NCBI RefSeq assembly: GCF_014695385.1
Contig: NZ_JACJOD010000041.1
Span: 1-64,000 of the forward strand
DNA from: Trichocoleus sp. FACHB-46
GTDB taxonomy: Bacteria; Cyanobacteriota; Cyanobacteriia; FACHB-46
Reading direction: 5' to 3'
Length of the DNA: 64,000 bases
In this document: piece after piece, positions 1 through 64,000 of the stretch
Layout of the letters: each line of letters begins with the position of its first letter
How positions within the stretch are numbered: position 1 is the first letter of the stretch
Notes under the pieces: generated by a model
Told to the model about the DNA's origin: nothing
Database searches by the model: none
The model's input: only the letters and a program-made list of their open reading frames with translations
Program-made: the position numbers and the translations under genes

Positions 1-107
1 TCGCTTACCAGAGCAGCAAAACCATCTATCAAGTCAAGCATGGGATGCTCTCGGACTACTTGATTGCACAACTCAAGCATCCGTCTGTTCAGATGGCTCT
101 TGCGTAA
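1..107 (+). CDS. C-terminal fragment of an unidentified protein
   Basis: A reading frame enters from the left edge (first full codon at position 3) and stops at TAA 105-107. It encodes the last 34 residues, from AYQSSKTIY to PSVQMALA. The composition looks like a genuine soluble protein end, and a strong hairpin follows. The piece is too short to assign a family. Confidence 0.5.
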   Translation, partial: AYQSSKTIYQVKHGMLSDYLIAQLKHPSVQMALA

Positions 108-141
108 GTCCTGGCTGTCCTAAATTATGTGTGAGATTAGC

Positions 142-236
142 GGGTTGTGAGGGGCTGCCTCTCACAACCCATATGGGATGGCTATGGTCTTACGGGGTGA
201 TGTGAAAGTGGGACAAGGCTCAATTCCACATCACCC
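142..236. terminator. Two tandem hairpins between convergent genes
   Basis: Hairpin one has a perfect 10-bp stem, GGGTTGTGAG (142-151) with CTCACAACCC (161-170) and a 9-nt loop. Hairpin two has a perfect 10-bp stem, GGGTGATGTG (195-204) with CACATCACCC (227-236) and a 22-nt loop. Together they fill the gap between a gene ending at 107 and the minus-strand gene ending at 248, so they probably act as terminators or transcript-end stabilisers. Neither has a long U tract. Confidence 0.6.
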
Positions 237-247
237 TCACCGCAAAA

Positions 248-898
248 TTAACAGGTCATTTGTCTGGGGTAATGAGGCCGACAAGGCGTACCCCAGCAAA
301 CCTGACCCTCAGGTAAGCTACTAAAGACACTACTGCGCGCACCCACCACAGCATTAGCTCCCACTTGTACCCCAGGGGCGATAAAACAGTCGGTAGCGAC
401 CCAAGCACCGTTGCCAATTGTAATCGGGGCCGTCACTAGCCCAAAGGCCGTGTCTTGAAAGTTGTGGCTACCAGTGCAAAGATACGACTTCTGCGAAATG
501 ACAGAGTGCTGACCGACTTGAATGCGATCGAGGCTGTAAAAAACCACATCATCCCCAATCCAGCTATAGTCCCCGATCGCGACCTTCCAAGGGTAAGTAA
601 ACCGAGCGGTGGGACGAATCACCACTCCTACCCCAACCTCTGCCCCAAACAGCTTGAGCAAACTCCGGCGTAACCCATTGGCTGGGTGAGGCGTGAGCGG
701 AAAGGCGATCGCCTGCACCAACCACCAGATCAGCACGTACCAGCCCGGACGACCGCGATCGAACCTAGATTGGTCGTAGCGCCGCAGATCCATCCAGGCT
801 TCAGGTTCTTGCGCGGTCGGCTGACTGGTTTCGGCTGGAGGATTGGCGATCGCGTCGTTGAACTGAGGCTCCAGGCCAGGGTTGGGAGTGGAAGTCAT
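248..898 (-). CDS. hpsU: WcaF-type O-acetyltransferase, HpsU-like
   Basis: This is a left-handed beta-helix (hexapeptide repeat) acetyltransferase of the WcaF/colanic-acid type, expected to move acetyl from acetyl-CoA to a sugar of an exported polysaccharide. Visible marks are the N-terminal DLRRYDQS...RGRPGWY block, hexapeptide turns around IGDYSWIGDDV and VVGARSSV, and the ending CWGTPCRPHYPRQ. I chose the ATG at 898 because it forms a 4-bp ATGA overlap with the stop of the upstream glycosyltransferase, indicating translational coupling; a longer frame from 985 would lie inside that gene. The sequence resembles the cyanobacterial family called HpsU (hormogonium polysaccharide). The family call is firm, the HpsU name moderate. 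Confidence 0.8.
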   Translation of the reverse strand: MTSTPNPGLEPQFNDAIANPPAETSQPTAQEPEAWMDLRRYDQSRFDRGRPGWYVLIWWLVQAIAFPLTPHPANGLRRSLLKLFGAEVGVGVVIRPTARFTYPWKVAIGDYSWIGDDVVFYSLDRIQVGQHSVISQKSYLCTGSHNFQDTAFGLVTAPITIGNGAWVATDCFIAPGVQVGANAVVGARSSVFSSLPEGQVCWGTPCRPHYPRQMTC

Positions 899-1851
899 AG
901 AGGAGACTGGGTAGGCGCGGCTTCCGGTTGAGGTGCAGGTTGTACAGCTTTGGGCGTGCTGCTCGTGTTGAGCTTGCCACCACAATCGCGTAACTCGTAC
1001 AACTTGACGCCGATTTGGTACTCATACTGGCTCAATAAGCGCCCGTAGATGTAGCCCGCTTTGCCATCCAAAAAGCCTAGACGGATGATGTAGAACAAAA
1101 TAAAGCGTAGCAGCGGCTTAAAGGGTAACTGTACCCAAATCTTTTTCAAGAAACGCTTGCGCTGGACTGAGTCGCCGAACAAGTTAGCGCCGATCGTGCC
1201 ATCCTCACCATTACCCGTAAGCAAGTTGAGGTAAACGCGAGCTTCCCAGTTGGAGTAGCGGTTGTGGCGCTCTAACCAGTGGAATAAGTCGCGGAAGTCT
1301 TCGTGCAGCATGTCGTTTTTCAGGTAGCCGACCTTGCCTTCTAAAACCACATGCTCGTGAACTTCATTGTCCCCTGTGTTGCGGATTTCTTCGGTATTGA
1401 GGTTCTCGTAGCGGCCTTTTGCGTGTCGGAAGAGCCGCAGGTTCCAGTCGGGATATTTGCCACCATGACGAATCCACTTGCCCAGGAAAAACACCCGGCG
1501 ATTCAGGTAGTAGCCGTTGCAGTCGGGTTGCTGAATGACAGCCGCAATTTCATCCCATAGCTCAGGTGTAATCCGCTCGTCACAATCGACGATTAGCACC
1601 CACTCGTTGCGGAAGGGTAGATTTTCTAAAGACCAGTTTTTCTTTTTGGGCCAGCGACCATTGAAGTGGAATTGCACCACATTCGCGCCCAGGCTTTCGG
1701 AAATTTCGATCGAGCGATCGCTACTTTGAGAATCGACCACAAACACTTCGTCGGCTCTAGCAACGCTAGCCAGACAAGCTGGAAGATTTTCCTCTTCGTT
1801 TTTAGCCGGAATTAGAACGGAGACTGGAAGCTTGGAGAGCTTGGAGGTCAT
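895..1851 (-). CDS. Family 2 glycosyltransferase
   Basis: A 318-residue GT-A fold inverting glycosyltransferase of family GT2. The nucleotide-sugar fold begins with VSVLIPAKNEEEN (about residues 10-22), followed by VVDSQSSDRS (39-48) and the metal-binding DCDER motif (D89, D91). The family resembles KdtX/WaaE-type enzymes that add one sugar to a growing glycan. It probably acts at the cytoplasmic face of the membrane. It overlaps the acetyltransferase gene by 4 bp, and galE lies about 70 bp upstream on the same strand, which points to one polysaccharide cluster. The proline- and alanine-rich C-terminal tail (about 25 residues) looks disordered. The exact sugar cannot be told. Confidence 0.88.
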   Translation of the reverse strand: MTSKLSKLPVSVLIPAKNEEENLPACLASVARADEVFVVDSQSSDRSIEISESLGANVVQFHFNGRWPKKKNWSLENLPFRNEWVLIVDCDERITPELWDEIAAVIQQPDCNGYYLNRRVFFLGKWIRHGGKYPDWNLRLFRHAKGRYENLNTEEIRNTGDNEVHEHVVLEGKVGYLKNDMLHEDFRDLFHWLERHNRYSNWEARVYLNLLTGNGEDGTIGANLFGDSVQRKRFLKKIWVQLPFKPLLRFILFYIIRLGFLDGKAGYIYGRLLSQYEYQIGVKLYELRDCGGKLNTSSTPKAVQPAPQPEAAPTQSPL

Positions 1852-1919
1852 GGTAACAATGCCCAGGGTGAACGTGACAAAAAACGAGAAAAAGTAAATG
1901 GGAGATTAAACGGGGTCTA

Positions 1920-2927
1920 TCAGTGACAGGTCCGATGGCGCTTCTGATGCCACTGCCAAGCGTGAGACAGAATATCATGCAGGCTGGAATATTGGGGTTG
2001 CCAATTCAGCAGCGATCGCGCCTTGTCGCCACTGCCAATCAAACTGGGGGGATCACCCGGGCGGCGATCGTGCTCAACGGCGGCAATAGATTTCCCAGTT
2101 ACCTGTTGAGCAACTTCAATCACCTGTCGCACCGAAAAGCCATTCCCGTTCCCCAAATTAAATACCTCACTGTTACCACCTTGCAGCAGATACTCTAACC
2201 CTAAAAGATGAGCTGTAGCCAGATCAGCGACGTGAATGTAGTCGCGAATGCAGGTGCCATCGGGCGTCGGATAATCAGTGCCAAAAATTGACACAGACTC
2301 TCGTTGGCCCAAGGCGGTCATGAGGACCAGGGGTAGTAGATGGGTTTCGGGGTTGTGATCTTCTCCCAGTAGGCCACCCGGATCGGCTCCTGCTGCGTTG
2401 AAGTAGCGGAAACACACAGACTTGAGACCATAGGCGACATCAAAGTCTGCTAATATCCGCTCCACCATCAGCTTACTCGCCCCATAGGGATTGATCGGCT
2501 GCTGCGGGTGATCCTCCGGAATCGGTACCGTTGTAGGAACGCCGTAGGTGGCACAAGTAGAGGAGAAAACAAACTGTTTAATCGAGGCGGCTAGCATCGC
2601 TTCTAGCAGCGTCAACGTCCCCATGACATTGTTTTGGTAATACTTGGCTGGGTCTGTGACCGATTCGCCCACATAGGCATAGGCGGCAAAGTGCATCACC
2701 GCTGCAATGTTGTGAGTAGCAAAGACTTGGTCTAGGAGGACGCGATCGCTGGTATCTCCCACCACAAGCTCAACTTTTAGCACCTGTTCTACCAAATCAC
2801 GGTGCCCGTAGACCAAATTGTCTAAAACTACGACTTCGTAGCCCGCTTGCTGGAGCGCTAAAACTGCATGGGAGCCGATGTACCCTGCTCCACCTGTCAC
2901 CAAAATCGTGGGTTTGGCTTCTGCCAC
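1920..2927 (-). CDS. galE: UDP-glucose 4-epimerase GalE
   Basis: This extended short-chain dehydrogenase interconverts UDP-glucose and UDP-galactose with bound NAD and supplies precursors for the neighbouring glycosyltransferases. The N-terminal NAD motif TGGAGYIGSH is intact, as are the SSTCATYG block carrying the catalytic Ser/Thr and the YGASK (YxxxK) catalytic pair. RYFNAAGADP and HVADLATAH, typical of GalE, are also present. The length of about 335 residues is normal. I prefer the GTG at 2927 because an AAGGGGG Shine-Dalgarno sits 7 nt upstream; an in-frame TTG at 2933 would be almost on top of that site. Confidence 0.93.
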   Translation of the reverse strand: MAEAKPTILVTGGAGYIGSHAVLALQQAGYEVVVLDNLVYGHRDLVEQVLKVELVVGDTSDRVLLDQVFATHNIAAVMHFAAYAYVGESVTDPAKYYQNNVMGTLTLLEAMLAASIKQFVFSSTCATYGVPTTVPIPEDHPQQPINPYGASKLMVERILADFDVAYGLKSVCFRYFNAAGADPGGLLGEDHNPETHLLPLVLMTALGQRESVSIFGTDYPTPDGTCIRDYIHVADLATAHLLGLEYLLQGGNSEVFNLGNGNGFSVRQVIEVAQQVTGKSIAAVEHDRRPGDPPSLIGSGDKARSLLNWQPQYSSLHDILSHAWQWHQKRHRTCH

Positions 2928-2957
2928 GTGCAATCCCCCTTAATTTCCAGAACTTTG

Positions 2958-3929
2958 TTACGAGTCAGGTCGCTTAGTGCCTGAAGCACTGAGTTCAGGT
3001 TGCTTGCTGTCTGAGGTGGCTAGCATGCCTTGAATGACAGCCTGTAGATAACCAATTTGACAGTAAGCGTAGACAAAATTATCAAAGCGCTGGGCTGGGT
3101 CAGCAAAATATTTGAGGGATTTATACAACCCTCGCACTAGACGCTCTCCACCCCGGCGTAGCTGGCCTGCTCCGGTACGGCCTGACACTTTTTCGCGGTA
3201 ATGCTCACTAATTCCCTGCCACCAGCCTCGATTCAGGAACCAAGCAGCTTTGGTGCGCTCCAAAGAGACATTGTGAGCCACTAGGGCATCGGGAATGTAA
3301 GCAACTTGCCAGTCTCGCTTTAAGGCTTGCTCAGTCAGGTAAAGTTCCTCATTGGAGAGGAGGTTTTTGCCTACTCGCCCTAAGTTGACATCAAACCCAC
3401 CAATTTGATCTAAGAAAGTCCGACGTACCGAGTAATTGAGGCCACGCGGGGTGAGGTTGGGGTTTTGAATTTGGACGATCGCATCACCCAAGTCATAGTC
3501 GCCCAAATTTGCCGCCAATCCGGGAGACAACCAGCGCGGAGCCGTGACATTTGGAGGCCAAAGCAACGTCACCTTCCCGCCCGCGATCGCGAGTCTTTCA
3601 TTGCTTTGGTAAGCTCGATAAAGCGCACTCAGCCATCCTGGGCTAGCTTCCGCATCATCATCTAGATAAGCAATAATGCTACTTCTAGCCACCTTCGCCC
3701 CAGTATTGCGGGCGACCGAAAGACCGGGAACTGGCTCGTAAATATATTGCAAGCGGGGATGAGACAAACGCGCTTCCACAATCTCGCGGGTGCGATCGGT
3801 AGAGGCGTTATCCACCACAATCACTTCAAAATGGGGGAAATCCTGCTCCAGCAGGCTATCAATTGCTGCACCTAAATATTGCTCCCGGTTATGGGTACAA
3901 ATTACGGCAGAAATCTGCGGATCAGGCAT
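2958..3929 (-). CDS. hpsE: Family 2 glycosyltransferase, HpsE-like
   Basis: A 323-residue GT2 enzyme with the start ISAVICTHNREQYLG, the VVDNASTDRT loop and the metal-binding YLDDDAE motif (D90-D92). C-terminal features match a cyanobacterial group annotated as hormogonium polysaccharide transferase HpsE: the PRGLNYSVRR block, the NEELYL motif and the long basic tail after GWWQG. The ATG at 3929 is chosen because AGGAG lies 9 nt upstream; an upstream GTG at 3962 has no such site. With galE and the two genes downstream it forms a minus-strand surface-polysaccharide cluster. The GT2 assignment is certain; the HpsE name rests on remembered family resemblance. Confidence 0.8.
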   Translation of the reverse strand: MPDPQISAVICTHNREQYLGAAIDSLLEQDFPHFEVIVVDNASTDRTREIVEARLSHPRLQYIYEPVPGLSVARNTGAKVARSSIIAYLDDDAEASPGWLSALYRAYQSNERLAIAGGKVTLLWPPNVTAPRWLSPGLAANLGDYDLGDAIVQIQNPNLTPRGLNYSVRRTFLDQIGGFDVNLGRVGKNLLSNEELYLTEQALKRDWQVAYIPDALVAHNVSLERTKAAWFLNRGWWQGISEHYREKVSGRTGAGQLRRGGERLVRGLYKSLKYFADPAQRFDNFVYAYCQIGYLQAVIQGMLATSDSKQPELSASGTKRPDS

Positions 3930-4162
3930 ATAGTCAAGCTCCTGCAAGTCAGCTCCCAACACTTACTGATACTGAGTGATGCACTTGATTCAGTGACAAC
4001 TCAGCTACAAAGTGGCTGTCTCAGCTATTTCTATTTACCTCATAAACCCGCAGTTACTAAGTCAATTTTTGATGAAGATATTTAAACTAGCGCAAAGATC
4101 CGACGAGGCGTCTGGATCAAAACGGGTCTAAGAATAGAGCCAAAGCCTTACGCAGTCAATAC

Positions 4163-4882
4163 TTAGTGCTCTTGTATATGACTGTGAAGCACGATCAGAG
4201 TTTTTGCGAGGCGACCTAGACGAGCTTCGAGTTGCCGCTTACGAGCTAAGAGTTGACGGAGGCGTTGATGACGAGCGATCGCTAAACCCACACTAGCAAC
4301 CTGCTCTGGCGGACAAGGCTTGGACCAAACTTTGCCATCCCCGTCTAGACCACAGAGTTGATAACCGGGTTGAGGAGATTCACAAGTCACGTTAGTTTGC
4401 GGCATGTCGCAAAGTTCTGCCACGTAGCTCATCAGCGAGTCTACCTCTGCGGGTTGTACTCCTGCGGTTTCCTCAGAGCCTGCCTCTGGTTTGCGTGGGT
4501 GGGACTCTAGCCAACCGTCTACAATTGGCCCTTCAAGGTAAAGCTCTTGGATTTGCTGCACGACTTGATTCAGCGCCGTATACCAACCGGATGCAGTCCC
4601 TTCAATTTCCTTGAGCAAGTTCAAGGCCAGCGCGGGATTAGCAGCATGGCGATGACTGGTAAAGTTAGGAACCTTGAGCCGCGGCAAGCTAGGAGTCTTG
4701 TCGTGGTCGGCGGGAAAAGGCTGCACCGCGATCGCTGCCTGACCTGGAGCAGCACTTTGGGGCTTGGAGCCGACCGTAAATGAATAGGCACGATTTCCAG
4801 AAGAGGCAGGTTGACCCGGTGCAGCAGCGGGGCCTTTTAGCTGATGGAGGGTTGCCTCGATTCGTTGTAGATCTGGGTTCAT
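4163..4882 (-). CDS. Conserved cyanobacterial protein of unknown function
   Basis: A 239-residue soluble protein of no family I can name. The N-terminal 80 residues are alanine-, proline- and glutamine-rich and probably disordered. The middle carries a cysteine-containing segment (AELCDMPQTN, YQLCGLDGDG, WSKPCPPEQV), and the last 45 residues are a strongly basic helix rich in leucine, arginine and lysine, a possible coiled coil. The ATG at 4882 is preceded by a GGAGTAAGG-like purine stretch. The gene stands alone between the polysaccharide cluster and the divergent cobU. Confidence 0.7.
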   Translation of the reverse strand: MNPDLQRIEATLHQLKGPAAAPGQPASSGNRAYSFTVGSKPQSAAPGQAAIAVQPFPADHDKTPSLPRLKVPNFTSHRHAANPALALNLLKEIEGTASGWYTALNQVVQQIQELYLEGPIVDGWLESHPRKPEAGSEETAGVQPAEVDSLMSYVAELCDMPQTNVTCESPQPGYQLCGLDGDGKVWSKPCPPEQVASVGLAIARHQRLRQLLARKRQLEARLGRLAKTLIVLHSHIQEH

Positions 4883-5134
4883 AATTTCGTTACCTTACTC
4901 CTAGAAATCCGCCCTGATGCGTCGCTCAATCTCTCTGCCGAAATTTCTCTGCTTAGGAGTTGAGTTTATCGTAACTTTTTGACTCCGCAAGCTATTTAAC
5001 CGACATTAACCTTGACGGCATTGTAACTGGTGACGATCGCAGAAAATTATAATTTTCTCTGAGTTCGAGCAATTCTCATCTGACCTCAAACTTTGCCTTC
5101 CCACTCCCGCTCCCACTGATTTTCAAGCCTTGCC

Positions 5135-5740
5135 ATGAACTTACTGCCTCATTCCACTTCCTCACTATGCTTAGTCACTGGCCCCGCTCGCTCTGGCAAA
5201 AGTGAATGGGCCGAAGCGCTGGCAATCCAGTCAGGCAAAGCCGTGGTTTATGTGGCTACTGCTCAAACAAACCCTAATGACCCAGAGTGGCAAGCCCGGA
5301 TCGAACGGCATCGCGATCGCCGTCCAGAAACGTGGCAAACGGTTCAAGAGCCTGTTGAGCTAGGCACAGTGATTCAGCAGGCGCAACCAGACCAATGCTT
5401 GCTGGTGGACTCGCTAGGAACCTGGCTTGCCAATCTGCTAGAGCAAGACGAAACGGCTTGGGAGCAAACTCAACAAACTCTGCTACACAGCCTGCAACAA
5501 ACCCAGGGTCAAATTATTTTAGTGGCCGAAGAAACGGGCTGGGGCGTAGTGCCTGCCTACCCGATCGGACGAACTTTCCGCGATCGCCTCGGCACTCTGG
5601 TGCGGTACATAGGAGCGATCGCGGGTGCTACTTATCTGGTGACAGGTGGTTACGTGCTCAATTTGACTCAGCTAGGTACTCCACTATCTAAGGCCTTAGC
5701 GGAAAGCGCTAAAGGGGACGCTGAAAAGCGCGAGAGATAA
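5135..5740 (+). CDS. cobU: Adenosylcobinamide kinase / guanylyltransferase CobU
   Basis: A bifunctional enzyme of cobalamin assembly: it phosphorylates adenosylcobinamide and then transfers GMP to give adenosylcobinamide-GDP, the acceptor for the lower ligand. The P-loop GPARSGKS sits at residues 16-23. RIERHRDRRPETW contains the histidine and arginine cluster of the nucleotidyl-transfer step, and VDSLGTWLANLL and EETGWGVVPAYPIGRTFRD are standard CobU blocks. The length of 201 residues is slightly above the usual 180-190. No cobalamin riboswitch is visible upstream and no other cob genes are in the window. Confidence 0.93.
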   Translation: MNLLPHSTSSLCLVTGPARSGKSEWAEALAIQSGKAVVYVATAQTNPNDPEWQARIERHRDRRPETWQTVQEPVELGTVIQQAQPDQCLLVDSLGTWLANLLEQDETAWEQTQQTLLHSLQQTQGQIILVAEETGWGVVPAYPIGRTFRDRLGTLVRYIGAIAGATYLVTGGYVLNLTQLGTPLSKALAESAKGDAEKRER

Positions 5741-5988
5741 ATCGTAATTAAATCTAAAGATATTAGTGACTTCAGACTGAAGCTAAGTTGCGAGAATTAC
5801 AATCAGGTGCAGATAGCAATAGCATGGGACTAATCCTTGCTATATAAAGACTTTGGTACGTCAAGCTCAACCTTAAGTGAGAAGTCTAAATGTTAAAACA
5901 CGTGCCATAAATTTAAGCAAATCAAATCAATTTATTCAGCAGTACTAACCTCTTCATGACTTGGTAAAACCAAGCGTTGGTTGCACTT

Positions 5989-6447
5989 ATGGCATCGGAA
6001 CAGCAAGTTAGACAGTATCTGGCCTACTGGTTTCAGTTAGGTAAGAAAGTTGTGATTGATAATGGCCAAACTGCTTTACTACCAGAACCTGTCATTCAAG
6101 GCGATCGCTACAGCCAAGAATTTGAAGATTGCTGGCAACTTGTCCGCGCTCCAGCATCAGGAGACTGCCATCTAGAAGGCACCCATCAAACCATTGCCGA
6201 ATTGCTCTCTCCTGCCTGGGACATTATGGGTTGTGCCCGTTGCTCCATGCCCGTACCTCTACCCATCATTGGCACCCCTGACTTAGAGTGCCCCTGCATT
6301 GACTTACCCAACTGGCCGAACATGGAAGTGCCCCTGCCACGGGCACCCATCAGTAGCCAATCTCGCTTGATTGAAATTCGCGATCGCTTAATGAAAAGCC
6401 AGCGCCAGCGGGCAACCGCTGAAGATAATGAGTCGAGAGCTAGTTAA
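5989..6447 (+). CDS. Conserved cyanobacterial protein of unknown function
   Basis: A 152-residue protein beginning MASEQQVRQYLAYW. The central part carries MGCARCSMPVP followed by a second cysteine in LECPCIDLPNW, so a metal- or disulfide-binding role is possible. Repeated PVPLP/EVPLP proline segments follow, and the C terminus is helical and charged. No catalytic motif is recognised. I chose the ATG at 5989 over an in-frame TTG at 5977. The gene is convergent with rnz, with about 35 bp between stops. Confidence 0.7.
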   Translation: MASEQQVRQYLAYWFQLGKKVVIDNGQTALLPEPVIQGDRYSQEFEDCWQLVRAPASGDCHLEGTHQTIAELLSPAWDIMGCARCSMPVPLPIIGTPDLECPCIDLPNWPNMEVPLPRAPISSQSRLIEIRDRLMKSQRQRATAEDNESRAS

Positions 6448-6484
6448 AAATCAGCTAGAAATCAGCTAAGGCTCAGGCCTTAGG

Positions 6485-7441
6485 TTATGAGGTAGAGATT
6501 AGCTCTGTAGCCTGCCGTCGTGGGACTTCATAGGTGAAGAAATCGTAGGCCATTTCTGTGTTGGGAAAAATAGCTCGTGCTTCATCTTGCAAATCACTCA
6601 GTTGAATGGCATTGCCCGGAGCATAACGGGGGCTAAAGTGCGTCATGATCAACCGCTTTGCCTGAGCTGCTAGTGCGACTTGAGCCGCCATTGTGGAAGT
6701 GGAATGTAAGCGTTGATAAGCCAACTCTGCATCCTGATGGGCAAACGTAGCCTCATGGATCACCACATCCGCCTCCTGAGCTAGCTCCACCGCGCCCTCA
6801 CAAAAAATTGTGTCTGTGCAGTAAGCAATCTTCCGACCCGCTTCTGTGGGGCCACAGAGTTCGGCTCCATTAATTTTGCGGCCATCGGGTAGCGTCACCG
6901 TCTCACCCCGCTTCAGCTTGCCGTAGAGCGGCCCTGAAGGAATACCCAGAGCCTTCGCCTTTTCTACATCGAAGCGCCCCACTCGATCCTTCTCCACCAC
7001 GCGATAGCCAAAACTCGTAATCCGATGCTTTAGCGGCCCACAACTGACCACAAACTCATCATCCTCATAGAGCACTCCCGGCTGCACCGTGTGGACCTTG
7101 ATCGGATAGGAAAAATGCGTTTGTGAGTAACGCCCGCTGGCTCGCAGGTATTCATCTAGTCCGGGTGGGCCGTAAATATCAATCCGAGTCGGGCTTCCTG
7201 CCAATCCACAACTCGCCAATAACCCCATCAAGCCAAAGATATGATCTCCGTGCATATGGGTGATAAAAATGCGGCACAACTGACTAACTTTGAGGTCACT
7301 GCGTAGGAACTGGTGTTGAGTGCCCTCCCCACAATCAAACAGCCAAACTTCTGCTCGTTGCGGTAAACGCAGGGCCACGCTCGAAACATTGCGCGATCGC
7401 GTGGGGACTCCAGAGCTAGTTCCTAAAAACGTTATCTGCAA
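6485..7441 (-). CDS. rnz: Ribonuclease Z, tRNA 3'-end processing
   Basis: A metallo-beta-lactamase-fold endonuclease that removes the 3' trailer of tRNA precursors. The zinc motif HMHGDH is at residues 62-67, the substrate-clamping segment around GPPGLDEYL follows, and later metal ligands lie in YCTDT, HEATF and THFSPRY. The family normally starts (M)[13 protein letters not shown], which here corresponds to TTG at 7441 with GGAG 11 nt upstream. This gives 318 residues, close to the usual 305-320. An upstream extension of the frame to 7636 encodes tryptophan- and arginine-rich non-family sequence and should not be used. Confidence 0.93.
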
Positions 7442-7580
7442 AGCCGAGTTAACTCCAATGTTTCTAGTTGTGGCGTTTTGACGGGTGGCGTTTCCACTTC
7501 TGGCATGTTCACTTCTAGCAACGTGCCAATTGCTTTTCCAACTATAGCGGAGAATCCTGATGCCACGGCAAAGAGAGCAT

Positions 7581-7874
7581 TTAGGGCAGCGATCGCTGTT
7601 TCTCCACCACCGCCTGCCGAAATCCCAGCACCACAAAGATATTCGACAGAGTCAAGAAAAACTCCGCCCCCCCATGTAACCAATCAATATCCGCCAAATT
7701 TGCCTCATAAGCCACCTTGGCATAAATCCCTGCCGGAATCGTCACCGCCACAAACAGCAACGTCAAATAAAACCCAATGAGAGCCAACCGAGGCGTTTGC
7801 CCAGACCGAGTCAAAAACCAGAGAAACCCCAAGTAGGGAAAGAGCGAAATAGCGAAAAGAGATTCTTTAGACAT
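7581..7874 (-). CDS. DUF3593 membrane protein
   Basis: A 97-residue protein with three predicted membrane helices: [16 protein letters not shown], a second around [18 protein letters not shown], and a third near [14 protein letters not shown]. The start [17 protein letters not shown] is characteristic of DUF3593, a family restricted to cyanobacteria and plastid-bearing eukaryotes with no established function. The next gene upstream on the same strand encodes DUF2499 (Ycf49-like), a family with the same phylogenetic range, so the two may act together in the thylakoid or inner membrane. A copy of a dispersed repeat lies between them. Confidence 0.85.
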
Positions 7875-8001
7875 GGAAGTGTTGAGGAGTTAGGGGTGAG
7901 AGGTGAGGAGTGAAATGTGAAGGATGAGGAACGAAAGAGGAGTCATGAGTTGGGGTTACGAATCTGCTTGGATATCGAAACACTCACAAATAGACCCGTC
8001 T

Positions 8002-8066
8002 GGAGGGGGTCTGGGGGACGCAGCCGTCCCTCAGCGGGGGTTTGGGGGCGAGTGCCCCCAAGGTTC
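8002..8066 (-). repeat. Dispersed double-hairpin repeat, copy 1
   Basis: About 65 bp, reverse orientation relative to copies at 36995-37059 and 60830-60897. It contains GGGGGCGAGTGCCCCC (8044-8059) and GGGACGCAGCCGTCCC (8015-8030), both self-complementary. It lies between the DUF2499 and DUF3593 genes on the minus strand. Confidence 0.8.
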
Positions 8067-8095
8067 GGATTTTAGAGTTGGAACTATGACCGAAA

Positions 8096-8422
8096 TTATT
8101 CTGAATCTAGAGGCGTAACCACATCACCCTTCCGGCTCGCCCGCCAAATCCACCACCCCGCCAAGCACAACGTAAAATTCCCTGCCACCGTCATTGCCGC
8201 TTGCAGCGTCACCAACCACTCCAACGCAGCCACATTATCAAAAAAGTGCCAAGTACAAGCACACATCGCACTCACCAAAGCAGGCAACATTCCCAAGGAA
8301 AGCGATCGCCAAGCTCGATTTTGGCTCACCTCCGCATAAGTCCAAATCAACCAAATTGCCGCCATCCACTCCAGCACACTAGAAATGTGAATAATCCAAG
8401 TGGGAATTGAAAGTGCATGCAT
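8096..8422 (-). CDS. Ycf49-like DUF2499 membrane protein
   Basis: About 108 residues with three hydrophobic helices, beginning MHALSIPTWIIHISS. The motifs SVLEWMAAIWLIW, CTWHFFDN and LQAAMTVAGNFTL are those of DUF2499, called Ycf49 in plastid genomes. The function is unknown; conservation in cyanobacteria and plastids suggests a photosynthetic membrane role. The ATG at 8422 is preferred; a GTG three codons upstream is in frame. It is co-oriented with the DUF3593 gene downstream. Confidence 0.85.
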   Translation of the reverse strand: MHALSIPTWIIHISSVLEWMAAIWLIWTYAEVSQNRAWRSLSLGMLPALVSAMCACTWHFFDNVAALEWLVTLQAAMTVAGNFTLCLAGWWIWRASRKGDVVTPLDSE

Positions 8423-8537
8423 GTTAGCCACCCATCACCCAAACTGCAAGTTCAGACACAAACTTGTGTCCCTAACTTTTTATGCTACCGCTTCCGGAAC
8501 TCCGGTATTGTAAGGGTGACAGTACGGGAGTCAGAGG

Positions 8538-9608
8538 ATGGAATCAGTACGGGCGGTCTTGTGTGGCTATTATGGCAAAGGCAATGGGGGAGATGAAGCC
8601 CTGCTAGCCTCGCTGCTGCAAATGCTCCCTAACCATGTCACCCCAATCGTGCTGTCCGGCGACTCTGCCCAAACTCAAGCGGCTTACGGCGTAGAAGCCT
8701 GCGATCGCAAAACGCCTCAAGTTCTAATTCCCGCCCTCAAGCAAGCCAACGTACTCATTTGGGGCGGTGGTAGCCTGATGCAAGACGTAACCAGCGCCGC
8801 CAGCCCAGTTTATTACGGTGGGTTAATGGGACTCGCGCAGCGGTTTGGCCTCAAGACCATTGCTTGGGCGCAAGGTATTGGCCCTCTAAATCGCAGCTTT
8901 ACCCGCTGGTTAGCTCGTCAAGCCTTTACCAACTGTGATGCCGTAAGCGTGCGGGATCAAGGGTCTGCTGCTCTTTTGTCTGAATGGCAGGTACCATTCC
9001 TGCTCGCGCCTGACCCCGTGTGGGCCTTAGAAGCCAAACCTGTTGAAGGACTGTGGGATCTGCCAGCCCCACGAGTGGCTGTGGCGCTGCGATCGCACTC
9101 CTCCTTGACCCCAGAGCGACTCGCAATCCTGACCCAAGCTTTGGTGGATTTTCAAAAGTCGACCCAGACTTGTATTTTGCTCGTACCCTTTCAAGCTGCC
9201 CAAGACTTAGCGATCGCCGAAACCATTCAGCCTCAACTACCTGGACCCAGCAAAATTCTCAGTTTGAGTGATCCCCAGCAGCTTAAGGGTGTGTTTCGGG
9301 GTGTGGAAATGGCGATCGCGATGCGCTACCACGGGCTGATTATGGCCGCAGCCGAGGGGTGCCGCTGTTTTGCCCTCAGCTACGACCCTAAAGTGAGCCA
9401 ACTGATGAGTGAACTAGATATTCCGGGTTGGGATTTGCTTGGCAACTCGCAGCATGCCCCGATCCCAAGCGATCCCCGCACCATTAGTCAAGCTTGGGTC
9501 GAGCATTATGCCAACGGTGCTCCTCTCTCGGCAAATCAAATTCATTCCTTAGTGGATCGGGCTTTAACGCACCGCGACTTGTTGTATCAAGCTCTACAAG
9601 GTTTGTAG
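8538..9608 (+). CDS. csaB: Polysaccharide pyruvyl transferase CsaB
   Basis: A 356-residue pyruvyltransferase of the CsaB family, which adds a pyruvyl ketal to a cell-wall-linked polysaccharide using phosphoenolpyruvate. In Gram-positive bacteria this modification anchors S-layer proteins; in cyanobacteria the acceptor is less certain. The diagnostic blocks are CGYYGKGNGGDEALL at the start, IWGGGSLMQDVTS, WAQGIGPL and the late AMRYHGLIMAA, which carries the conserved arginine-histidine pair. The start is ATG at 8538, preceded by AGAGG. No S-layer or SLH-domain gene is in the window. Confidence 0.9.
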   Translation: MESVRAVLCGYYGKGNGGDEALLASLLQMLPNHVTPIVLSGDSAQTQAAYGVEACDRKTPQVLIPALKQANVLIWGGGSLMQDVTSAASPVYYGGLMGLAQRFGLKTIAWAQGIGPLNRSFTRWLARQAFTNCDAVSVRDQGSAALLSEWQVPFLLAPDPVWALEAKPVEGLWDLPAPRVAVALRSHSSLTPERLAILTQALVDFQKSTQTCILLVPFQAAQDLAIAETIQPQLPGPSKILSLSDPQQLKGVFRGVEMAIAMRYHGLIMAAAEGCRCFALSYDPKVSQLMSELDIPGWDLLGNSQHAPIPSDPRTISQAWVEHYANGAPLSANQIHSLVDRALTHRDLLYQALQGL

Positions 9609-10166
9609 AGTCTGCCTGAGCAAGCTGACTAAATCAATCTAAAAAATTAGATTGCTGAGGAGTTGCTGCTGAAGTGGGAAATATTTCTTGGATTTGGGCT
9701 TCCTAATCAACGTTGGATTTCGGACAATTTTCAACCATTGAGAATGACCTTAATTAATTTAATCTTGAGAAAAATTAATAATAACTTTCAAAATCCCTGA
9801 TTTGAGGCTAGACCTAGGGCCTTGATTCCGCTAGATTTTTTAATGTTCGGTGTGCTCTCTCTGTTGAAAAACTCCTTAACCCTGAGTCGATCGTCCGTCC
9901 TTAACTTTTAGTTTCGGCTAATTTTCAATTTTTAATAATTTCTTGGGCAATACAGCCGTAATGGTTTTCGGATGCTAGCCTACAAGATTAACTAACAATT
10001 TCGCCTGTGTTGCAGATACTGAAGTTCTGACTTGGTCGAGCTGAGGTTGCAACGTAGGTCAGGCTATCTATTTAGCTTGTTACGGATTACGGAGAATTGA
10101 GTGGCTCCTGCCTGCTAGTCCCGAAAAGGCGGTGCTCAATCTGGACTAGGATTCCTTACCTTTTGG
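9609..10166. other. 558-bp intergenic region after csaB
   Basis: AT-rich spacer without a convincing ORF. Just after csaB there is a short hairpin, CAATCTAA (9635-9642) and TTAGATTG (9647-9654) with an AAAA loop, a possible weak terminator. The remainder presumably holds the promoter and leader of the coiled-coil gene; no operator is recognised. Confidence 0.5.
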
Positions 10167-12008
10167 ATGAGAGTGATGAGTGAAGCTGACACCCCAACGA
10201 ATGGCCCAGAGCTACCGAAGCCAACCGATTTCAACGTTGTTGATCCTGCCCCTGCTGAGTTCAGCGCCGAGCCGACGGATTTGCCGCCCCAACGGTCCGA
10301 GATGCTAGAAGAAGACTGGCAAACCGTCGATTTCCCGAACGCTATCAGCATTGATGCGATCGCCCATCCTGTCGTTGAAGTTGCATCGGAGAGCCGCGAG
10401 CCTGAATCTGAGTTGGAGGAGTCGCTGGTTTCCCTCTCCCTTCCGGAGGTGAATGAAATTGTCACCATCATGCAAGAGCTACAACAGCGCAACGGCTACT
10501 TGCTGAGCCGCGTGACTCAGTTGGAAGTAGTTCTAAACGAGTGCCAAATCACGCTGGAAGCTCAAGCCAGCCGCACTCAAGAGCAAGAAACTATTTTGGC
10601 GCAGCAAAGCGAGGAACTGACCGCAGCAGATGAGCATATTGCCCGCTTAATGCACGAACTGGAATGTTCTCATCAAGCGGCTCAGCGCCAACAGATTTTA
10701 GTAGAAACTATCACGGCTCAACTAGAGAATAGCCAGGAACGAGTAGCTCAGCTAGAGCGCGAATGTGCTTTGACACAACAGCGTTACAACGAGCAAACTC
10801 ACGCTGTGATGCAAGCAGAAAATATCTGTCGAGACTTGCGATCGCGCCTGCACCGCCAACAGCGCTACACATTGCAATTCAAAGCAGCTTTAGAAAAGTG
10901 CTTGGATGTTAGCTCTCCTTGCCATGAAGCGCATCCTGACCTAACGGCTGCTAGTGCGATCCCTAGCCCGACTAAAGCTCGTTCCCCGCAAAAACCTGCT
11001 GCTGCCTCAGACCCCGCCTTTTTGCCCAAAGTAGACTCGATTCAGCCCTGGTCAGCGCAACCTTGGCTGCTGGATGCCGATTTGGAGGGGGAGGGAGACT
11101 TTGCTGCGTCAGCGTCACCTCTGAGTTCTACCACCGCAGATGCTGTCTCTGATTGGTCAGGAGTTGGGTCTGACTTGTCAGACGATTCTTTGCTAGAACT
11201 GCCATCCGCGATCGCGCCTATTTTGCAAGATTTGTTGTCATCTCCTGCTACCGATACCTCAGATCCTGATGATCTCAGTGCCAATCATCCTTTATGGGAT
11301 CAAGCGATCGCGGATTCCCAGGCTCAGCTTTCGATTAGTTACAACCTCAAAAAGAAAATATCAGAAGCCACTGAGACCGCAGAGCAAGCACTTTCTGAGC
11401 AATCCTCGGCTGAAGAGATTGTGACCTCTGAAACCACCGAATCTGAAACCACCGAATCTGAAACCGCTAAGTCTGAAACCATCACATCTGAAGCGGTTGC
11501 AGAAGACGAACTCATCATTATCGCTGATGAATTGATCAGTCCTACCATCATCGTTGAGGCTAACCCGGTTGAGGCTAACCCGACAATTGAGGTAGAGGCG
11601 ATCGCCCCCTTTGATGTAGCAGGTTGGCAAGAGGATTTGCCAGAGGAGCCAGAGGATCTCGTGGAGGCTACATTGCTGGAGCCAACTACAGCTGGAGAAG
11701 AGGTCGTCACTCCACTCACGTTCGGTACCAATCTTCCTGAAGAAGAGGAACTTTGGCACGACTTAGCCAAGCTGATTGATGTTGCAGAAGTAGCACCTGC
11801 TGCTACACCTAGCGCTACGGCAGAGACCGTCGAGCCACCCACAGACAAGTCGAAGGCGATCGCAGCCCCGGCGGAGTCAACCAGTACAGCCTCTTTTACC
11901 TTTTCATCTAGTTGGCCCTCCCCCACCCTGTATCCCCTGCGATCGCACAAAAAACGCGCTTCAATGGCGGCGGTAGAGCTACCCAGCTTTCCTCAGCCTC
12001 GTTCTTAA
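10167..12008 (+). CDS. Acidic coiled-coil protein of unknown function
   Basis: A 613-residue hypothetical protein in three parts. Residues 1-95 are acidic and proline-rich. About 96-255 form a long coiled coil rich in Gln, Glu and Leu (ELQQRNGYLLSRVTQLE onward). Residues 260-613 are low-complexity and acidic, with repeats of SETTE (about residues 415-435) and the duplicated VEANP. The extreme C terminus turns basic (PLRSHKKRAS). No signal peptide or membrane segment is seen. The build suggests a scaffold or cytoskeleton-like protein. Two in-frame ATGs (10167 and 10176) are possible starts. Confidence 0.75.
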   Translation: MRVMSEADTPTNGPELPKPTDFNVVDPAPAEFSAEPTDLPPQRSEMLEEDWQTVDFPNAISIDAIAHPVVEVASESREPESELEESLVSLSLPEVNEIVTIMQELQQRNGYLLSRVTQLEVVLNECQITLEAQASRTQEQETILAQQSEELTAADEHIARLMHELECSHQAAQRQQILVETITAQLENSQERVAQLERECALTQQRYNEQTHAVMQAENICRDLRSRLHRQQRYTLQFKAALEKCLDVSSPCHEAHPDLTAASAIPSPTKARSPQKPAAASDPAFLPKVDSIQPWSAQPWLLDADLEGEGDFAASASPLSSTTADAVSDWSGVGSDLSDDSLLELPSAIAPILQDLLSSPATDTSDPDDLSANHPLWDQAIADSQAQLSISYNLKKKISEATETAEQALSEQSSAEEIVTSETTESETTESETAKSETITSEAVAEDELIIIADELISPTIIVEANPVEANPTIEVEAIAPFDVAGWQEDLPEEPEDLVEATLLEPTTAGEEVVTPLTFGTNLPEEEELWHDLAKLIDVAEVAPAATPSATAETVEPPTDKSKAIAAPAESTSTASFTFSSSWPSPTLYPLRSHKKRASMAAVELPSFPQPRS

Positions 12009-12020
12009 TTGAATTGAGAC

Positions 12021-12057
12021 CTAACCCCCAGCCCCTTCCCTACGAGGGAAGGGGAGC
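12021..12057. terminator. GC-rich repeat hairpin between convergent genes
   Basis: A perfect 10-bp stem CCCCTTCCCT (12032-12041) / AGGGAAGGGG (12045-12054) with a 3-nt ACG loop, preceded by CCTAACCCCCAG. This sequence type recurs widely in cyanobacterial spacers and a relative lies at 45063-45156. It sits between the stops of the coiled-coil gene and the cruA-like gene and likely ends both transcripts. Confidence 0.65.
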
Positions 12058-12079
12058 AAGATTTTCAGAACTCACGTTA

Positions 12080-14263
12080 TCAACCTTTCTTGCCTGCTAA
12101 AGGGCTACTGGTGCCAAGGTGGGCAGATGGGGATATCTCAGGTGGCTCAGACTGAGAGGCAGAGAGGTTGGACAGCGATCGCTTGAGGCTAACTTGAGGA
12201 CGACCTAGGCCCGCCGTTAGCGCATAGTTCCAGCTCAAAAACCACAACCAAAAGCCAGGGTAGTGCGTCTCTAGCCAAGGTTGGCTCCAGCGGGTCAGTG
12301 ACGGTAGCCAACTACCCACTAAGCTACTCATTAGGGCAGCAACCGTAAAGTTTACATAGCTACCAATCCAGCGGAAAAAGTCTTTCGGGCCAGCCAGTTG
12401 CCAGATCCAGATCAATAGGGCAGGGTTTTGCCATGCGGCTTGGATCGCCATGCGGTTAAATGATACCCAATCAGCTCGGTCCTTAATAAAGGCATCTGCT
12501 ACCGCCGGAGATTCCGCTGCCAAAATGCCAAAGAAGGTATTCAGCATGGCATTGATGCGCTCTGGCGGCAGGAATCGGTGGGTGGGCACCATCATGCCTT
12601 TAGAGAACAGCCAGGTAACGGAGACATTGCTTTGAAACGTATGGATGCGGTTGAGGTGCTTAGCGCTGAGCAAATCATGCTGCAAAGCCGTGTCGAGCAA
12701 GTGAGTTAAACGGCCCAGATTCCGTACTAAGGAGCCGAATCCGGTGAAAACCAAGGGAGACTGCAACGAAGCAGCATCCCCGATTGCCACTAACCGATCG
12801 AACGCGACTTGGCGATCGCGACTGCCTACCGTGAAGTGACCTGGAATATAACCAAACGTCGGTTTACGCCACACTAGCTGATCCATATCGCAGCGGCGGT
12901 ACTCAGGCAGAATCGTAAAAAAGTCCTCGTACATCTCTAGCAGCGAGCCAGGATTATCAGGATGTACCTGATGGTAGTGGAATAGATAAATCGTGAGCTC
13001 CTCGCCGTGAGCGGGAAACAATTCCCAAATCAGTTGTCGCCCTTTGGAAATGTCGCCATGACTGTTGAGGACATCGCCATACTTGGCATCCCAAACTTCC
13101 GGCTCGAAACCACTCGCGATCGCGGCTCCTACCGTGGGGCAAACGCTGTCAAAGGCTCGACCGCCATTCAGTTGCCAAGCGATCGGGGAAGCCGTACCCA
13201 TTGCATCGACGAGTAAGCGACCCGTGACTTGTTTGGGCGATCGCGTCGGTAAGTGAGTCAGCTTTACCGTCACTTGCTCAGCACTCACATCAGCTCGGAC
13301 AAACTCAGTTTCATCCCAAACTTCACCCCCTGCCGCTCGGAATTTGTCGCCACAAACTCGCAACAGTTTCTCGGCATCAATTCCCACATTCAAAACGGTC
13401 GGCGTGTGCAGAATTGGAGCCTTGGCTTGGGGCGGATTGTTGGCATCAAAAAATTTATGGAATCCGTCGATGTATTCCCTAGCAATCACGGATTCAAAGT
13501 CAGCAGGCGTGAACAGCCCTAAATCAATCAAGCTCTGGAATTCATCACGAGAAATATTCCATTCTCGGTTCATACGGCCAAAGGGCAAGCGCTCCACCAA
13601 CAGCACCCGGTAGCCCAGCCGAGCCATCACCGCGGCATGGATCACCCCCAGCGCGCCACCAATATAGATCAAGTCGTAATCGAAAGTACTGGGGTTTTGC
13701 GAATCTGAATTGCTTCCGCCTAATCCTCCCTTGCTCGCTTCTGATCGAAAAATGACCTGTTGCGGTTGCTGAGGATTTCGGACACCCTCACGCCAGCGTT
13801 GCTCCCACCAGTAAACGCGAGTTAAGTCATATTCCCCATTCGGCATTTTCTGAAAGAACTTCACCGTTTGGGGATAGCGAGGAGCCAAAGCTTCAAAGAT
13901 CGATTGCTGCGTTAGGTCGATCGCAGGTGGCACAGGATATTGATTCGGAAACTGCTGCCTAATCTCGGTCGTAAGTTGCTGGAGAAATTTCTGCTCTCCT
14001 GGAATTGCGCTCTCTGCCCACCGGAAAATTTTTAAATAGGTTGTTCGCTGTAACGACCAGACAAAAACTGACAGCTCTGGGTCTAGGGCACTCGTTGGAT
14101 CTGAAATCGTCTTAGATGCCGTTGTAGTCCTGGAGCATCTAATGCGGAAGCCATTGGGCGTCACAATCTTCTCGCCCAGCTCTGAGTGAAAGTCTTGTTG
14201 TAGCCACTGACACACAGCTTTTGTGTCTGGGGTAGGAACTTCAAGGTAAAGAATTTCTTTCAT
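12080..14263 (-). CDS. cruA: CruA/CruP-type lycopene cyclase-like flavoprotein
   Basis: A 727-residue FAD-dependent protein. A Rossmann motif YIGGALGVIHAAVMARLG starts near residue 200, followed by FGRMNREWNISRDE (about 228-241), the signature I associate with the CruA/CruP lycopene cyclases of green sulfur bacteria and cyanobacteria. A second FAD-contact motif, LVAIGDAASLQSPLVFTG, lies further on. CruA forms the beta-ionone rings of carotenoids at the membrane. The first 195 residues contain no motif I know; they may be a cyanobacterial extension. The C-terminal 130 residues hold two or three hydrophobic helices (FTVAALMSSLVGSWL). Family recognition is good; CruA rather than CruP is less certain, and an actual cyclase role is inferred. 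Confidence 0.65.
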   Translation of the reverse strand: MKEILYLEVPTPDTKAVCQWLQQDFHSELGEKIVTPNGFRIRCSRTTTASKTISDPTSALDPELSVFVWSLQRTTYLKIFRWAESAIPGEQKFLQQLTTEIRQQFPNQYPVPPAIDLTQQSIFEALAPRYPQTVKFFQKMPNGEYDLTRVYWWEQRWREGVRNPQQPQQVIFRSEASKGGLGGSNSDSQNPSTFDYDLIYIGGALGVIHAAVMARLGYRVLLVERLPFGRMNREWNISRDEFQSLIDLGLFTPADFESVIAREYIDGFHKFFDANNPPQAKAPILHTPTVLNVGIDAEKLLRVCGDKFRAAGGEVWDETEFVRADVSAEQVTVKLTHLPTRSPKQVTGRLLVDAMGTASPIAWQLNGGRAFDSVCPTVGAAIASGFEPEVWDAKYGDVLNSHGDISKGRQLIWELFPAHGEELTIYLFHYHQVHPDNPGSLLEMYEDFFTILPEYRRCDMDQLVWRKPTFGYIPGHFTVGSRDRQVAFDRLVAIGDAASLQSPLVFTGFGSLVRNLGRLTHLLDTALQHDLLSAKHLNRIHTFQSNVSVTWLFSKGMMVPTHRFLPPERINAMLNTFFGILAAESPAVADAFIKDRADWVSFNRMAIQAAWQNPALLIWIWQLAGPKDFFRWIGSYVNFTVAALMSSLVGSWLPSLTRWSQPWLETHYPGFWLWFLSWNYALTAGLGRPQVSLKRSLSNLSASQSEPPEISPSAHLGTSSPLAGKKG

Positions 14264-14422
14264 CGTGGGGATTATTTGGGGGATTTACTCCAGCAAATTA
14301 CGTAGCAAGGCAGGGTTGACAGAACCCCAAATTACGTTAAACTTCCGAATACTAAATTACTTAAGAAACTTTACAACATTCTCATATAGCTTCTAGGCGG
14401 CGATCGCCTTAATTAACTAGCC

Positions 14423-14656
14423 ATGAATTATCCCATCCCTGTGAATTCTGAAGAAATTGTTGCGCTTCGCCAGGAGCCAGTTGACGAAGAGCTGGTGGCT
14501 GCCGCGATCGCGGGTGTGGTCCTGATTACACGCTCTGAAGGTCGTTCTCTAGAAGATTTAACAACAGAGGTCCTTACAGACGACAGCTTGCTCGATGCGG
14601 CTCAGCGCCGTTGGCTCAGCGACATCGTGGCTCAAGCCTGGCAAAGCCTACCATAG
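14423..14656 (+). CDS. Small conserved hypothetical protein
   Basis: A 77-residue acidic protein beginning MNYPIPVNSEEIVALRQ, with a helical middle (DEELVAAAIAGVVLITRSEG) and the ending WLSDIVAQAWQSLP. No metal-binding, DNA-binding or membrane motif is evident. It lies upstream of the PAP2 gene on the same strand with a 57-bp gap. Codon use and a HIP1 site match the neighbours, so I take it as real. Confidence 0.6.
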   Translation: MNYPIPVNSEEIVALRQEPVDEELVAAAIAGVVLITRSEGRSLEDLTTEVLTDDSLLDAAQRRWLSDIVAQAWQSLP

Positions 14657-14713
14657 TTCTGGAACGAGTTCTTTACTTATGCAATTAAGAGCGTTAAAGC
14701 GAACCAGCGGCTA

Positions 14714-15454
14714 ATGCAGGATCTGAGTGCCCAAATTATTCGAGCTTGGCGCGATCGCGTCGGCCCTAAACTATTGCCGCTGCTCTCTACAGTGCGACTC
14801 GGTGGTTTGGTGCTCGCAGGTTTAGCTCTCTGGGGCTTTGCCGAAATAGCCGATGAGGTTTTAGAAAAAGAAACGCAAGCATTCGATACGACAATTTTGT
14901 TGAGTCTGCGGGAGCTACATAACCCCCTGCTCGATCGCCTCATGATCGCAATTACGTTTCTGGGAGAGCCAACAGAACTAACTATTATGAGTTTGGCCCT
15001 AGGCGCTTGGCTGCTCTGGCGAGGTCAACGCTCTGAAGCAACTACATTGGCGATCGCGGCAGCAGGGGCAGCGGGACTCAATGTTTTGCTGAAGGATGTG
15101 TTTGCGCGTGCCCGTCCCGCGTTGTGGGCCAGGATTGTGGATGTGAAATATTACAGCTTTCCTAGTGGTCACGCCATGCTATCGGTGGTGGTCTATGGGT
15201 TGCTGGGTTATTTGCTAGCGACTCACTTTAAGCGGTGGCGTGTTGGAATTCTGATCTCGACAGCAGTTCTAGTTGCCGCGATCGGGTTTAGTCGGCTCTA
15301 TTTGGGCGTTCACTGGCCCACCGATGTTTTGGCAGGTTATGCAGCGGGTTTGGTCTGGTTACTAACCTGCATCCTCAGCATCGAAATCTGGCGACACCGA
15401 GGCACAATACGAACTCAAGAGGCAGCACGCCCGAAGTCAACCAGTACTAAGTGA
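14714..15454 (+). CDS. PAP2-family membrane phosphatase
   Basis: A 246-residue integral membrane phosphatase of the phosphatidic-acid phosphatase type 2 superfamily. The three active-site blocks are complete: KDVFARARP (C1), PSGHAM (C2) and SRLYLGVHWPTDVLAG (C3 with the nucleophilic histidine). About six hydrophobic segments surround them, and a soluble N-terminal stretch of about 25 residues precedes. Likely substrates are phosphatidate or undecaprenyl pyrophosphate; the sequence does not decide. The basic C-terminal tail is probably cytoplasmic. Confidence 0.88.
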   Translation: MQDLSAQIIRAWRDRVGPKLLPLLSTVRLGGLVLAGLALWGFAEIADEVLEKETQAFDTTILLSLRELHNPLLDRLMIAITFLGEPTELTIMSLALGAWLLWRGQRSEATTLAIAAAGAAGLNVLLKDVFARARPALWARIVDVKYYSFPSGHAMLSVVVYGLLGYLLATHFKRWRVGILISTAVLVAAIGFSRLYLGVHWPTDVLAGYAAGLVWLLTCILSIEIWRHRGTIRTQEAARPKSTSTK

Positions 15455-15616
15455 GTAAAAGCGAAGTAAGAAAAGTGGTCATTCTACCAGCCCTCACCTT
15501 AGGCTGGAGAAGAAGAGAGTCTCCACAGCTATTTTGGTTAACCCAGTTAGCAATAGAGCAGTTGCGCGGCCTTGAGGCCCTCTTGAATACAATGGACAGT
15601 TCATCTTCCAGTTAAT

Positions 15617-16441
15617 ATGCAGAAAATTTTCACAGCTCACGAATCTGACACTCTCTTTGCAGGCAAAACTACGATTGGGGTGCAGACGCTATTTTTAGGT
15701 GAGCGGATTGACATCAAAGTCTTAGAAAAAGGCGATCGCTTAGCCGTTTTACCTTTAGTGGTGACCGCAGGAGAGCAAGGTTGTGCAGTGATATTTCGTT
15801 ATGGAGCTGTGGTGCTCTTTAACTTAACTCCAGAGGAAACTGACGCTTTTCTAGCCAATCTTAAGCCTTCTGTAATTGAGCCGTTTGACAAACCGGAAAC
15901 GGAAGCCGATCAGATTCAGCTCAGCCCCGCTGATGCCTCTCGGGTTAAAGACGGCATTATTCTCCTGAGCGAGTTTACAGTAGAGCGACTGCAGATTGTA
16001 GCTGATGTTTTGGCTAAAAGCGTGGTTCTGTCCCACTACGAAGCCAGCATTTCTGATTTCTTCGATCGCATTGAACCCCTAGCAGCTGACCTACAATACC
16101 AAGGCCGAGGCAAACGCCAAGACCGAGAATTGCTGCGCCATATCGGGGGCACGTTGTTGATTCAGCACAAAATGGTGGGACTGGTAGCCTTTGGCGAAAA
16201 GCCAGAAACCCTTTGGGAGCGCCCAGAATTAGAGCGCCTCTACCTCCGCATGGAAGATGAATATGAAATTAGCGAACGCAACTTAGCCTTACAACGCAAA
16301 TTAGAGTTGATTTCGCGCACCGCTGAAACTGTGCTGGATTTACTGCAACGCAATAGTAGCCAGCGAGTAGAGTGGTACATCGTTATTTTGATCGTGGTCG
16401 AAATTCTGCTGACCCTGTATGAATTGTTTTTCCGAGGCTAA
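15617..16441 (+). CDS. RMD1/YagE family protein (DUF155)
   Basis: A 274-residue member of the RMD1/DUF155 family, known from yeast mitochondrial proteins (Rmd1, Rmd8) and widespread in cyanobacteria; the bacterial role is unknown. The N-terminal half is a beta-rich domain (DRLAVLPLVV, CAVIFRYGAVVLFNL). The helical half includes LLSEFTVERLQIVADVLAKSVVLSHYE, and a single C-terminal transmembrane helix (WYIVILIVVEILLTLYELFF) follows, so the protein is tail-anchored. Its stop overlaps the stop of the convergent MgtC gene by 4 bp. Confidence 0.87.
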   Translation: MQKIFTAHESDTLFAGKTTIGVQTLFLGERIDIKVLEKGDRLAVLPLVVTAGEQGCAVIFRYGAVVLFNLTPEETDAFLANLKPSVIEPFDKPETEADQIQLSPADASRVKDGIILLSEFTVERLQIVADVLAKSVVLSHYEASISDFFDRIEPLAADLQYQGRGKRQDRELLRHIGGTLLIQHKMVGLVAFGEKPETLWERPELERLYLRMEDEYEISERNLALQRKLELISRTAETVLDLLQRNSSQRVEWYIVILIVVEILLTLYELFFRG

Positions 16442-16896
16442 CCACGCGGCTCAAACCGCTTCAACACAGTCAGCACAAAAAGCACCATGAGGGCAGCGAT
16501 TAAGCTGAGGGCTAGCAAACCACAACCTGCGGCAATCCCTAACCCTGCTGAAACCCAGATTGCCGCAGCAGAAGTCAGCCCTCGGATACGCACTTGCTCA
16601 GATTTGTGCTTCGCCTGCTGGAGGATTTCCCCTGCCCCTAAGAAGCCGATTCCGGCGGCTATGCCTTGAATGACGCGACTAAGAGCATCGGCACTGGCTT
16701 CGGTTTGCCCTAATTGGATAGGAATGAGCACTAAAAGCGCCGAGCCAAAACTAACGAGCATGTGGGTTCTCAGGCCAGCGGGTTTATGGTGAATCTCCCG
16801 CTCAAAGCCAATGACGCCACCAACGAGCAAAGCCAGACTTAGTCTGGCAACGATGTTGACTAAAGCGTCCCAAGTAATTGGATGAATAACAGTCAA
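16438..16896 (-). CDS. MgtC/SapB family membrane protein
   Basis: A 152-residue MgtC-type protein with four to five membrane helices: LSLALLVGGVIGFERE, MLVSFGSALLVLIPI, GIGFLGAGEI, GLTSAAAIWVSAGLGIAAGCG. The family signatures GFERE, AGLRTHMLV and GLTSAAAIWVSAG are intact. MgtC proteins are linked to magnesium homeostasis and to F-ATPase modulation in pathogens; the cyanobacterial role is not established. The C-terminal soluble domain of full-length MgtC is absent, as is usual for the SapB subgroup. The start appears to be TTG at 16896. Confidence 0.88.
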   Translation of the reverse strand: MTVIHPITWDALVNIVARLSLALLVGGVIGFEREIHHKPAGLRTHMLVSFGSALLVLIPIQLGQTEASADALSRVIQGIAAGIGFLGAGEILQQAKHKSEQVRIRGLTSAAAIWVSAGLGIAAGCGLLALSLIAALMVLFVLTVLKRFEPRG

Positions 16897-17379
16897 GGTT
16901 TACCAACAAGCAATCAGGATTGTAGCTCTCCACTGTACTATTCTTTCGAGCCCTCAGGTGAGCTAGCGATCGCCTCTAGAATCGTACATAGCTGAAACCA
17001 ACGCACTTCTGTAGTAGTTAACATCAGTTCCCTTGCCTATCAACCCAAAGAAGCCTGAATTAATCTCTTGCCAACCTGGAAGAGCACAGGAGGGTGCGGG
17101 TGACGCAATTTATACAATCAACTTTATTAATAGTTACTTTCTGAAACATTTGAATAAATTAAAGAAAGTTCATTTTAAGATAGGGCTAATGTTAAAGCTT
17201 TTCACTCTAGGGAGTCTCCACTTCCTCCCAGAGATAGAAGCAGTGGAAGAGCATAAACGCTGGTGAGTTGGGTGCATCTCCGTGTCCAGTTGTTTTTCTG
17301 CCACCGTCCTCTAAATAACTGCGAAGTTTCCGGGAGGGTCAGTGTCATAGAACAACTTATTAGTTGGCAGGAGTAAATA
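16897..17379. other. 483-bp divergent intergenic region
   Basis: The spacer separates divergent mgtC and histidine-kinase genes. A 77-codon frame at 17033-17266 has no ribosome site or family resemblance and is not called. The kinase promoter and leader must lie here. Confidence 0.45.
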
Positions 17380-19281
17380 GTGCACATAGAAACCCAAACG
17401 GCAGCAGTAAAAGCAACAGCAAGTTTTGATCAACCATTATTAGACCCTTTTTTTACGCTATCTCTAGATTTGCTTTGTGTGGTGGGTTTCGACGGCTATT
17501 TCAAGCGCTGGAATCCAGTTTGCGAAAAAACCTTGGGTTTTCCTGCTGCTGAGCTACTCGCCACTCCTGCAATGCAATTTGTGCACCCTAGCGATCGCGC
17601 TTTGACCAAAGCTTATATCCAGCAACTACTGCTGAGTTCAGAACCCATTTGTTTTGAGAATCGCTGCTTGTGCCAAGACGGTTCCTATCGTTGGTTATCT
17701 TGGAAAGCTCAAGCGCTGCCAGAGCAAAAATTAATTTATGCCACCGCCCACGACATTACGGAACGTAGGCGATCGGCGAAACAACTGCGCTCCAGTGAGG
17801 AAAGATTTCAGCTCCTGGTAGAAAGCGTCAAAGACTATGCCATTTATATGCTCGACTCAGATGGCGTGGTCATTAGTTGGAACACAGGCGCAGAGCGGAT
17901 CAAAGGCTACAGTGCTGAAGAAGTGATTGGTCGGCATTTCTCTTGTTTTTATCCACCCGAACAAGTCCAAGAAGGCAAACCTGCGTGGGAGCTACAGCAA
18001 GCTGCTACCTTGGGCCAGTGCGAAGTAGAAGGTGAGCGGGTCCGCCGAGATGGCTCCAGATTTTGGGTGAATGCGCTCATGATCGCGCTGCGGGATAACC
18101 ACGGCCAACTCCAAGGCTTTGCGAAAGTGACGCGAGACATTACGGAGCGCAAGCAAACGGAATCGATTCTGCAACGAGCCTTTGATCAACTAGAAAAGCG
18201 GGTCCACGAGCGGACTAGCGAGCTATCCCAAGCGAACTTCATGCTCAAGCAAGAAATTGCCGAGCGGGAGCAGATGGAAGCAGCGCTCAGGCAGTCAGAG
18301 GCGCAACTGAAGCAGCAAGCTCAACAGCTAGAGTCCACCTTGCATGAGCTACAACGGACTCAATCTCAACTGGTTCAGTCGGAAAAGATGTCCAGTTTGG
18401 GCCAGTTGGTCGCAGGGGTGGCGCATGAGATCAATAACCCAGTCAGCTTTATTTACGGCAACGTCAAGTATGCTGACGAATATGTTCAGACAGTGCTGCA
18501 TTTACTGACGCTCTATCAACAACAATGTCCCGATCCGGTGGATGAGTTGCAAGCGGCCCTGGGAGGAATTGACTTAGAGTTTCTGGCGACAGACCTGCAA
18601 AAACTGCTGCAATCGATGAAAGTTGGGGCGGAACGGATTCGCGAAATTGTCTTGTCTCTACGGAACTTCTCACGCTTGGATGAAGCGGAAATGAAAGCAG
18701 TAGACATTCATGAAGGTCTCGACAACACGCTTTTGATTCTGAAAAATCGGCTCAAAGCCCATGCGGGTCATCCTGGAATTACGGTGCTGCCAGAATATGG
18801 CGATCTCCCCCTCGTGGAGTGTTACGCCGGACAGCTCAACCAAGTCTTCATGAATATTCTGAGTAACGCGATCGATGTTTTGGAGGACTCCCAAGACCAG
18901 TCTGCTAAGCAACCAGGGGTGATCCATGTTTGCACGACTGTGCAGGCCGATCAGTGGGTAGTCATTCGTATTGCTGACAACGGGCCTGGCATCAGTGAAA
19001 CGGTGCAGCGGCGACTCTTTGATCCCTTTTTTACCACCAAACCAGTCGGGCGTGGGGTGGGATTAGGCTTGTCCATCAGCTACCAAATTGTGGTGGAGAA
19101 GCATGGAGGTCGCTTAAAGTGTCACTCCATTCCGGGTCAAGGCACAGAATTTGTGATTGAAATTCCTAGCTCGGCAGCTCTCAGGTCCAGCCCACCTCTG
19201 GCTGAACCAGTGCAACTCCAGCCGCGATCGCGAGACAAACAATCCGTCCTAAACCCCCTGCCCTCTAAGCAATGTGTGTAG
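17380..19281 (+). CDS. PAS-domain sensor histidine kinase
   Basis: A 633-residue cytoplasmic hybrid-less sensor kinase. Two PAS domains occupy about 20-135 and 145-265 (LLCVVGFDGYFKRWNP; YAIYMLDSDGVVISWN), each followed by PAC-type endings (HDITERRR, RDITERKQ). A coiled coil spans about 265-335. The HisKA dimer box has the phosphoacceptor His349 in VAGVAHEINNP, and the ATPase domain has N-box NQVFMNILSNAIDVL (from 487), DNGPGI (533-538) and GVGLGLS. There is no transmembrane helix. The start is GTG at 17380 with GGAG 6 nt upstream. No response regulator is adjacent, so this is an orphan kinase whose ligand is unknown. Confidence 0.92.
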   Translation: MHIETQTAAVKATASFDQPLLDPFFTLSLDLLCVVGFDGYFKRWNPVCEKTLGFPAAELLATPAMQFVHPSDRALTKAYIQQLLLSSEPICFENRCLCQDGSYRWLSWKAQALPEQKLIYATAHDITERRRSAKQLRSSEERFQLLVESVKDYAIYMLDSDGVVISWNTGAERIKGYSAEEVIGRHFSCFYPPEQVQEGKPAWELQQAATLGQCEVEGERVRRDGSRFWVNALMIALRDNHGQLQGFAKVTRDITERKQTESILQRAFDQLEKRVHERTSELSQANFMLKQEIAEREQMEAALRQSEAQLKQQAQQLESTLHELQRTQSQLVQSEKMSSLGQLVAGVAHEINNPVSFIYGNVKYADEYVQTVLHLLTLYQQQCPDPVDELQAALGGIDLEFLATDLQKLLQSMKVGAERIREIVLSLRNFSRLDEAEMKAVDIHEGLDNTLLILKNRLKAHAGHPGITVLPEYGDLPLVECYAGQLNQVFMNILSNAIDVLEDSQDQSAKQPGVIHVCTTVQADQWVVIRIADNGPGISETVQRRLFDPFFTTKPVGRGVGLGLSISYQIVVEKHGGRLKCHSIPGQGTEFVIEIPSSAALRSSPPLAEPVQLQPRSRDKQSVLNPLPSKQCV

Positions 19282-19349
19282 TGCTGAGCCTGGTGGAGGA
19301 TTTGTCCTAAAATTGGACAACGAGCAGGTCAGTTAGGGAAGTAGCGGTC

Positions 19350-20171
19350 ATGGGTGTGTCTATTGAGGTTAGTAGCGACAACTTTGCCGCTGAGGTCGTG
19401 CAAAAGTCCTACGAAAAGCCAGTCGTAGTCGATTTTTTTGCTCAGTGGTGCGGCCCCTGCCAGATGCTGAAGCCAATCTTAGAGAAGTTGGTGCAGGAGT
19501 ACGATTTCGTCTTAGCCAAGGTTGACATTGACCAAAGCCCAGATTTAGCCAATACCTACGGTGTGGAAGGGGTGCCAGATGTCAAAATCTGGATGCAAGG
19601 TGAAATGCGAGATGGCTTTGTTGGTGTTTTACCAGAACCCAAGCTGCGATCGCTGCTCTCAGAGTTAAGCCTAAAGTCTGAGCTAGAGCAAGGGTTAGAA
19701 ACGCTACAGACTGCGATTCAAACGGGGGACGTAGCTACAGCTAAGCAACTGCTGCAAGCCTTGAGCGAGGAATATCCTGAAGATCGCCGCTTAATTTTGG
19801 CGGGTGCCAAGTTTCTAGTTAGCCAAAATAAGTTCGAATCAGCGACCAAGTTATTGACTGCAATTCAAGCCGATGACAAAGAGTATTTCGCTCAAGCCCA
19901 GGCCATAAAGGCCTTAGTTCAGTTTCAGCAAATAGTGACAGAATCCGCCGCTGAAAATGAACTAGATGAACTGTTTTTTAAGGCGATTCGCCTGACTTTA
20001 AATGAAGATTATGCCGCAGCCTTAAATCTATTTTTAGAGGTAGTCGGTCGAAACCGGAATTATCGGGGGGATGGTGCCCGAAAAGCCATGATCATGATCT
20101 TTGACCTATTGGGGGATGCTCATCCTTTAACAAAGGAGTATCGTAAGCAATTACTGTTGGTCTTGTACTAG
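19350..20171 (+). CDS. Thioredoxin-TPR protein, CnoX/YbbN type
   Basis: A 273-residue protein with an N-terminal thioredoxin fold (about 1-110) and a C-terminal tetratricopeptide-like helical domain (about 115-273), the layout of CnoX/YbbN. The active site WCGPC is complete (C34, C37), unlike E. coli YbbN, which has a SxxC site. CnoX proteins are holdases that protect clients from oxidation and hand them to GroEL or DnaK; in this protein disulfide reductase activity is also plausible. AGGGAAG lies about 8 nt before the ATG. Confidence 0.9.
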   Translation: MGVSIEVSSDNFAAEVVQKSYEKPVVVDFFAQWCGPCQMLKPILEKLVQEYDFVLAKVDIDQSPDLANTYGVEGVPDVKIWMQGEMRDGFVGVLPEPKLRSLLSELSLKSELEQGLETLQTAIQTGDVATAKQLLQALSEEYPEDRRLILAGAKFLVSQNKFESATKLLTAIQADDKEYFAQAQAIKALVQFQQIVTESAAENELDELFFKAIRLTLNEDYAAALNLFLEVVGRNRNYRGDGARKAMIMIFDLLGDAHPLTKEYRKQLLLVLY

Positions 20172-20645
20172 TTGAGCTGGCCCTGGATGAGACAATGGCG
20201 AAGCCATTCAAGTGATAGATATTCTAGAAGTTTGTGGTTTTACGGTTGAGGGATTCGCCACCAAAAACTTCAGGATGAGCAAGCTAAGTTGCTTGAGCTA
20301 AAATTTATCAGTTTTAACTGTTACTTCTAGCGGCTGGCTTTAACAGTTAGCTTCATTAATAAATATTGTTAATTTAATGAGATGACTCAACTTTAGGTTT
20401 GAGCAGATGTTGATCGAATAGGCTTGAGCGCAAGTGGAATAGTCAGTGAAATGAAAACTAAGCGATCGCTGAATTGCAGACTCAGCTTGCATTAGATAGG
20501 TTCTTCTTCGCGTACAAATTTTCTAATATTTCTATCCGCACAACGATGAAACTTTGCCAGTAGAATTGAGAAAAAGTTCCTCAAAAACACCGAGAAAAAC
20601 TTTTAAATAGTATAAAATTGTTGTTTAAAATTGGGTTTACTACAA
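20172..20645. other. 474-bp intergenic region with a hairpin
   Basis: AT-rich spacer. Near the start an 11-of-12 inverted repeat, GAAGTTTGTGGT (20227-20238) with ACCAAAAACTTC (20260-20271), may end the thioredoxin-TPR transcript. Nothing else is recognised. Confidence 0.45.
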
Positions 20646-20843
20646 GTGGAATCATCTTTTTTTACGGTTTACCAAACCCAGTCAGGGATTGAACTGCGAC
20701 CAGGCTGTGATGATTCAACAGCCGAAGCTCGTTTGATTTGTACCTGTAAAAACTACGAAGCTGCCTACGAAACGGCTCAGTCAATTGCTCATACTCGGAG
20801 CTTGCCGTTAATAGATTGTGTCTACGCTAACCCGATGTCCTGA
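20646..20843 (+). CDS. Small conserved hypothetical protein
   Basis: A protein of about 65 residues starting at GTG 20646 (MESSFFTVYQTQSGIEL); a TTG at 20631 would add five residues, and neither has a clear ribosome site. Two cysteines sit in LICTCKNYEAAYETA. The composition is protein-like and the segment resembles short cyanobacterial proteins of unknown function. The 3' end overlaps the convergent rhomboid-like gene by 17 bp. Confidence 0.55.
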   Translation: MESSFFTVYQTQSGIELRPGCDDSTAEARLICTCKNYEAAYETAQSIAHTRSLPLIDCVYANPMS

Positions 20844-21531
20844 TATTCATTAACCTAAACTTCATTCCAGCCGCTCCTAAAAGTAGCCCGATGGCTTGTG
20901 TCCAGTAACTCCAGCCAGACGGATTAATGCCACTGGGTATAGTGAAGCTATCTAACCCATAAGTTGCCTGCTGGATAAACCACCAGAACAAGTAAACCCA
21001 TACAGGTAACTCAAGCGGCACAAAAACGACTACCAAGGGCAGAATAGAGTCAATTTTGGCTTTGGGAAAACCAACTAAGTAAGCGCCCAAAACTGCGGCG
21101 ATCGCACCATTGGCACCAATAAATGGAGCCTGTAGGGTTGGGTTAATCAAGACTTGTAAGCTACTAGTCATGATCCCGGCCATCACAAAAAAAGCTAGAA
21201 ATGCTCCATGTCCCAGCGTGGCTTCAACTTGGGCTCCAAAAACTCTAAAAAAAAGTAAATTTCCCAGCAGTTGGGCAAAGCCTTGATGCAAAAATAAACT
21301 CGCTACGAGGGAAGCAACAAGCAAGGGTAGCGCCAACCATTGACCCGCGATCGCGTCTTGACTCAGAGCAGCTATCCGCGCTGGCACCACGCCCCAAGTC
21401 TGTAAAAAATCATTTAAGGCGGGCGAACCTAACTGCAACTCCCACAAAAATAAACCAACACTAAGTCCAATCAAGCCATAGGTCACAATCGGGTGAGAGC
21501 GCCGGGGTAAGTTATCACCGATGGGAATCAT
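20827..21531 (-). CDS. Rhomboid-fold membrane protein, catalytic residues lost
   Basis: A 234-residue polytopic protein of the rhomboid intramembrane protease family (start MIPIGDNLPRR, then TYGLIGLSVGLFLWEL, GVVPARIAAL). The fold is clear, but the active site is not: the serine in GxSG is replaced by Asn141 (GANGAIAAVLGAYL), the catalytic histidine of the sixth helix is missing (SYWTQAIGLLLGA), and the usual HLLGN of helix two reads AQLLGN. It should therefore be a pseudoprotease, perhaps a membrane chaperone or binding protein like iRhoms and derlins. The ATG start has no obvious Shine-Dalgarno. Confidence 0.82.
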   Translation of the reverse strand: MIPIGDNLPRRSHPIVTYGLIGLSVGLFLWELQLGSPALNDFLQTWGVVPARIAALSQDAIAGQWLALPLLVASLVASLFLHQGFAQLLGNLLFFRVFGAQVEATLGHGAFLAFFVMAGIMTSSLQVLINPTLQAPFIGANGAIAAVLGAYLVGFPKAKIDSILPLVVVFVPLELPVWVYLFWWFIQQATYGLDSFTIPSGINPSGWSYWTQAIGLLLGAAGMKFRLMNIRTSG

Positions 21532-21561
21532 GGCGAGAGCAGACTCAAGGTTTCAACTAGC

Positions 21562-22848
21562 CTACTCTAGGTCTGCAAATAGGTCAGCTAAAACTTGGTT
21601 GGAAAACAGAAAGCCTTCTGGATCGCTGAGCTTGATCCGAGCTTCTGGCGGTAGCGCTTCTAAAGGTAGCTGGGCGATCGCTTCCCATTCCACTCCGACG
21701 ACTTCTACCCAGCCTTGTGCATAATGCGACTGCAAAGAATGGCAGATTTTATCTAAGCTAAGTTTGCCAAATTGCTGAGCTAACTCCACCAAACTTAAAC
21801 CTTCGGCAAGACGGAAACCCAGCATCAATGTGTCGAGGAGAAGGTCTTGGAAGGATGCGGAAGGAGGAGAGCTAGAGAGGTTGGATTTTTGGGCTTTGAC
21901 CCATTCATAGTATTCGCGGGTTTTGCGGGGGCGGGTGAAGCGTTGCCCTTGTAGGTAACTAGCGGCTCCCATACCAAAACCATAAAAAGGCTGGTTTTTC
22001 CAGTAAACGCGATTGTGACGACACTGGAACCCCGGTTGCGCGTAGTTGGAAACTTCGTAGTGTTCGTATCCCGCAGTGCTGAGCAGTTGTTGGGCTAAGC
22101 GATACATTTCAGCCGCAGATGTATCGGAGGGTAGCGGCTGGTCTCCGGGTTGATATTGCCGACCAAAGGCTGTGACAGGCTCTACAATCAGGTCGTAGCA
22201 GGAAAGATGCTTGGGAGCTAAAGCGATCGCGGCTTCTATGGAGGCTTGCCACTGATCTAGGGTCTGATGCGGTAACCCCGAAATTAAATCTAAACTAAAG
22301 TTAACCATCGGCGCTTGGTGGATTAGTTCCACCGCCGCATAAACATCTGCCACCGAATGGGTGCGACCACAGAGCGTTAATAATTCCGGTTGGAATGCCT
22401 GCACACCTAAGCTAACTCGATTGATTCCAGCCGCTCGATAGCCTTGAATTTGAGCCAGATCAAAGGTGCCTGGGTCGATCTCAATCGAGATTTCGGCATT
22501 CGCAGCGATACCAAACTTATGCTCTAACGTTTGCAGAATGCGATCGAGCTGGGCTACAGAAAGTAGAGACGGAGTCCCACCCCCAAAAAAAATGGTTTCT
22601 AAAGGCTGAATAGGAACGGCTTTATCTAATATAGGTAGCTCTACAGGCAGCTCAATTTCTTGGCAGAGCACTTCCACATACTGGGTGATCGCCCCAGAAT
22701 TCTCACCCCGAGCCTGATCCCCCACCACAGATACTGGAAAATCACAGTAATAACAGCGCCGCCGACAAAAAGGGATATGCAGATAAGCCGCTTTCGGGCG
22801 ATCGCGATCGAGGGTTGGAGTCAAAGAATTTGTGTTGTCTAACAGCAA
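21562..22848 (-). CDS. hemW: Heme chaperone HemW, radical SAM
   Basis: A 428-residue radical-SAM protein of the HemW subgroup, formerly annotated as oxygen-independent coproporphyrinogen oxidase. The cluster motif CRRRCYYCDF (CxxxCxxC) follows AYLHIPF, then FFGGGTPSLL, IDPGTFD, RVSLGVQAF and SLDLISGLPHQT. The HNRVYWKNQPFYGFGMGAASY segment is typical of HemW. It is expected to insert heme into respiratory-chain proteins. The start is uncertain: the frame opens with TTG at 22848 and no ATG or good ribosome site is present before the core. Confidence 0.9.
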   Translation of the reverse strand: MLLDNTNSLTPTLDRDRPKAAYLHIPFCRRRCYYCDFPVSVVGDQARGENSGAITQYVEVLCQEIELPVELPILDKAVPIQPLETIFFGGGTPSLLSVAQLDRILQTLEHKFGIAANAEISIEIDPGTFDLAQIQGYRAAGINRVSLGVQAFQPELLTLCGRTHSVADVYAAVELIHQAPMVNFSLDLISGLPHQTLDQWQASIEAAIALAPKHLSCYDLIVEPVTAFGRQYQPGDQPLPSDTSAAEMYRLAQQLLSTAGYEHYEVSNYAQPGFQCRHNRVYWKNQPFYGFGMGAASYLQGQRFTRPRKTREYYEWVKAQKSNLSSSPPSASFQDLLLDTLMLGFRLAEGLSLVELAQQFGKLSLDKICHSLQSHYAQGWVEVVGVEWEAIAQLPLEALPPEARIKLSDPEGFLFSNQVLADLFADLE

Positions 22849-22915
22849 TTTAATGAATGATTTAGGACTGTTGTTTTAACCAAAAATCTAATGAAATCAA
22901 TACATTCACGATTAA

Positions 22916-23161
22916 GCGTTATCCTGCCAAACTAAAACCGCTGAGATAAAGCAAGCAGAAAAGTTATTTCATGAAGTGCAATTTCATCAAAAGCTCGAAC
23001 AACAGCTATTACAAAGTTAAGGAAGTCGAAGATATAAAATAGAGCCATGTAAATTTTTAGTAGCTGAGTGAGTTCAAGTCGCTGCTGAAGCCCTTCCAAA
23101 TATTGAAAGTGAATTCAATCGGCTTAACACGGCGCTCACCGATCGCTTAACTCTCTTCTAG
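22916..23161 (+). pseudogene. Possible decayed small ORF
   Basis: One frame here is protein-like over about 80 codons but is broken by TAA at 23018-23020 and TGA at 23069-23071. The segments KQAEKLFHEVQFHQKLEQQ, YKIEPCKFLVAE and AAEALPNIESEFNRLNTA read like parts of one soluble helical protein. No start codon precedes it. I infer a gene remnant between hemW and the PIN-TRAM gene; chance is not excluded. Confidence 0.35.
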
Positions 23162-23225
23162 TCCCTCCCAGAGCTTGTCTATTGGGACTAGACATTCATC
23201 CCATCCATCCCAATGGGCTATACAT

Positions 23226-24305
23226 ATGCTCGATGCACTGATCATCTTTTCATTCATACTAGCAGGGGGGGGGATCGGCTTCTTCAGCGTTGATCTCCTA
23301 CCCAACACAGCCTTAGCCCAAGTCAGCAATCGTGAAGGTTTGAGCTTGGTCACCGCTGGCTTCGGAGCCTTGATTGGCATGGCTTTTGGCCTTGCGGCTC
23401 AGACTGCCTATCGGCGGCTAGAAAAACAAGTTCGGCAAATGCCCGTTGATATTTTGCTCAGTCGTTCTGTCGGGCTAGTCTTGGGGCTTTTGGTCGCCAA
23501 CCTGATGCTAGCGCCCATTTTCTTGCTACCGATCCCCTGGGAATTTGCTTTTATTAAGCCATTAGCAGCCGTACTTGGCAGCATTTTGTTTGCGTTCTCT
23601 GGGATGTCCTTGGCCGATACTCACGGTCGAGCCTTGCTACGGCTGATCAATCCCCACTCTGTAGAAACTATGTTGCTGGCAGAAGGCACCTTGAAACCTG
23701 CCGCCACTAAAGTTTTGGATACTAGCTGCATCATTGACGGACGTATTGAAGAACTTCTTGGTACCGGGTTTCTAGAAGGCCAGATTTTGATCCCGCAGTT
23801 TATTTTGCTGGAACTGCAACAAGTGGCTGATGCCTCTAGCGATCAGAAACGGGTGCGTGGACGCCGGGGTTTAGACATCCTCAATCGCATGAAGGAATCT
23901 TATCCTGAACGACTGGTGATTCATTCGGCAGACTACGATGATGTCTCGACTGTCGATGCGAAGCTGGTGCGGTTGGCCCAGGAAATTAACGCCACTTTGC
24001 TCACCAATGACTACAACTTAAATAAAGTCGCTAGCCTCCAGCGTGTGCCAGTCTTAAACATCAACGAATTGGCCCAATCGCTACGACCTGCTTATTTGCC
24101 AGGAGATTACCTAGATTTGAAGATCCTCAAAGAAGGCAAAGAACCTGCTCAGGGTGTGGGCTACCTGAACGACGGCACAATGGTAGTGGTGGAAGAAGGG
24201 GGCAACCGGATCGGGGATGAACTGCAAGTGGTGGTCACGGGAGCCTTACAAACCTCGGCGGGTCGAATGATTTTTGCTCGACCCAAGTCTTCAATTGTGG
24301 CTTAA
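23226..24305 (+). CDS. Membrane-anchored PIN/TRAM protein, YacL type
   Basis: A 359-residue protein with about four N-terminal membrane helices (MLDALIIFSFILAGGGIGF onward), a central PIN nuclease-like domain and a C-terminal TRAM RNA-binding domain. The PIN acidic residues appear in VLDTSCIIDGR, LLELQQVAD, STVDAKLVRLA and LLTNDYNLNKVA. The layout is that of Bacillus YacL and its cyanobacterial relatives, probably an RNA-acting enzyme at the membrane. The ATG at 23226 matches the family start; a TTG at 23175 would add 17 non-conserved residues. A small zinc-type gene begins 3 bp after the stop. Confidence 0.88.
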   Translation: MLDALIIFSFILAGGGIGFFSVDLLPNTALAQVSNREGLSLVTAGFGALIGMAFGLAAQTAYRRLEKQVRQMPVDILLSRSVGLVLGLLVANLMLAPIFLLPIPWEFAFIKPLAAVLGSILFAFSGMSLADTHGRALLRLINPHSVETMLLAEGTLKPAATKVLDTSCIIDGRIEELLGTGFLEGQILIPQFILLELQQVADASSDQKRVRGRRGLDILNRMKESYPERLVIHSADYDDVSTVDAKLVRLAQEINATLLTNDYNLNKVASLQRVPVLNINELAQSLRPAYLPGDYLDLKILKEGKEPAQGVGYLNDGTMVVVEEGGNRIGDELQVVVTGALQTSAGRMIFARPKSSIVA

Positions 24306-24308
24306 CTG

Positions 24309-24494
24309 ATGGCAAGAGCCACCAGAGTCAAGCTGTGCGATCGCTGTGCTAATTCTGCGGCTGTGCTCTACCGCGTCAAGCTAGATGAGTCTGAGCAATG
24401 GCGGTTTGTCTGCGATCGCTGCTGGCCTGAAGTCAGCCAAGGCAATCCATCTTATGTCTATGGCGGCACTTGGAAAGCCCAAAAGCGTCGGTAG
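24309..24494 (+). CDS. Small zinc-ribbon-like protein
   Basis: A 61-residue basic protein with two CxxC motifs (LCDRCANSA and VCDRCWPEV), spaced as in a zinc ribbon. Such ribbons often bind RNA or protein. It begins 3 bp after the PIN/TRAM stop, so the two are surely cotranscribed and may work together on RNA. No specific family name is recognised. Confidence 0.75.
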   Translation: MARATRVKLCDRCANSAAVLYRVKLDESEQWRFVCDRCWPEVSQGNPSYVYGGTWKAQKRR

Positions 24495-24600
24495 AAACCA
24501 TTTTCTTTTATTCTGATGCCAGGGCATCTCCATAAGTTCGAGATCAGTTTGAGGAATCAGGGATGGGCGATCGCTCGTCCCTTTTTGCTAGAGGCTAACT

Positions 24601-26220
24601 GTGACGTGGAAATCGGGAGTTACGTGGAAATTGGGAGTAGGAGCGTTGAGTAACCCAGCGGGTCAGGATTCTAAGTGGCTCAATTCAGATTTAGGTTGGA
24701 GCTTGGGGCTACTAGTTGCGGCTTGTGGTCTATGGGGGATCAACTTGGGTGGGGTGCCGCTGCGAGACTGGGACGAAGGTACTTATGCAGCGATCGCCAA
24801 AGCTATGTACCGCACTGGCAATTGGCTCTACCCCATGATCAACGGTAGTCCTTATCTCAACAAGCCACCGCTGCTGGAATGGTTGATTGCCAGTAGTTAC
24901 CAGCTATTTGGGGTGAGTGACTTTACGACTCGGTTACCCGCTGCGCTTCTGGGTGCATGCGCCGTACCGCTGTTGTATTGGGTTGGGCGACAAGTGTTTA
25001 GCCAGCGCCTACCAGCTCTGTTCTCGGCTGCCGTATATCTCACTCTGTTGCCTGTGGTGCGGCATGGACGACTGGCGATGCGTGATGGCATCAGTGTCAC
25101 CTTCTTGCTGCTGTTATTGGGATGTCTACTGAAAGCGCGACAGGATCGCCGTTGGGCTTTAGGAGTGGGCATTGCACTAGGCTTGTTGGCTCTGACCAAA
25201 GGAATTTTGGCGCTATTGCTGGGAGCGATCGCGTTCAGTTTTCTGGTCGTAGATCGGCAGTATGCTTTGCTTCGGAGTCCCTATTTGTGGTCTGGAATTG
25301 CTTTGGGATCAGTGCCCGTCTTCGCTTGGTATGCGGCTCAAGTGCAGCACTACGGCTCTGTTTTTCTACAAGTGCATTTCCTGGCGCAATCGGTAAATCG
25401 GGTTTGGAAATCGGTCAACAGCAACACTGGCCCTGTTTGGTATTACCTTTTAGAATTGTTGAAATACACTTGGCCTTGGCTGATCTTCTTACCCAGTGGA
25501 TTGATTTTGGCGTGGCAGAAGCGGCAACTGACTTGGAGCCGTTTGATTTTAGTAGGAATCGGGATCTACCTGAGTGCTGTTTCAGTCATGACGACCAAAT
25601 TGCCTTGGTACGTGCTCCCGCTCTATCCCTTCGTGTCTTTAGCCTTGGGGGCACAACTGGAGCAGCTTTGGCACCGCGATCGCCTTTATTCCAAAGTAGC
25701 CGCAGGATTCTTAGGACTTTTAGCGATCGCTGGTTTCGCGGGGGGAGCTTATGGCAGTTGGGCTGATTCTCAACCTGTTTTGTTGGCGATCGGTGTAACG
25801 GTCGGTGTGAGCTTTGGTTGGGCTGCTTGGTGGATTCTACGGCAGCAGCGGCAGTTCATCACAGTGTTGCTGGTGGGCTGCTACCTCAGCCTAGGACTGC
25901 TGATGAGTTCACCGCTTTGGCTGTGGGAGCTGAACGAGGCTTATCCGGTGCAGCCAGTCGCAGCCTTAATTGCCACTCATACCCCACCGGGAACGACTGT
26001 TTACACCTCATTTCCCAATCATCGTCCCAGCCTGAATTTCTACAGCGATCGCCTAGTGTTGCCTGCGGGGCTACCAGATTTGCAGCGGCTCCAAGCCACC
26101 CAGCATTATCTGTTGCTAGATACCGCGGTGCTCAATAGCTTGCAGATTTCTAGCCAACGAGTTTTAGGCAATGCTGAGGGGTTTGCCTTAGTTGCGCCTT
26201 CCACTGCTCCAACTCCTTAA
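24601..26220 (+). CDS. ArnT/GT39-type membrane glycosyltransferase
   Basis: A 539-residue polytopic transferase of family GT39/GT83 that uses polyprenyl-phosphate sugars. The signature WDEGTYAAIAKAM near residue 55, with the catalytic acidic pair in the first extracytoplasmic loop, and NKPPLLEWLIA following it are typical of ArnT-like enzymes. About ten to twelve hydrophobic helices follow and a soluble extracytoplasmic tail begins near 445. It may attach sugars to lipids or proteins at the outer face of the membrane. GTG at 24601 has AGAGG 6 nt upstream. The stop overlaps that of the convergent kinase gene by 4 bp. Confidence 0.87.
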   Translation: MTWKSGVTWKLGVGALSNPAGQDSKWLNSDLGWSLGLLVAACGLWGINLGGVPLRDWDEGTYAAIAKAMYRTGNWLYPMINGSPYLNKPPLLEWLIASSYQLFGVSDFTTRLPAALLGACAVPLLYWVGRQVFSQRLPALFSAAVYLTLLPVVRHGRLAMRDGISVTFLLLLLGCLLKARQDRRWALGVGIALGLLALTKGILALLLGAIAFSFLVVDRQYALLRSPYLWSGIALGSVPVFAWYAAQVQHYGSVFLQVHFLAQSVNRVWKSVNSNTGPVWYYLLELLKYTWPWLIFLPSGLILAWQKRQLTWSRLILVGIGIYLSAVSVMTTKLPWYVLPLYPFVSLALGAQLEQLWHRDRLYSKVAAGFLGLLAIAGFAGGAYGSWADSQPVLLAIGVTVGVSFGWAAWWILRQQRQFITVLLVGCYLSLGLLMSSPLWLWELNEAYPVQPVAALIATHTPPGTTVYTSFPNHRPSLNFYSDRLVLPAGLPDLQRLQATQHYLLLDTAVLNSLQISSQRVLGNAEGFALVAPSTAPTP

Positions 26221-28250
26221 GAAGTCAGTTGCCAGATTTTAATCGTGTTGTCCCAACTGCCACTGGCAAACAACTGCCCGCCCGCACTCACCGCGATCGC
26301 ACTGACGGGGTTGGAGTGGTCGGTTAAGTTGCAGATTAAGTCTCCGGTGCCAATACTCCAGATTTTGATTGTCTTGTCGCTACTGCCACTAATCAGCATG
26401 CGGCCATCCGGGGTAATGGCGATCGCGTTCACCATATCGGAGTGGCCTGTGAGCGTGCGGACCAACTCCCCTGTACTCAGATTCCACAAGCGAATGCTTT
26501 TATCTTTGCTGCCACTCGCCAAGATTTGTCCATCCGGGGTAATCGCCACCGAATTGACCGAGTTGAAGTGTCCATAGAGCGTACGAGTCAACTCCCCGCT
26601 GCCTAAATGCCACAGCTTAATTTGGTTGTCTAGCCCGCCACTGGCCAACAACAAGCTATTGGGACTGATCGCAACCGACTTCACCATGCCCGCAGTTCCA
26701 GATAAGGTGCGGAGCAGCTCTCCCGTTCGCACCTTCCACAACCGCACTGTTCTGTCTTCACTGCCACTTGCTAAAAGCAAACCGTTGGGGGTGATCATGA
26801 CAGAGTTGACATCTCTAGAATGTCCGACCAGATTGTTGAGCAGATCACCAGTCTGGAGGTTCCAAATCTTGACCGTCGTATCGTCACTACCACTGACCAG
26901 CAGTTGTCCGTCCGGGCTAATCGCCACAGAATTGACTGCCTTGAGGTGACCTGGTAAGGTGCGGATCAAGCTGCCCGTTTGCAGATTCCAGACCTTGATT
27001 GTGTCATCCAAGCTGCCGCTCGCAAGGATTTGTTTGCGAGAACTCATAGCTAGTGACATCACCCAAGAAGAGTGCCCTGTCAACGTACCAACACACCGCC
27101 ACAGAGCTGCTTGGGACTGGCGTGGCCCCGAAAAAGTGCGCCCCGCAGAGGGGTTTGCAGTTATAGGTTGAGAAACTGGCTGGGAAACTGGCGTGGACGA
27201 GCTTGGTCCAGAAGTGAAACTAGAAATAGAGTAGCCAGAAGGCCGTGATGTAGGTGGCTGGGAAGTTAGAGGTCGCGATCGCGGTGGTTGCGAAGTGGGA
27301 GGAATACTGGATAGTGGTGGGTTAGATGGTTTCGGTGCCGAGTCCGGTAGGGGAGCGGCCACAGCTTGTAAATCTTGCAGCACTTCGTCCACCGCCTGAT
27401 AGCGATCGCTAACTAAATCCTTGAGCAGCTTGTCCAGAATTTGTCCTAATTGTTGGCTGATATTGGTCCCTTTCTTAGCCAGGTAATCCCGCCACAGCCA
27501 TCGTCCTTGTAAAGGATCGTAGAGATCCTCTGGCTTCACGCGGGTCATTAAGTAAAGACAGGTCGCACCCAAGCTGTACAAATCACTGGCTGGGTAGGCT
27601 TTGCCGCTCCGCAGTTGCTCAATCGGTGAATAGCCCTCGGTGCCAATTTTGGTGCCTGGTTGTGCCAAGGTGACATCTCTCAGCAGCTTGGCTACGCCAA
27701 AGTCAATCAGCACCAATTTATGGTCTAACTTGCGCCGCACGATATTGGAAGGTGTGATGTCTCGGTGAACGACCTGACACTCATGCACAAACCGCAAAAC
27801 GGGCAGGAGGTCAGCCAAAACATCCCGAATTTTTTGTTCGCTAAACCTGCCTTGTTGCTGAAGTTCCTGGCTTAAATTCAGCCCCTCAATAAATTGCTGC
27901 ACTAAGTACAAGCGCTGCTCTTGCTCAAAGTAAGCTAACAAAGCTGGAATTTGAGGATGCTCACCCAGCTCATGCAGCCGTACTGCTTCTTGATCAAACA
28001 AACGAATTGCTTTATCTAACGAGCGGGCACTTTGCACCTGAGGCGAAAACTGCTTCACCACGCAACGAGTCTTGAGACGGTCTTCATCGATCGCCAAATA
28101 AGTACGCCCAAAACCGCCTTGCCCAATCGGCTGCAAAATCCGGTAGCGATCTCTGAGTAAGGGAATCAACTTTGTCTCACAGCTCTGGCAGACAGCGGCA
28201 CTATCAGAATTTTGGGGTTGCTTACAGTTCGGATTCAGGCAACAAATCAT
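26217..28250 (-). CDS. Ser/Thr protein kinase with seven WD40 repeats
   Basis: A 677-residue eukaryotic-type kinase. A zinc-ribbon-like start (CLNPNC...CQSCETK) precedes a kinase domain at about 36-295 with the glycine loop GQGGFG (43-48), the VAIK-equivalent lysine in CVVKQF, catalytic HRDITPSN and DFGVAK. A Pro/Ser-rich linker of about 85 residues contains SQPPTSRP-type repeats. Seven WD40 repeats then form a complete propeller (about 385-677), each ending in the KIWNL type. The protein is cytosolic and lacks membrane helices. In cyanobacteria such kinases are common, but targets are mostly unknown. Confidence 0.92.
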   Translation of the reverse strand: MICCLNPNCKQPQNSDSAAVCQSCETKLIPLLRDRYRILQPIGQGGFGRTYLAIDEDRLKTRCVVKQFSPQVQSARSLDKAIRLFDQEAVRLHELGEHPQIPALLAYFEQEQRLYLVQQFIEGLNLSQELQQQGRFSEQKIRDVLADLLPVLRFVHECQVVHRDITPSNIVRRKLDHKLVLIDFGVAKLLRDVTLAQPGTKIGTEGYSPIEQLRSGKAYPASDLYSLGATCLYLMTRVKPEDLYDPLQGRWLWRDYLAKKGTNISQQLGQILDKLLKDLVSDRYQAVDEVLQDLQAVAAPLPDSAPKPSNPPLSSIPPTSQPPRSRPLTSQPPTSRPSGYSISSFTSGPSSSTPVSQPVSQPITANPSAGRTFSGPRQSQAALWRCVGTLTGHSSWVMSLAMSSRKQILASGSLDDTIKVWNLQTGSLIRTLPGHLKAVNSVAISPDGQLLVSGSDDTTVKIWNLQTGDLLNNLVGHSRDVNSVMITPNGLLLASGSEDRTVRLWKVRTGELLRTLSGTAGMVKSVAISPNSLLLASGGLDNQIKLWHLGSGELTRTLYGHFNSVNSVAITPDGQILASGSKDKSIRLWNLSTGELVRTLTGHSDMVNAIAITPDGRMLISGSSDKTIKIWSIGTGDLICNLTDHSNPVSAIAVSAGGQLFASGSWDNTIKIWQLTS

Positions 28251-28466
28251 ACTCAGACGGCACCCAACGGATCTGCATTGATCTTCATTGTCCCAGGGGG
28301 ATTCTCACGCTGACTTAAAATGTAACGAAATAGTACGAGGCAGCGTGATAAAACCAGATTTCACGAAAAAACCCCTGAGCGTAAAGCTGCAAGGGTTAAA
28401 TTATTCTATATTTCTGCTGGGAGTACCGCTAATTTCAATCTAACGGCAAGCTGCGATCGCTCAAAC

Positions 28467-28742
28467 TCAACCACCTGCGATCGCTGGAATGATGCTCACT
28501 TCGTCGCCATCGCTCAGTGGAGTCTTTTGCCCATCCAAGAACCGGATGTCTTCGTTATTGACGTAGAAGTTGACAAAGCGGCGCAACTCACCTTGGTCAT
28601 CACAAAGACGAGCTTTGATGCCAGGGCAGCTTTGCTCTAAAGACTCCAAGAGTTCACTAATGTTAGTACCCGCACACTCAACAGTGGCTTGGTTATTGGT
28701 CAGCTTTTGCAGAGGAGTCGGAATCAGAACTTTAACGGACAT
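28467..28742 (-). CDS. MoaD/ThiS-type sulfur carrier near thrC
   Basis: A 91-residue ubiquitin-fold protein ending in the di-glycine needed for C-terminal activation (IIPAIAGG). MoaD/ThiS relatives are adenylated and thiocarboxylated, then donate sulfur in molybdopterin, thiamine or cysteine synthesis. [16 protein letters not shown] and [11 protein letters not shown] are typical. It is the gene directly downstream of thrC, suggesting a dedicated sulfur-donor role with a PLP enzyme, as CysO serves CysM in Mycobacterium; that link is inference. A perfect 38-bp palindrome lies between the two genes. Confidence 0.85.
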
Positions 28743-28778
28743 AGGACAAATTGAAAGGATGAAAAAGGATGAGATAGG

Positions 28779-28816
28779 GAAAGAATAGAAAGACGCTAGC
28801 GTCTTTCTATTCTTTC
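28779..28816 (-). terminator. Perfect 38-bp palindrome after thrC
   Basis: The arms GAAAGAATAGAAAGACGCT (28779-28797) and its exact complement (28798-28816) join without a spacer. The last base overlaps the thrC stop codon. In the direction of transcription a pyrimidine-rich tract (CCTATCTCATCC, then TTTTTC) follows. It may be a terminator or a stability hairpin controlling expression of the carrier gene downstream. Confidence 0.7.
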
Positions 28817-30120
28817 TAGACTAATACTTGTTGCCACTCTAGGCGATCGAGGGTGCGGGAGCGCTCTAAAGCTCGCTCGAAGCTGTCGAGTTTGGGTTCG
28901 ATAGTCAGGGGTTCGTTAATGCAGCCTTGTAACGCTTCTTGAGTCTTGAGGCCATTACCCGTAATGTAAACAACGGTGGTTTCATCAGGGTTGATCTTAC
29001 CTGCTTCTACTAGCTTCTTCAGCACTGCGATCGTGGTGCCACCTGCGGTTTCGGTGAAGATGCCTTCAGTTTCAGCCAGCAGTTTGATCCCTTCAATAAT
29101 CTCTGTGTCGTTGACCGACTCGATATTGCCGTTGGTTTTCTTCGCCACGTCTACCGCATAGACACCATCAGCAGGGTTACCGATCGCGATCGACTTAGCG
29201 ATCGTGTTTGGCTTGACAGGAGAGATAAAGTCACGACCTTCGCGGAAAGCCTGAGCAATAGGAGAGCAGCCTTCAGCCTGAGCGCCACTGAAGCGCACTG
29301 GCTTCTCATCTACTAAACCAACTTTGACGAATTCTTGGAAGCCTTTGTAGATCTTGGTAAACAGAGATCCAGAAGCCAAAGGAGCGACCACATGATCGGG
29401 CAGTTCCCAACCGAGTTGCTCAGCAACTTCGTAACCGAGGGTTTTGGAACCTTCGGAGTAGTAAGGACGCAGGTTGATGTTGACGAAGCCCCAACCGTGG
29501 GTGTTGGCAACTTCCGAGCAGAGGCGATTCACTTGGTCGTAGTTACCTTGCACTGCCATCACCGTCGGGCCGTAGATCAAGGTACCCAGGACTTTTCCTG
29601 CTTCTAGGTCAGAGGGGATGAAGACGCAGCAATCCAGACCTGCATGAGCCGCGATCGCAGCCGTGGAGTTAGCCAAGTTGCCTGTGCTAGCACAAGAGAC
29701 AGTGGTGAAACCCAGCTCACGAGCACGAGTCAGAGCGACAGAAACAACCCGATCCTTGAAACTCAAGGTGGGCATGTTGACAGCATCATTCTTGATATAG
29801 AGCTTTTTGAGACCGAGGCGACGCGCCAAGCGATTGGCTTGGACAAGAGGAGTCATGCCAGTGCCGACATCAATGGGGTTGTCGGTGGCTACGGGTAGGA
29901 AGGGCCGATAGCGCCAAATGGAGTTGGGGCCAGCTTGAATACTGGCGCGAGAGACTTGCCGTTGGATAGCGCTGTAGTCGTAGGCAACTTCCAACGGCCC
30001 AAAACAAAACTCACAAACGTGGGTGGCTTTAAGTTCGTACTCTTCGCCACATTCTTTACACTTCAATGCCCTGAAGGTGGCAGCAGTGGATAGGGTGGGT
30101 GTGTGAGTTGCCTGGGTCAT
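28816..30120 (-). CDS. thrC: Threonine synthase
   Basis: A PLP enzyme that converts O-phosphohomoserine to threonine. About 434 residues. An N-terminal zinc-ribbon segment ([11 protein letters not shown]...[10 protein letters not shown]) precedes the fold-type II core; the PLP lysine is in LSFKDRVVS and the phosphate-binding loop in [24 protein letters not shown] near the end is typical of thrC. I prefer the ATG at 30120 over a GTG two codons upstream. A clear promoter precedes it, and carrier genes of the MoaD type lie on both sides. Confidence 0.93.
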
Positions 30121-30186
30121 GGTCACAGCTCTCTTGTAATCAAGAATTACGGTCTTTGAAGTTCTGTCGCGTCGGCAGTGGTTCAG

Positions 30187-30242
30187 ATAGTAACACGCCT
30201 TTTAAAACAGCGTCAAATATATCCGACTTATTTTGTCGGGAT
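30187..30242 (-). promoter_or_regulatory. thrC promoter with adjacent inverted repeat
   Basis: On the minus strand a -35 box TTGACG (30211-30216) and a -10 box TACTAT (30187-30192) are separated by 18 bp, giving a leader of about 60 nt. Immediately upstream lies the near-palindrome TCCGACTTATTTTGTCGGGA (30222-30241, plus-strand reading), a likely operator for a dimeric regulator. The regulator cannot be named. Confidence 0.55.
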
Positions 30243-30384
30243 TAAGCTAACTCCCTATGGCCTAAGGCTTTTAGCCAATTCCATCAGGATTTGGCCTATA
30301 CTTTACTCGCAATTGACTAAGTAATGCAGAGAAATTTTTGTGAGCGATCGCTCATATTGCTGTTAAAAACCGCAACGCAATTCA

Positions 30385-30645
30385 TCACCCACCGCTGACA
30401 GGCGGAATTAGCACCACTTCATCACCCGTTTGCAATGGTGTATTGGGTTCGACAAATTGCAAATTCACACCGAAGCGAGTTAAGTCACGCCAGCGCTCTA
30501 GTTCTGGATGCTCTTGGATCAGGCGATCGCGCACCTCAGCCACCGTTGCCCCGGTTGGCAGCTCTAAAGCCAGTTCTGGTAATCCGTAGGCTTCCTGGTA
30601 AGCCGCGAATAGTTTTACAGTCACAGTCACCGTTGCTTCAGCCAT
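30385..30645 (-). CDS. moaD: MoaD, molybdopterin synthase small subunit
   Basis: An 86-residue ubiquitin-fold sulfur carrier ending in PPVSGG, with VKLFAAYQEAYG at the start and LQTGDEVVLIPPVSGG at the end, both typical of MoaD. As a thiocarboxylate it gives sulfur to precursor Z through MoaE. No moaE or moeB is in the window. It is separated from thrC by about 265 bp that contain the thrC promoter, so it is probably a separate transcript. The ATG at 30645 is preferred over a GTG at 30651. Confidence 0.85.
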   Translation of the reverse strand: MAEATVTVTVKLFAAYQEAYGLPELALELPTGATVAEVRDRLIQEHPELERWRDLTRFGVNLQFVEPNTPLQTGDEVVLIPPVSGG

Positions 30646-30725
30646 AGCCACTTATCTGTCAGATCTCATTACATTTACAGTAAGTCGCGATCGTGACATC
30701 CAACTCGTTTATGGAATTTGCTGAA

Positions 30726-31910
30726 TTACTCTGAGCGTAGAGCTTTTACTGGATCGAGTTGACTGGCGCGTAAAGCAGGAGGCAAACCAGCCCCAATTCC
30801 CACTAAAACCGCTGAGCCTAACGCCAAAGCTGCGGTGCCAGATTCAAACTGGTAGGGCAACTTAAAAGTTTTTGCCACCGTTGCCGTCAGGCCATGCACC
30901 ATCCCTAAAGCCACAACACCACCTACCACGCTGAGCACTGCCGCTTCCAAGACAAATTGCAGCAGGATGTCCTGCTGAGTCGCTCCAATCGCCCGACGTA
31001 AGCCAATCTCAGCCGTTCGCTCTGTCACTGAGGCGATCATAATGTTGGCGATGCCTACACCACCAACCAGTAACGAGATCAGTCCTACCACAGCGAGTGC
31101 CTGCGAAGCGAGTTCCAGGGTTTGCTGCTGCTCCACAATATCCTCGACATTGTTCCAAGCCCAGAACTTCTTACCGGGGAATTTCTGCATCAGTAGTTGC
31201 TCGGCTTGCTTACCTAGATTCTCTAAGTTTTGAATTTCGTCAGGGCGAAGCCGCAAACCACCAACGTCCTGGCTGCCTGTCAGCGCACTGTGCAGCGCGA
31301 TCGAAATCCATATTTCCCCTTCTGGTGGTTCCTCGCTCTCTGTTCGAGTTGGCACTACTCCTACCACAATGTAAGGACGACTATCCACATAAATCCGTTG
31401 ACCGATCGCGTCTTGGGCCGCAAATAGCTTTTCGGACAGAAACTGATCGATCACCACAACTGGACGATAATTGGCAAAATCTGCTGCCGTAAAAAAGCGA
31501 CCTGCCACCAAATTGCGTCCAGAGGTCAGCAGAAATTCTTGAGATACCGCAGTCATAAAAGGATTTGCTTCTCGGTCTTGAAACAGCACTTGAGCTGGGC
31601 CTGACCAATCCGCGGCGCTAATTGCCTGTAAGTGGGTCAAGCGCGATCGCAAAAATTCCATGTCTTCAGCTTTTAACTGGGCAGGTGCATCACCTCTACT
31701 GTTCCAGCTAGGATATAGCGTGATTTGAGGGGCATCTCGCTTTGCCAATTCTGCTGCAATGATCGCTCTGCTAATGTTGCCGACTTGCAATGTGGCATAA
31801 ACCGCGCCAACACCCATAAATACTCCTAGCAGGGTCAGAGCAGAGCGTAGTGGATTTCCAGCTAAAGAACGGCAGGTTAATTTCAACAAATCAGCTAAAG
31901 CAAGACTCAT
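30726..31910 (-). CDS. MacB/FtsX-type ABC transporter permease
   Basis: A 394-residue permease with one N-terminal helix (NPLRSALTLLGVFMGVGAVYA), a large periplasmic domain (about 45-265) and three C-terminal helices, the MacB/FtsX topology. The ending LGSAVLVGIGAGLPPALRASQLDPVKALRSE is diagnostic, as is TAEIGLRRAIGATQQDIL. It lacks an ATPase domain. The upstream gene encodes the matching adaptor, so the pair should form a tripartite or DevBCA-like exporter with an ATPase encoded elsewhere. A 16-codon ORF overlaps its ATG by 4 bp. Confidence 0.9.
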   Translation of the reverse strand: MSLALADLLKLTCRSLAGNPLRSALTLLGVFMGVGAVYATLQVGNISRAIIAAELAKRDAPQITLYPSWNSRGDAPAQLKAEDMEFLRSRLTHLQAISAADWSGPAQVLFQDREANPFMTAVSQEFLLTSGRNLVAGRFFTAADFANYRPVVVIDQFLSEKLFAAQDAIGQRIYVDSRPYIVVGVVPTRTESEEPPEGEIWISIALHSALTGSQDVGGLRLRPDEIQNLENLGKQAEQLLMQKFPGKKFWAWNNVEDIVEQQQTLELASQALAVVGLISLLVGGVGIANIMIASVTERTAEIGLRRAIGATQQDILLQFVLEAAVLSVVGGVVALGMVHGLTATVAKTFKLPYQFESGTAALALGSAVLVGIGAGLPPALRASQLDPVKALRSE

Positions 31911-31957
31911 GACACCACCTGCATTTCATGGTCAAATTTGCGATCGCGCTCCATCAT
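31907..31957 (-). other. 16-codon ORF filling the adaptor-permease gap
   Basis: ATG at 31957 begins 2 nt after the adaptor stop, and its TGA (31907-31909) forms an ATGA overlap with the permease start. The peptide is MMERDRKFDHEMQVVS. The exact fit suggests either a coupling mini-cistron or the fused ends of a lost ATPase gene. The protein itself may have no function. Confidence 0.35.
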
Positions 31958-31959
31958 GA

Positions 31960-33234
31960 CTAGGGCGAAGCTGGAGTAACACTGGGTTTAGCCTCGGTTT
32001 GCGGTGTGACCTGCATTCCTGGTTCTAGCGGTGGTTCTGGGGGTGGCAAAATGACTTTCTCGCCCGGTTGCAATCCTGATTTCACCTCGACCGTGACTAG
32101 ACCCTCCAAACCCAAATCAACCGATCGCTTTTCAGCTTTGCCCTCAGCGTCTCGAATCCAAACAAACGGGGTCGCTCCAGTGCGCTGAATTGCCTCGGTG
32201 TTGAGCGCTACCACATTGGGACGCTCTTCAATTACCAGTTCCACATTCACCTGACTGCCTGGAATTAAACTGCGGGTGGGTCGATCTAGGCGAACCGTCG
32301 CGGGAACCGTGGATTGGTTCGACTGGCTAGAACCACGACGGCTGTTTTGTTCTTGGGTGTCAGGAGCGATCGCTTGGGGATACAAACTTTGCACCCGTCC
32401 GGTAAATACCTGTTTATCTGGCCCAATCACGGTAATTCGGGCGGGTTGATTCACCTTTACTCGCACAGCATTTAGCGTGGAAAGTTGCAGCGTTACCAGC
32501 TCTTGACTCGGATCACCTAAGGTCAGCAAGTCGGTGCGTAACTCCACACCATCCCCATCTTTAACTTTCACGTCCAGAATCAGGCCATCAATTGGTGCAG
32601 TCACCACCGTATCCCGCAACTGCTGCTGAATCCGCTGTTTCTCTAGCTGTAGACTTTCCAGTTCCAAGGCTCCTGTGCGGATACCCGATTCTGTATTGCG
32701 TAGCGTGGTTCGCAGTTCTCGCACCTGAGTTACTTGCTCTTGCACTCTTTGCTGAGCCAGTGCTCCTTGTTTTGATAAGTTTTCGAGTTTTTGCTGTTCG
32801 CGTTCTTCGTCCGCGAGTTGTTCTTGCAGTTCTAAAATCTTTTGGCGATCGCGTTCTAGGGTCAGGGTTTGCTTCTGAATCTTGACTTGTTGGTTGGCTA
32901 AAGCCGTTTGGCGTTCGGGGTACCGCAGCACCACCAGTGTTTGACCTGCTTTTACAGTGTCTCCCGGTTGCACCAGCACTTGCTCGACCGCGCCTTCTGT
33001 AGGTGATTTTAAGGTTTGTTGCGATCGCAGTTCTACAGTGCCACTTTCGTTAATCGTGGTTTCGATCGTGTCTCGCTCTACCGTCACTAAAGGTGCTACG
33101 ACAGGCTTGGCTGCTTGGCTCCAAAATTGGCTATAAACCAGCCAACTTCCTATACCCGCGATCGCTAAAATCCCTGAAACGGCAAGCGATCGTATACCCC
33201 GCCTAAGCTCTTTTTGACTTCGTTCCGCAATCAT
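31960..33234 (-). CDS. Periplasmic adaptor (membrane-fusion) protein
   Basis: A HlyD/MacA-type membrane-fusion protein of about 424 residues. A single N-terminal membrane helix (SLAVSGILAIAGIGSWLVYS) anchors it; biotinyl-lipoyl-like halves flank a long alpha-hairpin coiled coil (about 105-205). Beta-barrel and membrane-proximal domains follow, and a proline-rich tail ends it. It bridges an inner-membrane permease to an outer-membrane channel. The permease gene lies 49 bp downstream. The ATG at 33234 is preferred to a GTG two codons upstream. The exported substrate is unknown. Confidence 0.9.
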   Translation of the reverse strand: MIAERSQKELRRGIRSLAVSGILAIAGIGSWLVYSQFWSQAAKPVVAPLVTVERDTIETTINESGTVELRSQQTLKSPTEGAVEQVLVQPGDTVKAGQTLVVLRYPERQTALANQQVKIQKQTLTLERDRQKILELQEQLADEEREQQKLENLSKQGALAQQRVQEQVTQVRELRTTLRNTESGIRTGALELESLQLEKQRIQQQLRDTVVTAPIDGLILDVKVKDGDGVELRTDLLTLGDPSQELVTLQLSTLNAVRVKVNQPARITVIGPDKQVFTGRVQSLYPQAIAPDTQEQNSRRGSSQSNQSTVPATVRLDRPTRSLIPGSQVNVELVIEERPNVVALNTEAIQRTGATPFVWIRDAEGKAEKRSVDLGLEGLVTVEVKSGLQPGEKVILPPPEPPLEPGMQVTPQTEAKPSVTPASP

Positions 33235-33346
33235 CAGCACCCCACCTCTGGCCTACGTCTAGGCACTGGAGATTGCACTATAGCTTAGTGAAGCTTGAAT
33301 AATTTCACATCACCTAAATAGGTTAAGGTTTAACCGCTCAACAGCT

Positions 33347-34009
33347 TTAAAGCATCTGTTCTATGCGGCGAAAATCGCGTTCTACTTCGGCCCAGAGCGA
33401 TCGGTTGTGAGGATCTGTCCGGAGAGCTTTTTTTAGGTAAATTCTGGCTTTATCTAGCTGCTTTTGGCTGACCAAGTGCCGACCCAAGCGTTGATACACG
33501 ATCGCCTGCCACTGTCGCACTTCTGGGTCTTGGGGGATGCGTTGGGCTAACCCTTCTACAATTGTGACAGCCTTGGGAAAGCGCTGATCCCTCAGTAATT
33601 GCTGGAGCTGTTCGTAAACTCTCTGCTTAAGTTTTTGTTCTGTTTCCGAAAGCTGCGGATTAAACTCAACTCCAGGTTGCTTCTTGGTTACCTTAACCTG
33701 AGTTTCCGATGTGGCTCGTTTCACCGTCACTTTTGGCGTGGGAGGCGGAGACTTAGTGGAAGGAGAAGTTGCGGCGGCATTGCTAGCAGTCCCTTGGCTC
33801 TGACTGGCTTGTCCCTCTGAGGACTTCACTGTAGTCAAGAGGAGTTTGTAAGCTGCCGTCAGCTCAATAAACTTTTCCTTAGCACGCTGATCTCCTGGAT
33901 TCACGTCAGGATGATACTGCCGCGCTAGACGGCGGTAAGAAGCTTTGATTTCGGCAAAGGAAGCACCGGAGCGCAGTCCTAGAAGACGGTAGCAATCTGC
34001 AACGTTCAT
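33347..34009 (-). CDS. J-domain protein with C-terminal TPR-like region
   Basis: A 220-residue co-chaperone-like protein. The J domain spans about residues 4-60 with the HPD motif in RQYHPDVNPGD, which should stimulate Hsp70 ATPase activity. A Ser/Thr/Pro-rich linker (about 62-115) leads to a helical C-terminal segment (VYQRLGRHLVSQKQLDKARIYLKKAL) resembling tetratricopeptides. It lacks the zinc-finger and substrate domains of canonical DnaJ. A strong terminator hairpin ends 12 nt before its ATG. Confidence 0.87.
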   Translation of the reverse strand: MNVADCYRLLGLRSGASFAEIKASYRRLARQYHPDVNPGDQRAKEKFIELTAAYKLLLTTVKSSEGQASQSQGTASNAAATSPSTKSPPPTPKVTVKRATSETQVKVTKKQPGVEFNPQLSETEQKLKQRVYEQLQQLLRDQRFPKAVTIVEGLAQRIPQDPEVRQWQAIVYQRLGRHLVSQKQLDKARIYLKKALRTDPHNRSLWAEVERDFRRIEQML

Positions 34010-34010
34010 C

Positions 34011-34048
34011 GAAATGAAAAAATGGCAGAATTATCAGATTCTGCCATT
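34011..34048 (-). terminator. Intrinsic terminator between clpP and the J-domain gene
   Basis: A perfect 11-bp stem, AATGGCAGAAT (34021-34031) with ATTCTGCCATT (34038-34048) and a 6-nt loop, is followed on the minus strand by TTTTC. This has the form of a Rho-independent terminator for the clp transcript. It lies only 12 nt upstream of the J-domain ATG, so it may also attenuate read-through into that gene. Confidence 0.75.
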
Positions 34049-34126
34049 ACTAAAGATAGATTGACATCTCAGCAAGAATCAAGAAATCCGTGCAGGCTTC
34101 ACAGGTGCTTGATTCCTACTGGGTAG

Positions 34127-34723
34127 TTAAGGGGTGCGATCGTCTAGGACGCGATCAACCAAGCCGTATTCTTTGGCTTCGTGGGCTGACATGAAAAAGT
34201 CCCGATCCATGTCTTTCTCGATCTTCTGCAAGGTTTGGCCCGTCTTGTCAGCGTAGATTTGGTTAAGCTGACGACGAATCCGCAAAATTTCTCGTGCTTC
34301 AATCTCAATGTCGGTAGCTTGACCACGGGTACCACCAGAAGGCTGGTGAATCATGATCCGCGAGTGGGGCAGGGCTAAACGCTTCCCTTTCGTTCCGGCG
34401 GCTAGCAGGAAGGAACCCATAGAGGCCGCTAGACCCACACAGATGGTCACTACATCGGATTTAATGTGCTGCATGGTGTCGTAAATCGCCATGCCAGACG
34501 TAACCATCCCACCAGGGGAGTTGATGTAAAGGTAAATATCTTTGCCAGGATCTTCTGAATCCAGGTACAGCATCACCGCAATGATCTGGTTGGCAATCTC
34601 ATCATCCACATCCCGCCCTAGGAAAATAATCCGTTCGCGATAGAGGCGGTTGTAGATGTCGATCCACTGGGTAAATTGTTCCCCCGGCATCCGGTAGGGA
34701 ACCTTAGGAACGCCAATAGGCAT
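34127..34723 (-). CDS. clpP: ATP-dependent Clp protease proteolytic subunit
   Basis: A 198-residue serine protease subunit. The catalytic serine is in [14 protein letters not shown] and the histidine in [10 protein letters not shown]; the aspartate follows in the C-terminal part. The start [16 protein letters not shown] is typical of the cyanobacterial ClpP2/ClpP3 group. It lies 125 bp downstream of clpR on the same strand, the order known for the ClpP3/R core that works with ClpC in Synechococcus, so I take it as the ClpP3 equivalent. A ribosome site GGAG lies 7 nt before ATG. Confidence 0.93.
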
Positions 34724-34734
34724 AGTATGCTCCG

Positions 34735-34848
34735 TCAGTCAATGAGGTGAGAGGTGGGCAAGTGAGGGGTGAGCAAGTGAGCGGATGAGTAAGCGAGGGG
34801 GTCAATAAGTTCTTAACACCTCATTCCTCTCTCCTAACTCCTCACAGT
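34735..34848. repeat. GTGAG-rich short-repeat spacer
   Basis: Between clpR and clpP the DNA has degenerate tandem units of about 7-10 bp (GGTGAGAGGTG, AAGTGAGGGGTGAG, CAAGTGAGCGG), followed by a CTCCTAACTCCTCAC tract. A similar segment lies at 7884-7940. It resembles the short tandem repeats seen in filamentous cyanobacteria. Confidence 0.5.
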
Positions 34849-35508
34849 CTAGATAACGCCTGCGGGCAGAGGAGGATGAGCGAGGTCTTCTTTTTCTAAA
34901 ACTCGATCAATCAAGCCGTAGGGGACAGCTTCCTGAGGAGTGATATAGAAGATCCGATCCATGTCCTTGATAATTTTTTCGGGAGATTGGCCAGTATTTT
35001 CTGCCAAAATATCGACCATCGTTCTTTTGTTAGCAAGCACCTCTTTCGCCCGAATTTGAATATCGGTCGCTTGGCCGCGAGCATAGCTCTTGGGTTGATG
35101 CAGCACGATTGTGGCATTGGGTAAGCTAGCTCGGCAGCCTTTGGTCCCAGCAGACAAAAGCATGGCCGCCATCCCCATTGCTGAACCCAAGCAGATGGTG
35201 TGAATGGGAGGCTTGATGTACTTCATGGTGTCGCAGATGGCGAAAGCTTCGGTTTCAAAGCCGACGGGTTCGCCATTGTAGCTAGAAGTCCCAGTGGAGT
35301 TGATATAGATTTTGATGGGTTTTTCTGGGTCTTCGTACTGTAAGTACAACAATTCCGCAATGATTAACTCAGTTACGGCGGGAACTAGCGGCATCCCTAG
35401 ATAAACGATCCGCTCCTTGAGCAACAAGGAAGGTAAATCGGGTGGGGGGGTCCGAGAGAACGCATCTCCGTAGTAGGGAGATTGAACGGCTTGGATCGGT
35501 AAGTTCAT
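34849..35508 (-). CDS. clpR: ClpR, catalytically inactive Clp subunit
   Basis: A 219-residue ClpP paralogue in which the catalytic serine is lost: CLGSAMGMAAM replaces the usual LAASMG. The histidine region reads IVLHQPKSYARGQ. ClpR is a structural partner that mixes with ClpP3 in one heptameric ring in cyanobacteria and plastids. The N-terminal segment SPYYGDAFSRTPPPDLPSLLL is ClpR-specific. It is the first gene of a clpR-clpP pair. Confidence 0.92.
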   Translation of the reverse strand: MNLPIQAVQSPYYGDAFSRTPPPDLPSLLLKERIVYLGMPLVPAVTELIIAELLYLQYEDPEKPIKIYINSTGTSSYNGEPVGFETEAFAICDTMKYIKPPIHTICLGSAMGMAAMLLSAGTKGCRASLPNATIVLHQPKSYARGQATDIQIRAKEVLANKRTMVDILAENTGQSPEKIIKDMDRIFYITPQEAVPYGLIDRVLEKEDLAHPPLPAGVI

Positions 35509-35721
35509 AGCCTGTGCGTGTCTTTGCCTGTAATAATGGCGCTATTTTTAACAATAGTAGCGTGCCCTTGAGTCTGAACGCCGGACTGCTGCTTTTCGAG
35601 CCGAAATGGCGCGGTTCGAGCTCGATTTATGCAGCGAATCACCTCCTGATTCCGTAGCGTTGGCTGTGGATGGTGAGGTTACTACTACCCTCCTCTATTT
35701 GCCTGCCCAGGAGCCTCGGTT

Positions 35722-36963
35722 ATGAAAGTCAGCTTGCAACCTGTTCTCAACGATCGCCATCTAGATGCGACGCAACCGAGTAGCCAGCGGCAATTGGCGA
35801 TTTCGGTGTCGGCCATTCCAGAGGCTAGCGATCGCACAGTGCCTCTCAATTTGTGCTTGATCTTGGATCACAGCGGCTCGATGAATGGGCGGCCTCTAGA
35901 AACGGTGAAGCAGGCGGCGCAACAACTGATTGATCAATTGTCTCCGGGCGATCGCATTTCGGTGGTTGTGTTTGACCACAAGGCCAAAGTGCTAGTTGCC
36001 AATCAGGTGATCGACGATCCGGTGGGCATTAAGGGCAAAATTGCTCAACTCAAAGCTGGAGGTGGTACGGCGATTGATGAAGGGATGCGCTTGGGCATTG
36101 AGGAATTAGCCAAGGGCAAAAAAGACACGGTTTCTCAAGCTTTTGTCCTGACTGACGGCGAAAACGAGCACGGGGACAATCAGCGCTGTCTCAAGTTGGC
36201 CGAATTAGCTACTAGCTACAATCTGACTTTGAATAGCTTGGGCTTTGGCGATCACTGGAACCAGGACATTTTAGAAAAAATTGCTGATGCTGCCGGGGGC
36301 AGTTTGTCGTACATCCAGCATCCCGGCGAGGCAGTGGAGGTCTTTGGTCGCTTGTTTAGTCGGGCGCAAGCGGTGGGCCTAACTAATGCTTATTTGCAAT
36401 TGTTTTTAGAGCCGCACGTACGGTTGGCCGATTTGAAGCCGATCGCGCAAGTGGCTCCCGATACGGTGGAGTTACCTGTGCAGCAGGAGGGAGCTTGGTG
36501 TACGGTGCGCTTGGGCGATTTAATGACCGATGTGCCCCGAGTGATTTTGGCGAATTTGTATGTGGGTGCTTTGCCTGAGGGGCAGCATGCGATCGCGCGG
36601 GTGCAGGTGCGCTATGACGACCCAATGCAAGGGCAAGAGGGACTGGTTTCGGAAATGGTTCCCGTGGAAGCGGCGGCCTTGAGTGTGTTTCAGCCTGCGG
36701 TGGATACGGAGGTGCAGCATCACATTTTGGCGTTAGCGAAGTATCGGCAAACTCAGATTGCGGAGGCGAAGTTGCAGCAGGGCGATCGCGTGGGGGCGGC
36801 AACGATGTTGCAAACGGCGGCGAAAACGGCTCTACAAATGGGCGATCAGGGGGCAGCAACGATTTTGCAGACGAGTGCGACGCGGTTGCAGTCGGGTGAG
36901 GAGTTGTCGGAGGCGGATCGGAAGAAGACTCGAATTGTTTCTAAGACGATTTTGCAAGCTTGA
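35722..36963 (+). CDS. VWA-domain protein
   Basis: A 413-residue cytosolic protein with a von Willebrand factor type A domain (about 40-215). The metal-ion (MIDAS) motif is LILDHSGSMNG, with further ligands in GGTAIDEG and LTDGENEHGD. The second half is beta-rich, then helical and Ala/Gln-rich (AKLQQGDRVGAATMLQTAA). No signal or membrane helix is present. Such proteins bind protein partners in a metal-dependent way. AGGAG lies 9 nt before ATG. Confidence 0.85.
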   Translation: MKVSLQPVLNDRHLDATQPSSQRQLAISVSAIPEASDRTVPLNLCLILDHSGSMNGRPLETVKQAAQQLIDQLSPGDRISVVVFDHKAKVLVANQVIDDPVGIKGKIAQLKAGGGTAIDEGMRLGIEELAKGKKDTVSQAFVLTDGENEHGDNQRCLKLAELATSYNLTLNSLGFGDHWNQDILEKIADAAGGSLSYIQHPGEAVEVFGRLFSRAQAVGLTNAYLQLFLEPHVRLADLKPIAQVAPDTVELPVQQEGAWCTVRLGDLMTDVPRVILANLYVGALPEGQHAIARVQVRYDDPMQGQEGLVSEMVPVEAAALSVFQPAVDTEVQHHILALAKYRQTQIAEAKLQQGDRVGAATMLQTAAKTALQMGDQGAATILQTSATRLQSGEELSEADRKKTRIVSKTILQA

Positions 36964-37638
36964 TTTTTGGGTGTTTTGGTATTTGGGAACCGAGCCTTGG
37001 GGGCACTCGCCCCCAAACCCCCGCTGAGGGACGGCTGCGTCCCCCAGGCCCTCTCCAGAAAGGTTTAGAACTCACGCATTTACCCTCTTAGATTTTTCTT
37101 TTTAGATGTCAGATTCGCTCTGATTTTCCAAACTTGGGGCTAGGGGCTGTCCAGAAAAACCATCCTGCATCAACTTAGTCGCCCTATTGCCCAGTGTCCA
37201 GGGCGTTATGGCTTGGGCTTAACGCTAGGTAGTGGCGAAGTTAGGTTGAACGATATCTGCTATTTCTACCAAAGGATACTGGTGTCACCACAATTTCGGT
37301 TAGATATACTACTAAGTAGATGCACAACGACTTCTAATCGTCAAAGTTTAGTACTCTTCAGGCTCCTCAACGGTAGTCGTGGTCTAGGTTGCCGCTACTG
37401 AGTTGCCACTTATAGATAGAAGCAAAATTATTTGTCGCTGAAATTGGCTTCTTGCACAACCGCTGCTAATGGCACAGTGAAGGTAGGTGAGAGAGGCTAA
37501 CTTTAAGTCAGCGGAATGCCGTTCTGGCAGAACTTTGCCAAGGATAGGTATCTTTTAGCTACCTAGCTATAAGCTTCCAGTAACTTAACCATGCATCCTA
37601 AAACCACAACGATATCAAAACGTTTGTGGAGCATTGTG
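36964..37638. other. 675-bp intergenic region
   Basis: It begins with copy 2 of the dispersed double-hairpin repeat. The remainder has no believable gene; a 62-codon frame at 37213-37401 lacks a ribosome site and protein-like composition. It should contain the promoter of the hydrolase gene. Confidence 0.5.
36995..37059 (+). repeat. Dispersed double-hairpin repeat, copy 2
   Basis: The reference orientation. It contains GGGGGCACTCGCCCCC (36999-37014) and GGGACGGCTGCGTCCC (37028-37043), both self-complementary, separated by AAACCCCCGCTGA. It lies just after the VWA gene stop and could serve as its terminator. Confidence 0.8.
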
Positions 37639-38523
37639 ATGAGACATATTGAAGGGAAGTTCAAGGGATTTGGTGGGCTTGATCTCTATTACCAAAGCTG
37701 GCATCCAGAAGGGCAGGTTCAGGCTGTAGTCGTCATGGTACATGGCTTAGGAGCACATAGCAGTCTGTTCGGCCAGGTTGTGCAGTATTTGGTTAGACAG
37801 GAATATGAGGTTTATGCCTTTGATCTGCGGGGTCATGGACGTTCCCCTGGGCAGCGAGGACACATTGGCGCTTGGGCTGAGTTTCGGGAAGACCTTCAGG
37901 CATTTCTTCAACATATTCAGACCCTACGCGCCAGTTGCCCTTGTCCTTATTTTCTTTGGGGCCATAGTTTGGGTGGCACGATCGCGCTGGATTATGCCTT
38001 GCGATCGCCAAATTCCTTGCAGGGATTGATTGTATCTGCACCAGCTCTAGGAAGAGTCTCTGTATCTCGCTGCAAGCTGATCGTGGGGCGGCTCCTATCA
38101 GGAGTGTTTCCCCGCTTTAGTTTACGACTAGGGATTCCTTCAGACCTAGGGTCCCGTGACCCAACGCTTCTCTCAATTTACACCCAAGATCCACTGCGGC
38201 ATGAGTATGGCAGTGCCCGATTAGCCACAGAGTTTTTTGCGACCGTAGATTGGATCTACAAACATGCCTCGGATTTGCAAATTCCTCTATTACTGCTGCA
38301 TGGCAGTGCGGATCAAGTGATCCACCCAGAGAGTAGCCGAGTTTTCTTTCAGCAAGTTATGTTTTCTGATAAAGAACATCATGAATACCCAGGGTGTTAT
38401 CACGATCTTTATGTGGATGTTGATTACCAAAAGGTATTTACTGATTTAGAGAACTGGCTAGAACGACATCTGGCAGGAAGTCCATCCTGTGAGGCTTTAG
38501 GGCTGTGTGTGGTGCGCTACTAA
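37639..38523 (+). CDS. Alpha/beta hydrolase, monoacylglycerol-lipase type
   Basis: A 294-residue serine hydrolase. The oxyanion segment is VMVHGLGAHS, the nucleophile elbow GHSLGG, then FDLRGHGRSPG (the typical lysophospholipase/monoacylglycerol-lipase motif) and the late LLLHGSADQVIHPE and GCYHDLYVD with acid and histidine. A role in releasing fatty acids from glycerides is plausible and would fit the fatty-acid cluster starting about 0.9 kb downstream. ATG at 37639 has GGAG 7 nt upstream; an earlier ATG at 37591 has none. Confidence 0.87.
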   Translation: MRHIEGKFKGFGGLDLYYQSWHPEGQVQAVVVMVHGLGAHSSLFGQVVQYLVRQEYEVYAFDLRGHGRSPGQRGHIGAWAEFREDLQAFLQHIQTLRASCPCPYFLWGHSLGGTIALDYALRSPNSLQGLIVSAPALGRVSVSRCKLIVGRLLSGVFPRFSLRLGIPSDLGSRDPTLLSIYTQDPLRHEYGSARLATEFFATVDWIYKHASDLQIPLLLLHGSADQVIHPESSRVFFQQVMFSDKEHHEYPGCYHDLYVDVDYQKVFTDLENWLERHLAGSPSCEALGLCVVRY

Positions 38524-39400
38524 TTTACCGTTGGCTGAAGTGGGCGTTTGAGCTCGCCTAAACTCTAGTAGGTTCGCTTGGTAGATTCGTCTATCAAACC
38601 CTTCAGAAAATCCTTGAACTTCATGATTTTTCAGGTGATGTTGCGCTGAGAAACTATCACCTGAAAATCTATGAAGGAAGATAATTACTCTGGCTTAACT
38701 GGTCTTGCACCTTATATGTAAACTGTTTTTAAGCTTAGGATTAAAGTTTAATTACAAAGAAAATGCGATCGCTAAATCTTAGAGTTCTAAGAGGTAGACC
38801 TAGTGATATACATAATTTGTTTGTCTAGTTACCAGCTCAATCGGAACAGAAAAAACGCACTTACTTGCCGTTTTGAGTCTCTCTTTTGGAGGATAAGCTA
38901 TTGGGGATCAAGAAGAAAGGCTATATATAGCCCTTAGCTTTAACTTTGTAAAAGGTTGATTTGCTTTTGGCTTTGTTCAAGAAATGTATAAAAATCAGCG
39001 AATTGATGTTCTTGTAGCTACACTAAATATTATCTGAAAATCTATTGCTGTCAGTTTGTTAGGTATGGTACTGCCCAGACTGAAGCTGTATAGAAACTAC
39101 TGCTAATTACTACCAAGTTATAAGGAGACACTGGGAATTGACTAAGACTCCGGCCTTAGAAGTCGCATTCTTTATTTTCTAATGGGTCTGCATCTAGCAT
39201 CTCTGAAGCGTTGTTGAATCCTTGACGATTAAACCTCGATCAATTGTTTAACTTTTAGGATAGTTTAAGAAACTTGTAGCGCACTGTTCTCGTTGCATCC
39301 TTTGCGCTCCCAAATTTCTCTTCTAGAACTATTGCTTTGGAGAGCTGAAACATATCATTCGTGAGGAGAAGGGTTTTTACTCTTCGAGGAGATCTCCCAC
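38524..39400. other. 877-bp intergenic region before the fad cluster
   Basis: AT-rich, no credible gene. A 12-bp perfect inverted repeat (TTTTCAGGTGAT / ATCACCTGAAAA, about 38626-38667) lies about 100 bp after the hydrolase and may end its transcript. The unusual length suggests a regulated promoter for the fad cluster; no known FadR-type operator was recognised. Just before fadD the ribosome site GAGGAG overlaps the palindrome GGAGATCTCC. Confidence 0.5.
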
Positions 39401-41470
39401 ATGGATAAGACTTACCAGGCTCCTCCTAGCTCTGGCAGGGTCGTTCTGGGACGCACAATCCCCTCATTACTTGATGAGGCTTGTGCCCAAGCCCCAAATG
39501 CTCAAGCTTTGAACCAATGGACTGGCACAAATTGGCAATCCCTTTCCAATCACGGCTTTCGGGCAGCTGCTGAAGCCTGTACGTTGGGTTTGCTAAGGTT
39601 AGGGTTAGAGAGCGGCGATCGCGTCGCTTTATTGATGTATAGCGATGTCAAATTTGGCTTGGCTGATATGGGTTGCCTATGGGCAGGGTTGGTTGATGTA
39701 CCCATCGATCTCACTCATACCCTAGAGCAAATTATTTTTGTTCTCCAACACAGTGAAGCTAAGGCTTTAGTCATTGCTGACCTAGAGCTGTTGGTCCAAG
39801 TCACGCCACATTTAGGAGATACTCCTCACTTACGGCATATTATCGTGGCGGATGCCCCTGAGGATTGGGCAGAGCAGCGATCGCAGTGGCTCCAATCGTT
39901 TCCCGTTTCACTGATGTCTCTGGGTGAGTTGCAAAGTACCCAACCCATCCTAGAGACAAGTGAGGCAACGCCAGCTCTACAGGCGAATTCAAAACCTGAG
40001 GATTTGGCCACAATCATCTATATCCCGGATGAGGCGGGGCAACTGCAAGGGGTCATGCTAACCCATGAAAACCTCTCTATGAACGCTTTTGCCGCTTTCT
40101 CAGGCATTACTACACTAGGCAAAGGTGATGAGGAAACAGTGCTTTCCTTTCTGCCGTTAAACCATGTGTTAGCGCGGACGATGCTCTATGGACATATCCT
40201 TTATGGACACAGCATCTACTTCTCCAGTGCTAGCCGTCTCACCAAACATCTCCAGGAGGTTCAACCCACCATCTTAGTGACTGTACCCATTGTGTTGGAA
40301 AAGACATATAGCAAGATTGTTGAGAGGGGGAGTAAAGCTGGTTCTCTATTCACTCGTCTGATCTTTCTCTGGGCGCTAGGTTTAGCCAAACGTTATGAAA
40401 TTGGCCGCCAACCTAACCTTCTATATGCTCTACTGCTCAGGGTAGCCGATTGGCTGGTGCTGTCAAAATGGCGATCGCTCTTGGGGGGTCGCCTTAAATA
40501 TGTGATCTGTGGCGGAGCAGCGCTGAAGGCAGAATTAGCCAATGTCTTTGCCGCCGCTGGCATCCCGATTCTACATGGGTATGGTCTCACCCAAGCCAGT
40601 GCGGTGGTGTGCTGTAATTGTGGTTCCTTTAACCGAGCGGGAACGGTGGGACTACCGATCGCAGGGATAGAGGTGGCGATCGCGGAGGATCATGAGGTTT
40701 TGGTGCGTGGGCCTTGTATTACTTCCGGGTATTACAAAAATCCAGAAGCCACACAGAAACTCGTTGATCAGCAAGGCTGGTTGCATACAGGGGATTTGGG
40801 CGCGTTTACAGAAGACGGCTTTCTAAAAATTACAGGTCTGAAGAAGTCTCTGTTTAAACTCGCAACGGGCAAATATATTGCACCACAACCGATTGAGCAG
40901 CGATTGCAACAGTTTCCCTTGGTGGCTCAAGCGATCGCCGTGGGTTCCGCCCAAAAATTCTGTGCTGCCTTAATTGTTCCAGACTCACAGGCTCTCCATA
41001 GCTATGCCTTGGGAGTGGGGATTGATCTCCCACCCGATGCTCTCCTCACACATCCTCACGTCATAGCGCTTTACCAAGCTTTGGTCGATACCGCCAACTG
41101 TCATTTACCTTACTGGGCGATCGTCAAGCGCTTTCAACTGATCAACAATCCATTTACCGTAGAAAACGGCTTATTAACTCCAACCGGGCAACTGAACCGT
41201 ACCCAGATCAATAAAACCTTTAGCAAAGAAATTGATGCTTTGTACGGGGAATCAGAGCCAAGCCGTGGGAAAGATCAGGATAAGCAGAAAGCAGCCTCTA
41301 TATCTCCTCAAGCTTCTGAGACTGACCTGTCGAACGTGTATCCGTCTGTTTCACCTGCTGCTTGCCCTGCCTTTGCCCAATCCCTACCTCGGATTAATCG
41401 TTTAATTACGTTCATCCTTTGGACGAGTTTGACTGCGCCTCATTCACTCACAAAATTGCCAATCTATTAG
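39401..41470 (+). CDS. Acyl-CoA-synthetase-like protein with degenerate motifs
   Basis: A 689-residue member of the AMP-forming acyl-CoA synthetase family, closest in outline to long-chain FadD/ACSL. It keeps HTGDLG and the general fold, but the nucleotide motifs are eroded: the phosphate loop YTSGTTGxPKG reads YIPDEAGQLQG (207-217), the TE of motif A5 reads TQ (Q398), GRKK-D reads GLKKS (479-483) and the catalytic lysine position reads TPTGQLNR (Q597). An unusual C-terminal tail of about 65 residues follows. It heads the fadN-fadA-fadE cluster. Either a pseudoenzyme, a carrier-binding subunit or an atypical ligase; normal activity is doubtful. Confidence 0.8.
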   Translation: MDKTYQAPPSSGRVVLGRTIPSLLDEACAQAPNAQALNQWTGTNWQSLSNHGFRAAAEACTLGLLRLGLESGDRVALLMYSDVKFGLADMGCLWAGLVDVPIDLTHTLEQIIFVLQHSEAKALVIADLELLVQVTPHLGDTPHLRHIIVADAPEDWAEQRSQWLQSFPVSLMSLGELQSTQPILETSEATPALQANSKPEDLATIIYIPDEAGQLQGVMLTHENLSMNAFAAFSGITTLGKGDEETVLSFLPLNHVLARTMLYGHILYGHSIYFSSASRLTKHLQEVQPTILVTVPIVLEKTYSKIVERGSKAGSLFTRLIFLWALGLAKRYEIGRQPNLLYALLLRVADWLVLSKWRSLLGGRLKYVICGGAALKAELANVFAAAGIPILHGYGLTQASAVVCCNCGSFNRAGTVGLPIAGIEVAIAEDHEVLVRGPCITSGYYKNPEATQKLVDQQGWLHTGDLGAFTEDGFLKITGLKKSLFKLATGKYIAPQPIEQRLQQFPLVAQAIAVGSAQKFCAALIVPDSQALHSYALGVGIDLPPDALLTHPHVIALYQALVDTANCHLPYWAIVKRFQLINNPFTVENGLLTPTGQLNRTQINKTFSKEIDALYGESEPSRGKDQDKQKAASISPQASETDLSNVYPSVSPAACPAFAQSLPRINRLITFILWTSLTAPHSLTKLPIY

Positions 41471-41517
41471 CTCATAACCCTCAATGCAAGGGCCTCAACG
41501 CAAGGGAGAGTTTCTCA

Positions 41518-43860
41518 ATGTTTAAGCCATTTCGAACCGCCGCCGTCCTGGGTGCAGGTGTAATGGGAAGCCAGATTGCTGCTCACCTCGCCAATATCGG
41601 TCTGACTGTGCATCTATTGGATCTGCCTGCCAAGACAGGGAATAAAAATGATTTGGTAGAAGGCGCGTTTAAGAAAGCCCGCAAGCTATCTCCACCGATC
41701 TTCTTTACGGATAAGGTGGCTCATCGCGTCATCCTGGGTAACTTTGAAGAACATTTTGATCGTCTAGCCAATGTAGATTGGGTCATTGAGGCTGTTGTTG
41801 AGAATCTAGACATCAAGCAACAACTGATGCAACGGCTGGAAGCGGTCATGCGGTCAGATGCTGTAATTTCTACTAATACCAGCGGATTGCCGATTCATGC
41901 GATCGCGGAAGGTCGAGCAGAATCCTTCCGCCAACGCTTTTTAGGCACCCATTTCTTCAATCCACCCCGCTATCTAAAATTGCTGGAAATCATCCCGACT
42001 CCGGAAACAGATCCGCAAGTAGTCGCACGCATGCGCTGGTTTGGAGAGACCCGCTTAGGCAAAGGTGTGGTGATTGCCAAAGACACACCCAACTTCATCG
42101 CCAACCGCATTGGCATGTATGCCACGATGCAAGGCTTACGAGCATGGACGGAGCAAGGATACACCATTGAGGAGGTCGATACTCTCACCGGGACTCTGGT
42201 AGGACGACCCAAATCAGCCACCTTTCGCACCGCTGACTTGGTGGGTTTAGATACCCTGATGTATGTGACAAAAAACCTTTATCCTGCCATTCCCCACGAT
42301 GAAAACCGCGAGATGTTCCGGGTGCCAGAAGTGCTGCACAAACTCGTCATGGCAGGGGCGATCGGAGCCAAAGGGGGACAAGGATTTTACAAGAAACAGA
42401 AGGGTGAAATTCTTTCAGTTAATCCCGAAACCATGAGCTACGAGCCTGCCAAGCCAATGGATTTGGGCGAGGTAGAGAAGTTGGGTAAGGTTTCAGGTTT
42501 GAGCGATCGCTTGCAAGCTCTGTACAAAGATCCTGGTCGTGCAGGGCAGTTCTTCCGCACCACCACACTGGACTTACTCGGATATAGCGTCCGTCGTATC
42601 CCTGAAATTGCTGATAGCCCTGCTGATATCGACCGAGCTATGTGCTGGGGGTTTGGCTGGGATGTTGGCCCCTTTGAGATTTGGGAGATGCTAGGCTTTG
42701 AAACCGTACTGGCAGATATGAAAGCAGCCAATATCTCGGTGCCCGAATGGGTAGAGGCCATGCAGAGTAGGGGCGAAGCATTCGGGCAATACTCTTTGCA
42801 ACCAACTACTAAGCCTACTTCCGAATGCTTCGCCCCTACAGTGGAGAAAATTGATTTAGAAGCTATTAAAACAGACCCACAAAAAACATTGTGGCAGAAT
42901 GCTGAAGCCGCTTTGCTGGATTTGGGTGATGGTGTAGCGCTGTATGAATTCCGCTCTAAAGGCAATACCCTCAGCTTCAAAGTAGTAGAAGGGTTAGCTG
43001 AGGTTCTAGATATCTTAGAAGAGCGGGACGACCTAAAAGGCATGGTGATTGGCAACGGTAGCGCTCATTTCTCTGGCGGTGCAAACCTCGCTGAAATGGG
43101 AATGACCGCCCAATCGGGCAACTTGCAAGCATTGGATGACCTGATTGTGGAGTTCCAGTCAGTTCTCCAGCGCATCCGCTATGCCCCCAAACCTGTAGTC
43201 ATTGCCCTGCAAGGGCGAGCCTTGGGAGGTGGTTGTGAGCTAGTGATGGCTTGTCCTCATGTCGTTGCTGCCGCTGAAACCTATATTGGCTTGGTAGAGG
43301 TAGGCGTGGGTCTAATTCCAGGGGCAGGCGGCATCATGAGGACTGTGGCACGAGTGGCAGAACGAGCCGCTAGCGACTCTCCCAGCGACATTCAACCGTT
43401 CCTCAAGGCCGCTTTTGAAACGATTGCGATGGCTAAGGTTTCTACCAGTGCCTACGAAGCCCAACAGATGGGATACCTCCCTTGTGATGCCCGCATTTTG
43501 ATCACTGGAGAGAATCGCCTAGAAGTGGCTAAAGCTGAGGTTATCCATCTCGATCGCGCTGGGTATGCACCACCGCCAGAACAAACCGCCATTATGGTCC
43601 TGGGCCGTCCCGCCAGAGCCATGCTAGAACATATCGCTTATGTTTTCCAACAAGGTGGTTTTGCTAGCGAATACGATCGCTACCTAGCAGGAAAGTTGGC
43701 TTATGTGATGACAGGGGGCGAACTCTCCGCTCCCGCTCTAGTGCATGAAGATTACCTGTTGCGTCTAGAACGGGAGAATTTCTTGCCGCTCCTCAGCCAA
43801 CCCAAAACCCAAGAGCGGATCACCCACATGTTGAAGACGAAGAAGCCACTGCGGAACTAA
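41518..43860 (+). CDS. fadN: FadN-type 3-hydroxyacyl-CoA dehydrogenase / enoyl-CoA hydratase
   Basis: A 780-residue bifunctional beta-oxidation enzyme. The dehydrogenase comes first: NAD motif GAGVMGSQIAAHLA near residue 13, catalytic histidine in GTHFFNPPRYLK, then C-terminal dehydrogenase domains to about 405. The hydratase follows (about 478-700) with HFSGGANLAEM and GRALGGGCELVMAC. This order is that of Bacillus FadN and opposite to E. coli FadB. The ATG at 41518 is preceded by GGGAGAG; the longer frame from 41419 overlaps fadD. Residues 417-441 are encoded by an inverted-repeat element inserted in frame. fadA begins 12 bp downstream with GGAG. Confidence 0.9.
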   Translation: MFKPFRTAAVLGAGVMGSQIAAHLANIGLTVHLLDLPAKTGNKNDLVEGAFKKARKLSPPIFFTDKVAHRVILGNFEEHFDRLANVDWVIEAVVENLDIKQQLMQRLEAVMRSDAVISTNTSGLPIHAIAEGRAESFRQRFLGTHFFNPPRYLKLLEIIPTPETDPQVVARMRWFGETRLGKGVVIAKDTPNFIANRIGMYATMQGLRAWTEQGYTIEEVDTLTGTLVGRPKSATFRTADLVGLDTLMYVTKNLYPAIPHDENREMFRVPEVLHKLVMAGAIGAKGGQGFYKKQKGEILSVNPETMSYEPAKPMDLGEVEKLGKVSGLSDRLQALYKDPGRAGQFFRTTTLDLLGYSVRRIPEIADSPADIDRAMCWGFGWDVGPFEIWEMLGFETVLADMKAANISVPEWVEAMQSRGEAFGQYSLQPTTKPTSECFAPTVEKIDLEAIKTDPQKTLWQNAEAALLDLGDGVALYEFRSKGNTLSFKVVEGLAEVLDILEERDDLKGMVIGNGSAHFSGGANLAEMGMTAQSGNLQALDDLIVEFQSVLQRIRYAPKPVVIALQGRALGGGCELVMACPHVVAAAETYIGLVEVGVGLIPGAGGIMRTVARVAERAASDSPSDIQPFLKAAFETIAMAKVSTSAYEAQQMGYLPCDARILITGENRLEVAKAEVIHLDRAGYAPPPEQTAIMVLGRPARAMLEHIAYVFQQGGFASEYDRYLAGKLAYVMTGGELSAPALVHEDYLLRLERENFLPLLSQPKTQERITHMLKTKKPLRN
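42767..42839 (+). mobile_element. MITE-like palindromic element inserted in fadN
   Basis: Perfect 19-bp terminal inverted repeats, GTAGGGGCGAAGCATTCGG (42767-42785) and its complement (42821-42839), bracket 35 bp. If TA is the target duplication (42768-42769 and 42837-42838), the insert is 69 bp or 23 codons without a stop, and removing it restores MQSTVE in frame. It lies in the linker between dehydrogenase and hydratase. No transposase is encoded; related elements are at 47680 and 47790. Confidence 0.75.
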
Positions 43861-43872
43861 GGAGAAACGACC

Positions 43873-45054
43873 ATGCAAGATGCATATATTGTGAGCAGCG
43901 TTCGGACGGCAGTGGGCAAAGCGCCTCGCGGTACCCTCCGCAACATGCGTCCTGACGATATGGGGGCGATCGCAGTCAAGGGAGCGATCGCCAGGGTAGA
44001 AGGACTAGAACCCAAACAGATTGACGATATCATCATCGGTTGCTCCTTCCCGGAAGCTGAACAAGGATTTAACTTGGGACGGGTGATTGCTCAACGGGCG
44101 GGATTACCCGACACCGTCGCAGGCTGCACCGTGAATCGCTTCTGTGCTTCGGGATTACAGACGATCGCGATGGCGACTCAAGCCGTGATGACAGGACAAG
44201 CGGACGTAATGGTGGCAGGTGGTGCAGAAACCATGAGCCTGATTCCGATGGGAGGTCACGCGATGGTTCCCAACCCAGACCTGATGACTTCAACGCCGCA
44301 AGTCTACTGCACAATGGGGTTAACGGCTGAAAATGTGGTGCAGCAGTATCACGTTTCGCGTGAAGATCAAGATGCCTTTGCTCTGCGATCGCACCAGCGA
44401 GCTTTGGCCGCCATTCAAGCAGGGAAATTTGAGGAAGAAACGATTCCGCTCCCCATTCACGAAACGCTATATGTAGATGGCGAAGCCAAAACAGTAGATA
44501 CGATCTTTCAAGTAGATGAAGGTCCACGTGCGGATACGAGTATGGAAGCTTTAGCCAAACTGCCTTCTGTGTTTCGCATGGGCGGTAGTGTCACGGCTGG
44601 CAATTCCTCGCAAATGTCCGATGGGGCTGCTGCCACAATCATCATGAGCCAACGCAAGATGGATGAGCTAGGCGTGAAACCAATGGGACGATTGTTAGGT
44701 TTCAGTGTGGCTGGCGTACCTCCGGAAGTGATGGGGATTGGGCCTGTAGAAGCAATTCCCAGGGTACTCAAGCAAGTCGGTTTAACCCTAGATGACATTG
44801 GCTTAATTGAACTCAATGAAGCCTTTGCCGCTCAATCTCTAGCTGTGATCCGTAAACTGGGTCTCAACGAGGAGATCATCAATGTCAATGGTGGCGCGAT
44901 CGCTCTAGGACATCCTTTAGGTATGACTGGAGCTAAACTCACCGCTACAATTCTTCACGAGATGAAACGACGCGGTGTGCGCTACGGCTTGGTGACGATG
45001 TGTGTCGGTGGCGGCATGGGCGCTGCTGGCGTGATTGAAAACTTGATGCTTTAG
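43873..45054 (+). CDS. fadA: Acetyl-CoA acyltransferase (thiolase)
   Basis: A 393-residue thiolase expected to cleave 3-ketoacyl-CoA with CoA, the last beta-oxidation step. The acyl-accepting cysteine is in [11 protein letters not shown], the catalytic histidine in [10 protein letters not shown] and the second cysteine in [10 protein letters not shown], all intact. The length is normal. It lies 12 bp after fadN with a GGAG site 8 nt before ATG, so it is in the same operon. Biosynthetic thiolases look similar, but the operon context supports catabolism. Confidence 0.93.
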
Positions 45055-45062
45055 CAATTAAA

Positions 45063-45156
45063 CAGACCCCTCCCTAACCCTCCCCCACGAGGAGAGGGAA
45101 CCGAATTAATTGATATACCCCTCACCGATACGGAGAGGGGGCGGGGGAGGGGTTAT
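45063..45156. repeat. GC-rich hairpin repeat between fadA and fadE
   Basis: CCCCTCCCTAACCCTCCCCC near 45067 can pair with the GGGGGCGGGGGAGGGG tract at 45138-45153, and smaller hairpins (CCCCTCACCG / CGGAGAGGGG) lie inside. It is of the same kind as the element at 12021-12057, a type common in cyanobacterial spacers, and could reduce read-through into fadE. Confidence 0.6.
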
Positions 45157-45204
45157 TAGAGGTAATCGAATCGCATCTTTATCTAAATCGATTTGGTGAA
45201 GGTC

Positions 45205-47658
45205 ATGCTTCCTATTCCTTTGGCGATTGCCCTCTCTCTTTCCCTTGTTCTCTTTCTGATTCTCGGTTATATAGGAGTACCTCTCTGGGCTTGGTCTCTC
45301 TATACGGCGGGTGTTTTAGCCGTTTTTCAAGCTTCTATCTGGTTATGGATCGGGTTCGGGATTATAGCCCTAGTGCTGAATCTCCCTCTGCTGCGGCGAT
45401 CGCTCCTTACAGTTCCCTTGATGCAAGCAATTCAAACGCTGAAGCTATTACCCAGTATTTCTGAAACCGAGAAAGCCGCGATCGAGGCAGGAACAGTTTG
45501 GGTCGATGGAGAATTTTTCTCTGGTGCACCTGACCTGAAACGGATGAACAGTGAGCCCTATCCAGAACTGTCAACCGAAAGTCAAGCATTCCTAGATGGG
45601 CCTGTAGAGCAAGTTTGCCGGATGGCGACGGATTGGGAGATCAATCGCCGTAAAGACTTGCCGCCAGAAGTGTGGCATTATCTCAAACAAGAGCGCTTCT
45701 TCGGCATGATGATTCCGCAAGAATACGGCGGGTTGGGTTTCTCCAACTTGGCCTACAGTGCGGTGATGGTGAAATTAGCATCGCGATCGTTTATTCATAC
45801 AGCCACCGTTGGAGTCACCAATTCTCTTGGCCCCGCGAAACTGCTACTGAATTACGGCACCCCAGAGCAAAAAGATTATTATCTCCCTCGATTAGCTAAG
45901 GGCGAAGAGATGCCTTGTTTTGCCCTCACTGAACCTACTGCTGGTTCTGATGCTGCCAGTATCACCTCAGAAGGCATTGTGTTCCGGGGTGGAGACGAAA
46001 AACTGTATCTGCTGTTGAACTTCCGCAAGCGATATATCACATTAGGAGCGATCGCCACCCTAATCGGCTTGGCCTTCAAACTCCGTGACCCCGAAAATCT
46101 CCTGGGTAAGGGTGAGAATGTCGGTATTACCTGCGCCTTGATTCCAGCGGATACTCCCGGTCTAGTACTGGGTAAACGCCACGATCCTATGGGAGTACCG
46201 TTTTACAACTCTCCGGTAGAAGGGCAGAATGTGGTCGTTTCCATTGACCAAATTATCGGTGGCAGTGAACAGGCAGGCCAAGGCTGGAAGATGTTGATGC
46301 AAAGCTTGGCGGCAGGCCGAGGCATTAGTTTCCCTGCCTCTTGTACCGGAATTGCCAAATTGGTCACGCGAGTTACTAGTGCCCACGCGGTAGTTAGACG
46401 TCAGTTTGGTTTATCCATTGGCCGCTTTGAAGGCGTGGAGGAACCCCTAGCCCGGATTGCTGGGCTGACCTACCTGATGGAAGCTGCTCGCATCTACACC
46501 TGCGCCGCCGTGGACAATGGAGAAAAGCCAGCTGTGGTTTCCGCGATCGCCAAATATCAATTTACCGAGTTATCCCGTAAGTTAGTCAATGATGGCATGG
46601 ATATTCTGGGTGGTTCAGGGATTTGCAAAGGCCCGCGAAACCTTTTAGCCAACGTCTACACCGCTATGCCCATCCCGATTACAGTAGAGGGCGCAAATAT
46701 CCTCACTCGCACCTTGATGATTTTTGGACAGGGAGCAATTCGTTGCCATCCTTACATTTATCAAGAAGTTACGGCTTTGAATGAGGGAGATGCGATCGCC
46801 TTTGATCATGCGCTTTGGCATCACATCGGCTTGATGGTCCGCAATACCATCCGGTCGATTGTGCTCAGTCTTTCCCGTGGAACATTGGCTCAATCTCCCG
46901 TATCTGGCCCCACGGCACAGTATTATCGCAAACTGGCTTGGGCATCTGCCACCTTTGCTACCCTCACAGACATCGCTCTGATTGCTTTTGGCGGTTCCTT
47001 GAAGCGACAGGAGAAGCTGACGGGGCGTTTTGCCGATGTGCTCTCCTGGATGTATCTAGGTATGGCTACCTTACGCCGCTTTGAGGCAGAGGGACGCAAC
47101 CCAGAAGATCTCCCTCTGGTGCATTGGTCAATGCAGTATGCTTTTGCGCAAATTCAACTGGCATTTGAAGGATTATTTGCCAATCTATCAATCCCTATCC
47201 TTGGCCCAGTACTCCGAGGGCCAATTCTTTGGTGGTCTCGACTCAATCCCATCGGCACCCTGCCAACAGATGAACTCGGCGGCACACTGGCTCAAGCGGT
47301 GGAGATACCCGAAGGAGTACGCGATCGCTTAACCACCAATATCTACGTTCCCTCGCATCCGGATGAAGCGCTAGGACGATTGGAGCAAGCCTTCCAGCTA
47401 TCTATCCAAGCCGAAGCTATCCTCAAAACCATTAAAGCGGCTATCCGCGATGGCAAACTCCCACCTGCTAAGCCCGAAAAGTTGATCGATGCCGCTTTGG
47501 AAGCTGGAGTGATTACAGCAGCAGAAGCCACTCTAATCCGAGAAGCCGAATCTGCACGTAATGAAGCTATTCAAGTAGATGCCTTCTCATTGGAGGAATA
47601 CCAGCAAGGTGCACAACTCACCGCTTGGCCCACCAAAGAACTGATGCACCACGCATAA
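45205..47658 (+). CDS. fadE: FadE-type acyl-CoA dehydrogenase
   Basis: An 817-residue acyl-CoA dehydrogenase of the long E. coli FadE class (about 814 residues), doing the first, FAD-dependent step of beta-oxidation. Two N-terminal membrane helices (LAIALSLSLVLFLILGY; WIGFGIIALVLNLPLL) anchor it. Matching blocks include CRMATDWEI, FFGMMIPQEYGGL, CFALTEPTAGSDA, KRYITLGAIATLIGLAFKL, VEGANILTRTLMIFGQGAIRCHP and GGSLKRQEKLTGR. The ATG at 45205 is preferred over TTG 45193. It is separated from fadA by 150 bp with a repeat hairpin. The electron acceptor is unknown. Confidence 0.92.
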   Translation: MLPIPLAIALSLSLVLFLILGYIGVPLWAWSLYTAGVLAVFQASIWLWIGFGIIALVLNLPLLRRSLLTVPLMQAIQTLKLLPSISETEKAAIEAGTVWVDGEFFSGAPDLKRMNSEPYPELSTESQAFLDGPVEQVCRMATDWEINRRKDLPPEVWHYLKQERFFGMMIPQEYGGLGFSNLAYSAVMVKLASRSFIHTATVGVTNSLGPAKLLLNYGTPEQKDYYLPRLAKGEEMPCFALTEPTAGSDAASITSEGIVFRGGDEKLYLLLNFRKRYITLGAIATLIGLAFKLRDPENLLGKGENVGITCALIPADTPGLVLGKRHDPMGVPFYNSPVEGQNVVVSIDQIIGGSEQAGQGWKMLMQSLAAGRGISFPASCTGIAKLVTRVTSAHAVVRRQFGLSIGRFEGVEEPLARIAGLTYLMEAARIYTCAAVDNGEKPAVVSAIAKYQFTELSRKLVNDGMDILGGSGICKGPRNLLANVYTAMPIPITVEGANILTRTLMIFGQGAIRCHPYIYQEVTALNEGDAIAFDHALWHHIGLMVRNTIRSIVLSLSRGTLAQSPVSGPTAQYYRKLAWASATFATLTDIALIAFGGSLKRQEKLTGRFADVLSWMYLGMATLRRFEAEGRNPEDLPLVHWSMQYAFAQIQLAFEGLFANLSIPILGPVLRGPILWWSRLNPIGTLPTDELGGTLAQAVEIPEGVRDRLTTNIYVPSHPDEALGRLEQAFQLSIQAEAILKTIKAAIRDGKLPPAKPEKLIDAALEAGVITAAEATLIREAESARNEAIQVDAFSLEEYQQGAQLTAWPTKELMHHA

Positions 47659-47679
47659 TTCGCACTTTCTAAAAACTCG

Positions 47680-47747
47680 TAGGGACAAAGCATCCAGCCA
47701 GCAGTGTAAACCACCGACTGTAAACTCTGATCTGAATGCTTTGTCCA
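47680..47747. mobile_element. MITE-like inverted-repeat element downstream of fadE
   Basis: GGACAAAGCATCCAG (47683-47697) and CTGAATGCTTTGTCC (47732-47746) form 14-of-15 terminal inverted repeats around about 35 bp, beginning with GTAGGGA. It is the same architecture and size as the element in fadN, with drifted ends. Confidence 0.55.
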
Positions 47748-47789
47748 GTGCAAAGTTGAGCTAACTCAATAGTCTCGATCTGTCCTCAA

Positions 47790-47858
47790 GGACATAGCAT
47801 TTGGAATAACACTCAATTGTTTTCCCTTTTAATCACTGTCCAAATGCTACGCCCCTAC
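47790..47858. mobile_element. MITE-like inverted-repeat element upstream of fumarylacetoacetase
   Basis: GGACATAGCATTTGGA (47790-47805) and TCCAAATGCTACGCCCCTAC (47839-47858) share an 11-bp perfect inner inverted repeat (TAGCATTTGGA) with a decayed outer left end. The right end GCCCCTAC matches the fadN copy. It lies 20 bp before the fumarylacetoacetase start. Confidence 0.5.
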
Positions 47859-47877
47859 AAGGGAGGTTTAAGGTGCT

Positions 47878-49191
47878 ATGTCTTCTGCCATCAATGCCAC
47901 GCATGATCCAAATTTGCGGAGTTGGGTGGAGTCCGCTAACCAACCCAATACAGACTTTCCCATTCAAAACCTACCGTTGGGGGTGTTTCACAGACGCAAT
48001 AGCACTGAATATCCTCGTCTGGGTGTGGCGATCGGCGATCAAATTTTAGATCTCCTCCAGTGTCATGAACGTGGGCTTCTAGAAGGGCTGCCTGAAGATC
48101 TGCAAGCAGCTTGTGTAGACTCTAATCTCAATGCTCTAATGGCTTTGGGTAATTTAGCAGCATCGGTATTGCGGCAGCGCTTGAGTGAGCTGTTGCGATC
48201 GCCTCAGCAGGATGCTTCTATGAACCCCAATCTTCTCTTGCCCATGTCGGAAGCGGAGATGCTATTACCTGCCGCAATCGCTGACTACACAGACTTTTAT
48301 GCGTCTATTTTTCATGCAACCAACGTCGGCAAGCTGTTCCGTCCTGACAATCCTTTGCTGCCTAATTACAAATATGTACCGATCGCTTATCACGGACGCG
48401 CTTCTTCCATTATGGTCAGCGGTACAAACATCAAGCGCCCCAACGGTCAACGCAAACCACCAGAAGCTACAGCGCCGAGCTTTGGCCCCAGTCAAATGTT
48501 GGACTACGAGCTGGAAATCGGAGCTTTCATAGGAGTTGGCAATGAATTAGGGGAGGCGATCGCCATCGATCAGGCTGAGGATTATCTCTTTGGACTGTGC
48601 TTAGTTAATGATTGGTCTGCTAGAGATATTCAAGCTTGGGAATACCAACCTTTAGGCCCATTTCTAGCTAAGAACTTCGCCACTACCATTTCTCCGTGGG
48701 TCGTGACTACGGAAGCCCTAGCTCCTTTTCGCTGTCCTGCATTTCAACGCGCCGCAGGAGATCCAGAGCCTCTACCTTATTTATCTTCTGAGCGCGATCG
48801 CCAACAGGGAGGCATTGCCATCACTGTCGAAGTATCTCTATGTTCTGCTCAAATGCGAGAGGCAGGCATTGCACCCTTGCGGCTTAGTCAGGGTTCGTTT
48901 CAGCAAATGTATTGGACCTTGGCTCAGATGCTCACTCATCATGCCAGCAATGGTTGTAATCTCCGTCCTGCTGATTTGCTTGCTAGTGGCACTATCTCTG
49001 GAGCAGAGCCCGGTTCTCAAGGATGCTTGCTAGAGATTACTCAACGCGGCTCCCAACCCATCGAACTACCCACTGGAGAACAGCGATCGTTCCTAGTGGA
49101 TGGAGATGAGGTAATTCTACGGGGTTACTGTGAGAAATCTGGATATGCTCGCATTGGTTTCGGCAATTGCCAAGGGAGAGTAACAGGATGA
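47878..49191 (+). CDS. fahA: Fumarylacetoacetase
   Basis: A 437-residue hydrolase that splits fumarylacetoacetate to fumarate and acetoacetate, the last step of tyrosine/homogentisate catabolism. The N-terminal SH3-like part (FPIQNLPLGVFHRR) precedes the FAH fold; metal and catalytic residues lie in DYTDFYASIFHATNVG, YHGRASS, LDYELEIGAFIG and LVNDWSARDIQAWEYQPLGPF. AAGG and GGGAGG lie upstream of the ATG. Other tyrosine-degradation genes are not in the window; acetoacetate formed here could feed the neighbouring thiolase. Confidence 0.93.
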   Translation: MSSAINATHDPNLRSWVESANQPNTDFPIQNLPLGVFHRRNSTEYPRLGVAIGDQILDLLQCHERGLLEGLPEDLQAACVDSNLNALMALGNLAASVLRQRLSELLRSPQQDASMNPNLLLPMSEAEMLLPAAIADYTDFYASIFHATNVGKLFRPDNPLLPNYKYVPIAYHGRASSIMVSGTNIKRPNGQRKPPEATAPSFGPSQMLDYELEIGAFIGVGNELGEAIAIDQAEDYLFGLCLVNDWSARDIQAWEYQPLGPFLAKNFATTISPWVVTTEALAPFRCPAFQRAAGDPEPLPYLSSERDRQQGGIAITVEVSLCSAQMREAGIAPLRLSQGSFQQMYWTLAQMLTHHASNGCNLRPADLLASGTISGAEPGSQGCLLEITQRGSQPIELPTGEQRSFLVDGDEVILRGYCEKSGYARIGFGNCQGRVTG

Positions 49192-49198
49192 TGTTTAA

Positions 49199-49223
49199 GG
49201 GCAACCACAAGGGATTGCCCCTA
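49199..49223. repeat. GTAGGGGCAATCCC-type hairpin after fahA
   Basis: On the minus strand this reads GTAGGGGCAATCCCTTGTGG followed by TTGCCC; the ends GGGCAA and TTGCCC pair. It is a short repeat type I recall from many cyanobacterial genomes. It lies 7 bp after fahA and before the convergent ferritin-like gene, where it may terminate transcription. Confidence 0.5.
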
Positions 49224-49279
49224 CAGCTTTCAGGGTCATATTGTGCAAGGCATTTTTCCGAATTAACCAGGAGAATCGG

Positions 49280-50038
49280 TTACGCTGCTACCTGGATTGC
49301 GGGCTCTTCAGAAGAAGCTTCGGTGGGAGCACCATCTTGCACTAAGGAAGGCATCTGACCGCTTTTCTGTACCAGGCTACCGACCATTGCCAATAAAGCA
49401 TTGACTTTGCGCGATCGCCATTCATCCACAAGTTCAGCCACTTGAGCAGCAGGTAAGCGACGCTCTAGCGCTTCATACAGATAGGCGGCATGTCCAGTTT
49501 CATCCTTGGCGATACTGAACATCCCTTTCTTCAGGCTGGCACTCCGTAGATCATCGTCAGGGAGAACTTGAGCCATCCGGGCAAAGTCTTTGCTGGCATC
49601 GAGTTCCAGAATATAAGTACTAGCCATGAATACAGTCCAATCTATATTTTCTGGCTTGAGGTCAGCCTGAGCATAGCCCTCAAAATAGGCAGCAAAGAAA
49701 GGACTGCGGCGCTCTTCAGGTTTGCGATCTTCGGATTGCTTCGCCAGTTGTTTGAAATCGATCACTTGCTTGTTGAGCTGCTTCAACGCTTGAGCAAAGA
49801 TTTGCCCATGTCGCCGTTCATCTGCGGCATGACGGCCTAGTTTCTCCGCTAACCAGGTATCTCCTTCGGCAGCAGCGCGATCGCGTAATGCTTCTAGAAA
49901 CGGCACAGAGCCCGACTCAGCCAGTTGAAATCCCGCAACAATATTAGGTCGTGTCAGAGGATCGCGAATTTGTCGAGCGTAGACATAAGCCGTAGCCGCA
50001 GATCCGACTAAATGGAGAGCGTAAGTAAAAATATTCAT
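49280..50038 (-). CDS. Ferritin-like di-iron protein
   Basis: A 252-residue four-helix-bundle protein. Di-iron ligands are suggested by QLAESGSVPFLEAL (Glu), ADERRHGQIF (ExxH), ILELDASKDFARM and KDETGHAAYLYEAL (second ExxH-like). A short hydrophobic N terminus (MNIFTYALHLVGSAATAYVYA) may be a membrane segment. The ATG at 50038 lies 13 bp after the DJ-1-like gene's stop, whereas the longer frame from TTG 50086 would sit inside it. The substrate is unknown; rubrerythrin-like peroxide handling or a hydroxylase are options. Confidence 0.75.
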   Translation of the reverse strand: MNIFTYALHLVGSAATAYVYARQIRDPLTRPNIVAGFQLAESGSVPFLEALRDRAAAEGDTWLAEKLGRHAADERRHGQIFAQALKQLNKQVIDFKQLAKQSEDRKPEERRSPFFAAYFEGYAQADLKPENIDWTVFMASTYILELDASKDFARMAQVLPDDDLRSASLKKGMFSIAKDETGHAAYLYEALERRLPAAQVAELVDEWRSRKVNALLAMVGSLVQKSGQMPSLVQDGAPTEASSEEPAIQVAA

Positions 50039-50051
50039 TCTGGAGTTCACA

Positions 50052-50657
50052 TTAAACAGCTGCCATCTCTTCCTGCTCGTGCTCAATCTTGGTGCCGAGG
50101 GCTTTGAGAAACTCAGCCAACCAGCGCGGATGAGCGGGCCAAGCAGGAGCTGAGATCAAATTGCCATCAGCGATCGCGTCATGCACAGCAATTTCTACAT
50201 ATTCTCCTCCAGCCCGATTCACGTCGGGGGCGCAGGTAGGATAAGCCGCACAACGCTTACCCGCCAACACACCAGCCGCTACCAAGACTTGCGGGCCATG
50301 ACAAATAACCGCGATCGGTTTGTTGTGGCCCGCAAAATGACGTACAATCTCAATCACCCGCGAGTTGAGGCGAATATACTCTGGCGCTCGTCCCCCTGGG
50401 ATCACCAAGGCATCATAATTGGCTTCGTCAATGTAGTCGAAGGTGGCGTTGAGTTCAAAGTTGTGCCCAGGTTTCTCGCTGTAGGTTTGGTCACCTTCAA
50501 AGTCGTGAATCGCGGTTCGGATTTTGTCGCCTGCTTCTTTGTGGGGACAAATTGCGTGCACGGTATGCCCAACCATTTGTAACGCTTGGAAAGGCACCAT
50601 CACTTCATAATCTTCGACGTAATCGCCCACCAACATCAAAATTTGCTTGCTTGCCAT
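50052..50657 (-). CDS. DJ-1/PfpI family protein
   Basis: A 201-residue flavodoxin-like protein of the DJ-1/PfpI superfamily. The nucleophile elbow is [14 protein letters not shown] with its cysteine, and the conserved glutamate lies near [21 protein letters not shown] is typical of the PfpI/YhbO branch, which has been reported to act on glyoxal or glycated targets. AGGAG lies about 10 nt before ATG. It is cotranscribed with the ferritin-like gene, suggesting a joint stress role. Confidence 0.9.
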
Positions 50658-50909
50658 CGTGATTAACTCCTGCCAGATGCCCTGAATGCTTGCAGCTCTA
50701 AATTATTGTCTAATCTAATCGGTTTGCTGCGTTATAGATGACATTGGTTAAAACTTGTATCGTTGCGCTACTCATTCATGCTAGCTTGCGATCGCATCCA
50801 TAACCACCCAACCCTTAAAGGTGCTAGCGGTGCCGCTTGTGAGTGTCCCAGTCATGGAAAGTTAGGTACAAGACCCGCCTCTACCAAACCCGCCAAACTT
50901 TTAGCAACG

Positions 50910-51233
50910 TCAACCCAACGATTGGTTAGAACCCGCACAATTTTTGCAGTTCGACTCAGTTAACTTGGTAGCAGAAATCTCAGTAGTTGGCTTGGCAGAA
51001 AAGGAAGCGAGAGTTTGTTCGATAAAGTTTAGGCGCTGGCGATGCTGCAACCAAATGCGGCAAGCTTCTTCAGTCAGTTGAGCTTCTTCAGGGGGCAAGG
51101 ATTCTTCGAACTGATTCTGGGCTAGAACCTTGGCTACCCGACTTGCTTGTTGATACTCTACCCCTGCTTTAACCAGCTCCGCATGGAATAGCCGTGTTTT
51201 TTCTTCAACGGATACAAAAAATCTAGTTGACAT
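50910..51233 (-). CDS. Hypothetical protein
   Basis: A 107-residue helical, glutamate-rich protein beginning MSTRFFVSVEEKTRLF and containing LPPEEAQLTEEACRIWLQHRQ. Two cysteines near the end (NCKNCAG) form a CxxC. No family is recognised. The ATG at 51233 is taken rather than a TTG two codons earlier. It lies between the DJ-1-like gene and the Crp-family regulator. Confidence 0.55.
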   Translation of the reverse strand: MSTRFFVSVEEKTRLFHAELVKAGVEYQQASRVAKVLAQNQFEESLPPEEAQLTEEACRIWLQHRQRLNFIEQTLASFSAKPTTEISATKLTESNCKNCAGSNQSLG

Positions 51234-51382
51234 GAACAACTGGCGCGATCGCGGTTAGGAGGGGGCAACTACTACACAGTTTCGCTACTAGTTGACACGA
51301 TTCGCATCCGCCTAAAGATTAACTTCGGACCCACATCAAAATCTACTCGTTATAGCCCTCTCATGGTTGCCCTAGATCTCGC

Positions 51383-51970
51383 CTAGATCTCATAGTGCCA
51401 AACTTCTTCTTCTTGCAGCACAATGCGCTGGAGGGATAGGCGACGAATCAAGCCCTGTTGCTCTAGCTGATTGAGAGTGCGGGTAATGGTGACGCGAGTG
51501 GAGCCGAGCATGTCAGCAATATCTTGGTGGGTGAGGCGCAGATCGATCAGTTGTCCTTGCTCAACTTGACGACCAAACTTTTTGCCTAACCAATTCAGTA
51601 GCTTCAGCAGCATCATATCAACGCGACGATGGCTGCGAATTAGCGTCAACTCTCCAGCTTGTTGAATATGAGCCAGCAAAGCGGATTGAGTTTGCAGCCA
51701 GTTGTCGGTTTCCAGTCGAGTTGCCTCTACTTTTGTCAAACACTCCAATTGATAGGGGTCGATTTGGGCTAACGCTTTGCCCACAATTTCTCCTGCTCCC
51801 CACAAGCCTAGCGTGACGACAGTGCCATCCTCTAACCAGCTCAAGGCTCTAACTACACCCGTCTCAATCTTCCAGCAGCTCTCCGTTTCCAAAGGCAACA
51901 GCGATCGCGGCGCAAAATGCCGGGAATTCGTTGATGAGGCTTGAGTTCGAGGTAGCACGGAGATAGACAT
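51383..51970 (-). CDS. Crp/Fnr-family transcription regulator
   Basis: A 195-residue regulator with an N-terminal cyclic-nucleotide-binding-like domain (about 20-100), dimer helix (RSHRRVDMMLLKLLNWLGKKFG) and a C-terminal winged helix with recognition helix LTHQDIADMLGSTRVTITRTLNQLEQQGLI. The helix resembles that of NtcA-type regulators, but the sensory half is short and lacks an obvious cAMP arginine-serine motif. The ATG at 51970 has GAAGG just upstream. Its target genes are unknown; the neighbour cysE is on the same strand but upstream of it. Confidence 0.87.
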   Translation of the reverse strand: MSISVLPRTQASSTNSRHFAPRSLLPLETESCWKIETGVVRALSWLEDGTVVTLGLWGAGEIVGKALAQIDPYQLECLTKVEATRLETDNWLQTQSALLAHIQQAGELTLIRSHRRVDMMLLKLLNWLGKKFGRQVEQGQLIDLRLTHQDIADMLGSTRVTITRTLNQLEQQGLIRRLSLQRIVLQEEEVWHYEI

Positions 51971-52109
51971 AGCCTTCAAAAATACTATATCCCGATAGAC
52001 TAACCGGGGTTTAGGTAAATGTCAATTTTTTGATAGCAAATTTGAATGAGTTTATTCAAGTTTTTTATCTCTAGCTTGAGAACCTAGCTTCAGAAGACAG
52101 CTACAAAAG

Positions 52110-52832
52110 CTAGATGCCCGCCCCATTGAGAAATTCTTCAATCATCAAGTCAGAGTTGGCTTTCTCACTTGACACCCCTACTTCGCTTGAGGCAGGAAGT
52201 GAAGTAGCAGACGATTGCAACTGCTCGATCTGTTGTTCTAAGAATTTAACTCGCTCAAACAATAGCTGAATTACTTCCGCTTCCACATCTCGTAAGCCGC
52301 TATTGCCTGGGATTCCAGCACTTGTGCGATCTTGAGGAATTACCCGCCCAGGAATACCCACGACAGTACTGTAGCTAGGAACATTTCGCAGCACCACTGA
52401 GCCTGCACCAATCCGGGTGTGATGACCAATTTGGATATTGCCTAACACCTTGGCTCCCGCACCAACCACAACATGCTCTCCTACGGTTGGGTGCCGCTTC
52501 CCGGTTTCCTTGCCCGTTCCGCCTAAGGTAACTCCTTGATAAATCAAGGCATAGTCGCCCACTATGGCTGTTTCCCCAATCACCACCCCCATCCCGTGGT
52601 CAATAAAGACTCCCTTGCCAATCTCGGCTCCCGGATGGATTTCGATTCCAGTTAGAAAACGGCTGAGTTGAGAAATGAGTCGAGGTACCAAAGGCACTTT
52701 CAGACCATATAACCAATGGGCTAAGCGGTGGAACTGTAGAGCTTGAAGTCCGGGATAGCAAAACAAGATTTCCAGCCAATTGCGGGCCGCTGGATCTCGC
52801 TCATAAATTGTCCGAAAATCCGCTAACACCAT
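52110..52832 (-). CDS. cysE: Serine O-acetyltransferase
   Basis: A 240-residue hexapeptide-repeat acetyltransferase that makes O-acetylserine, the acceptor for sulfide in cysteine synthesis. The helical N terminus ([28 protein letters not shown]) and the beta-helix with [39 protein letters not shown] and [11 protein letters not shown] are diagnostic. A C-terminal extension of about 50 residues, partly a coiled coil, exceeds the shorter bacterial forms. The ATG at 52832 has AGAGG upstream. It is divergent from the sulfonate-type transporter, consistent with a sulfur-assimilation neighbourhood. Confidence 0.93.
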
Positions 52833-53525
52833 AGTTGCTCGACCTCTCAAAAGCTCAGGTAGTTTTTCCTGGAGACTAAGAACCAGCTAAACCCGCATAA
52901 AATAAAATATACGGTAACTCTATCAAGTTATAGTATTTTAGATCAATGGCATCCTATCATGCCTTGCAGTTATAGAGCGAGCTGGCCTAGAAAACCAGTG
53001 ATTGTGGAGAGTGATTGTGGAAAGCGATCGCCCCTCCTCTTCCACCAAACAACCGTCATTCTTCAGATTTAGCTTCTGTAGAATGAAAAATTCCTGACTT
53101 TATTTAGAGCTTGTATTTAGCGATACAACATCCAGCTAGATAGAGCATTTCTATAGAAGAAATATATTGACTCAATCGTTTTGTTTATCGATATCAAGCG
53201 TTTGCAGATTGATTTGTTAGCGGAATTGCTTGAAAGCTATACATTTGCGGTTTTCCTGTCAGTAAATTTAACTGAGTTCGCAGCTTGAACTACCTGCTTG
53301 AACTTTGGTTTTGCCCATGGCATTGTCTTAATTAATCACTAACTACAAAAAGCCTATCGATTAACCGTAGTTTTAAGGTATACTGCCTAAGATTCTACTG
53401 GAGAGGGTCCTGTTAGTGCCTACATTCATCGCTCTGGGGCAGTTGGCAATCAAGTGCAGCAGGTAAGCTCCTGTACTGCTAGAGCCACTGAATCATTGCT
53501 CAAAACTTAGTTCTTGCTGTGAATT
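52833..53525. promoter_or_regulatory. Divergent cysE / transporter regulatory region
   Basis: A 693-bp AT-rich spacer without a gene. It has a 13-bp tandem repeat (AGTGATTGTGGAG, 52997-53022, one mismatch) and the 9-mer CGATATCAA at 53189-53197, which also occurs at 58930-58938 before the LysR-fusion gene and flavoprotein. I infer that it holds the transporter promoter and perhaps a regulator site. No riboswitch fold was recognised. Confidence 0.4.
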
Positions 53526-55019
53526 ATGGACTCAATTGTTCGGAGAAGTGCTGTTTCCTGCTTAATTACAGTGTCCTTACTGTTTAGTAGTGGCTGTTCC
53601 AAAGAAGCTACTAATAGTTCGGGTGCTGATACAGGAAAAAAAGTAGTTCGTATTTCTATTGGCACTCAAGATCAAACCATCAATACAGTGACAGGTGGCT
53701 CGGTAATTCGTGAAGGAAAACTGCTAGAGAAATACTTACCTAAAACCGGAAAGTACGCCAATACAGAATACAAAATTGAGTGGTCTAGCTATACTTCTGC
53801 GCCACCTCTCACCAACAAAATGTTGGCGAACCAAATTGATATTGGGATGATGGCAGACTTCCCTTCTACCATTAACATCACTACATTTCAAAAGAAGGGA
53901 AATGGGGTCAAAACTAAATACATTGCTACCCTCGCTTACAGTCCCAACGGCGCGGGTAACGCGGTAGTGGTCCCCAAAGACAGCCCTTACAAAACACTGC
54001 AAGATCTGAAGGGTAAAATGATTTCTGTACCATTCGGTTCTTCGGCCCACGGCATGATCCTGAAGTCACTCAAAGATGCAGGAATTGACCCGCAAAAAGA
54101 TGTCACCTTAGTCAGCCAGTCGCCTGAAGTGGGAGGCAGCAGTTTACAGAAAAGCCAGATTGATGCCCATGCGGACTTTGTGCCTTACGGCGAGTTGTTT
54201 CCATTTCGCGGTTTCGCCCGCAAGATTTTGGATGGTGCCCAAGCAGGCACACCCACTTTTCACGGGGTAGTGGTACGTTCAGATTTTGCTGAAGCCAACC
54301 CAGAAATTGTGGTGGCGTATCTGAAGGCGGTGCTGGAAGCAAACAAACTCTTCCGCGAGCAACCAGAAGTTGTTGCTAGCAACATTCAGAAATGGTCTGG
54401 GATTGAAAAAGAAGTGGTTTACATGTTTCTGGGGCCTTCCGGCATTCAAAAGCTTGATCCCAGAATTCAGTCTTACCAGTTGACAGCGCTCAAAAATAGC
54501 GTCACCACCCTCAAGCAAATTGGCAAGTTAGATGCCAGTGTCAATCCAGATGATGTCGCAACTTGGGCGGATGACAGCTATCTGAAACAGGCAACTAAAG
54601 AACTGGGCGTGAGTGAGGCGGAACTTGGCACTCTTGCTGATCAGAATGTGATCGGTGGTAAAGATGCGCTGACCCAAGAGCCGATTACAGAGCCTAAGTT
54701 AGCTGCTCAAGTCTGGGTCAAAGGCGAAGATAAGGTAGTTAACTTTGCCTCGATTAAAAACATGGTGACGGCATTGGATAAGCTCAAAAAAGAGGGTAAA
54801 ACTCCTAGTGTCGTGTTTGTCCACGATCGCACCAATGGCTGGAAGTTGTTTGCCGAAAAGTCCTTCTACGTGCAGAACGGTGATGAAGTAACGGCTTTCC
54901 TGTTAGAACCCGATGCCCAAGCCTTTGCCGAGAAAGCAGGAACTAAGGTCGCTGACTTTAATGGCCTACAGACGCTCTATGCTCAAAGTGCTCAGCCCGC
55001 CGCGATCGCTGCTAAATAA
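53526..55019 (+). CDS. ABC substrate-binding lipoprotein with NosL-like tail
   Basis: A 497-residue lipoprotein (lipobox LLFSSGC, Cys24) of the sulfonate/nitrate/taurine binding-protein family (SsuA/TauA/NMT1 type). Residues about 38-350 form the two-lobed fold, including TINTVTGG, DIGMMADFPSTI, VPFGSSAHGM and FHGVVVRSDFAEANPEIVVAYLKA. The last 100 residues (from AAQVWVKGEDKVVNF) resemble a NosL domain: NMVTALDKL, DRTNGWKLFAEKSFYV, AQAFAEKAGTKVADFNGL. The fusion is unusual. It heads a binding protein-permease-ATPase operon. The true ligand is unknown; a paralogue of this fold is fused to the nearby LysR regulator. Confidence 0.82.
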   Translation: MDSIVRRSAVSCLITVSLLFSSGCSKEATNSSGADTGKKVVRISIGTQDQTINTVTGGSVIREGKLLEKYLPKTGKYANTEYKIEWSSYTSAPPLTNKMLANQIDIGMMADFPSTINITTFQKKGNGVKTKYIATLAYSPNGAGNAVVVPKDSPYKTLQDLKGKMISVPFGSSAHGMILKSLKDAGIDPQKDVTLVSQSPEVGGSSLQKSQIDAHADFVPYGELFPFRGFARKILDGAQAGTPTFHGVVVRSDFAEANPEIVVAYLKAVLEANKLFREQPEVVASNIQKWSGIEKEVVYMFLGPSGIQKLDPRIQSYQLTALKNSVTTLKQIGKLDASVNPDDVATWADDSYLKQATKELGVSEAELGTLADQNVIGGKDALTQEPITEPKLAAQVWVKGEDKVVNFASIKNMVTALDKLKKEGKTPSVVFVHDRTNGWKLFAEKSFYVQNGDEVTAFLLEPDAQAFAEKAGTKVADFNGLQTLYAQSAQPAAIAAK

Positions 55020-55094
55020 ATCGTATTTATCCTGAAACATCACACTTTGTCTATTTTGGGTATTGCCTGAGTTCCTTTCACGGAAAGATGTCGC

Positions 55095-55988
55095 ATGTCT
55101 AGCTCCTCTTCTTCTAAGCGTTCTAGCAAAACTACCTGGCTCAGCAGCTTAAGTGGCTTTGTAAGCCAACTTCGAAGCCAATCTCAACGTAGTCAGCGGT
55201 CTGCTCGTTTGTCCTTTCCTACAGGTAAAGTACTCAGGCAATGCCTTTCTCTGGTTCTCTTTTTTGGGATTTGGCAATTGCTCTGTATGGCGAAGTTTAA
55301 TTTCTTTGTCAGCTTTGAGTTTTTGCCATCTCCATTAGAAGTCTTTCATGCAACTGTGGAATTCTTCACGGGCAACGCAATGGTGCATATTCAGGCCAGC
55401 GCAATTCGAGTGTTAGTTGGCTTTAGTGTTGCCACTATATTAGGGGTGAGCTTAGGAATCTTAATCGGCTGGTTCCAGAAACTAGAAGATTTAATCTTTC
55501 TACCTCTAGAAATCTTGCGGCCTATCCCAGCCGTTGCCTGGATTCCCTTAGCAATTTTGATGTTTCCTACGTCCGAAGCAGGGATGATCTACATCACCTT
55601 TTTAGGAGCCTTCTTTCCTATCCTCATTAGTACAATTCGGGGGGTGGAGGGAACCGATGTGATTTTGCTCCGAGTGGGGCAATGTCTAGGAGCCAAGCAA
55701 TGGCAAATCTTTAAGGATATTGTGGTTCCTGGTGCCATGCCTTGTATTGCTAGCGGTCTGGTAATTGGCATGGGAAATTCCTGGTTTTGTTTAGTGACGG
55801 CTGAAATCTTGGCAGGTCGCTACGGTGTGGGTTATATCACTTGGGAGTCTTATGTCACTTCCAACTATCCCCCCATTGTCATGGGTATGTTGTTGATTGG
55901 TTTGATGGGATTGTTTAGTACTTACTTAGTCGATCGCTTGACTGGCTTACTCATGCCCTGGCGGATCACTCAGAAACAACGAACTTAG
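55095..55988 (+). CDS. ABC permease, sulfonate/taurine type
   Basis: A 297-residue inner-membrane permease of the SsuC/TauC/NrtB family with about six helices. The ATPase-contact EAA loop reads GAKQWQIFKDIVVPGAMPCIASGLVIGMG. FEFLPSPLEVFHATVEF and LRPIPAVAWIPLAILMF are typical of sulfonate and taurine permeases. The first 45 residues are serine- and arginine-rich and lie in the cytoplasm. The gene starts 75 bp after the binding-protein stop and precedes the ATPase by about 55 bp. Confidence 0.9.
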   Translation: MSSSSSSKRSSKTTWLSSLSGFVSQLRSQSQRSQRSARLSFPTGKVLRQCLSLVLFFGIWQLLCMAKFNFFVSFEFLPSPLEVFHATVEFFTGNAMVHIQASAIRVLVGFSVATILGVSLGILIGWFQKLEDLIFLPLEILRPIPAVAWIPLAILMFPTSEAGMIYITFLGAFFPILISTIRGVEGTDVILLRVGQCLGAKQWQIFKDIVVPGAMPCIASGLVIGMGNSWFCLVTAEILAGRYGVGYITWESYVTSNYPPIVMGMLLIGLMGLFSTYLVDRLTGLLMPWRITQKQRT

Positions 55989-56044
55989 CTTCATAGCGCT
56001 AGGGATTGCTAATGAATTCGTGAGTGTGGAGAGATGGCAGAACT

Positions 56045-56860
56045 ATGACAAAGTTAGTAGAAAGAACGAGCAAGCCTTCAGTCAAAGGGCTAGTAGAAGT
56101 TGAACAGTTGTCAGTTTCTTTCAAGCGTCAGGGACATCATATTCCGGTTCTGGAATCGATCGATTTAAAGATTAATCCTGGTGAATTTGTCTGTTTACTC
56201 GGCCCCTCTGGTTGTGGCAAGTCAACGATTTTGAACTCTATTGCTGGTTTTATTCGACCTAATCGAGGTTATATCTCGGTTGATCAACGCTTAGTCGATC
56301 AACCTGGAGCCGACCGAGGCTTTGTCTTTCAGCAATATTCACTATTACCTTGGAAAACGACCTTTCAGAATATCGAGTTTGGCTTAAAGATTCGCGGCTT
56401 ATCTAAGACAGAACGCGAAGCACTGGTACATGAATATCTAAATCGAGTTGGGCTTTATAAGCATCGCCATTCTTATCCCCACCAGTTGTCCGGCGGAATG
56501 CAGCAAAGAGCCAGTATTGTGCGAGCCTTAGTGAATTCTCCTTCTGTGTTGCTGATGGATGAACCATTTGCGGCACTAGATGCCCAAACTCGACATATGA
56601 TGCAGGAGCTACTGCTCAGCATTTGGAACGACTTAAAGACAACTGTTATTTTCGTAACTCATGATATTGAAGAAGCGATTTTTCTGAGCGATCGCATCTT
56701 TGTCATGGGTGTAAATCCAGGCCGTATTAAGACTACCTTGACGGTGCCATTACCTCGCCCTCGCCACACTGATGACATCTTATCTCCCGAATTTGTGCAA
56801 CTCAACCGTCAGATCTTTGATCTGATTCGAGAAGAAACGTTGAAGAGTATGGATATTTAG
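56045..56860 (+). CDS. ABC ATPase, sulfonate/taurine type
   Basis: A 271-residue ABC ATPase of the SsuB/TauB/NrtD group. Walker A GPSGCGKST, Q-loop FQQYSLLPW, signature LSGGMQQRASIVRALV, Walker B VLLMDEPFAALD and switch histidine in TVIFVTHDIEEA are complete. It powers uptake together with the permease and binding protein. The ATG at 56045 is preferred to a GTG at 56024. Its stop lies 15 bp before the stop of the convergent LysR-fusion gene. Confidence 0.92.
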   Translation: MTKLVERTSKPSVKGLVEVEQLSVSFKRQGHHIPVLESIDLKINPGEFVCLLGPSGCGKSTILNSIAGFIRPNRGYISVDQRLVDQPGADRGFVFQQYSLLPWKTTFQNIEFGLKIRGLSKTEREALVHEYLNRVGLYKHRHSYPHQLSGGMQQRASIVRALVNSPSVLLMDEPFAALDAQTRHMMQELLLSIWNDLKTTVIFVTHDIEEAIFLSDRIFVMGVNPGRIKTTLTVPLPRPRHTDDILSPEFVQLNRQIFDLIREETLKSMDI

Positions 56861-56875
56861 AAGGAGGAAGGTAGT

Positions 56876-58891
56876 TTAGAGCTGAGCTTTGGCGGTTTGG
56901 AGGAGGTCTGATTGAACCCATTGGTTGAGATCGATCGCTTTTAGGCTCTCATTTCCTGGAATCAAGCTAAGTTGAGCGATATGTTGGGCGATCCAATCAG
57001 GCCGAATGGTCATTTCTGAAAAGAAACGGTTTGGCAGTTGCTTCTGGAAGGTACTGCTGAGCAGTTGCACAATAATTTCGGTCTCAAGTTGGGTCCAACG
57101 ACTAATCAAGGGTAAAGCCGCAGAGGTGTTAGCGCACCAATATTGAGCCGCTTGCAAGGCTTTCAAGTAAGCAATCACGATCTCTGGATGTTGTTCTGCT
57201 AGAACTTCGCTCACTACGACAGCATGAAACGCCGGCAGACCGCTTAAGTCATCGTCCAACAGATAGCGGAACTTTCCTTGCTGGCAAGCGATCGCGTGGA
57301 AGGGAGCAAAGTGAGCATAACCATCGGCGAGTTTGGTTGGGTGTTGGAAAGGACGATTTAAGTTTGCTTGATCGAGTGCGGCAATGGTTACGTCTGATAA
57401 AAGGTTGGCCGTTTGGAGCGATCGCATCACCATGCCGTGAGCGGAGGAACTGAAGGGAACCGCAATCACTCGCCCCCGCAAATCTTCTACACTCTGCAAT
57501 TTAGATTCATGCGGCACAATCACAGCATTGCAAGAGCCATCTGGATTAGCTGAGACAAAACTGACCAAGCGAGTTTTAGAGACTGGATGAGGAGAGTCTG
57601 AGGGAGACGTGGCACTGAGCAGGGAAGGATAATCACCCAATAAGCCAATATCTAGTTGCCCTGACTGTAACCCTTGAATAATGGGGGCACCCAAAGAGAA
57701 ATCTTGCCACTGAATTTGATATTGAGTAGAACTGTAGCGACCGCTCCTGGGTAAGAAATGTTCTAGCAAGCCCAAGCGCTGAATTACTAAACCTCCTGTC
57801 ACCGTGGGAATCGTGGCATTCTGTATCCCAATTCGAATGGTGATCGTTTCAGGATGGTGAGTTTGATGAGATCGCGTAATTAAACTGGGCGATCGCAGGC
57901 GCACTGAGGGTTCAGTTGCAGGAGACGCAGCCGCTAACTGAGAGGTAGAAGTTTGAGCGGGTTGAACGAGAGCCACAAACTTTTGGATCGGATTTAAGCT
58001 TGGAGATTTACGACTGGGGCGATCGCTGGGTGGTATAACTGACTGACTTAAGCGCTGGGGTAGTAACAGAAACACATTCCCTGGCACAGGAAATTCTTGG
58101 AGCGGAATGCTCGTCAAAATACGGGATTGTCGCTCAGACTTGAATTCTAAATCTGAAGCAAATCCTACATAGTTTCCTTGGGTTAAATAAGTCCGTACCA
58201 AGCTTAAAGTATCAACGGTTTCAATTTGAGGAAAGTCAGCGAGCAACAGCCCCAATTCGGTTAGCCGAGATTCCAAAACTAGACGATTTGCAGAACTAGC
58301 AGGTAGTACCACCCATCTTTGCTTTTGCAACTCCTTTAAACTTAACCATTTCTGTTTGGTTAGAGGATGGTTTGTTGCCACAATCAAAGCATAGTGAATG
58401 GGGGCGATCGCTGTAGCCGAGATTTCAGAAAAATCACCCAAATCAATTTCTGAAACACCTAGATCAATTTGGTTGCTCGTTAAAGCTCGATGCAGACTTT
58501 CGGCTGAATTAAACACAACACACTGAGTTTGAATATCAGGATACTGCTGACGATAGCGAAAGAGTACCTCTGGGAGCCAGTGTTCCGCGATCGCAGTAGT
58601 GCAGCCAACCTTCAGTTGACCTAATTTTCCTTGTTTAATTTCCTCAATCGTCTTGAGTAGATGGTTCTCTAGATCAATCAGCTTTTGGCCTTCGGCAAAT
58701 AGAAATTGACCCACTTCTGTAAGCTGAACCTTGCGACCTAAACGATGAAAAAGTGAAGTGCCAATTTCTGACTCTAAAGATTTAATTTTGGCGCTTACCG
58801 CAGGCTGAGTTAAGTTCAGAGTATCTGCCGCCTCAGTAAAACTTAAATATCGAGCAACTTCCAGAAAAACTCGAACTTGATAAACCTCCAC
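56876..58891 (-). CDS. LysR regulator fused to a binding-protein domain
   Basis: A 671-residue fusion. Residues 1-60 are the LysR winged helix (LSFTEAADTLNLTQPAVSAKIKSLE); 90-290 the usual effector-binding domain; a Pro/Ser-rich linker (285-348) leads to 349-670, a full periplasmic-type binding fold closely matching the cluster's own binding lipoprotein (IPTVTGG / INTVTGG; SSAHGM in both; PEIVIAYLKA / PEIVVAYLKA). There is no signal peptide, so this second sensor stays in the cytoplasm. It should read intracellular levels of the transported compound. The start is GTG 58891. It is divergent from the flavoprotein gene and convergent with the ATPase gene. Confidence 0.88.
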   Translation of the reverse strand: MEVYQVRVFLEVARYLSFTEAADTLNLTQPAVSAKIKSLESEIGTSLFHRLGRKVQLTEVGQFLFAEGQKLIDLENHLLKTIEEIKQGKLGQLKVGCTTAIAEHWLPEVLFRYRQQYPDIQTQCVVFNSAESLHRALTSNQIDLGVSEIDLGDFSEISATAIAPIHYALIVATNHPLTKQKWLSLKELQKQRWVVLPASSANRLVLESRLTELGLLLADFPQIETVDTLSLVRTYLTQGNYVGFASDLEFKSERQSRILTSIPLQEFPVPGNVFLLLPQRLSQSVIPPSDRPSRKSPSLNPIQKFVALVQPAQTSTSQLAAASPATEPSVRLRSPSLITRSHQTHHPETITIRIGIQNATIPTVTGGLVIQRLGLLEHFLPRSGRYSSTQYQIQWQDFSLGAPIIQGLQSGQLDIGLLGDYPSLLSATSPSDSPHPVSKTRLVSFVSANPDGSCNAVIVPHESKLQSVEDLRGRVIAVPFSSSAHGMVMRSLQTANLLSDVTIAALDQANLNRPFQHPTKLADGYAHFAPFHAIACQQGKFRYLLDDDLSGLPAFHAVVVSEVLAEQHPEIVIAYLKALQAAQYWCANTSAALPLISRWTQLETEIIVQLLSSTFQKQLPNRFFSEMTIRPDWIAQHIAQLSLIPGNESLKAIDLNQWVQSDLLQTAKAQL

Positions 58892-59117
58892 AGCCCTACA
58901 ACCCTTATTTGAAAATTTCTTGATTTTGCCGATATCAAAGTATTCTATCAGTCAATAAAAGATGTGGATAGAGGAACAGTGATTCTTGATTCAAAATAAA
59001 AACATGAGTTTTAGTTTTTTCGTGTTTGAGATTCAGTAAGATTTAGCTCAAAGATATTCTCGCTAACAATTTTTACTGTTGAAGTAATAGATTATCGCTA
59101 CTAGAGGGATAGGTTGA
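58892..59117. promoter_or_regulatory. Divergent promoter region of LysR-fusion and flavoprotein
   Basis: A 226-bp AT-rich region between divergent starts, the classical place for LysR operator sites. It contains CGATATCAA (58930-58938), also present upstream of the transporter at 53189-53197. No precise promoter boxes are claimed. Confidence 0.45.
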
Positions 59118-60821
59118 GTGGATACTCAATGGCTGAAGACGGATATTCTAGTGATTGGCGGCGGTACGGCTGGAACGATGGCTGCGATCAAGGCTAAGCA
59201 AGCAAACCCGGAAGGAGATGTGTTAGTCCTGGAAAAGGCTAACATCCGTCGTAGTGGGGCGATCGCGATGGGGATGGATGGCGTCAATACCGCTGTGATT
59301 CCTGGTCACTCTACACCTGAGCAATATGTGCGAGAAGTTACGATCGCCAATGATGGTATTCTCGACCAAAAGGCAGTCTACCAAACTGGGAAGCTGGGCT
59401 ACGAGACGATTCAAGAGCTAGAAAGCTGGGGCGTAAAATTCCAAAAGGATGCTCAAGGCAACTATGACTTGAAACAAGTGCATCGGGTGGGTAAATATGT
59501 GCTACCAATGCCCGAAGGGAAGGATTTAAAGACGATTTTAGCTCGGCAAGTGAAGCGCCACAAAGCCAGAGTCACCAATCGCGTCATGGCTACGCGGATT
59601 TTAGTCAAAGACGGTCGGGCGATCGGAGCCGTTGGGTTTGATGTCCGCAATGGTGATTTTGTGGTGATTCAAGCCAAGGCTGTCATTCTCTGTACTGGAG
59701 CTTGTGGGCGCTTGGGCTTACCTGCTTCTGGTTATCTCTACGGCACTTACGAGAACCCTACCAATGCAGGAGATGGCTACTCAATGGCCTACCATGCAGG
59801 TGCCGAGCTATCCAACATCGAATGTTTTCAGATCAATCCTTTGATGAAGGATTACAACGGTCCCGCCTGCGCTTATGTAGCTAGTCCGTTTGGGGCTTAT
59901 ACTGCCAATGCAGAAGGACATCGCTTCATTAGCTGTGACTACTGGAGTGGCCAGATGATGCTGGAGGTTTGGAAGGAACTGAACTCTGGTAAAGGCCCTG
60001 TGCAACTCAAGATGACTCACTTAGATGAGGACACAATTTCTGAGATTGAGTCGGTTCTTTGGGCGAATGAGCGTCCTAGCCGAGGGAGATTTCACGAGGG
60101 GCGAGGTGAAAACTACCGTACCCACGGAGTCGAAATGAACATCTCCGAGATTGGTTTGTGCAGCGGCCATAGTGCTTCTGGGGTCCGGGTAAATGAAAAA
60201 GCTGAAACCACGGTGCCTGGCCTTTATGCGGCGGGAGACATGGCGAGCGTACCTCACAATTACATGATTGGAGCCTTTGTCTTTGGTCGCTTAGCAGGTA
60301 CCCATGCAGTGGAATACGGCCAAGATTTAGAGCATGTTGAGCCTGACCAAGAGTTTCTGGAAGCAGAGAAACAGCGTATCTATGCTCCTTTGAGCCGTCC
60401 TGACGGTATCCCGCATACGCAGGTAGAGTTTAAGCTACGCCGCTTGGTGAATGATTATCTGCAACCTCCGAAGGTGGATCACAAAATGGAGATTGGTCTC
60501 AGACATTTTGTGCGTTATCACGAAGCCCTAGACCAAATGGGAGCCCGCGATCCCCATGAACTAATGCGCTGTATGGAGGTTCATTTTATCCGCGACTGTG
60601 CGGAGATGGCGGCAAGAGCTTCTTTGTATCGTCGAGAAAGCCGCTGGGGTCTGTATCACTATCGCGTAGATTGCCCAGAAAAGAACAATGAAGAGTGGTT
60701 CTGCCATGTCATTGTGCAGCAAGATGAGACAGGGGAGATGAATCTGTTCAAGCGGCCTGTAGAACCTTATATGGTGCAGGTAGATTTGGAACGAGAAGTT
60801 TATGATGTGGCGGTTCGTTGA
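59118..60821 (+). CDS. AprA-like FAD oxidoreductase
   Basis: A 567-residue flavoprotein of the fumarate reductase/succinate dehydrogenase superfamily, in the branch of adenylylsulfate reductase alpha (AprA). The FAD loop is GGGTAGT (14-20), followed by RRSGAIAMGMDGVN (44-57), the counterpart of RSGAVAQG in AprA, then CTGACGRLGLPASGYL and late TVPGLYAAGDMAS. It pairs with the AprB-like ferredoxin downstream, and both follow a sulfonate-type transporter. It may oxidise or reduce a sulfur compound, but the AMP/sulfite residues of true AprA cannot be confirmed. GTG start at 59118. Other options: a generic 2-oxo-acid or organosulfur oxidoreductase. Confidence 0.8.
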   Translation: MDTQWLKTDILVIGGGTAGTMAAIKAKQANPEGDVLVLEKANIRRSGAIAMGMDGVNTAVIPGHSTPEQYVREVTIANDGILDQKAVYQTGKLGYETIQELESWGVKFQKDAQGNYDLKQVHRVGKYVLPMPEGKDLKTILARQVKRHKARVTNRVMATRILVKDGRAIGAVGFDVRNGDFVVIQAKAVILCTGACGRLGLPASGYLYGTYENPTNAGDGYSMAYHAGAELSNIECFQINPLMKDYNGPACAYVASPFGAYTANAEGHRFISCDYWSGQMMLEVWKELNSGKGPVQLKMTHLDEDTISEIESVLWANERPSRGRFHEGRGENYRTHGVEMNISEIGLCSGHSASGVRVNEKAETTVPGLYAAGDMASVPHNYMIGAFVFGRLAGTHAVEYGQDLEHVEPDQEFLEAEKQRIYAPLSRPDGIPHTQVEFKLRRLVNDYLQPPKVDHKMEIGLRHFVRYHEALDQMGARDPHELMRCMEVHFIRDCAEMAARASLYRRESRWGLYHYRVDCPEKNNEEWFCHVIVQQDETGEMNLFKRPVEPYMVQVDLEREVYDVAVR

Positions 60822-60829
60822 AACCGAAG

Positions 60830-60897
60830 CCTCGGGGCACTTGCCCCCAAACCCCCGTCGAGGGACGGTTGCATCCCTAAAACTCCCTTCAAAAGGG
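60830..60897 (+). repeat. Dispersed double-hairpin repeat, copy 3
   Basis: Same family and orientation as the copy at 36995-37059 with several changes (GGGGCACTTGCCCC; GGGACGGTTGCATCCC). It lies 8 bp after the flavoprotein stop and before the ferredoxin gene, inside the likely operon, where it could lower downstream expression. Confidence 0.75.
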
Positions 60898-60988
60898 CTT
60901 TGACAGCGTAAGTGAAGCATAGAAAAGGTGGCTACTTAAGAGCTGTAGCAACAAGTAGAGAAATGGAATATAAGTTTGGAGAGTATAT

Positions 60989-61216
60989 ATGGCGTTAGCA
61001 ACGCAGCGAGTAGATGTACCTGTGATTGTAGATGAGTCGAAGTGCTTGGAAAAGTGTACAGCTTGTATTGAAGTATGTCCACTAGATGTCTTGGCGAAAA
61101 ACCCTGACACGGGGAAAGCCTATATGAAATATGACGAGTGTTGGTTCTGCTTACCCTGCGAGAAGGAGTGCCCTACCAATGCGATCACTGTGAAAATTCC
61201 ATTCTTGTTGAGGTAA
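60989..61216 (+). CDS. AprB-like 2x[4Fe-4S] ferredoxin
   Basis: A 75-residue ferredoxin with two cluster motifs: C19-x3-C23-x2-C26-x3-C30-P and C51-x2-C54-x2-C57-x3-C61-P. The segment DECWFCLPCEKECP resembles the second motif of AprB (CWECYSCVKMCP). The C-terminal tail of true AprB is missing, so it is a reduced version. It should shuttle electrons to or from the flavoprotein encoded upstream. GGAGAG precedes the ATG; the HEAT-repeat gene starts 9 bp after the stop. Confidence 0.9.
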   Translation: MALATQRVDVPVIVDESKCLEKCTACIEVCPLDVLAKNPDTGKAYMKYDECWFCLPCEKECPTNAITVKIPFLLR

Positions 61217-61225
61217 GGAAGAGAG

Positions 61226-62200
61226 ATGTCTGTGGAGACGAATCAAGAACTAGAACCGTGGTTGGAGATGTTGCGATCGCCTGAGGTAAGCGATCGCTTG
61301 GTCGCTGTCAAAACTCTGCAACATTTAGGGGATGAGGCAGCTCTCACTCCACTTATGACAGCCTTGCAAGATGAAAGTACTGTAGTGCAAAAGTTGGCGG
61401 TGACAGCGCTTTGGGAGTTGGCGAACCCAGCCGCAGTGCCAGCACTAATCAGTTGTTTGGCTTCTCCTGATGAGGAAATTCGCGAGGAGGCGCAATCAGC
61501 TTTAGGTGAGTTGGTTTCTCCCGACCATCTACTGTTGTTACTGGATGCTTTGCAGCAAAAGGATACTAACCTACAGTTCCATGCGCTGGTGCTGCTGCGC
61601 AAAATTCATGATGTGCAATCTCTTCCTTATGTGTTGCCATTTTTTGCTGCCGAGCTACCAGAACTACGGGAAGCGGCAATTACGACCTTGCGCTACCTAA
61701 ACCAAGTCGATCGGTGCCAGCCTGCTTTGGCACTCCTACAAGATGCATCAGAAACGGTACGACGAGCGGCGGCTTTGACCTTAGGGCATTTGACCGATGC
61801 AGAAGTCGTGCCTTTGTTGAGCCAAGCTCTGACGACTGACGCTGATTGGCAGGTACGCCGGAATGCAGCTAAGTCTCTTGCAATTCATGCAGCACCAGCC
61901 GCCATTCCGACGCTTCAACAAGCCTTGAGCGATGAGCATTGGCAGGTACGAAAGGCTGTGGCCCAAGCACTTCAGCAGACACCTGATCAACAGGTGATGC
62001 CTGACTTAGTCAGAGCTTTAGCCGATGAGTATTCTGATGTGCGGCGAGAAGCGGCGATCGCTCTGGGCAACTTATTGCATCCTGCGGCCATCAATCCCTT
62101 GAAACAGGCGCTAGATGATCCAGACAGAGATGTATGCATCTACGCCCAACGAGCCATCCAAAAAATTCAGAACTCCCTCAACACGACTCCTAATGTCTAG
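61226..62200 (+). CDS. HEAT-repeat protein
   Basis: A 324-residue protein made almost entirely of about ten HEAT (PBS-lyase-type) repeats of about 31 residues, each with VRREAAIALGNL-like helices (VRRAAALTLGHL, VRRNAAKSLAIH, VRKAVAQALQQ). Such solenoids act as scaffolds or, in phycobilisome lyases and some flavoprotein partners, as assembly factors. The tight spacing to the ferredoxin and Mrp genes suggests a dedicated assembly or docking role for the redox pair. AAGGAAG precedes the ATG; its stop overlaps the Mrp start by 8 bp. Confidence 0.88.
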   Translation: MSVETNQELEPWLEMLRSPEVSDRLVAVKTLQHLGDEAALTPLMTALQDESTVVQKLAVTALWELANPAAVPALISCLASPDEEIREEAQSALGELVSPDHLLLLLDALQQKDTNLQFHALVLLRKIHDVQSLPYVLPFFAAELPELREAAITTLRYLNQVDRCQPALALLQDASETVRRAAALTLGHLTDAEVVPLLSQALTTDADWQVRRNAAKSLAIHAAPAAIPTLQQALSDEHWQVRKAVAQALQQTPDQQVMPDLVRALADEYSDVRREAAIALGNLLHPAAINPLKQALDDPDRDVCIYAQRAIQKIQNSLNTTPNV

Positions 62201-63281
62201 CCACTCTTCTCCTTTCCGTTCTCCTAGTCTCGCCGAAGCACCCTCTGAAGCTGCTCCTGATCCATCATTGCTGGTACGTCAATCAGAGGTAGTGGCTCGC
62301 CTCAAACAGATAGTAGAACCTGTTTTACAGAATGACATTGTCAGCCTGGGTATGGTACGCAATCTCCGCATTGTGGAAGATTATGTTTATCTGCGGCTGT
62401 ATGTTGGGACTCATCAACAGGAACTAGAAGCCGAAGTGCGATCGCGCTTGTCTGATTTAACTTGGTGCAAAAAGCTCTATATTCAGCTCTGCACGATTCC
62501 AGGTGTTAAAACCACGTTGGCGATTTCTAGTGGCAAAGGAGGTGTGGGTAAATCAACAGTGTCGGTAAATTTGGCAGCAGCACTGGCCCAACAAGGAGCA
62601 AAGGTTGGAATTTTGGATGCTGATGTCTACGGTCCTAATATTCCGCAGATGTTGGGGCTAAACCAGACAGAAGTACAGATTGTGGGGACTCCAGCAGGGC
62701 AGCGATTTATCCCTCTAGAAGCCCACGGCATCAAAGTAATGTCAGTAGGGCTATTAGCAGAACCCGATCATCCCTTGGCTTGGCGCGGGCCTGTGCTCCA
62801 CAAAATCATCACTCAATTTATCCAAGAGGTAGAGTGGGGCGAGTTAGATTATTTATTGATCGATCTCCCCCCTGGCACTGGAGATGCCCAAATCACGATT
62901 ATTCAGGAGAGCCCAATTCGGGGTGTCTTGTTGGTTACGACTCCCCAGCAAGTTGCAGTTGCGGATGTCCGCCGGAGTATCCATATGTTTCGACGGGTGG
63001 GAGTTCCGGTGTTGGGCATTATCGAGAACATGAGTTATTTGGTTTGTGGTAGTTGTGGCGATCGCACCCCTATTTTTGGCAGTGGCGGCGGCCAGCAGTT
63101 AGCAACTGAGTTGCAAGCGCCTTTACTCGGAGAAGTGCCGATCGCGGCTCCTATTTGTCAAGGCGGAGATGCAGGCCAACCGATTGCGATCGCAGACCCC
63201 AACGCCTTGGCGAGTCAGGTATTTCAACAGATTGCAGCTGGCATTCACCAAACTTTCCAACTTCCGGGGATGGGTAACTAA
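62193..63281 (+). CDS. Mrp/NBP35-type Fe-S carrier ATPase
   Basis: A 362-residue P-loop ATPase of the Mrp/ApbC family that carries and transfers Fe-S clusters. A DUF59/MIP18 domain (about 25-100, LKQIVEPVLQNDIVSLGMV) precedes the deviant Walker A SGKGGVGKST and the CxxC that binds the cluster (YLVCGSCGDRTPIFG). The start at 62193 gives an 8-bp overlap with the HEAT gene; a longer frame from 62115 adds residues without family resemblance. In this cluster it may load the ferredoxin. A second, housekeeping Mrp likely exists elsewhere. Confidence 0.9.
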   Translation: MSSHSSPFRSPSLAEAPSEAAPDPSLLVRQSEVVARLKQIVEPVLQNDIVSLGMVRNLRIVEDYVYLRLYVGTHQQELEAEVRSRLSDLTWCKKLYIQLCTIPGVKTTLAISSGKGGVGKSTVSVNLAAALAQQGAKVGILDADVYGPNIPQMLGLNQTEVQIVGTPAGQRFIPLEAHGIKVMSVGLLAEPDHPLAWRGPVLHKIITQFIQEVEWGELDYLLIDLPPGTGDAQITIIQESPIRGVLLVTTPQQVAVADVRRSIHMFRRVGVPVLGIIENMSYLVCGSCGDRTPIFGSGGGQQLATELQAPLLGEVPIAAPICQGGDAGQPIAIADPNALASQVFQQIAAGIHQTFQLPGMGN

Positions 63282-63348
63282 TGGGGAACGGTAGCTGTGG
63301 GAGTTGTGTCTACTTCTACAACTCTCCTCTTACCCCCAGGCTCACAGC

Positions 63349-64000
63349 ATGCCTCGTTGGTTCCAATTCTGGCTCTCCCTCAGTGTCCTCACGATCACCA
63401 TTGCCGAAAATCTTGTCCTCCCTAGCTACCAGGCGATCGCTCAACTGCCCCCAGTCGCAGCCTGTAATTTGGAAGTGCCACGAGACAACGAAGTCTTGAC
63501 GCTTCTGGATCAAGCCCGCATTGAGTTAGACAACAAAAACATAGAAGCTGCAACTCGCTACTTGCAAGCAGCCTTCCCTAATGCCCTTCAACTGAGCAAT
63601 GCTCACAAAACGGAACTGATTCAGCAGTGGCTTTTAGATCCCTACGAAGGACATTCGATTTCACGGTTACAGCGGTTGATGCAGCAAGCGGAGATGCAAA
63701 AGTCATCGGCTTCCATGCGACCTCTGCTAGACCAGCTCTTGCAGCTCACCAATCGCCTCACCGCCAGCCATAGTTTCGTCAAAACTAGCGCTCTCGCCGC
63801 GATCGCCCATCATTATGTAACGCTGGGTCAACCTCAACAGGCAAAATTGGCACTCAGCCAAGCACAGCAGGCAGCCCGCTCGATTCAAGGCCCCATTTTT
63901 ACAGCCCAAGCCCTTACGGATGTATCAGCAGGCTATGCGACGCTGAGTTCAGGCAGTGCTGCCAGTAAAAACCAAGCCCAAACGGCTCAGGCAGTCTTAG
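63349..64000 (+). CDS. Secreted helical-repeat (TPR-like) protein, partial
   Basis: An ATG at 63349 opens a frame that runs to the window end without a stop (217 codons). The first 33 residues form a signal peptide or anchor (FWLSLSVLTITIAENLVL, then AIAQ as a probable cleavage region). The rest consists of alanine-, glutamine- and leucine-rich helices resembling tetratricopeptides (AAIAHHYVTLGQPQQAKLALSQAQQAA). It is likely periplasmic or extracellular. The 3' end lies outside the window; no family name can be given. It is 67 bp downstream of the Mrp gene. Confidence 0.75.
   Translation, partial: MPRWFQFWLSLSVLTITIAENLVLPSYQAIAQLPPVAACNLEVPRDNEVLTLLDQARIELDNKNIEAATRYLQAAFPNALQLSNAHKTELIQQWLLDPYEGHSISRLQRLMQQAEMQKSSASMRPLLDQLLQLTNRLTASHSFVKTSALAAIAHHYVTLGQPQQAKLALSQAQQAARSIQGPIFTAQALTDVSAGYATLSSGSAASKNQAQTAQAVL

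Follow-up and report, generated by a model that had tools for sequence, protein, structure and literature searches.

A FadD homologue without adenylation residues in a cyanobacterial fad operon

How is acyl-CoA supplied to a β-oxidation operon in which the place expected for the acyl-CoA ligase FadD is occupied by a homologue without the residues of adenylation? The question is raised by one gene (39401..41470, + strand) of the window, by which we mean the whole stretch of 64,000 nucleotides from Trichocoleus sp. FACHB-46 that was analyzed. Two papers state that β-oxidation in cyanobacteria is not present (PMC6123915) or not complete (PMC7181335). A pan-genome study describes acyl-CoA dehydrogenase, hydroxyacyl-CoA dehydrogenase and thiolase genes as grouped in these organisms (PMC5862535). 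Module 303 of the latter study, around the thiolase gene, is the same operon so far as it is described there, and neither the ligase nor its lost residues are named in that description of the module. Our literature search, which had partial coverage, returned no account of a fad operon whose ligase-like protein lacks the residues of adenylation. Thus, the operon has already been noted in print, while the defect of its ligase was not found in the literature searched.

From the comparisons presented below, we consider it highly probable that this protein has lost adenylation, that its gene is under selection and that it is tied to β-oxidation. It is an ANL homologue, apparently not an adenylating FadD, and possibly a half-ligase resembling PtmA2.

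The ligase-like gene and its genomic setting

The reading frame at 39401-41470 is unbroken from ATG to stop over 689 codons, and its 689-aa product, which we call pseudo-FadD, has the AMP-binding fold without the adenylation residues. Pseudo-FadD clearly belongs to the AMP-binding (ANL) family and carries a C-terminal domain, as Pfam recovered both AMP-binding (PF00501; E 5e-53, 180.7 bits against a cut-off of 29.9) and AMP-binding_C_3 (PF23562; E 5e-11, 43.5 bits against a cut-off of 20.8). A Foldseek search with the predicted structure returned ANL structures, the top ones being adenylation domains of carboxylic acid reductases (CAR); this AlphaFold2 model, built from a shallow alignment, has a mean pLDDT of 73, with values below 50 in the active-site loops. 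The best NCBIfam match was NF038343 (254 bits against a cut-off of 950), although this is a weak test, given that canonical Aas also fails the listed cut-offs.

The motifs of the family are altered to different degrees. The phosphate loop is degenerate (YIPDEAGQLQG, residues 207-217, 40019..40051), the A5 motif reads GYGLTQ (residues 393-398, 40577..40594), the A8 and hinge region is GLKKSLFKLATGKY (residues 479-492, 40835..40876) and includes GLKKS at residues 479-483, and Gln597 (41189..41191) occupies the position where the catalytic lysine of A10 is expected. The A7 motif HTGDLG (residues 462-467, 40784..40801) is kept, as is Lys482, which we take to be the hinge position. All of these lie on the + strand. 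In alignment, the changed positions correspond to SGTTGxPKG, E, R and K of the canonical paralogue in the same genome and of other relatives. The initial annotation, made from the letters of the sequence, had listed these same changed residues in a frame intact over 689 codons with HTGDLG kept, and both the sequence and the alignment agree with it. It had also placed the gene in a fad operon, which proved correct: on the same strand downstream are genes for FadB (3-hydroxyacyl-CoA dehydrogenase, then enoyl-CoA hydratase; 41518..43860, with the ATG start at 41518 chosen from relatives), the 3-ketoacyl-CoA thiolase FadA (43873..45054) and FadE, an acyl-CoA dehydrogenase of the type found in E. 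coli (PF09317; 45193..47658).

To see how general this arrangement is, we used a survey of 291 genomes of the window's class, drawn evenly from a larger group. Orthologues of pseudo-FadD occur in 62 of the 291; their position, score and identity set them apart from canonical Aas-like matches (E 1e-60 to 1e-68, 31-37% identity). Stretches were fetched for 60 orthologue loci besides the window's genome, plus one further fragment. At the 60 loci examined, the downstream partners, wherever found, are on the same strand (FadB 59/59, FadA 57/57, FadE 50/50), and the loci without a scored FadB, FadA or FadE reach a contig end. FadE (PF09317) is present in 60/291 genomes, representing 38 of 130 genera, and 59 genomes have it together with pseudo-FadD (62 and 60 carriers, in raw counts that ignore kinship). 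The exceptions are three genomes with no FadE (G069, G080, G241) and one with no orthologue (G092), all of which are 62-82% complete.

The partner enzymes keep the aligned residues that we take to be catalytic, namely C91 (57/57), H347 (54/54) and C377 (54/54) in FadA, H178 (59/60), E607 (59/59) and E627 (59/59) in FadB, and E499 (51/51 aligned) in FadE. The single FadB that lacks His178 (L086) spans two frames. The window's genome also has matches to photosystem reaction-centre proteins (PF00124).

Other genes of the genome might be expected to supply activated acyl groups, and the initial annotation had proposed looking for a second, canonical ligase. One was found, namely an acyl-ACP synthetase, Aas (C22:183788-185764). 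The genome has 23 PF00501 matches, and its stand-alone PF00501 genes encode acetate- and acetoacetate-type ligases, an O-succinylbenzoate ligase, a fatty-acyl-AMP ligase, Aas and pseudo-FadD; only Aas and the fatty-acyl-AMP ligase were recognized as canonical long-chain acyl-activating genes. In the cyanobacteria studied, Aas converts free fatty acids back to acyl-ACP (PMC7181335). The operon therefore encodes the steps downstream of acyl-CoA but lacks an ordinary enzyme for producing it.

Of the 62 operon genomes, 54 were searched for Aas, which was identified in 53 from the match positions listed. The fatty-acyl-AMP ligase occurs in 43/62 operon genomes versus 73/229 others (raw counts, ignoring kinship); a role as obligate partner is not supported, as it is absent at E<=1e-100 from 19/62 operon genomes. 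One operon genome that is 99% complete (G160, locus L084) has no Aas match, which may reflect an assembly gap, and a fused pseudo-FadD is the only protein of its type there; the fatty-acyl-AMP ligase was likewise not recognized among its 12 PF00501 matches.

Loss and retention of motifs across the clade

The initial annotation had also suggested comparing the lost residues with those of orthologues in other cyanobacteria. In the 59 orthologues that could be aligned, the losses of the phosphate loop, the A8 arginine and the A10 lysine are universal. The number of SGTTG residues matched is 0 in 3 orthologues, 1 in 36, 2 in 13 and 3 in 7, and none matches 4 or 5. Neither Arg at position 480 (A8) nor Lys at position 597 (A10) occurs in any of the 59, and 16 of them have a gap at 597; one A10-like pattern (L070) is shifted in the alignment and falls outside this position. 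In 7 of the 60 fetched loci (L096, L099, L103, L105, L106, L107, L125), an insert of about 34 aa lies inside the phosphate loop. Judged from these alignments, the motif loss in pseudo-FadD is not due to chance.

The 59 exclude two loci, L117 and L125, where the ligase-like gene is split over two frames, as well as L165 (in G080), which is cut by a contig end and has the same changes as far as its sequence runs. The two split genes belong to two draft genomes, and their N-terminal halves are also without a normal phosphate loop. A scan of the genome contigs returned no close pseudo-FadD orthologue, the 12 relatives found being at most 43% identical.

Other features are retained throughout. Invariant in 59/59 are H255 (the A4 histidine), Y394, G395, T397, W460, D465, G479, K481, K482, K486, G490, Y492, C521 and W572; the whole of GYGLT is invariant, as are Thr463, Gly464 and Asp465 (TGD). 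Residue 398 is Gln in 33/59 orthologues and Glu in 26/59, and residue 216 is Lys in 26/59. The statement in the initial annotation that all nucleotide motifs are eroded thus holds for the phosphate loop, A8 Arg and A10 Lys, which are gone in 59/59, but not for Tyr394, Gly395, Thr397, Asp465 and Lys482, which never vary, nor entirely for Glu398 and Lys216, each of which is present in 26/59.

We quantified this pattern as the mean frequency of the commonest residue per motif in pseudo-FadD versus canonical Aas, using the 30 genomes that hold both. Conservation is reduced in the phosphate loop (0.62 in pseudo-FadD vs 0.89 in Aas) and the surroundings of A10 (0.50 vs 0.93), somewhat lower in A5 (0.92 vs 1.00) and A8 (0.89 vs 0.99), and unchanged in A7 (0.96 vs 0.94) and A4 (0.83 vs 0.82), with overall values of 0.67 and 0.74. 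By this measure, the loss is concentrated in the parts of the protein that serve adenylation. Separately, Cys521 (40961-40963) and Trp572 are present in 59/59 pseudo-FadD proteins, whereas the 30 Aas proteins have Leu (97%) and Tyr (100%) instead.

In a quick tree computed without the motif columns, the pseudo-FadD orthologues form one side of a branch (SH-aLRT 100), so that the group has one origin. Its neighbor in the tree is the long branch of a canonical Aquitalea protein, although the placement of such long rows is unsure; ten further sequences, mainly near-duplicates, are not part of this tree. Among the copies of the window and two genomes of the same genus, dN/dS (Nei-Gojobori) is 0.083-0.103 for pseudo-FadD, close to the values in the same three genomes for FadB (0.058-0.072) and FadE (0.062-0.078); FadA gives 0.025-0.047, the alpha/beta-hydrolase discussed below 0.054-0.095 and Aas 0.043-0.050. 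The proposal that selection maintains the gene is supported by these values and by the same losses in 59 orthologues of one clade. Recent decay, which the initial annotation had named among the findings that would overturn it, is excluded by the clade-wide loss and the low dN/dS, and a sequencing or frame error is excluded because same-genus copies that are 89-90% identical have the same residues.

Possible functions of pseudo-FadD

The reading that we favor, with modest confidence, over that of a passive protein is that pseudo-FadD is a ligase that no longer adenylates but retains the half of the reaction in which the thioester is formed or the acyl group handed on. Pseudo-FadD is, with high probability, an ancient and selectively maintained non-adenylating ANL homologue that serves FadB-FadA-FadE β-oxidation. 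The alignments show that the adenylation machinery (phosphate loop, A10 Lys and A8 Arg) is gone in the whole clade, and that the adenosine pocket (GYGLT, TGD), hinge Lys, A8 glycines, pantetheine-tunnel Gly and remaining fold have been retained. In the proposed scheme, the protein would carry out the later half of the ligase reaction. Its acyl donor would be a group activated elsewhere, i.e., acyl-AMP or acyl-ACP from canonical Aas, or alternatively acyl groups released by the neighboring, and sometimes fused, alpha/beta-hydrolase. Pseudo-FadD would then pass the acyl group to CoA, or the chain to FadE, spending no ATP itself. The mechanism as worded, whether half-ligase or acyl hand-off, is a tentative proposal that we would not yet call probable.

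The initial annotation suggested a non-catalytic role, perhaps in fatty-acid binding or regulation, which is conjectural. The hinge-position Lys, within the motif that it had counted as lost, is invariant, and residues of the thioester half are kept, so a half-reaction is conceivable. According to PMC6122825, mutation of CBL Gly409, a residue of the phosphopantetheine tunnel wall, disturbs the thioester step alone, whereas Lys492, the A10 lysine, is used for adenylation and afterwards turns into solvent; by our own residue matching, these correspond to G490 and position 597. However, in the same source the kcat/Km of CBL R400A (our position 480) falls 100-fold for the acid and for ATP, and 600-fold for CoA. 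The A8 arginine, which is lost here, thus matters for both halves in CBL, so the CoA step of pseudo-FadD may be impaired too, and our preference for a half-ligase is only modest for this reason. Also counting against it are the apparent lack of an acyl-AMP donor tied to the operon (fatty-acyl-AMP ligase in 43/62) and the low confidence of the predicted model at the active-site loops. The kept motifs could be purely structural.

A precedent may be found in platensimycin biosynthesis. PtmA2 was reportedly described as a non-adenylating acyl-CoA ligase by Wang et al. in Nat Chem Biol in 2018. The review PMC6594144 likewise presents it as such, with a second ANL protein, PtmA1, adenylating for it. 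Both PtmA2 and pseudo-FadD belong to the ANL family and appear to have the halves of the ligase reaction separated, and the losses in pseudo-FadD are consistent with a ligase having abandoned adenylation and retained the rest. PtmA2 belongs to one pathway of secondary metabolism, whereas pseudo-FadD belongs to a clade-wide operon of primary metabolism, and, unlike PtmA2, the latter has no apparent dedicated adenylating partner tied to its operon.

The most serious competitor is that pseudo-FadD is a true pseudoenzyme with no chemistry of its own, which binds a fatty acyl chain or acyl-CoA and serves the hydrolase and FadB/FadE as a scaffold, a delivery subunit or an allosteric partner. This is a real possibility, to which we give somewhat less credence than to the half-ligase. 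It would account for the loss of every adenylation residue together with the A8 arginine, for the retention of the fold and domain core, and for an A10 region so variable that position 597 is a gap in 16/59; moreover, fusion to the hydrolase and the order of the operon suggest a physical complex. However, the hinge Lys, the A7 Asp, the A5 core and the pantetheine-tunnel Gly are invariant in 59/59, and a passive binder would not obviously need them.

Should β-oxidation here be fed without any adenylating CoA ligase, pseudo-FadD, with or without the hydrolase, would move acyl groups from membrane lipid, acyl-ACP or acyl-AMP directly to CoA; we regard this more specific statement as rather doubtful. 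If it is true, acyl transfer to CoA with no ATP spent by pseudo-FadD itself would be an entry into β-oxidation that is undescribed in the literature searched, whose coverage was partial. Because pseudo-FadD is present in 59/60 FadE genomes and is not expected to adenylate, how acyl-CoA arises in them is a directly testable question. The clade also provides many natural ANL proteins in which adenylation appears to have been lost once and other parts kept; these could help to dissect the two half-reactions and to engineer fatty-acid products in cyanobacteria.

The alpha/beta-hydrolase (Hydrolase_4; 37591..38523, + strand) deserves separate consideration, as it could form an ATP-independent pair with pseudo-FadD: the hydrolase would make an acyl-serine from lipid or acyl-ACP and pseudo-FadD would present CoA, so that the acyl group goes to CoA and not to water. 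In 3 of the 60 loci, from genomes of three families, the two are fused in frame as single frames of 989-1021 codons (L073:2677-5700, L084:8992-11958, L088:8995-12057), and in 30 more the hydrolase gene precedes that of pseudo-FadD on the same strand, at a distance of at most about 1.15 kb. Its aligned Ser126 (36/36), Asp241 (35/35) and His271 (35/35), presumably catalytic, are kept, and it is enriched in operon genomes (48/62 vs 27/229 others, in raw counts ignoring kinship). Fusion and proximity suggest that the hydrolase works together with pseudo-FadD. However, no hydrolase was found in the fetched stretch at 25/60 loci, nor in 14/62 operon genomes at E<=1e-60, and in the window 877 bp separate the two genes. 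We are aware of no comparable enzyme pair, and we judge this reading improbable. The hydrolase as a strict operon partner was rejected, as it is only enriched and also occurs in 27/229 non-operon genomes.

At least equally improbable, in our view, is that pseudo-FadD, despite its atypical residues, still catalyzes the complete ATP-dependent ligation of acyl groups to CoA. It occupies the place expected of FadD in a fad operon, the adenosine-pocket residues Y394, T397 and D465 are invariant, and Glu398 and Lys216 are each retained in 26/59. Against this, no orthologue has the A10 lysine (0/59), the A8 arginine or a phosphate loop, which is even interrupted by inserts in 7 loci. In FadD13, the K487A mutation cost 96% of activity (PMC2793005). 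Finally, because Aas is present in 53/54 operon genomes searched, FadD could be dispensable, but neutral decay of a redundant ligase once Aas took over is barely credible, being already refuted by the clade-wide conservation of shared losses, a dN/dS of 0.08-0.10 and one open frame in 58/60 fetched loci (some cut by contig ends).

Related genes and neighboring sequences

Two groups of canonical relatives can be compared with pseudo-FadD. Canonical FadD proteins from another class of the phylum (L166-L171) and from Aquitalea (L054) have the same domains as pseudo-FadD, 33-39% identity to it and A4, A5 and A7 in common. They differ in that they keep the phosphate loop and A8 arginine, and most of them the A10 lysine, whereas the cyanobacterial clade keeps none of these. 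Cyanobacterial Aas, although of the ANL family and found in the same genomes as pseudo-FadD, has all motifs intact, forms a separate clade and lies outside the operon.

Four genomes of that other class (G291, G295, G301 and G310; L156-L159, L166-L171) have FadE and a canonical FadD-like gene, and no reaction-centre matches. A fad operon with a canonical FadD was considered for them and rejected, as the two genes do not fall within any one of the fetched stretches that were analyzed.

The 877 bases between the hydrolase and pseudo-FadD genes in the window (38524-39400) form a leader that is well conserved within the genus and has a hairpin-like inverted repeat near its start. An RNA element in this leader is unsupported: Rfam gave no match in the window, the predicted fold of 39000-39160 is no better than those of shuffled sequences (z 0.08). 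Scans for promoters and terminators yielded fewer matches than shuffled sequences did.

At four loci of one genus (L115, L118, L119, L120), upstream ORFs of 814-825 codons have the hydrolase joined to an N-terminal DUF1400-type hydrolase, as determined by Pfam runs on L115 and L118. At the other end of the operon, a fumarylacetoacetase-type gene (47878-49191) follows FadE in the window and in two genomes of the same genus, and was not found in the other fetched stretches.

Follow-up and report, generated by a model that had tools for sequence, protein, structure and literature searches.

The fadN-type gene of Trichocoleus sp. FACHB-46 (G000) contains, in frame, a palindrome-ended repeat whose central loop lies the other way round in the congeneric species G002. 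The reading that we favor, at a probability of roughly 0.8, is that this repeat consists of two GTAG-tagged REP units joined as an inverted dimer (REPIN-like, ~72 bp), and that it entered the linker of the enzyme in the ancestor of the genus, persisted there, and had its loop flipped in the lineage of G002.

Inverted REP doublets mobilized with RAYTs are described as REPINs or BIMEs, with a divergent spacer between the two units as the typical layout (Bertels and Rainey 2011, PMC3116915). GTAG is a published tag of REP sequences (PMC3733652, PMC6006769). REPs with GTAG or CGTC tags are also found within genes, where more than half of them occur as dimers or groups coding 20–30 residues (Di Nocera 2013, PMC3733652). 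In-frame REP dimers are thus already on record (PMC3733652, PMC6006769), and the statement of the initial annotation that such in-frame exonization is uncommon has to be relaxed.

The window, i.e. the whole 64-kb stretch of DNA that was analyzed, belongs to a genome of 6.56 Mb in 92 contigs, and its assignment to the cyanobacteria is based on HIP1 motifs (GCGATCGC) together with the relatives identified. For all comparisons, including those with the congeners G001 and G002, one genome per species was available.

Results and Discussion

The palindrome and its host gene

The repeat occupies 73 bp (42767–42839) and consists of perfect 19-bp arms, GTAGGGGCGAAGCATTCGG and CCGAATGCTTCGCCCCTAC, flanking a 35-bp loop, just as first annotated (Table 1). 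The chance expectation for such a pair of 19-bp arms in 64 kb is ~2e-5, and the window holds only one other 19-bp inverted pair, a perfect 38-bp palindrome without a loop (GAAAGAATAGAAAGACGCT, 28779–28816). When the whole dimer is folded as single-stranded DNA, the energy is −24.8 kcal/mol (z −9.0); a copy of the dimer located in a RAYT gene of G002 folds with a z of −10.1. The fadN copy is the only one found in G000 with both arms perfect. Since this state equals the consensus of the family, retention appears to be a simpler account of the perfect arms than re-perfection by templated mutation, which is possible as well.

Table 1. Coordinates of the features discussed, in the window unless a contig of G000 is given
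Feature	Position	Strand	Basis or remark
fadN-type gene, 3-hydroxyacyl-CoA dehydrogenase + enoyl-CoA hydratase, 780 aa, intact	41518..43857	+	Pfam 3HCDH_N, 3HCDH, ECH_1
Left REP arm GTAGGGGCGAAGCATTCGG, read (S)RGEAFG	42767..42785	+	sequence, arm alignment
Loop, 35 bp, read QYSLQPTTKPTSE, inverted in congener G002	42786..42820		loop comparison
Right REP arm, perfect complement of left arm, read ECFAPT	42821..42839	-	sequence, arm alignment
Neighboring intergenic dimer, GTAGGGACAAAGC...GCTTTGTCCAGTG	47679..47750		absent at same place in G001 and G002
Second neighboring intergenic dimer, left arm decayed, ends GCTACGCCCCTAC	47786..47858		absent at same place in G001 and G002
Short 28-bp double-foot REPs	C6:817368, C13:332411, C24:155722, C31:341779, C32:140236		

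The FadN frame runs uninterrupted across the palindrome, again in agreement with the initial annotation, and the protein is 91–92% identical to full-length orthologues in both congeners. The palindrome falls in the linker joining the dehydrogenase part to the hydratase domain. An AlphaFold2 model built from a 21-sequence alignment has a mean pLDDT of 86.8, and residues 429–442 are the sole stretch of the linker below 50, so that a disordered linker, and hence a tolerant site for the element, is plausible according to the model.

Inversion of the loop in fadN

The loops of G000 and G001 are identical at 32/35 positions in direct orientation. Between G000 and G002, the direct comparison is at chance level (z 0.8), and the inverted one yields 25/35 identical positions with a z of 9.3; the inverted comparison of G001 with G002 gives a z of 7.9. 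Among 421 non-orthologous loop pairs, the highest z is 7.2, with 2.4% of the pairs reaching 4.7. When the G002 loop is re-inverted in silico, it reads GFGQYSLRLTTMPASES / HRQGEGFGQYSLRLTTMPASESAPT, compared to GQYSLQPTTKPTSE / QSRGEAFGQYSLQPTTKPTSECFAPT in G000, the actual peptide of G002 being HRQGEGFGGRHGSQSQGVLAESAPT. The comparison of sequences therefore leaves us in little doubt that the loop was inverted between its arms, in frame, in the G002 lineage, with the recoding of about eleven linker residues. Nucleotide comparison groups G001 with G002 as sister species and leaves G000 as the outgroup, and parsimony places the flip on the G002 branch. This inversion did not form part of the earlier reading of the locus.

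An improbable alternative is that the G002 loop was overwritten, by conversion from or reinsertion of a family copy lying in the opposite direction, rather than inverted in place. Some non-orthologous loops are indeed alike, and a RAYT could put back an excised copy, but the re-inverted G002 loop fits its own fadN orthologues better than any of the non-orthologous pairs fit each other, and it restores the peptide. In addition, G001 and G002 have kept the same left/right differences at the outer ends of the element (GGCA on the left, GTAG on the right), which places the breakpoints, and thus the crossover, inside the arms.

Inversion at other REP dimers

In-place inversion is not confined to fadN. 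Among the orthologous dimers of the genus, the loop is inverted at 4/9 scorable loci, namely fadN, C22 (z 7.6), L104/L115 (z 6.7), and C30 (z 5.8 and 4.7), and direct at C11_201, C7, the RAYT copy, C6_217, and C34. In an unrelated cyanobacterial genus (G014 and G059), whose dimers form a RAYT-linked family of their own with arms GTAGGGGCGAGGCATTCTCG, inversion is seen at three of the five scorable loci (L212/L239, z 6.3; L223/L238, z 10.7; L228/L241, z 4.7), and L216/L235 and L220/L233 are direct. The counts leave out C31, the loop homology of C30 between G001 and G002, and several G014/G059 pairs. Because non-orthologous loops are sometimes alike, flip calls with z below 6 (C30 at 4.7–5.8 and L228/L241 at 4.7) are not individually safe. 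The total of 7/14 inverted loci is the value that randomized orientation would give, in a small sample. From these comparisons, REP-dimer loops appear to flip often. A broader proposal, that they are invertible cassettes in near-random orientation between species, which in genes like fadN would act as reversible, frame-preserving recoders of a linker, is tentative and in our estimate somewhat less likely than not.

Flipping at about half of the scorable orthologous loci, together with coding frames that are open for both loop orientations in all three species, might also suggest a programmed phase switch, in which a dedicated recombinase maintains two forms of the FadN linker within one population. 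We regard this as quite improbable, in that intergenic dimers flip too, the fadN arms have decayed in G002, and the linker looks, in the model, disordered and tolerant.

Age and history of the insertion

The fadN element is common to all three species of the genus. It measures 73 bp with decayed arms in G001 and 70 bp with greater decay in G002; because both congeners have the same element in decayed form, sequence comparison dates the insertion before the split of the three species.

The initial annotation held that the element adds 23 codons and that its removal restores an uninterrupted MQSTVE, and neither statement withstands comparison with relatives. The interval from W411 to W459 comprises 47 residues in G000, equal within one codon to its length in G001 and G002, against 44–56 residues in full-length orthologues from outside the genus, with the exception of L036 (17 residues); a hypothetical 69-bp deletion would make the linker shorter than in every one of these orthologues except L036. 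No linker of the MQSTVE type, and hence no such ancestor, was found among the orthologues compared. The alignment of relatives that had been proposed as a check consequently bears out the presence of the element in the genus, decayed in both congeners, but not an extra length of linker relative to outgroups. Since most linkers from outside the genus are equally long, the dimer occupies an older linker, which it did not lengthen but probably replaced. The pre-insertion site was not recovered, because the outgroup linkers fail to align as DNA.

The unchanged length also accommodates a very unlikely history without any insertion, in which templated (quasi-palindrome) mutation created the palindrome within the old linker; a Gly encoded by the left arm coincides with a conserved Gly, and a templated change could account for three adjacent differences at the left end. 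Such an origin does not sit well with the fact that both arms are identical over 15 bases to those of a dispersed family whose dimers have the same length.

Identity and distribution of the repeat family

Insertion of a family member, as we prefer, agrees with what is seen elsewhere in these genomes. A genome-wide search with the arm, another of the proposed checks, returned 24 single-arm matches in G000, 17 in G001, and 31 in G002, compared to 3–6 for a reversed control pattern, and upheld the view that a dispersed palindrome-ended mobile family has contributed coding sequence to fadN. Many of the arms pair into dimers, typically of ~72 bp, in which the two arms are nearly identical and the loops for the most part unrelated between copies, and in the 30 dimers examined the arms are near consensus and the spacers divergent. 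In an alignment of 48 arms, the terminal tag is conserved at G (46/48), T (47/48), A (48/48), and G (44/48), and conservation begins sharply at the first G, with the bases outside GTAG unconserved. Since conservation includes the G just outside the TA and stops there, the TA is not a flanking duplication, as had initially been supposed. The family thus combines GTAG ends, inverted arms with a divergent spacer, and a single-stranded hairpin, which are the marks of GTAG REP dimers.

That a TA-targeting (IS630/Tc1-like) MITE instead inserted with TA duplication and stayed in frame, as the initial annotation had it, is most unlikely: TA does lie within the arms and the arithmetic of 69 bp or 23 codons does work out, but the end-conservation test, in which conservation extends one base past the TA, rejects this identity, the loops are unconserved, unlike the bodies expected of MITEs, the cognate transposase of a congener is a RAYT (HUH, Y1) that itself carries the repeat, and the MQSTVE-type linker occurs in no orthologue.

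The similar elements first noticed near 47680 and 47790 are the two intergenic dimers of Table 1, which sit between genes for an acyl-CoA dehydrogenase and a fumarylacetoacetase-like protein. One side of the first ends in CACTGG, without GTAG, a recurrent asymmetric subtype also seen in L095, L170, L174, and L175. Five loci were searched for empty sites suitable for target-site analysis, and their flanks are too divergent for exact junctions; at 47679 and 47858, it is suggestive that the congeners show GTAG/CTAC at the edges. G000 also has about five short double-foot REPs like GTAGGGGCGAACGGCCGTTCGCCCCTAC, which belong to a different family and for which no RAYT was detected; the same palindrome also occurs within RAYT genes of G017 and G087.

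The RAYT transposase

Both congeners have a copy of the dimer in frame within the ORF of a Y1/HUH transposase. The gene is intact in G002, where it carries the repeat as NTGRGEAFGQ...PNASPLQP and matches Pfam Y1_Tnp above the cut-off, with a score against NCBIfam REP_Tyr_transpos of 63 bits, below the 80-bit cut-off. In G001, an insertion of ~5.4 kb that seems to include other transposase genes separates the gene into two parts (C1:58879–59049 and 64512–64949). No RAYT was detected in G000 by Pfam and protein searches (E 1e-10), in an assembly whose 92 contigs and gaps could hide one, and the three Y1 genes of this genome are IS200-type TnpA without GTAG ends. A cognate RAYT in the same genome is usual, not universal, and orphan REP families have been published. 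By its sequence, the fadN element is accordingly assigned to a RAYT-linked repeat family that would be orphaned in G000. The initial impression that the family is active, or recently was, fits G002 better than G000, which has no detectable RAYT and a single perfect-armed copy, the one in fadN.

REPs inserted in the tnpAREP gene are a published feature of RAYT subclass 2.4, or group 4 (PMC6006769). The congener RAYT has the motifs NHLH and YIDNNP, compared to NH[IFV]H and YIxNNP as published (PMC6006769), and in 16 of 26 cyanobacterial RAYTs examined, a GTAG palindrome follows the HUH motif at the corresponding place, with cores that vary by genome. The fadN repeat family would hence belong to a subclass-2.4/group-4 RAYT, the putative cognate enzyme. 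In a RAYT ORF of another cyanobacterial family (L146, G010:C7, an open frame of 318 aa), a REP-coded peptide, GSVGEDQKSLPQMLRPLRPQESP, is repeated in tandem in frame.

Proposed mechanism

In the model that we propose, a GTAG REP dimer entered the FadN linker in the ancestor of the genus, presumably through GTAG-dependent insertion by a RAYT, and would have persisted in a predicted disordered linker with an open frame, a setting that we take to be tolerant. The arms would allow the loop between them to be reversed, leaving length and frame unchanged, most likely through strand switching from one arm to the other in a hairpin at the replication fork, whether or not the RAYT nicks the DNA. We infer this route, as we would any phase variation, and the flips in FadN are probably near neutral in selective terms. 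Paired changes in the arms number 5 versus 1.9 expected (p ~0.03, with one event counted twice), which is weakly compatible with arm-to-arm templating, or concerted evolution of the arms.

Relation to known systems

In-frame REP dimers in genes and REPs within RAYT genes are already known. Like intragenic REPs and the Rickettsia palindromic elements, the fadN repeat is an in-frame palindromic dimer of 20–30 codons in an otherwise intact protein; it differs from the intragenic REPs in its fadN target, its three-species history, and the recoding of its loop by inversion (PMC3733652). Unlike REPINs as described in the available part of the source, the fadN copy lies in coding sequence and its RAYT is undetected in G000, and inversion of the spacer between orthologues is not mentioned there (PMC3116915). 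Compared to the REPs of subclass 2.4 RAYTs (Quentin 2018, PMC6006769), we here find a metabolic host gene, a longer dimer, a loop of 34–35 bp, and inversion.

The closest analogue for strand switching is found in the minute inversions of plastids, in which hairpin loops of 4–50 bp are flipped between related species (Kelchner and Wendel 1996, in PMC12371153). The fadN loop is likewise a short hairpin loop flipped between relatives, but the 1996 cases are, in that account, non-coding and not REP elements, whereas the fadN case is in frame within a gene (PMC12371153).

The flipped segment, present in both orientations within one gene (G000 and G001 versus G002), invites comparison with a further class of inversions. 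Chanin, in 2024, reportedly described intragenic invertons, in which inversion between inverted repeats within a gene alters the encoded protein; the fadN inversion differs in being known between species only, from sequence.

What appears to be new, within the open-licence literature searched and allowing that an earlier report may exist, is the inversion of REP-dimer spacers between close relatives, in one case in frame in a metabolic enzyme. The comparisons, made in two unrelated genera, point to spacers turned end for end at about half of the orthologous loci that could be scored, and in the fadN case the enzyme is left unbroken. If general, such inversion would help to explain how REPIN arms remain identical when the spacers look unrelated, and it would offer a directly testable system both for inversion mediated by hairpins and for the ways in which linkers of bacterial proteins may gain new sequence.
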